Shown here piece after piece: positions 1-28,463 of a stretch of 28,463 bases of DNA (positions are counted from its first letter, which is position 1; every line of letters starts with the position of its first letter). The translations under genes were made by a program, and so were the position numbers. The DNA is from a virus. The notes under the pieces were generated by a model that saw only the letters and a list, made by a program, of their open reading frames with translations, ran no database searches and had not been told where the DNA came from. The stretch spans positions 1 through 28,463 of the IMG/VR virus record IMGVR_UViG_3300028399_000025. One strand, written 5' to 3'.

Positions 1-1
1 A

Positions 2-172
2 TTAGTCAGTCCCCTTCTTCTGTGCCGCCCTATACCGCTTCGCGAGGCCGCTCTTGATGAATTCATCCGCCTTGTCCTGTGGGACAATCAGCAGATCGCC
101 CTTCTGTGGGATGCCATACCCAGGCACCATATTCCCGCGCGTGTCTTTCCACACGATTGTCACATTGCTCAT
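2..172 (-). CDS. 56-aa hypothetical protein, last gene of the visible tail module
   Basis: A short basic protein (MSNVTIVWKDTRGN at the start, RRYRAAQKK-like basic end: AKRYRAAQKKGTD). Its ATG shares an ATGA junction with the stop of the tail-terminator-like gene upstream, which fixes the start and shows translational coupling. There is no transmembrane segment or cysteine. I do not recognise the family; small proteins at this place in Mu-like or lambda-like operons are often minor tail or connector components, but that is inference from position only. It is complete: TAA is at positions 2-4. Confidence 0.65.
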   Translation of the reverse strand: MSNVTIVWKDTRGNMVPGYGIPQKGDLLIVPQDKADEFIKSGLAKRYRAAQKKGTD

Positions 173-612
173 CCTGCCCTCGCCTCCGCTGTCACGGTGA
201 TGATAGATTGCTGGTGGTACATTGTTTCAGATTCCGTGTTGTTGTAGCTGTATTCGATATCCAGCCCAGTGATCATATCCACAAGACCCCCAAGAGTTGG
301 ATCTGACCAAACTGCGTCCAGCACGGTTTGCTCGTACTGTGCGAGTCGCTCACTACAGACAGCCGCATCCCCGCCATGTGCCGCCTGCACAATGATCGTG
401 AGCTTGAGTGTCGCCTCCCAGCTCTGCGCGTGCCTCCCGAGGCTACCAGGCGCATAGTTGACAGGCCCTTTATACACGCCGATCCATGGCGTCATGTCCG
501 GGTCCATATTGATATAGGTGCTCTGCTCGACGCGATAATCGCCTGCCAATACTGCGGAATCTGTAGCGATCTGCTGCGTAAGGGCCACCACAATATCATT
601 GATGTTGAGCAT
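169..612 (-). CDS. tail terminator-like / minor tail protein
   Basis: 147 aa, of the size of gpU-like tail terminators (about 130-150 aa), which cap the tail tube and join it to the head. The N-terminal helix (MLNINDIVVALTQQIATD) followed by alternating beta strands (EATLKLTIIVQAA, QQSIITVTAEARA) matches the pattern of that fold. Its position after the gpG-like gene and before a presumed tube gene, which would lie outside the window, agrees. The start ATG overlaps the previous stop (TGATG) and has AAGGTG upstream. Assignment is by gene order and predicted fold, not by a diagnostic motif. Confidence 0.6.
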   Translation of the reverse strand: MLNINDIVVALTQQIATDSAVLAGDYRVEQSTYINMDPDMTPWIGVYKGPVNYAPGSLGRHAQSWEATLKLTIIVQAAHGGDAAVCSERLAQYEQTVLDAVWSDPTLGGLVDMITGLDIEYSYNNTESETMYHQQSIITVTAEARAG

Positions 613-1079
613 CAGCCGAGCACCTTCTTAATCTGGTTGTCCGTATGCTGCACAGCGATTTTCATCACATCGTCTATGACCTCTGCTTTCTCCGGCAGCA
701 TCCGCCGCACGGGCAGTGGCCCAAAGCCGTTATTGTGGGCTTCCGCATACGGTAGGTCTGAGCGTATGCCACCTTCCCTGCGTGTCGCAAACGGGAGATA
801 GGATAAGCGCAACCTGCCAGTGTCCTGCAATATCCTCGCAGAGCGGTCAAAGCGACGGCGCTTGCCCTTCCCTTTCCATCTGCCCCCAGCCTTCAGCGGC
901 TTCCAGCCACCTACCTTCCCGCCTTGCGTCCTGAAATTCTCCTTGTTCCAACGGTCCAGATATATCGCGATCTTGTTGAACAGAGGCTGAAATTGCGTGA
1001 CAGCCTCTACAGCGCTTTTATATTTCTCGCGCATCTCCTTAACCGTCGGATCGATCCTTACTTTATAATCAGTAGTCAC
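612..1079 (-). CDS. phage virion morphogenesis protein, Mu gpG / P2 gpS-like tail completion family
   Basis: About 155 aa from the GTG at 1079. The central part reads ARILQDTGRLRLSYLPF, the LxDTGxLRxS signature of the virion-morphogenesis (gpG-like) family, and the C-terminal half has LPYAEAHNNGFGPLPVRRML, matching the usual Y-A--HN-G----PxRxxL end. The basic middle (GGRWKGKGKRRRF) is also typical. These proteins act in joining the tail to the head. GTG at 1079 is preferred because AGGGGAG lies five bases upstream; ATGs at 1094 and 1097 in the same frame lack this. The start overlaps the end of the DUF1320-like gene by 11 bp. Confidence 0.75.
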   Translation of the reverse strand: MTTDYKVRIDPTVKEMREKYKSAVEAVTQFQPLFNKIAIYLDRWNKENFRTQGGKVGGWKPLKAGGRWKGKGKRRRFDRSARILQDTGRLRLSYLPFATRREGGIRSDLPYAEAHNNGFGPLPVRRMLPEKAEVIDDVMKIAVQHTDNQIKKVLG

Positions 1080-1518
1080 GCGCGCTCCCCTCATCATACA
1101 GTTGTGAAGAGTCAACGATAAAATCCGTGATGTCGCCCTTGCCGAAGACAGGAGTATAGCCCATGGTCTGCGAGTATACTGGCTGCCCTGACGGCAACAG
1201 GGTTTCACCGCTATCCACTACCATGACCATCGTTCCGGCAACAAGCGCGTTCGTATAGCTGCCCACATGCGCCATGATCGCGCTGGCCTTGTCCGTGTCC
1301 TTGAACCTAATCGCTTTTGCGAATGTAGTATCTATGCACAGATCCCGCACGGTTGCGTTGTTGCTGCTGAATGGTATCGTGTAAGCAGGGGCCAGGGCTG
1401 CATCAATGTATGCCTCGGCATACTGGATGAAAGACTCCTGCGCCTCTGGGGCATCCGCAATGTCCGCGAATTTGCGATAGCGGTTTACGACATCATCCCA
1501 TGTGATGTACCTGCCCAT
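1069..1518 (-). CDS. head-tail connector, DUF1320 (Mu gp36-like)
   Basis: 149 aa, the normal length for DUF1320. The start MGRYITWDDVVNRYRKFADI resembles the family opening (Y-T--DL--R), followed by a helical segment with FIQYAEAYIDAALAPAYTIPF (the A---ID-YL--RY--P pattern) and a helix carrying LCIDTTFAKAIRF. In Mu this family is a head-tail adaptor next to gpG-like proteins, exactly the order here. It has a strong ribosome site (GGAGGTG) and a TGATG junction with the preceding gene. Confidence 0.75.
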   Translation of the reverse strand: MGRYITWDDVVNRYRKFADIADAPEAQESFIQYAEAYIDAALAPAYTIPFSSNNATVRDLCIDTTFAKAIRFKDTDKASAIMAHVGSYTNALVAGTMVMVVDSGETLLPSGQPVYSQTMGYTPVFGKGDITDFIVDSSQLYDEGSARDY

Positions 1519-1793
1519 CAGTCCACCTCCCCAGTGACGCCCTTAATACGATGCTGGCGAACATATGGTTTGCCACTTGCGGTGCCGATGCCTCGAAGGC
1601 GATAATATCCGGCGGACGTCACGGTGTAATCCGCATAATAATGCCCTCCCCCACTATCGATGAACGCTGCCGTGGAAACGAGCGTTTCCTCCCCATCGTA
1701 GACTTCCAGCACGGGGGACATAGTGACACCAGAGTTGACCCACGTGAATTTTATCGTGTCCCCAATCAGCACGCGCTTCGGTGTACTGCTCAT
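1518..1793 (-). CDS. 91-aa small protein, Ig-like or head-closure-like
   Basis: A compact, probably all-beta protein: KRVLIGDTIKFTWV, SPVLEVYDGEETLV, HYYADYTVTSAGYYRLRGIG and PYVRQHRIKGVTGEVD look like strands of an Ig-like sandwich. It lies between the repeat-containing appendage protein and the DUF1320-like connector, and its ATG overlaps the preceding stop (ATGA at 1790-1793). I do not recognise a family; a role in the neck or as a decoration is inferred from position. Confidence 0.6.
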   Translation of the reverse strand: MSSTPKRVLIGDTIKFTWVNSGVTMSPVLEVYDGEETLVSTAAFIDSGGGHYYADYTVTSAGYYRLRGIGTASGKPYVRQHRIKGVTGEVD

Positions 1794-3352
1794 TGCTCTA
1801 TCCCCGTATCAATTGACATCCGTTGTATAGATGTCTGGACGGGCTCGGACGCAAGGCTTGTCTTTATGATGCCCCACTGCGCCAGAACCTGGACTAGCGT
1901 CCGCGCAAGTGAGTCCGTGATGTCCATGTTGTCAGTCAGCGTGATTACGTGGAGCTGACGGATCAATTCGGCCAAAAGTTCGTCCGACACTGTCGCATTG
2001 TCCGCCAGCATGCGAAACACTATTGAATCATGCGCTAGGGCGTCCGCGATCGCGATATTTGCCAGCAGGGCACGAACAAAACCTCTGCTCACGGTCTGTA
2101 GGTCTGCAACAGGCAGGCCATCACTGAGGAGGGCGGTTATGATGCGACCTTGTAGTTCTGCTATCAGGCTGTCTGTGATGTCCGCTGCATCCGTGATGCC
2201 AATGTCCTTGAATCGTTGCCCAAGCAACAGATCCACAACGTCAATCCCCTCGGACAAGAGAATCGCGTTGATCACCTGCCCTTGCAGCGTAACAATCAGG
2301 TCGTCCAGTATCTTCAGCTCATCCGACACGCCACGTACTGTGAACCGTTGCAGGTCCACAAGATCGCGGATGTCCAATGCGCTCGCCAGCGTATGCGCAC
2401 GCTCCTTTGCAATGCCAATGGTGTCCGATAACGCCATCGCGGATGTCAAAACGCGCACAACAGCCTGCGTCACTGTCTCAATACTCAGCGCATCCGTCAC
2501 CAGCATGTTATCCAACATCTGACGCAGCAGATCGCGCGCAACAGCGGGAGAGTCAGTGAGTGGCATGTTGTCAGATAACGTCACTGCGTTGACGATCTCT
2601 GCGGGAATACCGTAGTGGAGTTTAGCCGGCTGGAGTATTTGATAGATATTCTCCGTTAATGACGCTATCTGCATATCCGTCGGAACAATGCCCTCGAAAT
2701 ACAGCAGAAACTCCATATCCATATCCGTGTAATATGCGTTGGCCCCGCCGACATCGACACCGCACCCAATGGTGAACGCGGATCTGCCAGACGTGTCGTA
2801 GGTGCCAAGCCCCGTTGCAGAGGAGTTCTGCAATCTACCGTCTTGGTAGGAGTGGACTTGCTGCGCGGAGTCATCCCATATACCGGCCACCGTAGCCAGT
2901 TTTCCGGCGGGTGGGGGTGTACCATACTTGACCCCTTGCCAGCCGCCACTCGTCCTTATGTGTGTCGCCCACTGCCATGGATTTGTCGTTGTGTGATCTA
3001 CACCTAACGTGAGCGAGTTGAACGTAATGCCGACTTTGACCGCCGACCCATCGACTGTGCTGTTCGGGGATATTCTCGCTATGAATCCAGCTCCTACACT
3101 CACGTCCTGCGCTAGTGACCCACGGTCTATCGTGCTCGTTGTTCCGTCATACCGTCTCACGTGCGTTTCATTTATTTCGTTCAGCGCATTTGCGGACACG
3201 TCAAACTCTAAATCACCGTGCTTCAAGTTACGGTATATGCCGGCGCCCGGTATGACCGCCAACCGAAGAAACGGAAATAGCCAATGCCGAGGATCGAGCT
3301 GGACCTCCGTATGCGGTTTCCTGGTCCAATGCTTTCTGAGTTGCAGGAGCAT
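1790..3352 (-). CDS. LamG-like domain protein with tandem Asp-rich repeats, putative virion appendage
   Basis: 520 aa in two parts. Residues about 1-240 look like a concanavalin/LamG-type sandwich: repeated strands, a WQWATHIRTSGGW segment, AGIWDDSAQQVHSYQDG (the usual SYxDG turn) and MEFLLYFEGIVPTDMQI near its end. Residues about 255-490 contain roughly eleven degenerate repeats of about 20-22 residues with the pattern L(S/T)D-x-(h)-x-(I/V)-x-D-x-L, for example VTLSDNMPLTDS and ITLTDNMDITDSL. LamG-like domains often bind carbohydrate, so adhesion or decoration is plausible. The gene is in the structural operon two genes after the glycosyltransferase. The ribosome site is weak, so the start is less certain. 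Confidence 0.65.
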   Translation of the reverse strand: MLLQLRKHWTRKPHTEVQLDPRHWLFPFLRLAVIPGAGIYRNLKHGDLEFDVSANALNEINETHVRRYDGTTSTIDRGSLAQDVSVGAGFIARISPNSTVDGSAVKVGITFNSLTLGVDHTTTNPWQWATHIRTSGGWQGVKYGTPPPAGKLATVAGIWDDSAQQVHSYQDGRLQNSSATGLGTYDTSGRSAFTIGCGVDVGGANAYYTDMDMEFLLYFEGIVPTDMQIASLTENIYQILQPAKLHYGIPAEIVNAVTLSDNMPLTDSPAVARDLLRQMLDNMLVTDALSIETVTQAVVRVLTSAMALSDTIGIAKERAHTLASALDIRDLVDLQRFTVRGVSDELKILDDLIVTLQGQVINAILLSEGIDVVDLLLGQRFKDIGITDAADITDSLIAELQGRIITALLSDGLPVADLQTVSRGFVRALLANIAIADALAHDSIVFRMLADNATVSDELLAELIRQLHVITLTDNMDITDSLARTLVQVLAQWGIIKTSLASEPVQTSIQRMSIDTGIEQ

Positions 3353-3356
3353 TTGC

Positions 3357-3806
3357 CTACGCCGCCGGTCCGATAGTCTGCGGGGTAACTTTCAATGTCC
3401 ACCCCGAGGAGATTGTTTGGCCGGTATCATTTCTGATGTAAAAATCCATTTCTGCCGGGAGATCGTGGCCAACAGCCTCAACATATTGCTGTGTAGTGAC
3501 TGGGGCAACAAGAAAGGAGGCGACGTAAAGCTCCACATAATTTGCGCTAGGCACCGGAGCATCGTTCGTGCCGTCGAAGTTAAGGCTACGGGCAAAAAGG
3601 GTGACCCGCTTTCCTGCTGCTGGAGCTGTCGCGAAGGTGCAGGATAAAGCAAACCGCGCATCCGGTGCATCAGATCCATCTGTTGCGCGGTTATAGCTAG
3701 CCGTGCTTGCTTGCGCATATACGCCGTCTCCAACAGAAGCCCCATTAGACTCGACTGTCTTCTGCGTGCCCGTCTTTACTACTGCATCGTTAGTTCCGAT
3801 CGCCAT
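3357..3806 (-). CDS. 149-aa putative virion structural protein
   Basis: The sequence is rich in Ala, Thr, Ser and Val with few charges and alternating strands (RFALSCTFATAPAAGKRVTL, NYVELYVASFLVAP, GWTLKVTPQTIGPAA), the look of a beta-rich virion protein. It stops four bases before the start of the LamG-repeat gene and follows another putative structural gene by 12 bases. The start has AGGGGCGAG just upstream. No family is recognised; a subunit of a head or tail appendage is possible. Confidence 0.6.
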   Translation of the reverse strand: MAIGTNDAVVKTGTQKTVESNGASVGDGVYAQASTASYNRATDGSDAPDARFALSCTFATAPAAGKRVTLFARSLNFDGTNDAPVPSANYVELYVASFLVAPVTTQQYVEAVGHDLPAEMDFYIRNDTGQTISSGWTLKVTPQTIGPAA

Positions 3807-3818
3807 TGCTCGCCCCTA

Positions 3819-4337
3819 TTATAAGTTATGAGACCCGACACGCACGTTCATCTGAACCTTCAAAAAATCGCTGTCCGCGAGAATAGTTGCCACACTGTTA
3901 ACGAAATTCAGATGCTCGCCGCTGCCAGAGGACGCATGATTCACAGCAGATGCCGTGCGCAAATCAACAGAGGTTATACTATCAGCAGCGCCCGCCCAGG
4001 TTGCGATAAGAATCATTGTCTCTTTACTGGTGGTCTGCGTTGACGCAAGCTTGCGTGTCACCTCGCCCATGCCCGCCTGCACACTGCCCAGGCTCGACGC
4101 CTCCGTCTGCGTGCCGATAGCGAGATAAAGAAACGCGCTGTTAACACCGTTCGTCACGCCAAGCTGCGCAAGCTTGTTCAGCCCTGCGCTTGTCAACGTA
4201 TTCCGTACACGGCTTCTTTCTACGGACCCGTCCGCACGAGTTACCTCGAACGTCCAATCGCCAACAATGGCAACGCCCTCGTCCTTGCCGGCAAAAGCAT
4301 TATAGATGTCCCGGTCACTGATACTTTGCTTCTTCAT
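3819..4337 (-). CDS. 172-aa putative virion / tail-fibre-associated protein
   Basis: The middle part (VRNTLTSAGLNKLAQLGVTN, then FLYLAIGTQTEAS and EVTRKLAST) matches a pattern common in phage appendage proteins: a T-x-x-G-L-x-x-L helix followed by an IG(T)G/T turn and a beta-rich half. The C-terminal part is Ser/Ala rich. Its first 23 bases overlap the end of the glycosyltransferase gene, so the two are probably made together. No enzymatic motif is seen; function is inferred from context. Confidence 0.6.
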   Translation of the reverse strand: MKKQSISDRDIYNAFAGKDEGVAIVGDWTFEVTRADGSVERSRVRNTLTSAGLNKLAQLGVTNGVNSAFLYLAIGTQTEASSLGSVQAGMGEVTRKLASTQTTSKETMILIATWAGAADSITSVDLRTASAVNHASSGSGEHLNFVNSVATILADSDFLKVQMNVRVGSHNL

Positions 4338-7260
4338 CGTCCTTCACCTTTTCGTCTATGATGAGTTTCAGTAGTCGTTGCAGGTGAGACTTATTGTGGA
4401 AATACCCCTGCACCCTGTGGGAATCTATTTGCGCATCAAACTCGAATCCGCCACCAAGCACTCTTGCGAGGCCACTGTAAAATTCAAGACCGTCAAGAGC
4501 CATGCGGAACAATTCCGGTTCCTCAAGTATCTCCTCAAAAATCTCCATGCCCCTTTTTGCGCGTGATATCATCTCGTTCGTTGTGCCGCGCCCTTCTTCT
4601 TTATCGAAAGTGCACATCTGACACAGATCCCGCAGCCACAGAAACTTGCCGAGGTTTCTATTCGGGTTCCTCTCCCTGTCCCTCACGAGCAGTTCAATGT
4701 TACGCTGAAACCTACCGCGGCGGACGGATTCATTCACATACCCATAGTGACCAATATTCAAGCCCGGGATGTTAATCACACGGCCAACGCCCTCGTTTAG
4801 CCCGATCTCCGGGTGCTCATGCACAACGCCGTTGAACGCGATGCCCTTGCCGTTACGGAATAGCCGCACCGGGTAATCGGTCTTCATCACTCCAGCAGGT
4901 TCCAGTGTGAAATGATGCTGCGGAATTGCGTACCCGTTGAATTGATTGTTGCGTAGGTAACGCGGGATCAATTCAGCTCTGTTAAGAACCTCATCACTAT
5001 CCAGCCACAGAATCCAGTCTCCATAGGCGTTATCCACTGTCTCGTTTCGCGCAGCATCAAACCCCTGTACAACAGGGGATTCGATATTCAGTACGGTGAG
5101 CGGCACATGATGATCGGCACAGAACTCAGCCGCGCGTTCAGCGGTGCTGTCTGTGCACGTGTCGTCAATCCCAAGAACAACCTCGTCAACGATCTCGATC
5201 ACGCTGGCCAGGCAACGCTCAATCTCACGCTCTGCATTTTTTGCAATCATACACAGAGAAATGGTCTGGCGCGGCTTCGCCAAAAATTCCTTGCGACCAT
5301 AGTCGATAACACCATTTTGGAGCCCGTCGTTCTCATACGTCACAACATAGCTGCCTAGCGGCTCACCAAACTTGCTCTGTCCTGCTGGCACGACAGTAAT
5401 CTGAAATCCTGAGTGCCCACTGAACAGGTCGCGTAGGTCCGCTTTCTCCAGGTGGTGGACATGTGCCCGCCAAGGCCAGTGCTCCTGATAGCCTTGCGCT
5501 TCCCACGGACCATACGGAACCGTGATAATCATTTTCCCGCCGGGCTTCATCTGCTGGCACAGCGCATCCGCACATCGCGCCGGGCTTTCCAGATGCTCTA
5601 ACACCTCCGCTGCAATCACGCAGTCCGCTAGTGGTAGCGGGGCTGCCTCTGCGATTGTAAGCGCGTCTCCTTCGACTGCACCACGATGGAATTGCACGTT
5701 TGTGACGCCTGCATCTGCTGCCCAGGCGATTGCTTTGTCGATGTTTGATTGCGTGATGTCGATGCCGGTGAATTTGAGCTGCGGGAACCTCTTCGCGAGG
5801 TTGATAGTGTAGTGGCCATGAGCACAACCGTAATCCAACACCATAGCGCCAGCAGGAAGATCGGCGATAAGAGAAGCCACGTACTCAAAACGACTATTGC
5901 CGCCAAGATTTTCTGGACCATAATTCACTCCACGCTGTTTCTCATATTCGTAATATTTTTCATAATGCAGCGCCCATGTGCCATCCATAAACGCATAGCA
6001 TTCGCGAAGCTCCTCGCGCACTGCCCTGTTGATCTCACCGACCAACGGCGCCTTGTTGAGCGCACGACGGAGGGCATAGATGTCGCTGTTGCGCAAGCAT
6101 TGCTTCAGGTAACCAGTCTCGGACGATGCACGAACGAATATCCCCCGCACGTGCTCCACCAGCATCTTCGCTGCGACAGCCCACGCAAAATTCCCTGCCG
6201 CTGCCTGCTGTTTGCTGATCAACTTGTTGAACGCGTCAGAGTCCATGAGCCGCAACACAAACTCATCCACGTCCGCCTTGCCATCGACACGGAGTTCCAT
6301 GCCCTTGTAATGCTCATCGTTCGGCAGGGTATCTATCAGCACCGTGCCAGAGCCTTCTGTTGTCTCCGGTAGTGCCCCGACGGCGCTCGTGAGCAGCGGC
6401 AGCCCAGCCGCCATGCACTCCATCGCGGTGATGCAGGACGTCTCCTCGAACGATGTCGGGTAGACGCAGATGTCGCATTGGCGCTGCACATTGGCGAGCT
6501 GCTGTTTTGTCAAGTGCCCAAGCACGCTGACATTCGGCAATGCCGCGCACCGCTGGTATAGGTATTGATAATACCCGGCCATCTGCGGCATCGTGTTGTC
6601 GTAGTTGCACACGTACAGATGGTGGCTGGCACCGATATCATGGAGCCGTTCCATAATGCCGCCGGGTTTGACCAAATTCTCCAGCCCACGCTCCGGGCGG
6701 CTGGTGTAGAGCAGATTCGGGCCACCGTCACGTTCAGGAATGTCCCGCTCATATGGGGTGTCGTACAAGGCGAGATCCACGCCGTTTTGGATTGGCATTA
6801 CGATATCAGGGTCCAGTCCCCACACTTTGACCACTTGGTCCTTGTGCCATTCACTCACTGTCAGTACCCCGTCCACGAACGGCATCTGTGCGAGCATGGC
6901 GTCTTTTGTTCCGTATGAGGCAAGATCATGCAGCCACAGGAGATTGACCTTGCTCGCCCAAGGATATTGAAATGCGAGCGGATGTCGCTGAATGATCAGA
7001 ACGTCCATCGGGGTGTTGGCCGCATAATGGTGGAATGCATCGCCGAGCGGTGTTTGTTCCGACACCGCGCCCATCGGCACGTATTGCACCCCGTCTGCGT
7101 GCATCCCCTGCTCCGTCCGCGTGAACAAGGTCACGTCATGGCCGATGCTGGCGAGCTCCCGCGCCATGTAATACGCAGCGGATTCACTGCCCCCGAGGCT
7201 ACGCTCATTGATCGTGTTGCCGTCAAACGGCATTCCGCCGCAATGGATCGTTATATACAT
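4315..7260 (-). CDS. trifunctional GT4 glycosyltransferase - SAM methyltransferase - GT2 glycosyltransferase fusion
   Basis: 981 aa with three enzyme domains. Residues 1-375: a GT-B fold group 1 (GT4) glycosyltransferase with LGGSES near residue 22, an N-terminal Rossmann half, LLYTSRPERGLE at 183, and the donor-binding SFEETSCITAMECMAAGLP at 270-288 with the E-x7-E pair. Residues about 430-645: a class I SAM methyltransferase with VLDYGCAHGHY (motif I, about 474), FTGIDIT at 498 and AAEVLEHL at 550. Residues about 660-900: a GT2 (GT-A) domain with ISLCMIAKNAEREIERCL at 667 and the metal-binding DSD in DWILWLDSDEVL (754-756). The C-terminus is helical and charged. It follows the capsid genes in the same operon, so modification of virion proteins, or of sugars on them, is the simplest idea. 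The substrate is unknown. The ATG has AGGGGAA upstream. Confidence 0.85.
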   Translation of the reverse strand: MYITIHCGGMPFDGNTINERSLGGSESAAYYMARELASIGHDVTLFTRTEQGMHADGVQYVPMGAVSEQTPLGDAFHHYAANTPMDVLIIQRHPLAFQYPWASKVNLLWLHDLASYGTKDAMLAQMPFVDGVLTVSEWHKDQVVKVWGLDPDIVMPIQNGVDLALYDTPYERDIPERDGGPNLLYTSRPERGLENLVKPGGIMERLHDIGASHHLYVCNYDNTMPQMAGYYQYLYQRCAALPNVSVLGHLTKQQLANVQRQCDICVYPTSFEETSCITAMECMAAGLPLLTSAVGALPETTEGSGTVLIDTLPNDEHYKGMELRVDGKADVDEFVLRLMDSDAFNKLISKQQAAAGNFAWAVAAKMLVEHVRGIFVRASSETGYLKQCLRNSDIYALRRALNKAPLVGEINRAVREELRECYAFMDGTWALHYEKYYEYEKQRGVNYGPENLGGNSRFEYVASLIADLPAGAMVLDYGCAHGHYTINLAKRFPQLKFTGIDITQSNIDKAIAWAADAGVTNVQFHRGAVEGDALTIAEAAPLPLADCVIAAEVLEHLESPARCADALCQQMKPGGKMIITVPYGPWEAQGYQEHWPWRAHVHHLEKADLRDLFSGHSGFQITVVPAGQSKFGEPLGSYVVTYENDGLQNGVIDYGRKEFLAKPRQTISLCMIAKNAEREIERCLASVIEIVDEVVLGIDDTCTDSTAERAAEFCADHHVPLTVLNIESPVVQGFDAARNETVDNAYGDWILWLDSDEVLNRAELIPRYLRNNQFNGYAIPQHHFTLEPAGVMKTDYPVRLFRNGKGIAFNGVVHEHPEIGLNEGVGRVINIPGLNIGHYGYVNESVRRGRFQRNIELLVRDRERNPNRNLGKFLWLRDLCQMCTFDKEEGRGTTNEMISRAKRGMEIFEEILEEPELFRMALDGLEFYSGLARVLGGGFEFDAQIDSHRVQGYFHNKSHLQRLLKLIIDEKVKDDEEAKYQ

Positions 7261-7300
7261 TCATGTTCCCCTACGCTATGCGATTTTGAATTGATTGCGT

Positions 7301-7456
7301 TCACTGCTCTTTCTGCGCCCGCTTTGCTTTCTTGACTTCGGCCTCGACACGGGCCAGATATTCCTTGTCTATGGCGCAATCCTTGTTCTTGACGAACGCC
7401 TTGATGCGCTCGATCCGGTCCGGGTCATCGGCGTGTGGCGCTGGTACATTGATCAT
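7301..7456 (-). CDS. 51-aa charged helical protein after the capsid gene
   Basis: The frame opens with MINVPAPHADDPDRIERI and ends in a Lys/Arg/Glu-rich helix (LARVEAEVKKAKRAQKEQ). The ATG is preceded by AAGGAG at ideal distance, which supports it as a real gene. It lies between the major capsid terminator and the glycosyltransferase gene, whose start follows 40 bases after this stop. It is likely an accessory head protein or a small DNA- or protein-binding factor; no family is recognised. Confidence 0.65.
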   Translation of the reverse strand: MINVPAPHADDPDRIERIKAFVKNKDCAIDKEYLARVEAEVKKAKRAQKEQ

Positions 7457-7470
7457 TGTCGGTTCTCCTT

Positions 7471-7500
7471 AAAAAGAGGGGCTGGCTGTGGGAGTCAGCC
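7471..7500 (-). terminator. intrinsic terminator-like hairpin downstream of the capsid gene
   Basis: Read on the minus strand, GGCTG and CAGCC arms (7480-7500, with one A-C mismatch and one further C-G pair inside) are followed by CCTCTTTTT. It sits between the capsid gene and the next gene. The stem is short, so partial termination is more likely than a full stop; that would lower expression of the genes beyond the capsid gene. Confidence 0.5.
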
Positions 7501-7539
7501 ATTTAATCCTAAGAACCCCTAACACTCTACCCCAACCAA

Positions 7540-8487
7540 TTAAGTCGAGCTGTTGACCGCGGTCAACAGGTAGCCATAGCTGGCGCCTGTGACCTTCTCA
7601 TCCGCGTAGTAGCCAACCTCGACCTCTTCCGACTTGGTCCTGGTGCTGTACGGATGGCGCTCAACGGTCATGTCTGCCAGGCCGTTGCCCACCCACCGGA
7701 ACTCATAGCCCCAGGACGGACGCTCACGGGTGGGAGACGGTGCGTTGTAGCCAACGAACACGTTATCGCCCCACACGGTCTTGATCACCTCGCTCTGGCC
7801 TTCGTCGCCGGTGTTCTTGAAGCTGCCGGCGATCAACAGCTTCTCGATGCCCAACAGGTCTGCGAACGCCTGTTCCGAGGCATAGCCGCCGCCGTTGTTG
7901 TTACCGAAGATCAAGTTGCGGACGGTGGAGTCCCGGCGAGCAGAATCCCAGGCTTCCTGGCCCATGACGATGATGTTGGGCTTGACGCCGTTACCGTAGC
8001 GCACGGAGTCGATGGCCGCATTCAAGTCGTCCAGGACGTGGCCGGAGCCGTTCCATGCTGAAGTGACAGCGGAGTAAGAGCCGACGTTGCTGGTATTGTT
8101 CACCAAGGCAGCGACGCGCATCTCCTTGTCCAGCATCAGGTCGTCGATCAGGAGTTCGACGCGGCCGTTGATGATGTCGCGCACGAAGGCGGGGTCGGCA
8201 TTGGCCTTGTCTTCGATGGTCACCGCTGCCTTCAGCGCATAGTTGCGGCAGTAATAAGTGGCCGAACCGAAGTCCTGGTCGACACGATGAGCTTCAGCAC
8301 CCGGTCCGCGTCGCGTATCCTGGCGACGAAGACGACGGCCGCGGTCGAACTCCGTGTAGATGTCGGACTGTTTGTCAACCCGAACGGTCGGGAAGATCAT
8401 GTCTGCGATGAAACCATCGGGCCGGTAGCCCATGGCCATCTGCGACAGCACTTTATCGACGTGCAAGTCTTTTGCAGTAGCACCCAT
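7540..8487 (-). CDS. major capsid protein (HK97-fold type)
   Basis: 315 aa. Features typical of phage coat proteins: an N-terminal PDGFIADMIFPTVRVDKQSD segment, a long helix with VRDIINGRVELLIDDLMLDKEMRVA (the spine helix region), PNIIVMGQEAWDSARRD (the A-domain pattern of many coat proteins), and a beta-rich end with SWGYEFRWVG. It is preceded by a decoration-like gene and the protease-scaffold gene, the canonical order. AAGGAG lies upstream of the ATG. There is a terminator-like hairpin just downstream and a 20-bp palindrome across the last codons. Confidence 0.85.
   Translation of the reverse strand: MGATAKDLHVDKVLSQMAMGYRPDGFIADMIFPTVRVDKQSDIYTEFDRGRRLRRQDTRRGPGAEAHRVDQDFGSATYYCRNYALKAAVTIEDKANADPAFVRDIINGRVELLIDDLMLDKEMRVAALVNNTSNVGSYSAVTSAWNGSGHVLDDLNAAIDSVRYGNGVKPNIIVMGQEAWDSARRDSTVRNLIFGNNNGGGYASEQAFADLLGIEKLLIAGSFKNTGDEGQSEVIKTVWGDNVFVGYNAPSPTRERPSWGYEFRWVGNGLADMTVERHPYSTRTKSEEVEVGYYADEKVTGASYGYLLTAVNSST
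7550..7569. repeat. perfect 20-bp palindrome at the 3' end of the capsid gene
   Basis: CTGTTGACCG is followed directly by its exact reverse complement CGGTCAACAG. It covers codons for LLTAVNS near the C-terminus of the capsid protein, 10 bases before the stop. It could form an RNA hairpin protecting the abundant capsid mRNA, or a dimeric protein-binding site. Confidence 0.8.
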
Positions 8488-8499
8488 TACGAGTTCTCC

Positions 8500-8853
8500 T
8501 TAGTCTGCGTGATAGGTCAGGGTGGCGAAGTCGAAAAACCCGCGACCGACAGAACCCGAGGAAATGGCCGTCTCCGCATAACCGCAGGAGTAATAGCCAG
8601 ACGAAGCGGCAACCATGAAACCGCCAGAGGTAACGCGCAGGCGGTTGCCGGCAGCAATAGTGCCACCAGCGACGAACTTGTCGCGTCCCCAAACAGTCAT
8701 CGAACCATCCTCACCGCTGTCGGTACGAGTGTTCAGAAGACCGTTTGCTGTCTTGGTGTTGGTTGCCAGGGTGCCGCCGATGGTGACGGCGCGGTGCTGG
8801 AACGGACGCAAATCAGCAGCAACGTCCGACAGCGGCAGTTCAACGATGTTCAT
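8500..8853 (-). CDS. capsid decoration / head stabilisation protein
   Basis: 117 aa, small and rich in Gly, Ala, Thr and Val, lying between the protease-scaffold gene and the major capsid gene, where lambda gpD-like or DUF2190-like decoration proteins are found. The run NRLRVTSGGFMVAASSGYYS followed by AETAISSGSVGRGFFDF fits the beta-barrel-like DUF2190 pattern. It has a near-perfect ribosome site (AAGGAGGTG) and a TAATG junction with the previous gene, suggesting high expression. Confidence 0.65.
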   Translation of the reverse strand: MNIVELPLSDVAADLRPFQHRAVTIGGTLATNTKTANGLLNTRTDSGEDGSMTVWGRDKFVAGGTIAAGNRLRVTSGGFMVAASSGYYSCGYAETAISSGSVGRGFFDFATLTYHAD

Positions 8854-9347
8854 TACGCCACCTCCTTATCGAACTGGTCCCGATACTCACGGGCCAGCTT
8901 TTCATCTTCCAGCATTACCATGTCCACGGCTGCGGAGAAGGTAATACCCTTTTCGATGCTCAGGCTCTTGGCCTTCGCGAACAGGCGCTGGTCGGCCGGC
9001 ATACCCTGCTCGTCTTTCGACTCGGCGGTATGCTCACGGCCCTGCTCCTCGGTGTCCAGGCCCTTGTCGCCAGTCGCCTTGCTGAGTGCGGCAACGGACA
9101 TCTTGACGGCCTGCACAGCCACCTCGTCCTCCATGTTGGCGAGGAACTCGTCGCGACTGGCAGGCGTGATCTTGCCGTCTTTGACCAGTTCATCCAGGTC
9201 GCCTTTCACACTTTCCACCTCGGCCTTGAACTCGGCGTCTTTCCTCGCCTTCTCCAATGCTTTGGCTTCGGCAGCGAACCGGGCCTTTTCTGCTTCACTC
9301 GCGGCCAGCTTTGCCTTGAGTTCAGCGATCTCTTTTTCGTGATCCAT
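8853..9347 (-). CDS. nested scaffold protein from an internal start (Mu gpZ-like)
   Basis: Inside the protease gene and in the same frame, an ATG at 9347 (MDHEKEIAELKAKLAA) has AGGAG eight bases upstream. The product would be 164 aa: a coiled coil (residues about 1-50) followed by a helical capsid-binding tail. In phage Mu and lambda the scaffold is also made from an internal start of the protease gene, so the arrangement is expected. The start position coincides exactly with the protease-scaffold domain boundary. Confidence 0.7.
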   Translation of the reverse strand: MDHEKEIAELKAKLAASEAEKARFAAEAKALEKARKDAEFKAEVESVKGDLDELVKDGKITPASRDEFLANMEDEVAVQAVKMSVAALSKATGDKGLDTEEQGREHTAESKDEQGMPADQRLFAKAKSLSIEKGITFSAAVDMVMLEDEKLAREYRDQFDKEVA

Positions 9348-10007
9348 CTCTGAATCTCCTCTGCTTGTTGATAATGCCCCGCTGGTTGCGGAGAAGTTTG
9401 CGCATTGACTGAACTCAAGATCATTCTGCGCGCTCATGTACGTCTGAAGGTCGTTGAGCGTATTAACAGCCGGTATATCCGCGCCGAGCAACGCCAACCC
9501 CGTCAGGACCGCACCGTAATCCTTGCCCTTGTGGGTCACTTCCAAGGATGCCTCTATGGAGACGTTCTTGTATCGTTTCGCCTTGACCGCATTATAAACG
9601 ATCTTCGGCATATCCGTTAAACGGGCCATCATCTTACCCGCGTCGTTAATCCATAGGTCACTGATCCAGCCCAGGGCTGGTTGACCGTCCGTCATCTGCT
9701 GTTCGTCGTTATGCCCGAACTTCAACGGCACATCCAGGATGTCCTGGAACTTGCGGAAGTTCGTAACCATTTGGTCCATGATCTTTCGCGTGATCGGGAT
9801 GTTGTTCCACTTGCCTTCCGCCAAAATCTCCGCATCGAAGGTGAAAGTTTCATTGTCATCCGCCGCCATCTTCGCCTGCCTCCAAGTCGTGTTGCAGACT
9901 GCTGCGCGCTGATCCTGCTCGTATTCCTTGACCATCTTGTCATCACCCATGCACCGGCTGATGTAGGCGTTGCGTGGCTCTCCTGCTTTTGGTTTCGGTA
10001 TCGGCAT
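8853..10007 (-). CDS. prohead protease-scaffold protein, Mu gpI-like
   Basis: 384 aa. Residues 1-45 (PKPKAGEPRNAYISRCMGDD and the QRAAVC-W end) are a segment often found at the N-terminus of phage prohead proteases or portal partners. Residues about 55-210 look like a Mu I / U35-type maturation protease, with candidate catalytic His99 in KFGHNDEQQ and Ser150 in YKNVSIEASLE. Residues about 220-290 form a long Ala/Glu/Lys-rich coiled coil, the scaffold. The enzyme cuts scaffold during head maturation. The ATG at 10007 is chosen over one at 10046 because GGAGG lies just upstream and the previous gene stops two bases before it. Confidence 0.8.
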   Translation of the reverse strand: MPIPKPKAGEPRNAYISRCMGDDKMVKEYEQDQRAAVCNTTWRQAKMAADDNETFTFDAEILAEGKWNNIPITRKIMDQMVTNFRKFQDILDVPLKFGHNDEQQMTDGQPALGWISDLWINDAGKMMARLTDMPKIVYNAVKAKRYKNVSIEASLEVTHKGKDYGAVLTGLALLGADIPAVNTLNDLQTYMSAQNDLEFSQCANFSATSGALSTSRGDSEMDHEKEIAELKAKLAASEAEKARFAAEAKALEKARKDAEFKAEVESVKGDLDELVKDGKITPASRDEFLANMEDEVAVQAVKMSVAALSKATGDKGLDTEEQGREHTAESKDEQGMPADQRLFAKAKSLSIEKGITFSAAVDMVMLEDEKLAREYRDQFDKEVA

Positions 10008-10008
10008 A

Positions 10009-10593
10009 CTATCCCTCCGCGTATCCAACCACTCTGTCACCGACAATAGCAGCGTTCGTGCTGCTATTGACGAATTCTATTAGATAGTCCGTATCCTGTC
10101 TGAGCACCCATTCAATCGCCGGCCCTCCCGCAGAACCGCCCGCTGCCCTTATCGCACCACCGCTCGTTGCTGGCTGTAGATCATAATCGAGTTCTGTCCC
10201 CGCACTTGCCGCATTGGTGAACGGGTCCCGGTACAATGCGAAATCGTAAGAGTCAACAGCCACACTTCTGTTGAGGTTACGTGACACTAACTGCGTGCCC
10301 AGACTATTAGTGTCAACGAATGGCGCCTCGTATAGAAATACACCAGCCGGGCCTTCCGTTGTCTTGAACGCAAAATCGCGCAGGTGAAAGACTGTTCCCC
10401 CAATCCTCAGTAGATATCGAAGATATCCGCCGGCCGGGACCGTGTTGAGGCCAGAATGGTTATATGCAAGCTTCGCATGTACGCGAGCATGAACAGCAGT
10501 AATTGTCTTCTGCATGTTGTACGAGGACTGGATATTTTCCTCACGGCCATCTTGTTCGTTAAACCCGCGATTAAGGATAGGAGTCGATGCCAT
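10009..10593 (-). CDS. 194-aa putative virion protein between portal-MuF and protease
   Basis: Begins MASTPILNRGFNEQDGREE at a TGATG junction with the portal-MuF stop, which fixes the start. It is beta-rich and soluble, with RYLLRIGGTVFHLRDFAF, GVFLYEAPFVD and DTDYLIEFVNSSTNAA as probable strands. No catalytic or metal motif is seen. The family is often annotated as structural in phages with this head module as far as I can judge, but I do not recognise it with certainty; a head fibre or decoration is possible. Confidence 0.6.
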   Translation of the reverse strand: MASTPILNRGFNEQDGREENIQSSYNMQKTITAVHARVHAKLAYNHSGLNTVPAGGYLRYLLRIGGTVFHLRDFAFKTTEGPAGVFLYEAPFVDTNSLGTQLVSRNLNRSVAVDSYDFALYRDPFTNAASAGTELDYDLQPATSGGAIRAAGGSAGGPAIEWVLRQDTDYLIEFVNSSTNAAIVGDRVVGYAEG

Positions 10594-12830
10594 CACCCAA
10601 ATCCTTTTTGCGGCTGCAATGTCGGCTGCTCGCTCTCCGTCCAGCGGTCGATCTCTGTGACCGGGATCAGGAGGGAGCGGCAGTTGTAATGATTCGGAGG
10701 GCGATAGGTGTCCCAGAGTTCGTCCTTCGCTGCGTGAACATGGCCGTCTAGCTGCGTGCAAATTTGCGTGGTGCGACTGTCCAGGATGGCGCTGTATTCC
10801 AGTGCCTCAACGAAGCCGTCAAGTGCGGGATCGGTGAAATACCCATACCGGGCTTCGTTGATGGCCTCGAACAGGTTGGTTCTGACCATCGTATCGATGC
10901 GGGCCTGCGGATTAACTATGTCCTGGCCGGCCAATGCTTCGGCCAGCGCCGGCATCATATCCTCTGCCAGTAGTCCGTCGGATGCGAACGTTGAATATAC
11001 CTCCTGCTCGATCTCCTCCACCGTCTTGCCGGTTTTGGCGCCGTTCACGATGATGGTGTCGATTTTCTTTTTGACCTCGTCCGTCAGGTCCCCAGCTACC
11101 TTGAACGATTTGGTCTTGAAGAACTCGTCGCCGATGAACTTGAGCCGCTCGTGATCCATGAATCGTGAGAAGTTCAGTTTCTTTGCCTTGTCCACTTCGA
11201 TCTCAGCATGTTTCTGCCCCAGGTTCCAGCCGTCCTTGAACATAGCCCGTACCTGACGGTTGATCTTGCTTTTCAGGCCCGAGTCGAGCTTGAGCTTTTT
11301 GATTTCGATTCCCGTGCGCTCAGGATCCCAGTTCGGCTGCGCCTCCTTGAAGTCAGCAAGATATAGTTCTGTTAGATCAGACACGGACATTGCGATATTG
11401 TTCGCGTGTTCCTTCTCTATCGCCTGACTACTATTTGCGATCACGGTGAAGTCAACACGCTTCTCGGCCCGCGTGAATGCCGCCTTGATGACGGTGGCGC
11501 GGCCACGGATTGTCTCGTCTGGTATGTCCCCTGAGGCAGGTTGTTCCGGTTCCAGCGCTGCGGGCTCCTCTGGCGCTGGTTGCGCAGCCTGTGGCTCCTC
11601 TATCGTCGATGTATCGTCCTTGGCCGGGAAGCCCAGGAGGTTGCGCACGAACTCCTCGTCCGAATCGCTGCGCGTAACGGCCTGCTTGTCGAGCAATGCC
11701 GTCCATTGTTCGACCAGTGCCGTTATCTGTTCTTCAGACATCGGCTGGAACTTGAGGCGCGGCCAGTAGTCGTCACCAAAATTGATCTCGCCAAGCTGGC
11801 GGAATAATTGTTCGTTGAGGGTTTCTTCAAGACGGTTCGTGTCTGCTTTCAACGTCCAGAAGAACGCCTTGAGCTGCGTGTCCGACTGACTGTAGCTGCC
11901 GGTCTGGCCAGATGGGGTGATGCCCATAAGATTTGGCACCAGCAACGCCTTGGCAATGCCGAGATCATGGACTTGCATGGCCTCTTTGAAGGCGACGTTG
12001 TTGGTCGGGAAAACGGTGTTCAGTTCAATATCCGACGGCAGGATCATGCCGGCGCCATTGACCGAGTTATTGAGGACGCTTTGCAGGTTGTTATACTCCT
12101 GTGAGCCGGCCACCAGGGTCTTGCCGTTGACGGGCTGCAAAGTCTTGAACCCAGAGGCATGACGTTCCAACCACATATTCCAGAAGCGGATGGCCATGTC
12201 CTTACTGAACCATGAGCGATAGGCTTCGCGCAATTCCGACTGACCATAGTGCTCGTCATACTCCGGGTTGTGCGTGAAGTGGATGAACTTGCTGATATCA
12301 ATGTCCTGCTCGCGGTCGCCGATGCTCTGCGTAACCTTCTGCGTGGTCCCATGCTCATCGACAACGAACTCGAAAGTATCGAACGGTCGCAGTTTCAGTT
12401 CCTTAATGCCCCAGTAGGTCAGGCCCATGTAGTCAAACTGCTCAAACACCTTCTCGGTCATCGAGAAGCCCTGGTACATGCTGGTCAGGATACCGTTGAG
12501 GTTGTCTGTGAAGCTGCCCTTCATCCGCTGCACGATCAGCTCGGCGATGGCAATGCGGCGGGCGGCCTCGTCATCGCCCAACATGTCGCGGTCGCATTCG
12601 AAGGAAAATTGCCGGCTGGAGACCGCGTCGCGCTTGAACCGCACCACCGCCTTGACCTGCTCGTCCAGCATCATCTTGCGGTAAATGGCCGCGCCTTTCT
12701 TGCCGATCAGGCCGTCCGGGTTGTATTTCGGCATGTCGCTGCGGTTGTAGATCGCGTCCTGTGACCAGGCTGTCTCACCTGCCGGTACTTGCTTGTCCTG
12801 CGGCTTGTCTCTGCGGAACCACCACCTCAC
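10593..12830 (-). CDS. portal protein (DUF935, Mu gp29-like) fused to MuF head-morphogenesis domain
   Basis: 745 aa. Residues about 20-400 match a DUF935-type portal: MMLDEQVKAVVRFKRDAVSS, FSMTEKVFEQFDY, FIHFTHNPEYDEHYGQSELR, and FWNMWLERHASGF. A Pro/Glu/Ala-rich linker (about 415-450) follows. Residues about 560-735 form a MuF / SPP1 gp7 domain with YSAILDSRTTQICTQLDGHV and PPNHYNCRSLLIPV. The portal forms the DNA gate; MuF proteins sit inside the head near the portal and are usually a separate gene. The start is GTG, overlapping the terminase TGA, with AGGAG upstream. Confidence 0.85.
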   Translation of the reverse strand: MRWWFRRDKPQDKQVPAGETAWSQDAIYNRSDMPKYNPDGLIGKKGAAIYRKMMLDEQVKAVVRFKRDAVSSRQFSFECDRDMLGDDEAARRIAIAELIVQRMKGSFTDNLNGILTSMYQGFSMTEKVFEQFDYMGLTYWGIKELKLRPFDTFEFVVDEHGTTQKVTQSIGDREQDIDISKFIHFTHNPEYDEHYGQSELREAYRSWFSKDMAIRFWNMWLERHASGFKTLQPVNGKTLVAGSQEYNNLQSVLNNSVNGAGMILPSDIELNTVFPTNNVAFKEAMQVHDLGIAKALLVPNLMGITPSGQTGSYSQSDTQLKAFFWTLKADTNRLEETLNEQLFRQLGEINFGDDYWPRLKFQPMSEEQITALVEQWTALLDKQAVTRSDSDEEFVRNLLGFPAKDDTSTIEEPQAAQPAPEEPAALEPEQPASGDIPDETIRGRATVIKAAFTRAEKRVDFTVIANSSQAIEKEHANNIAMSVSDLTELYLADFKEAQPNWDPERTGIEIKKLKLDSGLKSKINRQVRAMFKDGWNLGQKHAEIEVDKAKKLNFSRFMDHERLKFIGDEFFKTKSFKVAGDLTDEVKKKIDTIIVNGAKTGKTVEEIEQEVYSTFASDGLLAEDMMPALAEALAGQDIVNPQARIDTMVRTNLFEAINEARYGYFTDPALDGFVEALEYSAILDSRTTQICTQLDGHVHAAKDELWDTYRPPNHYNCRSLLIPVTEIDRWTESEQPTLQPQKGFG

Positions 12831-14401
12831 AGTATCATCTCCTCTGCGGCGGATTCCATAGAGCCGATAACGACCGGCTCAAACGTGGCCGGCATCTGCG
12901 GTGCCTGAGTGGCGTATTGCATCATCCAGGACTCTGCCATGTCCGGTGACTTGATGCCCTTGGCGGTCATTTCCGCTTTGGTCATCAAGTCCTCCCGGTT
13001 CTGCGAGCCCTCGCGAATCTGGATGGAGCACATCTGCGCGCAGAAATCTTCCCAGTCCTCGTCAGATTCGAAGCAATCGTCGGCGAACACGACGCGGCCC
13101 TCCAGGAGTCGATCACGGCCAACCATGTGCGACTGGACGCGACGGTTGCGCCACTTGGTCGGGTCGTCGCTGTTTGAGCCGCCCTTGTAGATCACGGTCG
13201 GATATTTCTTGACAGTACCGTCCTTCTGAGCGATGCCGCGAATGAGGTGGCCAGCGCAGCCAGCGCCAACACCGAGGCCATCAACCACAATATCGTCACC
13301 ATTGCGAGGGTCACCACCCAGGCTATCAAAGACACGGGCAGCGGCTTCCGCGGAAAGGATGGGGGACTCTGCGGTCGGGAAGGAGTGGCGGGATATCTTG
13401 AGGTATTCGTCGAAGGAGTCATACATGCGCCGCGCGGTAATCACGGTTTCATCCTCGCCGCCATCGGACACGTCGACTGAGACGCGCAAACGAGGAATCG
13501 AGCCATCGGCCTTGAGGTCGGAATCACGGGCATTGAGCAGCCACTGAAGTTGAATGAGTTGGTTCTTGCCACCGTCTGCAAACTCGCCCAGGCAACGGAT
13601 CTTGTAGATCGGGCTGTCGGTACCGTACTTCTGACCCATCTGCTTGACCCAGTCGCGGTTGACTCTGTTGGTCTTGGTCAGATCCACGTGGATGCGGTGA
13701 TAGTGCTTGGCCACCGTCTCCTTCATGTGGGACTCGTAGAACGTGCCCAGGTTCTTTGTCGGGTTGCCGATGAGCAGGACAATAACGATGTGGCCCGTTG
13801 ATACTGCGCCCTCAATGACGGGGAACATTTCCTCTTTGAGGCCGGATGCCTCGTCGACGATAAACAGCAGGTGATCGTCATGGTAGCCGGCCAGGTTCTC
13901 CGGCTCGCTGGCGGTTTCCGCATGAGCGGCCCAGTCCTCGTCGCCGCACCAGGTTATCTTGATGGCCTCGACCTTGGTCAGCGAAGCATAAGCCTCACCG
14001 GCGCGTGAACGGATCTTCCGAAATGCGGGCCACAGACGAGTACGAAGCTGCTTCTCTTTTGGTGCGGTACAGACGATGGTGCCCTTGAACACGAAGTTGA
14101 ACCAGTGCATGATGCCGGCGACGCCGAAGGTCTTGCCTGGGCCGTGCATTGCACGGACAGTGATTTTGCCTTTTCCATCGTGATTGTACCGTGTAGGTAT
14201 GCCGTTCTTCTTGCGCCAGACGTCGGCGACCGATTCCACAAGTTCGCGCTGCCAGATATCGAGGTCCCAGTTCTGGCCGCGCTTGAGGTCGTCTGCGGTG
14301 GATTTGATGTTAAGGACTTTCTCAAAGAACCAGACAGGTTCCCGCCGGGCCTTTTCGACGGTGGCCACCAGTTGCTCGGTCAGGTTATTGACGGAGCCCA
14401 C
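12827..14401 (-). CDS. terminase large subunit (TerL)
   Basis: 524 aa, the motor that cuts and pumps DNA into the prohead. The ATPase domain has an early WQRELVESVADVW adenine-binding region, a Walker A variant RAMHGPGKTFG (Lys90), Walker B LLFIVDEAS (Asp183-Glu184) and the coupling motif LLIGNPT at 209-215. The C-terminal RNase H-like nuclease begins at LRVSVDVSDGGEDETVI (Asp310), with DIVVDGLGVGAG as a second acidic strand and a late acidic AESWMM helix. It is similar in outline to Mu gp28-like terminases. GTG start with GGAGG upstream; it overlaps the small-subunit gene by 17 bp. Confidence 0.9.
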   Translation of the reverse strand: MGSVNNLTEQLVATVEKARREPVWFFEKVLNIKSTADDLKRGQNWDLDIWQRELVESVADVWRKKNGIPTRYNHDGKGKITVRAMHGPGKTFGVAGIMHWFNFVFKGTIVCTAPKEKQLRTRLWPAFRKIRSRAGEAYASLTKVEAIKITWCGDEDWAAHAETASEPENLAGYHDDHLLFIVDEASGLKEEMFPVIEGAVSTGHIVIVLLIGNPTKNLGTFYESHMKETVAKHYHRIHVDLTKTNRVNRDWVKQMGQKYGTDSPIYKIRCLGEFADGGKNQLIQLQWLLNARDSDLKADGSIPRLRVSVDVSDGGEDETVITARRMYDSFDEYLKISRHSFPTAESPILSAEAAARVFDSLGGDPRNGDDIVVDGLGVGAGCAGHLIRGIAQKDGTVKKYPTVIYKGGSNSDDPTKWRNRRVQSHMVGRDRLLEGRVVFADDCFESDEDWEDFCAQMCSIQIREGSQNREDLMTKAEMTAKGIKSPDMAESWMMQYATQAPQMPATFEPVVIGSMESAAEEMIL

Positions 14402-14765
14402 CGACCGCCTCCGCGAGTGCTTCTGCCAGTGAGCCTAGCGGGTTGTTCCCGTCGCCATCGGTCAGGTCCACTTGCTTCAGGTCCGGGAGGACTTTGGCCA
14501 GTCGCCTGAAATTCAGGTCTACTTGGGTCTTGATGATCCGGTTCTGCGAGTCGGCCTTGGCGACGGTCTCTGCGATCTTGTTCGGATTGCTTTCCGTATT
14601 GCGTGCCTTGCGGACAGTGGTACGCAGTTCCTCTAACTGCTTTTGGGAGTTGTCGAGCTGGCGCAGGTACTCGATACCCTTGAATTTCAAGCGCAGGGCG
14701 TCCTGCTGCTCCTTGCGGCGCTTTTGCGCCAAGGTCCGGTTATCAGGTTTCTTTTTCACCGCCAA
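14385..14765 (-). CDS. probable terminase small subunit
   Basis: 126 aa, highly charged and nearly all helical (LRLKFKGIEYLRQLDNSQKQ, NKIAETVAKADSQNRIIKTQ), ending in an Ala/Leu-rich helix. Directly before and overlapping the large subunit, this is the expected place for the DNA-recognising small subunit. The start is uncertain: TTG at 14765 has GGGGAT upstream; GTG at 14759 is the alternative (MKKKPDN). No typical HTH is obvious, so identity rests on position, size and helical content. Confidence 0.6.
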   Translation of the reverse strand: MAVKKKPDNRTLAQKRRKEQQDALRLKFKGIEYLRQLDNSQKQLEELRTTVRKARNTESNPNKIAETVAKADSQNRIIKTQVDLNFRRLAKVLPDLKQVDLTDGDGNNPLGSLAEALAEAVGGLRQ

Positions 14766-14779
14766 TGCAATATCCCCAA

Positions 14780-14795
14780 ATAGGATTCTCCGTAT
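14780..14795 (-). promoter_or_regulatory. operator-like site, variant of the 15-bp motif, before the terminase genes
   Basis: On the minus strand it reads ATACGGAGAATCCTAT, one base longer than the other copies. It starts about seven bases after the -10 element of the leftward promoter, so a bound protein would block initiation of the packaging operon. Confidence 0.5.
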
Positions 14796-14802
14796 AACGC
14801 CA

Positions 14803-14832
14803 AGTATAATAGGGATACCAAAATAAAAACAA
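14803..14832 (-). promoter_or_regulatory. candidate sigma-70 promoter for the packaging/morphogenesis operon
   Basis: On the minus strand TTGTTT (14827-14832) and TATACT (14803-14808) are separated by 18 bases. No other gene lies between it and the terminase operon, and an operator-like site covers the predicted +1 region. Confidence 0.5.
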
Positions 14833-14880
14833 CCCCCAATCTACAGAATGTTCTTTACTTCGTTCCACATCTGTGGTATC

Positions 14881-14904
14881 CGCGCGTGCGCGCGTATATA
14901 TACA
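14881..14904. other. 24-base alternating pyrimidine-purine tract (possible Z-DNA / melting element)
   Basis: The run begins CGCGCGTGCGCGCG and continues TATATATACA. The GC half can adopt Z-DNA and the TA half melts easily. A second such run (15 bases) is at 15056-15070. Confidence 0.7.
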
Positions 14905-14969
14905 AAAAATAACCAGGGGAACTAACTTCCTTAGGCAAAAAAATGCACGCAAGATAGGTGACCATTAGT

Positions 14970-15011
14970 ATTGCCTTATATTGGCCTATTGGCTTATTGC
15001 CCTATTGGCAG
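14970..15011 (+). repeat. 8-bp iterons, ATTGGC(C/T)T type
   Basis: Four units follow one another without gaps: ATTGGCCT (14980), ATTGGCTT (14988), ATTGCCCT (14996) and ATTGGCAG (15004); a fifth, ATTGCCTT, is at 14970 after a two-base gap. Short direct repeats in a non-coding, divergent region are typical of initiator-binding sites in replication origins or of cooperative operators. Confidence 0.75.
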
Positions 15012-15020
15012 AGTTGCCGA

Positions 15021-15075
15021 GTAACTTAGTTACCGCCTCGCGCCTGCGCGGGTAACGTGCGCGCACGCGCCCGCG
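15021..15075. repeat. cluster of inverted repeats and GTAAC boxes
   Basis: GTAAC-TTA-GTTAC forms an inverted repeat at 15021-15033. Then CGCGGG (15047-15052) pairs with CCCGCG (15070-15075), enclosing the 10-bp palindrome GTGCGCGCAC (15057-15066). GTAAC occurs again at 15052 and at 15075. This may form a cruciform or bind regulators. Confidence 0.65.
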
Positions 15076-15133
15076 TAACACAATCTATCTGGGAAGTAAA
15101 TACCCCATTCTGGGTATAGAAAGCACCTTGTTT

Positions 15134-15148
15134 ATATGAAAATCAAAT
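15134..15148 (+). promoter_or_regulatory. operator-like site, copy 1 (ATATGAAAATCAAAT)
   Basis: Ten or more positions agree with the perfect copy ATACGAAAATCGTAT, including the GAAAATC core. It lies between the iteron cluster and the rightward promoter. Confidence 0.45.
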
Positions 15149-15164
15149 AATGCGCGGCATCCTC

Positions 15165-15179
15165 ATACGAAAATCGTAT
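15165..15179 (+). promoter_or_regulatory. operator-like site, copy 2, perfect dyad ATACGAAAATCGTAT
   Basis: ATACGA and TCGTAT are exact reverse complements around an AAA centre. It is the most symmetrical copy and best shows the motif to be a dimer-binding site. Confidence 0.65.
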
Positions 15180-15220
15180 TTAGGAAACCCCGTTCCCGAC
15201 CGCCCAAATCAACTGCTCTT

Positions 15221-15235
15221 ATAACAAAATCCAAT
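15221..15235 (+). promoter_or_regulatory. operator-like site, copy 3 (ATAACAAAATCCAAT)
   Basis: Keeps ATA, the AAAATC core and the final AT of the motif; the right arm is degraded. It lies 32 bases upstream of copy 4. Confidence 0.45.
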
Positions 15236-15252
15236 AACGCTCCTACCCACTT

Positions 15253-15267
15253 ATAACTAAATCATAT
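15253..15267 (+). promoter_or_regulatory. operator-like site, copy 4 (ATAACTAAATCATAT), abutting a -35 box
   Basis: The motif ends exactly one base before the TTGTAC -35 element at 15268, so a bound protein could repress or activate the rightward early promoter. Confidence 0.5.
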
Positions 15268-15296
15268 TTGTACCCGCACTATAGCTCCTATATAAT
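15268..15296 (+). promoter_or_regulatory. sigma-70 promoter of the rightward early operon
   Basis: TTGTAC (15268-15273), a 17-base spacer and a consensus TATAAT (15291-15296). The predicted start of transcription (about 15303) falls on or next to the ATG at 15304, so the mRNA may be leaderless. TATAG-CTC-CTATA forms a small inverted repeat at 15280-15292. Confidence 0.75.
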
Positions 15297-15303
15297 CCGG
15301 CCC

Positions 15304-15465
15304 ATGAAACTGAAATCTTTTATCGTAGACCCCGAAGATTGGGTCAAATTTAAGCGCCTGGCGGCCGACAATTACCAGTCGGCGAGCGCCAGGATTCGCC
15401 AATTGATCCGCGAGGACTTGGAAAAATGCCTGAAAAAGACACGGTCTACCCGGACGGGGAACTAA
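15304..15465 (+). CDS. ribbon-helix-helix (CopG/Arc-like) regulator
   Basis: 53 aa. An N-terminal strand (KLKSFIVD) is followed by two helices (EDWVKFKRLAADN and SASARIRQLIREDLEKCL), the pattern of RHH dimers that bind short operator arrays through the paired strands. It is the first gene after the rightward promoter and is next to several copies of the 15-bp dyad, so autoregulation and control of the divergent packaging promoter are likely. There is no Shine-Dalgarno site; the ATG sits at the predicted +1. The basic tail (KKTRSTRTGN) may help DNA binding. Confidence 0.7.
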   Translation: MKLKSFIVDPEDWVKFKRLAADNYQSASARIRQLIREDLEKCLKKTRSTRTGN

Positions 15466-15731
15466 AAAAAGGCATCGTCGAGGCGTTCGGGAACCTGCGC
15501 TTGTTCGCCAAAATCGTGGACATTAACTATTCCAGATTGTGTCGGGTGGTTAACGAACGACCTTGTTCCCAGGACGATATTCACCTGGTTTTGGAGAAAT
15601 GGCAGGAATTTGGCCCGGAGTGGGTACACCCCAGGGCGGAGGCTATCCTCAGCCGGGGACCGACAAAGAACGACTTTCGGTGGCTGTACAATCTCTATCT
15701 ACACGTGACATTATCTCTGGCCAAGAAATAG
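15426..15731 (+). CDS. 101-aa putative helix-turn-helix regulator
   Basis: Starts 40 bases inside the RHH gene. Residues about 15-48 (IVEAFGNLRLFAKIVDINYS, then RLCRVVNERPCSQDD) resemble a Cro/XRE-type helix-turn-helix, with the S-R-x-x-R-V-V-N-x-R recognition helix. The rest is helical. Its 3' end overlaps the end of the oppositely oriented nuclease gene by 83 bases. A partner or antagonist of the RHH protein in an early switch is plausible. Confidence 0.6.
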   Translation: MPEKDTVYPDGELKKGIVEAFGNLRLFAKIVDINYSRLCRVVNERPCSQDDIHLVLEKWQEFGPEWVHPRAEAILSRGPTKNDFRWLYNLYLHVTLSLAKK

Positions 15732-16101
15732 CCGGGCCGGCCCATAGTGCGAGCTCACGCATCTCCTCTTGAGACGCCTGCCCGAGCCGGCCTATCGACC
15801 GCCAGCCGAACAAAAGATACTCCGAGCCCACCTGCCACAATAACCCGTAGCAGCCCCCTGCACGGCCCTCCGCCACCGCCCAGCGTCTTTGTTCGTCCGT
15901 CAAATGATCGCAGCGTAGGGGGGTCCCCCGGCGGGCAGGCCACCGCGCCGAATACTTCAGCTCAATCCAGGCGCCGACCCCGCAGCACCGCACCCACAGA
16001 TCCGGCGTTCCCTGCTCGACCGCGTTCTCGATCCGCACCCAGTGCCCGTCTCCGGGGAACGCCCGCCGGGCGGTATCACGCAAGCTGGCCTCTGATCCCA
16101 T
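15649..16101 (-). CDS. PDDEXK / VRR-NUC-like nuclease
   Basis: 150 aa. Contains the core ENAVEQGTPDLWVR (Glu26/Glu29, Gly31, Pro33-Asp34) then AWIELKYSAR (Glu47-x-Lys49) and LTDEQRRWAVAEGRAGG (Gln71), the E...G-PD...ExK...Q order of VRR-NUC and phage resolvase-like nucleases. Such enzymes cut branched or flapped DNA. It is the only minus-strand gene in the early region, so it is probably expressed separately. One copy of the 15-bp operator-like motif touches its ATG. The long 3' overlap with a plus-strand gene is unusual. Confidence 0.7.
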   Translation of the reverse strand: MGSEASLRDTARRAFPGDGHWVRIENAVEQGTPDLWVRCCGVGAWIELKYSARWPARRGTPLRCDHLTDEQRRWAVAEGRAGGCYGLLWQVGSEYLLFGWRSIGRLGQASQEEMRELALWAGPAISWPEIMSRVDRDCTATESRSLSVPG

Positions 16102-16116
16102 ATACGAAAATCCTAT
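16102..16116 (-). promoter_or_regulatory. operator-like site, copy 5 (ATACGAAAATCCTAT on the plus strand)
   Basis: Differs from the perfect dyad at one base and lies directly upstream of the nuclease start, so binding would block initiation or early elongation of that gene. It is also 125 bases before the next plus-strand gene. Confidence 0.55.
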
Positions 16117-16147
16117 TTACAACCTATGTCTATACAATAAAATATTA

Positions 16148-16177
16148 TTGGTAATTCCCAACTGACGCACCTATTAT
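16148..16177 (+). promoter_or_regulatory. possible promoter before the 105-aa gene
   Basis: TTGGTA and TATTAT are separated by 18 bases, upstream of a gene with a good ribosome site and after a convergent gene pair, where a new promoter would be needed. The match is moderate. Confidence 0.35.
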
Positions 16178-16240
16178 ATACCCGAACACAACGAAAAACC
16201 GGCTTGATACCCTTGGCCGCTAAACAAAAGGAGAAAGGCA

Positions 16241-16558
16241 ATGACAACGAAGCAGCTTATCCCAGGACTCGAAGCACGTCGGATCGTAACCGCCCCGAAG
16301 GGCTCGTGGAAATGGCAGGATGCCTACCGTATATCGACATATCACGCCTATTTGCTCAAAAATGGGCGGGTGGCTTGGCAGTCGGTAAGCCAGTCAGAGA
16401 AATTCTCCGAACCACAGTTGCGCCGTAATGGGTTCGATGACCTGCCGCACGGCTCACTCCACAATTGGCCGGTAAGTCGCCGCGAGGCCGTTGCAGTAAT
16501 CGGCGAGGATGCAGTCAAAGAAATCGAAGCCCGCGGATATATGTTTTCGGGGAATTAA
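16241..16558 (+). CDS. 105-aa hypothetical protein
   Basis: Starts at MTTKQLIPGLEARR with AAGGAGAAAGGCA upstream. The sequence has WKWQDAYRISTYHAYLLKNG and then SLHNWPVSRREAVAVIGEDA, a mixed alpha/beta protein without cysteines or membrane segments. It is the first of a co-oriented run leading to the helicase and SSB-like genes, so an early or replication-related role is possible. I do not recognise a family. Confidence 0.65.
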   Translation: MTTKQLIPGLEARRIVTAPKGSWKWQDAYRISTYHAYLLKNGRVAWQSVSQSEKFSEPQLRRNGFDDLPHGSLHNWPVSRREAVAVIGEDAVKEIEARGYMFSGN

Positions 16559-16572
16559 CGGAGGATAGGGAA

Positions 16573-17013
16573 ATGAATAACGTAATCGGAATCAAACCGC
16601 AGTACATGAGCCAGCCAATGCTCGCCGCGCTATACCGTATCCCCGAGGCAGACCGGAGCGCCGTTGAGTCCACGCTGATCTCCCTGGCGCTAGGGTATGT
16701 GAGCGTCCCCGATGCGTATCGCCAGCTCAAAGACATACTGCTAGATAACGACAATGAGATCGGGTACCGCTGGGAACGTGTCGCCAGCAAATATCCCGAG
16801 TTGGTGAAATTTGTCGATGAGGATCTGACGATGATCGACACCGTATCGGACATCGAGGGCGAGCGGTGCCTGGTGATGTTGCCGTGGTTATCGCTGGTGG
16901 CCCCTGGTATCCGCGAGGCTATTGTAGCGGCCGGGGTGATTGCGCCGGATGATCGTCTGAGTGCAGAGCATGTCATGGCTGTTGCCGGCGTATACGCGGA
17001 GGATACGAAATGA
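16573..17013 (+). CDS. 146-aa hypothetical protein
   Basis: Starts MNNVIGIKPQYMSQPMLAAL with GGAGG upstream. It is mostly helical and acidic (DAYRQLKDILLDNDNEIGYR, PELVKFVDEDLTMIDT) with a hydrophobic C-terminal part (LPWLSLVAPGIREAIVAAGV) that is too broken by charges to be a clear membrane segment. Its stop overlaps the start of the next small gene (ATGA). No family is recognised. Confidence 0.65.
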   Translation: MNNVIGIKPQYMSQPMLAALYRIPEADRSAVESTLISLALGYVSVPDAYRQLKDILLDNDNEIGYRWERVASKYPELVKFVDEDLTMIDTVSDIEGERCLVMLPWLSLVAPGIREAIVAAGVIAPDDRLSAEHVMAVAGVYAEDTK

Positions 17014-17123
17014 TCCTTGTCAGTCTTTGCGATCACTGCGGATGCCGGCGCCCTGTTGAGGCGGTAGAGGACTCGGAGGGCAATGTAATTACCTGGCTAT
17101 GCTCGGATTGCTCGTGGAGATAA
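17010..17123 (+). CDS. 37-aa zinc-ribbon-like micropeptide
   Basis: Encodes CDHCGCRRPVEAVE followed by WLCSDCSWR, giving CxxC ... CxxC spaced for a zinc ribbon, with one further cysteine. The ATG overlaps the preceding stop (ATGA) and GGAGGATACGAA precedes it. Its stop lies five bases before the chosen start of the SNF2-like helicase. Very small zinc ribbons occur in many phages; the target is unknown. Confidence 0.6.
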   Translation: MILVSLCDHCGCRRPVEAVEDSEGNVITWLCSDCSWR

Positions 17124-17128
17124 CGGTA

Positions 17129-18766
17129 GTGGCGTCCATACCCTATAAGACCCGGCCCCGCCAGAAGCAGCTCGTCGCACTCGAACGGTCCGAGGGCATG
17201 GACGCCTTCGCCTATTTCATGGAAATGCGTACCGGCAAGACCAAGGTCACGCTGGACGACGCCGCCCGCGCGGCCCTGGACGGTAAGATCGACACCCTTG
17301 TCGTCCTGGCGCCGAACGGCGTCCACCGCCAGTGGGTAGAAGACCAGGTTCCGAAGCACATGGCCATCCCGACCACCAGCGCCTTTTACCGGGCCCAGGG
17401 GCGGGTCGCCCACCAGCGGCAGTTCGAATCCGTACTCAGGGAGCCCACCGACGACTTCCGCGTCCTCGCCTTCAACGTCGAGGCGGCGGCCTCTGATAGA
17501 GGCAAGGCGGCCATCCGCCACGCCGTCGCCAAGTATCGGACAATGCTTGTGATTGACGAATCCGATACCGTTAAGACGCCCGGCGCCAAACGCACCAAGT
17601 TCCTGCTAGGCGCGGCCCGCCACGCCAAGATGACCCGGATCCTGACCGGCACCCCGATTACGCAGAGCCCACTGGACCTGTATGCGCAATACAAGTTCCT
17701 GGACCCGTCGATCATCGGCTTCGGCACCTTCGCCGCCTTCCGTAGCCGCTATGCGGTGCTGATGGATCCTACCGACCGCCGCGCCCAGGCTATCGCCCGC
17801 AAGGTAATGGGCACCAAGACCGACGCCCAGCTCCACGCCATCTACAACCGTGCCGTCCCGATGATTCACCGTGAGCGGTTCCGCAACCGCCAGGAGCTAA
17901 TCACCGCTATCCTGCAGACCTGCCCACAGTCGGTGGTGCCGCCGATGATCGCTGAGGATGACAACGGCCGGAAGATATACCGTAACCTGGAGGAGCTGGA
18001 GGCGAAGATCGCACCCTTCACTTACCGCCTGAAGGCATCGGAGTGCGAAGACCTACCGGCACTGGTCCCGATTGTCCTGCCGGTAGAACTGACGCCCGAG
18101 CAGCGGCGCATCTACAACGAAATGCTGGAGAAGGCGGTCGCACTCCTGGAACCGCCGCCCACGCCGACCGACGACGTCCTGCAATGGTACCTGGACAACG
18201 ACCGGATCGAGGCCAGCAATGCACTGGGCAAGCTCCTACGGGCACAGCAGGTGCTCGGCGGCCACGTCCCGGACACCGACGGCAAGATGCGGTTCATCAA
18301 GCACAACCGCATAAAGGCACTGCTGGACTTCCTGCCCCAAGTACAGGGCAAGTGCATAATTTGGGCGCGGTTCCGCCCGGAGATCGAAGAAATAGTCTTT
18401 GCCATCCGGGAGGAATACGGCAGGGACTCGGTAGTTGAATTTCACGGAGGCATAGACGATGAAAAACGCACGGCGAACAAACGACGTTTTCAGGATCCCG
18501 AGGGCAACGCTCAATTCCTCGTTGGCCAACCTGCTGCCGGTGGAGTTGGCCATACATTCGATGCAGCAGACACGGTCATCTTCTACAGCAACAGCTTCTC
18601 CGCCCGAACCCGCTGGCAAGCAGAAGTCCGGGCCAGCGCCGTCGGTAAGGAAAGCATTGCCGTGGTTGACCTAATCGCTCACGGGACCATCGACGAAAAA
18701 ATAATCCGCGCCCTTGAGGCGTGCCGACAACAAGCAGAGGAGTTTGATTATGAAAACAAAGATTGA
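17129..18766 (+). CDS. SNF2-family DEAD/H-like helicase
   Basis: 545 aa from a GTG. Motif I is MEMRTGKTK (Lys37); the DExx box is LVIDESDTVK; motif III is LTGTPITQSPLDLY. The C-terminal RecA-like half has IIWARFRPEIEEI, VEFHGG and a late GGVGHTFDAADTVIFYSNSF followed by WQAEVRASAVG, where SNF2 proteins usually have QAxxRxxRxGQ. These ATPases move on duplex DNA and help remodel forks or displace proteins. GTG at 17129 has GGAGA eight bases upstream and follows the zinc-ribbon stop; an ATG at 17099 would overlap it by 25 bases. Confidence 0.85.
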   Translation: MASIPYKTRPRQKQLVALERSEGMDAFAYFMEMRTGKTKVTLDDAARAALDGKIDTLVVLAPNGVHRQWVEDQVPKHMAIPTTSAFYRAQGRVAHQRQFESVLREPTDDFRVLAFNVEAAASDRGKAAIRHAVAKYRTMLVIDESDTVKTPGAKRTKFLLGAARHAKMTRILTGTPITQSPLDLYAQYKFLDPSIIGFGTFAAFRSRYAVLMDPTDRRAQAIARKVMGTKTDAQLHAIYNRAVPMIHRERFRNRQELITAILQTCPQSVVPPMIAEDDNGRKIYRNLEELEAKIAPFTYRLKASECEDLPALVPIVLPVELTPEQRRIYNEMLEKAVALLEPPPTPTDDVLQWYLDNDRIEASNALGKLLRAQQVLGGHVPDTDGKMRFIKHNRIKALLDFLPQVQGKCIIWARFRPEIEEIVFAIREEYGRDSVVEFHGGIDDEKRTANKRRFQDPEGNAQFLVGQPAAGGVGHTFDAADTVIFYSNSFSARTRWQAEVRASAVGKESIAVVDLIAHGTIDEKIIRALEACRQQAEEFDYENKD

Positions 18767-18995
18767 AGCGGAACACCCCGGTTTCGTACCCCGTACCCTG
18801 TCTATCACTTTTGAGTCTCAGGAGGAAATGGACGCCTTACAGTGCCTATTTAATTATTCCCCGACGTGCGAGTTCCTGCGTAATTACGGCATCGACCCCT
18901 TCGACATCCACGAGCACCTTAGGGATCAGGGCGCTGACGAAGGGCGCTTGTGGGAAGAGTTCGTTCATACCATGAATCGGAAAAAGGAGGGCTAA
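18750..18995 (+). CDS. 81-aa acidic hypothetical protein
   Basis: Starts MKTKIEAEHPGFVPRTLSIT, with AGAGGAG upstream and a 17-base overlap with the helicase end. The middle contains SQEEMDALQCLFNYSPTCEF, and the end is charged (GRLWEEFVHTMNRKKEG). Net acidic, probably helical, no domain recognised. Translational coupling suggests it works with or is made with the helicase. Confidence 0.6.
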   Translation: MKTKIEAEHPGFVPRTLSITFESQEEMDALQCLFNYSPTCEFLRNYGIDPFDIHEHLRDQGADEGRLWEEFVHTMNRKKEG

Positions 18996-18997
18996 TC

Positions 18998-19555
18998 ATG
19001 GCCACAATAGACTTTGAACATGACGCGGCCCTGACCGCACCGTCCAATGAGCAACTGAAAACCATCTCGGCCCTGGCTGCCCGCCAGATGAAGCTGGAAC
19101 GCGAACTGGCCGAAATCAACCAGAAGGCCAAGGACGTGCAGAAGCAGCTCCGGCAAGTATCAGAAATCGACTTGCCGGAGGCGATGGGAGAGGCCGGCAT
19201 CGAGGCGTTCACCACCTCCGACGGCGCCAACATCGCCGTCCGCGAAACCCTGTACGCCAGTTTCCCGAAGGCGGCCGCCAAGAAGCGCGAGGCAATCCAG
19301 TGGTTGATTGACAATGACCTGGCCACCATCGTCAAGGAAGACGTCCACGTCCCGTTCGACAAGGGCGAGGTAGAGAAGGTCGGCCGCCTGGTCGAGCTCC
19401 TCGAGCAGTCCGGCTTCGATGAGTACCGGGTAGTCGAGACCGTCAACACGGGCACCATCAAGGCCGTGATCAAGGAACTGCTGCAAGAAGGTAAGGACGT
19501 GCCGCTGCAACTTCTGGGTGCCTACTTCGTTCGCAAGGCGGAGGTAAAGCAATGA
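18998..19555 (+). CDS. 185-aa coiled-coil protein upstream of the SSB-like gene
   Basis: Residues about 18-55 form a coiled coil (QMKLERELAEINQKAKDVQK), followed by an alpha/beta part with IEAFTTSDGANIAVRETLYA and DNDLATIVKEDVHVPFDKGE. It has a strong AAGGAGG ribosome site. The order coiled-coil protein, small protein, SSB-like protein, primase suggests a replication or recombination accessory role. The coiled coil recalls host-nuclease inhibitors such as Gam, but the similarity is only general. Confidence 0.65.
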   Translation: MATIDFEHDAALTAPSNEQLKTISALAARQMKLERELAEINQKAKDVQKQLRQVSEIDLPEAMGEAGIEAFTTSDGANIAVRETLYASFPKAAAKKREAIQWLIDNDLATIVKEDVHVPFDKGEVEKVGRLVELLEQSGFDEYRVVETVNTGTIKAVIKELLQEGKDVPLQLLGAYFVRKAEVKQ

Positions 19556-19788
19556 TGGTTCCGACATTCCGCCTTGGGAATATAACTGTATATCCGGTCA
19601 ACAGATATAACGGCTCCGCACGACGGGGGCAGTCAATAGGATTTCAGGTAGACGAAACCCGCTATGCCCTGCCTGGCCGCAGGATCGTTAAAAGGACTGA
19701 ACTTCACTCCTTGGCCAATCGCCTCGGCCTGGAATTGGAGGCGCGTCGTGACGCGCTATTCATGCCGCTTGATCGGGAACGGCGGTAA
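19552..19788 (+). CDS. 78-aa small basic protein
   Basis: Begins at paired ATGs (19552 and 19555) overlapping the preceding stop, with GCGGAGGTAA upstream. Contains SIGFQVDETRYALPGRRIVK and an Arg-rich end (DALFMPLDRERR). It is probably a small alpha/beta nucleic-acid-binding protein because of the basic surface, but no family is recognised. Confidence 0.55.
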   Translation: MMVPTFRLGNITVYPVNRYNGSARRGQSIGFQVDETRYALPGRRIVKRTELHSLANRLGLELEARRDALFMPLDRERR

Positions 19789-19821
19789 AAACAAGTTCCC
19801 GAAAACACTAGGAGAAACACC

Positions 19822-20559
19822 ATGACTAAAGCAGTTGCAAAAAAGAAAGACACCCCGCCCTCCAACGTCGTTGACTTTGCCGCCGATGCCGGCGGTGGCT
19901 TCGAGGAGGCAGACAAGGATTCGTATGCCGTCCCGTTTGTCCGGATCTTGCAATCCGGTTCCCCGCAGTGCAAGAAGTCCGATGGCGCCTATGTCAAGGG
20001 CGCCGAGGAAGGCGCGATCTTCAACACCGCCACCGGCGAGATCATGGAGTCACTGGACGTGATCCCGTGCCATTATCGTCGCGTGTTCGTTGAGTGGATC
20101 CCCCAGGACGAGGGCGGCGGTTTTGTCGCCGAGCACTCGGTGGACGAGGCCCGCGACATCCCGCTGGACGAAAACTACCGCATGGAGAACGGGCACGAGC
20201 TGGCCGACACCAGGATGCACTATTGCATCAGCGCGGAGACTGGTGAACCGCTGGTCATCTGCATGTCGAGCACGCAGATAAAGAAGTCCAAGAACTGGAT
20301 GACGGTAATGCAGAGCATCAAGGTAGATCGTGAGGACGGATCGAAGTTCACGCCACCGATGTTCAGCAACAGCTACAAGATCGAAACTGTCCCGGAATCC
20401 AACGACAAGGGATCATGGTTCGGCTGGAAGATCACCCGCAACGGCTTTGTTGAAGACGGCCACCTGTACCAGACCGCCAAGGCTTTCCGCGACATGGTGG
20501 TGTCCGGTGCCACCGAGGTCAAGCATGACGATGGTTTCGACGAAGATGTAGGTTTCTAG
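19822..20559 (+). CDS. single-stranded DNA-binding-like protein
   Basis: 245 aa. Lys-rich start, then an acidic and beta-rich core (ESLDVIPCHYRRVFVEWIPQ, MHYCISAETGEPLVICMS, GWKITRNGFVEDGHLYQTAK). It ends in VKHDDGFDEDVGF, an acidic tail with terminal phenylalanine like those of SSB and T7 gp2.5, which recruit replication partners. It is directly before the primase and is followed by a strong terminator, consistent with high expression. The OB fold is inferred and not proven by motif. Confidence 0.55.
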   Translation: MTKAVAKKKDTPPSNVVDFAADAGGGFEEADKDSYAVPFVRILQSGSPQCKKSDGAYVKGAEEGAIFNTATGEIMESLDVIPCHYRRVFVEWIPQDEGGGFVAEHSVDEARDIPLDENYRMENGHELADTRMHYCISAETGEPLVICMSSTQIKKSKNWMTVMQSIKVDREDGSKFTPPMFSNSYKIETVPESNDKGSWFGWKITRNGFVEDGHLYQTAKAFRDMVVSGATEVKHDDGFDEDVGF

Positions 20560-20579
20560 CCGCCCTCCAACGGCACTTT

Positions 20580-20608
20580 GGCCGGGCATCCTCTGCCCGG
20601 CCCTTTTT
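20580..20608 (+). terminator. strong intrinsic terminator after the SSB-like gene
   Basis: A perfect 9-bp stem, GGCCGGGCA and TGCCCGGCC, with a five-base loop, followed by CTTTTT. It lies 21 bases after the SSB-like stop and 18 bases before the primase ATG, so the primase is expressed by read-through, antitermination or a promoter I could not identify. Confidence 0.9.
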
Positions 20609-20625
20609 AATCTACCGGAGGGGGC

Positions 20626-22125
20626 ATGATAGAGAAGTTCATGGAGTTGTTCGCGGGGTTGCCGCGGGCGTATGGCACTTACAAATTGACCGGCGAGACC
20701 TCGAAGAAAGGCAAAGCTGAAGGCCGGGCCACAACCATCCAGGAGCCAGTCACAGAACAATTATGGGTGGCCCATCTCGCCGGCCGGCAAGGGCTGGGCA
20801 TTGTCCCGATCCGTGACGATGGCTCCGTCGTGTTCGGGGTCATTGATATTGACGAATACGATCTTGATCTCAAGGCGCTAGAATTAAAAATCAAAAAGCT
20901 CAAGCTGCCGGTGGTAATGTTCCGCAGCAAGTCCGGCGGCGCCCATTTATATGTATTCCTGAAAGCCCAGGCCAGCGCCAAGAACATCCGGCATAGCCTA
21001 GGCTACATTGCCGAGCTGCTCGGGTATCCGGGCATCGAGGTATTTCCCAAGCAGAACCACCTTGCCGGTCAGGATGATGTCGGCAACTGGATCAACATGC
21101 CTTACTTCGCCGGCGACCGGACAACTCGCTATTGCATTAAGGATGGCAAGTCACTGACGGTCGAGCAGTTCCTCAAATACGTCGAGACCCGCAAGACCAC
21201 TATTGAGGATCTGATGGCGCTTGAGCAGGACTTCGACGACGTTTACCTTGAAGGCGCACCGCCCTGCCTGATTGCGCTGGCCCGAAGTGGCGTCGGCGAG
21301 GGGATGCGCAACGATGTGATGTTCAGCTTCTCGGTATTCGCGCACAAGGCGTCTGAGGATCCGGTGAACATCTTGAACCACGTCAACGATAATTATATGC
21401 AGCCACCGCTGACCCAGGCCGAACTTGCAGTCTTGATCAGAGCCGGCGGTAAAAAAGACTATTTTTACAAGTGCTCCGCCCTCAAGGCCGTCTGTAATAA
21501 AGAGCGATGCCGCCAGTCCCGCTACGGCATCGGTGACGGCCCGAGTGACCCCGGTTTAGCCATCGACGGCATCACTAAGATTTGCTCCGACCCGCCAACA
21601 TGGGTTGTGCAAATAAACGGCTCACGCATCAGGATGTCAACCGACGAGCTGCTTACACAGAGCAAGTTTGGCAAGCGATGCGTTGAATCCATCAACTTCT
21701 TGCCGCCGACCCTCAAGGCGCCAAAGTGGGTAGCATTTATCAATGCTATGCTGGCCGAGCGTCGGGAGGTGGAGGCGCCGCCGGACGCCGGCCCGGCTGG
21801 ACAGTTCATGCACCACTTGGAGCAGTTCTGCGTGACCAAGGCGCCGGCAAACAGTCGGGACGAGATCCTACTCGGCAAGCCCTGGCACGACGAAGAAAGC
21901 GGACGCACATTCTTTCGATCCGCTGACCTGTTCAAGTACCTTGAGCAGCAACGGTTCCGAGACCTCAAGGAAAACCAAATTTATGCACTCTTACACGACG
22001 TCGCCAATGTAAAAAAGGATTTTTTTAACCTGAAAGGACGCGGTGTCAATGTGTGGGGTGTTCCGACGTTCGACAGACAGACCGAGGATTTTGACGTGCC
22101 TCGGGTACCAGAGGAGGAGTTTTGA
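20626..22125 (+). CDS. archaeo-eukaryotic-type (AEP) primase
   Basis: 499 aa. The AEP core has the metal-binding pair in FGVIDIDEYD (Asp74, Asp76), RSKSGGAHLYVFL with His107, and EVFPKQ...GNWINMPYF (about 138-161). The second half has Cys214 in APPCLIAL, then CSALKAVCNKERC (283-295), a four-cysteine set that may bind zinc or an iron-sulfur cluster as in PriL-like or PriCT regions. It resembles the primases of TOTE-type systems and many phages. It makes primers for phage replication, probably with the neighbouring helicases. The ribosome site GGAGGGGGC is strong. Confidence 0.8.
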   Translation: MIEKFMELFAGLPRAYGTYKLTGETSKKGKAEGRATTIQEPVTEQLWVAHLAGRQGLGIVPIRDDGSVVFGVIDIDEYDLDLKALELKIKKLKLPVVMFRSKSGGAHLYVFLKAQASAKNIRHSLGYIAELLGYPGIEVFPKQNHLAGQDDVGNWINMPYFAGDRTTRYCIKDGKSLTVEQFLKYVETRKTTIEDLMALEQDFDDVYLEGAPPCLIALARSGVGEGMRNDVMFSFSVFAHKASEDPVNILNHVNDNYMQPPLTQAELAVLIRAGGKKDYFYKCSALKAVCNKERCRQSRYGIGDGPSDPGLAIDGITKICSDPPTWVVQINGSRIRMSTDELLTQSKFGKRCVESINFLPPTLKAPKWVAFINAMLAERREVEAPPDAGPAGQFMHHLEQFCVTKAPANSRDEILLGKPWHDEESGRTFFRSADLFKYLEQQRFRDLKENQIYALLHDVANVKKDFFNLKGRGVNVWGVPTFDRQTEDFDVPRVPEEEF

Positions 22126-22361
22126 TGATGACCGTATCCGGAGCCACGTTGCGTGAGGTAAGACGTATTCTCGATATTAGCCAGTGCCAGTGCGCAAAGG
22201 CACTCGGCGTGTCACAGAGCGTGCTGGTGACCGTTGAACGTGGGCACACCGAACCATCACCCCCGCTGGGAATTAAGATGACAGCGTGGGTGCGGAAGAA
22301 TAAACCTAAAGTGAAAGCAAAGCTTAAAGAGCTGACGTCCGCCCTGGATGATATAGGATGA
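22125..22361 (+). CDS. XRE-family helix-turn-helix regulator
   Basis: 78 aa from the ATG overlapping the primase stop (TGATGATG). Residues 8-45 are a typical XRE domain: LREVRRILDISQCQCAKALG then VSQSVLVTVERGHTEPS (the S-Q-x-x-V-x-x-x-E-R-G recognition segment). The C-terminal Lys-rich tail is short. It could regulate this operon; its operator is not known. Confidence 0.8.
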   Translation: MMTVSGATLREVRRILDISQCQCAKALGVSQSVLVTVERGHTEPSPPLGIKMTAWVRKNKPKVKAKLKELTSALDDIG

Positions 22362-23773
22362 GTCGCAGTCTCAAACTCATCCTCGGCCCGCCGGGTACCG
22401 GCAAGACTACCTCACTCCTTCAGGTGGTTGAGCGCCACTTGGAGGAGGGCATCAAGCCGGACCGGATCGCCTTCGTATCCTTCACCAAGAAGGCGGCGAC
22501 CGAGGCCGTCAACCGGGCAAAAGCAAAGTTCGGCGGTCAGTTCCGGCACTTCCGCACTCTGCACAGCACCGCGTATCAGGCGCTCAACATCCGCCGCGAC
22601 GATGTTATGGGACGGGCCGACTACAAGCAGATCGCCGCCCTGCTGGGCGTTGAGTTCAGTGGATACAGCGACCCCACCGAGGGCATCAACGCCACGGCCA
22701 CCGAAGGCGACGTGATGCTGAATCTGATCACCTACAGCAACGCCACCGGCCAGAACCTGTTTCCGGCCTGGCAGCAGGGCCAGGAGCCGGTCGACTGGTA
22801 TGCGCTCAAGCAATTCCGTGACACCATTGAAACCTACAAGGCCGATACCGGCAAGCTGGATTTCGACGACATGATCAAACAGTTCACCCAGGCCCGCCTA
22901 TTGGTCGATGTCGACGTGGCTATTATCGACGAGGCCCAGGACTTGTCGAACGCGCAGTGGGACATGGCGAAGGTCGCCTTCCGCAGGGCCAAGTATGTCT
23001 ACGTGGCCGGCGACGATGATCAGGCGATCTACCAGTGGTCAGGCGCCAACGTCGAGCGATTCCTCCGCCTCAAGGCCGAGCGCACCGTCCTGCCTATCAC
23101 CTACCGCCTACCGTCCAGTATCCAGAGACTGGCGCAGAACGTATCTGACCGCATATCAGACCGCTACCCAAAGCAATGGCGGCCGGCAGATTCTCGGCCC
23201 GGCACCATCGAACGCCTGACGGCGGTTGATCATCTGGAGATCAACGGTGGTACTTATATGTTGCTGGCCCGCAACAGTTATTTCCTGACCGATTACATGA
23301 GCCAGTGCATCGAGCAAGGCATTCCGTACCATACCGCGAAAGGCCCGTCAGTGGATCCCGAACATGTCCGCGGCATCAAAGCATGGGAGCGAATAAGGAA
23401 AGGTTTTGATCTAAGTAAGGAAGATATGGAGCTGGTCACGCTCCTGGCCCGCAACCGGACACCGGACACCGGCCTGATCTGGCACGATGCCCTGCGCGGC
23501 ATCCCGCTGGTGAAACGGGAATACTACCTGTCAATCCTCCGGGCCGGCCGCAAGCTCACCGATACCGACCGGGTCTATATCGGCACCATCCACAGCAGCA
23601 AGGGTGGTGAGGCAGATAACGTGGTCCTGCGGACCGACATATCCTGGAGGACCAGTCAGGCGTTCGAGCAGACGCCGGATCCCGAGCATCGGGTATTCTA
23701 CGTGGGCGTCACCCGTGCCCGAAATACCCTGCAAATAATCGACCCCCAGGGAACAGAAAAATACCAAATCTAG
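22358..23773 (+). CDS. UvrD/Rep/Dda-like SF1 helicase
   Basis: 471 aa with all the main motifs: GPPGTGKT (10-17), FVSFTKKAATEA (Ia), LDFDDMI, IIDEAQDLS (II), VAGDDDQAIYQWSGA (III), LPITYRLPSS (IV), IGTIHSSKGGEADNVV (V) and VFYVGVTRARNTL (VI). It is short for UvrD and closer to Dda or bacterial SF1A minimal helicases. It unwinds DNA 3' to 5' or 5' to 3' (direction not deducible) during replication or repair. Its ATG overlaps the XRE stop (ATGA). Confidence 0.9.
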   Translation: MSRSLKLILGPPGTGKTTSLLQVVERHLEEGIKPDRIAFVSFTKKAATEAVNRAKAKFGGQFRHFRTLHSTAYQALNIRRDDVMGRADYKQIAALLGVEFSGYSDPTEGINATATEGDVMLNLITYSNATGQNLFPAWQQGQEPVDWYALKQFRDTIETYKADTGKLDFDDMIKQFTQARLLVDVDVAIIDEAQDLSNAQWDMAKVAFRRAKYVYVAGDDDQAIYQWSGANVERFLRLKAERTVLPITYRLPSSIQRLAQNVSDRISDRYPKQWRPADSRPGTIERLTAVDHLEINGGTYMLLARNSYFLTDYMSQCIEQGIPYHTAKGPSVDPEHVRGIKAWERIRKGFDLSKEDMELVTLLARNRTPDTGLIWHDALRGIPLVKREYYLSILRAGRKLTDTDRVYIGTIHSSKGGEADNVVLRTDISWRTSQAFEQTPDPEHRVFYVGVTRARNTLQIIDPQGTEKYQI

Positions 23774-23801
23774 TTGACTTTTTGATTGACCGCTATATAA
23801 T
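23774..23801 (+). promoter_or_regulatory. sigma-70 promoter of the 7-deazaguanine operon
   Basis: TTGACT (23774-23779), 16-base spacer, TATAAT (23796-23801), starting one base after the helicase stop. The -10 lies inside the inverted repeat CTATATA-ATCCA-TATATAG (23793-23811), a possible operator. The 11-mer CTATATAATCC is shared with the early promoter at 15288. Confidence 0.8.
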
Positions 23802-23834
23802 CCATATATAGTCCAAATTAACCAGGAGGAGAAC

Positions 23835-24008
23835 ATGAAGACCAATATTATTTCAGTAGAAATCCCCGACGGTGGTCCGGCCGCTATAAAGCAACTGTCC
23901 TATATGCTCGCATCCGTACTCAGCGAAGGCAAGACGCAGGAGGAATGTCTTGAAATTCACCGGCAAGTCAATGATCTGGTGGCCAATACTAGGAAGGTAT
24001 CGACATGA
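23835..24008 (+). CDS. 57-aa hypothetical protein
   Basis: First gene after the promoter, with AGGAGGAGAAC upstream. Sequence starts MKTNIISVEIPDGGPAAIKQ and has a Glu/Ile/Leu-rich helix (QEECLEIHRQVNDLVANT). Acidic, with one cysteine. No family is recognised. Its stop overlaps the next ATG (ATGA). Confidence 0.65.
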   Translation: MKTNIISVEIPDGGPAAIKQLSYMLASVLSEGKTQEECLEIHRQVNDLVANTRKVST

Positions 24009-24172
24009 AAGCATCCCTATCTTTCGAGCACCTTAACGCTTCGTTCCGCTATTTCGCGAGCCAGTTGGACCATGGCCGCCGGCTTTGGTTTCGCACACCT
24101 AACGGCTGGGCAAGCCGTATCCCAACTAAGGCGGAGATCGACGAGATCCGTAACCGGGCGCTGAAGAAATAA
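24005..24172 (+). CDS. 55-aa basic hypothetical protein
   Basis: Begins MKASLSFEHLNASFRYFASQ and is rich in Arg and aromatic residues (GRRLWFRTPNGWASRIPTKA). Overlapping ATGA with the preceding gene. It may bind nucleic acid. No family is recognised. Confidence 0.6.
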   Translation: MKASLSFEHLNASFRYFASQLDHGRRLWFRTPNGWASRIPTKAEIDEIRNRALKK

Positions 24173-24173
24173 A

Positions 24174-24593
24174 ATGGCGGCAGCGTATGAGCAGATCGTG
24201 AGCAATTACATCGACCGCGGGTACACGGTTCACGATCACCGCACAGAATCAACCGTCCTGCTACGGCTGGGTAAGCCCTGCTCTGCCGTGGTTGTTTTTG
24301 AAAATGGGCAACCAACCCGCGTCTTGAACGGGATGCAAATCGACAAACTTCTACAAGGAGAAGATATCATGGCAACAAAAGCAAAGAAGACCCCAGCAAA
24401 GAAGACCCCAGCAAAGAAGACCCCTGTATCCCTCGGCAAGCGCAACGGCTCTGTGGCCAAAGCTCGTACCATCTTTGACGGCCTCCAGGAGAAGACCCGT
24501 AAGGCCGCTCTGGTGGCTTGTGACAAGGCAGGTATCAACCGTAATACGGCATCAACCCAGTGGCAGAAGTACCGTCAGGAGAACGGCCTGTGA
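24174..24593 (+). CDS. 139-aa two-part protein with a Lys/Pro/Ala repeat linker
   Basis: Residues 1-65 form a small alpha/beta unit (VHDHRTESTVLLRLGKPCSA). Residues 66-85 hold MATKAKKTPAKKTPAKKTP, a histone H1-like basic linker encoded by three tandem 15-bp repeats. Residues 90-139 are a helical unit (AKARTIFDGLQEKTRKAALV, INRNTASTQWQKYRQENG) resembling a small HTH. An internal start at 24369 with AAGGAG could yield the C-terminal part alone. DNA binding is likely from composition. Confidence 0.65.
   Translation: MAAAYEQIVSNYIDRGYTVHDHRTESTVLLRLGKPCSAVVVFENGQPTRVLNGMQIDKLLQGEDIMATKAKKTPAKKTPAKKTPVSLGKRNGSVAKARTIFDGLQEKTRKAALVACDKAGINRNTASTQWQKYRQENGL
24369..24593 (+). CDS. possible shorter product from an internal start (74 aa, basic)
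   Basis: The ATG is preceded by CAAGGAGAAGATATC, a better ribosome site than that at 24174. The product begins at the histone-like KKTPAKKTP repeat and ends in the HTH-like half. Either this is the principal product and the upstream part a separate reading, or both forms are made. Not resolvable by sequence alone. Confidence 0.5.
   Translation: MATKAKKTPAKKTPAKKTPVSLGKRNGSVAKARTIFDGLQEKTRKAALVACDKAGINRNTASTQWQKYRQENGL
24381..24425 (+). repeat. three tandem 15-bp repeats (GCAAAGAAGACCCCA)
   Basis: Units at 24381, 24396 and 24411; the last differs at its final base. They encode AKKTP three times. Slipped-strand change would add or remove five residues without breaking the frame. Confidence 0.9.
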
Positions 24594-25045
24594 TCACCGT
24601 CACCAAACAGATGCGGACCGAAACTGCCCACCGGCTCATGGGCTACGATGGCCGCTGCTCCCATCTTCACGGACACAGTTATCTGTGGGAAGTCACGGCC
24701 ACCGCATCGGACCTGTCAGACAACGGCATGATCGTCGACTTCAAGGATTTGAAGCGGGCGATGATGGCCGTAATCGACCCTCTGGATCATGCGCTTGTTC
24801 TGCACCGCAGCGACCCGCTCCTAGGCCTCGGTATTGACCCGAGCAAACTGTTCCGGGCCACCAACGGCAAGGAGCCGCGCCTATGGATATGGAACCAGAA
24901 CCCAACGGCGGAGAACATGGCCTCCTGGGCGGCCCAAGCCATCCAGGAGGCCATAGACCCCGACAATCATATCCTCATCACCCAACTGCGGGTGTGGGAG
25001 ACATCGACCAGCTTTGCGGATTGGAGGAGACGATGCAGATCCTGA
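24590..25045 (+). CDS. queD: 6-carboxy-tetrahydropterin synthase, QueD
   Basis: 151 aa, second enzyme of the preQ0 pathway: converts dihydroneopterin triphosphate to 6-carboxy-tetrahydropterin. Zinc ligands His14 (ETAHRL), His27 and His29 (HLHGHSY), catalytic Cys23 (GRCSH), and Asp66-His67 (PLDHALVL) are present, with PTAENMA and VWETSTS at the usual places. An insertion of about 25 residues (HRSDPLLGLGIDPSKLFRAT) lies between them. The start is GTG at 24590 (GTGA overlap, AGGAGA upstream) rather than the upstream GTG at 24560. Confidence 0.9.
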   Translation: MITVTKQMRTETAHRLMGYDGRCSHLHGHSYLWEVTATASDLSDNGMIVDFKDLKRAMMAVIDPLDHALVLHRSDPLLGLGIDPSKLFRATNGKEPRLWIWNQNPTAENMASWAAQAIQEAIDPDNHILITQLRVWETSTSFADWRRRCRS

Positions 25046-25215
25046 TGCAATCCTACCGACCCACCGGGCAACGTCCGCTGTATCGGCAGAAACTCCGCGA
25101 CGCGTTCGTCAATTGCCCGATGGCGCGTAACCCAGTGGCCATTGAACGCTGCGTCAAGTGCGGTGACCTCGCGAAGCTCAACATCAACTCCGTGAGGTGC
25201 AACCATGTTCGGTAA
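25033..25215 (+). CDS. 60-aa Cys-containing protein between queD and queE
   Basis: ATG at 25033 with GGAGGAGACG directly upstream. Starts MQILMQSYRPTGQRPLYRQK and has RCVKCGDLAKLNINSVRC near the end, a CxxC plus a third Cys, a possible zinc knuckle. It overlaps the end of queD (13 bp) and the start of queE (11 bp), so it is kept within the pathway operon. No family is recognised. Confidence 0.6.
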   Translation: MQILMQSYRPTGQRPLYRQKLRDAFVNCPMARNPVAIERCVKCGDLAKLNINSVRCNHVR

Positions 25216-25900
25216 CAACCCCGTCCGCAAGCAGGAGCTGCGGCAGGACGGCGCCTTGTGGGTATCGGAGATATTCGCCACTATACAGGGTGAAGGTCCG
25301 CTGGCCGGCACGCCAGCCATCTTCATCCGCCTGTCCGGCTGCAATCTCCGCTGTGACTTCTGTGATACGGACTTCGAAAGCGTAAGACATCAATTCACGG
25401 TCGAGGAGATCAGTAGAATCGTAAGGACACACAGTAACGCCAAGGGCGGCAAAATAGGGCTGGCCGTTATCACCGGCGGTGAGCCCTTCCTGCAAAACAT
25501 CGTCCCGTTGATCGTGGAGCTGCGCAGTACCGGCTTCGAGGTACAAATCGAAACCGCCGGCACCGTATCCATCCAGGGATTTCCATGGTATGAGGTGACG
25601 GTGGTTGTCAGCCCGAAAACCGGCAAGGTCCATCCACAGTTCCATCTGATGGCCAGGGATTGGAAGTATGTGATTAGCGCCAGTCACCAGAAGCATGATC
25701 CCGACACCGAACTTCCCATGCTAGACAGCGGCAAGCCCATCGCCACGCCCGCCAGGCCCTCGGCAATGATATGGGTACAGCCGATGGACGAGTACGACCC
25801 GCACAAGAACAAGCGGAATGTCCAGCACTGCATTGATGTGGTGATGCGAAATGGCTACCGCATTTCCCTACAGACCCACAAGATATTAGGAGTCGAATGA
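25205..25900 (+). CDS. queE: 7-carboxy-7-deazaguanine synthase, QueE (radical SAM)
   Basis: 231 aa. Residues 23-58 carry [20 protein letters not shown] then [12 protein letters not shown] with CxxxCxxC (Cys46, Cys50, Cys53) binding the 4Fe-4S cluster; TGGEPFLQ is the SAM-binding motif; ETAGT follows at about 120. It rearranges 6-carboxy-tetrahydropterin to 7-carboxy-7-deazaguanine using S-adenosylmethionine and Mg. The N-terminus overlaps the 60-aa gene, and the stop overlaps queC (ATGATG). Confidence 0.93.
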
Positions 25901-26562
25901 TGTCAAATAAAATTGTAGTGATCTATTCCGGCGGCATGGACAGCTACACCATGCTAATGAACTACCGCGCAGCAGGCCGGGATGTCCATGCCGTCCTGTT
26001 CAACTACGGCCAGCGCCACTTGAAAGAACTAGAATATGCCATGAAAGTCGCCGAAGGCTTGGGCATTCCGCATAAAGTCGTCAACATGTCGAAGATGGGC
26101 TGGGAACTGCTCGGCGGGTCGTCACAGACCGACAAGTCGATCCCGGTGCCTGAAGGACATTACGAGGACGAAACCATGCGCCTCACCGTCGTCCCGAACC
26201 GCAATATGATCATGCTATCCATGGCCATTGGATACGCGGTCAGTATCGGGGCCGGCACTGTCGCCTATGGCGCGCACAGTGGCGACCACGCCATCTACCC
26301 TGACTGTCGTCGTGAGTTCGTCGACGCCATGAACGCGGTGGCGCAGATCGCCAATTACCAGCCGGTGAAGATTGAGGCACCGTTCCAGGATCTATCGAAA
26401 GGCGAAATCGCCGAAATCGGCAAGGACCTCGGCCTCGATTACAGCAAGGCATGGACCTGCTACAACGGCCGGGCAAAGCCCTGCGGCAAATGCGGCGCCT
26501 GTCAGGAGCGCATCGAGGCGATGGAATACGCTGGCATCGAAGACCCGCTGGAGTATGAATAA
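25897..26562 (+). CDS. queC: 7-cyano-7-deazaguanine (preQ0) synthase, QueC
   Basis: 221 aa. The PP-loop YSGGMDS (10-16) binds ATP; the C-terminal zinc site is [18 protein letters not shown] with Cys188, 196, 199 and 202. It turns the 7-carboxylate into the nitrile with ATP and ammonia, giving preQ0. It is a stand-alone QueC without the amidotransferase domain found fused in some phages that make archaeosine-type bases. AGGAG precedes the ATG; the stop overlaps the next ATG (TAATG). Confidence 0.95.
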
Positions 26563-27449
26563 TGGACAAGACTATCGTCAAGAACTTCGACATTGCAGTG
26601 GCGGCCCGTGAGGTCGCCCACATGATCAGGGCGCAGAATCCGCCGAAGCCGGTATGTCTGTACGGCGTGCCCAGGGGCGGGATACCGGCAGCCTACGCGG
26701 TACAGGCCGCGCTCAACCGTATCGGCCATCCCTGCGAGGTGGTAGACAGCCCGGAGGCCAGCCACTTCATCATCGACGACATCATTGACAGCGGCGCAAC
26801 CAGATCCCGATATGCCTTATACGGCAAGCCGTTCTTCGCGCTTTATGAGGACATGGGCGGGGGCTGGCTGGTGTTTCCCTGGGAGGCCGGGGACAGTGAT
26901 GCCAGCGCCGAAGACATCCCCCTGCGCCTGTTGCAGTTCATTGGCGAGGATCCGGAGCGCGGCGGTCTGCAAGAAACCCCGAAGCGGTTTCTCAAGGCGT
27001 GGCAGCATTATACCAGCGGGTACGATCAAGACCCGGCGGAGATCCTCAAGGTATTCGAAGACGGAGCAGAAAACTATGACGAGATGGTCGTGGTCCGGGA
27101 CATTCCTGTTTATTCTCATTGCGAGCATCACCTTGCTCCATTCTTTGGGGTTGCACACATTGGATATATTCCTGCGGGGCGTATTGTCGGCCTATCCAAG
27201 CTGTCACGCTTGGTTGACGTCTATGCTCGACGCCTTCAGGTACAGGAGCGCCTCACCAATCAGATTGCCGATGCCCTGGTAGAGCACCTGCAACCGCTCG
27301 GCGTGGCGGTGGTCCTGGAGTGCCGTCATATGTGTATGGAGGCGCGAGGCATCCAGCGCCAAGGCAGTGCCACCATTACCAGCGCGATGCGTGGTCTGAT
27401 GCGCGAGAACATCGCCACTCGTGCGGAGTTCATGGAGCTGCTAAGATGA
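26562..27449 (+). CDS. folE: phosphoribosyltransferase - GTP cyclohydrolase I fusion
   Basis: 295 aa. Residues 1-110: a small type I PRTase with [11 protein letters not shown] (35-45), the PRPP loop [15 protein letters not shown] (69-83) and the WLVFPWE end (102-108). Residues about 118-295: GTP cyclohydrolase I with [10 protein letters not shown], zinc ligands Cys187 and His190 in [13 protein letters not shown] and Cys258 in [10 protein letters not shown], and [12 protein letters not shown]. The second half makes dihydroneopterin triphosphate from GTP, the first step of the pathway. The fused PRTase may salvage guanine or supply nucleotides; its substrate is not known. The linker is only about ten residues. 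No stop or frameshift separates the halves. Confidence 0.9.
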
Positions 27450-27871
27450 AGAAGTGCGTGATAATAACATGCGGAAAAAATAAGGCGGACTCTGGTTGTC
27501 TTGCAAGGGACTTGTATACTGGGTCGTTTTTCAAAGAAGCGAAAAAATGGGCGGAATCAACAGGCTTACCATGGTTCATCCTCGGATTCAAATACGGACT
27601 CATTGAGCCAGATCAGTATATGGAGCCGTACGAATTCCCGCCACCAAAAAAGATTCCCCTACAATGGTACAAGGACATTCTACAGGATCTTATGAATAGG
27701 GGGTTTGATCAGGCTGTCTATGCGTGCAAAGGCATCTATGTCCCGCCGGAACGCCCTGGGATTGTATGGGCGTTTGATCAGATGAAGGACCGCCGCATGG
27801 GGTTTCAGAAGCAGTGGTTTCAAAACAATATCGGCAAGTGCCCGTCAGTTAACGGAGTATTGCAGAAATGA
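27446..27871 (+). CDS. DUF6884-like protein next to DpdA
   Basis: 141 aa. The opening [50 protein letters not shown] order matches DUF6884-type proteins (C-x-x-x-K, A-x-x-LYTG-x-x-F, a-x-HGL). The usual histidine (KHGL) is Tyr here (KYGL). Overlaps both the FolE stop and the DpdA start by ATGA. Its codon use is richer in A/T than the que genes. A role in the base exchange is inferred from the tight linkage. Confidence 0.75.
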
Positions 27872-28463
27872 AAGTCTACCTCGCTGGGGAAACGAACTGG
27901 CGCAGACTCACTGGCATTGTGGAACGCAGGCTCTTTTCTTATTGGTATAACCAAGACAATGCGAATGAGGTTGTCGATTCCCACACGGACGGCGCTCGCG
28001 ACTGTTTCCTGGACAGTGGGGCTTTTACTGCATTCACAAAGAATGTGGGGATAGACCCGGCTGTTTATGCGGATTATATCCATAAGTACGGGCACCTCTT
28101 TACAGTGTGCAGTTCACTGGACGCTATTGGTTCCCCGGAAAAATCCTATGCCTTATTGAAGGAGCTTGAGCAATACGGTGTCACAGTGAGTCCAGTATTT
28201 CATGCGCGGGAGGATGTGAAGTGGTTGGAGAAATACCTTAATGATGGATACGATTATATTTTTATCGGTGGAATGGTGCCGGAGACAACCGCGTGGCTCC
28301 GCAACTGGTTAGACGAACTCTTCCACGGGCCGTTGACAAACGATGACGGCTCCCCTGTCGCCAAACTGCACGGCTTCGGGCTAACGGATCAGCAACTTAT
28401 GTTTCGTTATCCGTGGCACAGCGTGGATTCAACGAGCTGGCTTTTTACAGGTGCCTTCGGCGG
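27868..28463 (+). CDS. dpdA: DpdA-like 7-deazaguanine DNA transglycosylase (5' part, runs off window)
   Basis: 198 visible residues, truncated by the window end. The start [12 protein letters not shown] and FLDSGAFTAF (47-56) with Asp49, CSSLDAIGSPEKS (81-93), YIFIGGM (130-136), KLHGFGLTDQQL (167-178) and HSVDSTSW (184-191) with Asp187 fit the TGT-like fold of DpdA. By comparison with TGT, the first Asp recognises the base and the second is the probable nucleophile. It would replace guanine in DNA with preQ0 made by the preceding genes. The ATG overlaps the DUF6884-like stop (ATGA). Confidence 0.88.
   Translation, partial: MKVYLAGETNWRRLTGIVERRLFSYWYNQDNANEVVDSHTDGARDCFLDSGAFTAFTKNVGIDPAVYADYIHKYGHLFTVCSSLDAIGSPEKSYALLKELEQYGVTVSPVFHAREDVKWLEKYLNDGYDYIFIGGMVPETTAWLRNWLDELFHGPLTNDDGSPVAKLHGFGLTDQQLMFRYPWHSVDSTSWLFTGAFG

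Follow-up and report, generated by a model that had tools for sequence, protein, structure and literature searches.

Operator-like 15-bp dyads in two divergent control regions of an uncultured tailed phage

The short dyads repeated between the leftward and the rightward genes of this phage form a genuine operator-like set of a familiar kind, at which protein binding is predicted from the sequence. They probably serve as operators to which a small, dimeric DNA-binding protein of the phage itself would bind, most likely one encoded by the two-gene operon at 15304–15731. This reading draws on the enrichment of the sites, their positions relative to predicted promoters, the adjacent operon with its two DNA-binding candidates and the divergent layout found in relatives. 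Against it count a motif that is not conserved, two candidate proteins lacking homologues in phage records, an approximate promoter matrix and mismatches at 4 of 15 positions in two of the weak sites.

Genomic setting and the repeated dyads

The window analyzed here is a whole virus record of 28,463 bases, apparently a fragment of the genome of an uncultured tailed phage, and all genome-wide statements refer to these 28.5 kb. No close relative at the DNA level was found among the phage records. The leftward genes from position 14765 down serve packaging and structure (terminase, portal, capsid), and the rightward genes from 16241 up include those for an SNF2-type helicase, a Pam3 gp34-like protein, a primase-like AEP protein and a UvrD-type helicase, as well as what we take to be a queuosine-type gene set. 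A cluster of the queD/queE/queC/folE type at 24560–27449 suggests 7-deazaguanine modification of the DNA. In addition, the window contains a 981-aa ORF (4315–7260) that looks like a glycosyltransferase–methyltransferase–glycosyltransferase fusion, and encodes a small basic protein (ORF 24174–24593) in which an in-frame 15-bp tandem repeat (24379–24426) gives rise to AKKTP-type units.

Between the two modules lies a rightward operon of two genes, which overlap by 40 nt and encode proteins of 53 and 101 aa. It is followed by a leftward nuclease-type gene, presumably VRR-NUC-like, that converges on the 101-aa gene so that the two overlap at their ends (Table 1). The operon and the opposing nuclease gene thus create two divergent control regions, A (14766–15303) and B (16102–16240). 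Neither an integrase or other lysogeny gene nor a CI-like protein was recognized by eye among the ORFs of the fragment, which were searched in part, and no RNA element with a match in Rfam was found in 14000–17000.

Table 1. Coordinates of the dyad copies, genes and predicted promoters around control regions A and B.
Feature	Position	Strand	Remarks
Operator copy ATACGAAAATCGTAT	15165–15179	+	exact; symmetric 6-bp arms
Operator copy	16102–16116	+	1 mismatch; within the leader of the nuclease gene
Operator copy	15134–15148	+	3 mismatches
Operator copy	15221–15235	+	4 mismatches; 32 bp from the 15253 copy
Operator copy	15253–15267	+	4 mismatches; centred at −43 of the predicted early promoter
16-bp operator variant ATACGGAGAATCCTAT	14780–14795	−	4-bp instead of 3-bp spacer; 9/10 arm positions
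Small terminase gene	14385–14765	−	TTG start; 38–41% identity to the ORFs that precede TerL in L008 and L005
Terminase large subunit gene	12827–14401		after the small terminase gene
RHH53, 53-aa RHH protein gene	15304–15465	+	no Shine–Dalgarno sequence, predicted leaderless
HTH101, 101-aa Cro-like HTH protein gene	15426–15731	+	overlaps the RHH gene
Nuclease-type gene	15649–16101	−	PHROG 2165, labelled there 'DNA helicase'; convergent with the HTH gene
Predicted packaging (late) promoter	14803–14832	−	TTGTTT-18-TATACT; TSS ~14796; best leftward in region A
Predicted early promoter	15268–15296	+	TTGTAC-17-TATAAT; TSS ~15303; best rightward in region A
Predicted rightward promoter	16116–16143	+	TTTACA-16-TAAAAT; TSS ~16150; best rightward in region B
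Predicted nuclease promoter	16134–16161	−	TTGGGA-16-TATTGT; TSS ~16127; weaker, score 6.1

The half-site word of the dyad, TCNTAT, is present as two inverted copies across an A-rich spacer of 3 bp (4 bp in the 14780 variant). A re-scan returned all six sites exactly where the original prediction had placed them, and its description of the 15165 copy as a perfect dyad holds for the arms (ATACGA/TCGTAT), which are perfectly symmetric, but not for the AAA spacer. The two strong copies are distributed one per divergent intergenic region, with 15165 in region A and 16102 in region B, and their identity extends to 17 of 18 bases (ATACGAAAATCSTATTTA). The weak copies (15134, 15221 and 15253) and the 14780–14795 variant are all found in region A, the larger of the two. 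Sites 15134 and 15165 are spaced by 31 bp, and sites 15221 and 15253, which have 13 of 14 bases in common, by 32 bp, three helical turns in either case. No further copy with three or fewer mismatches was found in the remainder of the 28.5-kb window; the scan yielded three more sites with four mismatches, all in coding DNA (151, 20856 and 28248). Region A also harbors about 4–5 units of a tandem 8-bp repeat, TATTGGCC (14968–15010), possibly an origin, a pac site or an RHH-type site.

Predicted promoters and candidate binding proteins

Promoters and start sites were predicted by a consensus scan with a simple, approximate sigma-70 matrix of the E. coli type, which may not fit the host. The scan reproduced the contacts that had been proposed with the +1 of the packaging promoter, the −35 of the early promoter and the start of the nuclease gene, and it revealed one that had been missed: the 16102 site is centred at −41 of the best rightward promoter in region B, directly against its −35 box. 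This site also occupies about +11 to +25 of the predicted nuclease promoter, the 14780 variant spans +1 to +16 of the predicted packaging promoter, and the 15253 site adjoins the −35 box of the predicted early promoter. At both predicted rightward promoters, the repeat runs straight into the −35 box (TTTA/TTTG tail). The predicted early start site is located one base before the ATG of the RHH gene, with no Shine–Dalgarno sequence (15291–15306), so the mRNA may be leaderless.

As we infer it, the operator set most likely represses the leftward promoters, and represses or activates the rightward ones. A protein bound at +1 to +16 would block the packaging promoter, and one bound in the nuclease leader, over the ribosome-binding region, would block the nuclease transcript. 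At −41/−43 of the rightward promoters, the bound protein would either exclude the polymerase or activate it from a class II position, and the 31- and 32-bp pairs would allow cooperative binding.

The original prediction named the product of the RHH gene as the natural candidate for the binder. RHH53 does score against RHH_1 of Pfam, but weakly and below the cut-off (E-value, 0.048; 14.1 bits vs. the cut-off of 20.5), with an E-value of 0.003 at the scale of this genome. Its single-sequence AlphaFold2 prediction, made with no homologues, gave one long helix, an uninformative model. Two further candidates had been left unweighed. HTH101 aligned weakly to a Cro profile, built from eight P22-Cro-like proteins, with a hhalign P of 0.0045, compared with 0.16–0.39 for three controls. 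The third candidate, the protein at 22122–22361, has the clearest HTH in the window (HTH_3; E-value, 6.7 × 10−6). No homologues of RHH53 or HTH101 were found in the phage records, and a single-sequence scan of viral contigs detected neither homologues of HTH101 nor relatives of the nuclease; relatives of the nuclease are present in the phage records.

Symmetric sites of 15 bp are not peculiar to RHH proteins. The binder may be RHH53, HTH101 of the same operon or the 22122–22361 protein; RHH53 is somewhat favored over HTH101, as the operator-flanked promoter leads directly into its gene. A tentative alternative is that HTH101, and not RHH53, binds the 15-bp dyads, the RHH protein binding elsewhere (e.g., to the 8-bp repeats at 14979–15009) or acting as a co-factor. 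HTH101 outscored 1,997 of 2,000 of its own shuffles on the Cro profile (the other three scored as well), with the alignment falling at a correctly placed helix-turn-helix, and the 8-bp array in the same region may be compared to the arrays of 7-bp repeats bound by the RHH protein omega (PMC4803016; PMC9499535). However, HTH101 matches no Pfam family, its structure, predicted with no homologues, is of low confidence, and the first gene downstream of the operators encodes RHH53. A single-protein switch by RHH53 over the early and late modules, as originally proposed, is one of several possible readings.

Chance expectation

In simulations based on a dinucleotide model of each intergenic region, an 18-mer pair identical at 17 of 18 positions between regions A and B arose in 3 of 20,000 runs, three weak sites within the 538 nt of region A, given its own dinucleotide content, had a p value of 0.001, and the 14780 variant had one of 0.027; all three values are optimistic, because the consensus was taken from the same DNA that was tested. 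In the window as a whole, chance alone should produce about one such 18-mer pair; the observed pair is significant because both of its copies fall in two short divergent regions, and because of its symmetry. Repeated symmetric sites are confined to the promoter regions above chance, the pattern that marks an operator set.

It is unlikely that the 15165/16102 pair alone is meaningful, with the 14780 variant and the weak copies arising as chance matches in A+T-rich DNA. Two of the weak copies do carry four mismatches, as do three sites in coding DNA, and the p value of the 14780 variant, 0.027, followed a post hoc choice; however, chance would account poorly for three weak sites in region A, for the 31- and 32-bp spacing of the pairs and for the bases shared by the 15221 and 15253 copies. 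A promoter or leader function of the shared 18-mer, for instance as an UP-like or activator element of the rightward promoters that is contacted by a host factor or the 22122–22361 protein, is quite improbable as an alternative to an operator of the adjacent operon. The repeat does run into the −35 box of both rightward promoters, and that protein offers the clearest HTH; however, sites also occur downstream of two leftward starts, where an upstream element would have no sensible role, and both symmetric arms are kept, not one side alone.

Known systems and distant relatives

In phage lambda, an operator is located at about −42 of PRM, and CI bound at OR2 activates PRM from a class II position. 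The dyad set resembles the lambda OR/OL operators of CI and Cro in having symmetric sites of 15–17 bp, paired, in two control regions and beside divergent promoters, and it resembles cI/PRM in that the regulator mRNA is predicted to be leaderless and that an operator is located at about −42 of the promoter from which the regulator would be transcribed. The cI mRNA of lambda is leaderless (PMC3017554), and CI at OR1/OR2 represses PR and activates PRM (PMC3708714). Unlike in lambda, no CI-like protein or integrase was recognized in the fragment, the presumed operators are also found at the starts of the packaging operon and the nuclease gene, and one operon encodes both candidate regulators, the RHH protein of 53 aa and the HTH protein of 101 aa.

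In a more speculative version, to which we give little credence, the leaderless RHH plus Cro-like operon would read the same dyads at four promoters, repressing the terminase operon and the nuclease and activating the replication promoter as well as its own from −41/−43, with a lambda PRM-like timing of early versus packaging genes and no sign of lysogeny in the fragment. If the −41/−43 placement means activation, the packaging genes would be directly under the early regulator, by lambda-like logic; otherwise, the sites would form an ordinary repressor–operator set. Such switches are common in phages, and what is new is the phage lineage that carries this one: the four predicted promoters and six short sites provide a testable regulatory map for an uncultured lineage with no cultured relative at the DNA level.

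A small RHH_1-matching protein beside presumed operators, in the layout of an autoregulated operon, also recalls the RHH repressors (Arc/Mnt of P22, CopG, omega), from which the candidate protein encoded here differs in its match below the Pfam cut-off. In Mesyanzhinovviridae phages (Ab18, M6, Bhz59), a homologous nuclease gene is located directly beside a small HTH 'repressor' gene; the two genes are on the same strand there, whereas they are convergent in the window, and a kinship of HTH101 with the Ab18 and M6 repressors was rejected for want of similarity.

The relatives obtained by terminase and capsid searches are all distant, with TerL identities of 41–69%. In one of them, G005, the order of nuclease, convergent small gene, intergenic region and TerS is as in the window, with the small gene facing the nuclease gene and transcribed away from TerS, and a divergent early/TerS region is kept in two others (G006 and G007). 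The small gene of G005 encodes 110 aa, the C-terminal half of which appears RHH-like by eye with no Pfam hit; it was rejected as kin of RHH53, as no similarity was found. The dyad with three or fewer mismatches is absent from six regions upstream of TerS in distant relatives (best, 4–5 mismatches), and no other copy within one mismatch was found in 1.84 Mb of phage loci, except for two chosen by a pattern scan. The exact 18-mer had two matches (L006 and L007) in 2.9 million viral contigs, which were treated as chance because of their unrelated surroundings. Thus, the layout recurs across relatives, whereas the sites are this phage's own, as is common for phage operators. Since the motif is unconserved and the relatives are all distant, the comparison provides no phylogenetic footprint or comparative proof. 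Repeats of other kinds occur between genes in some of the relatives. Upstream of TerS, L008 carries tandem arrays of an 8-bp unit (TATCCTTG) along with three repeats of 32 bp; L003 carries repeats of the TTAGGAG type. In L004 (2306–4861), the terminase large subunit is interrupted in frame by an intein-like insertion immediately downstream of the Walker A motif.
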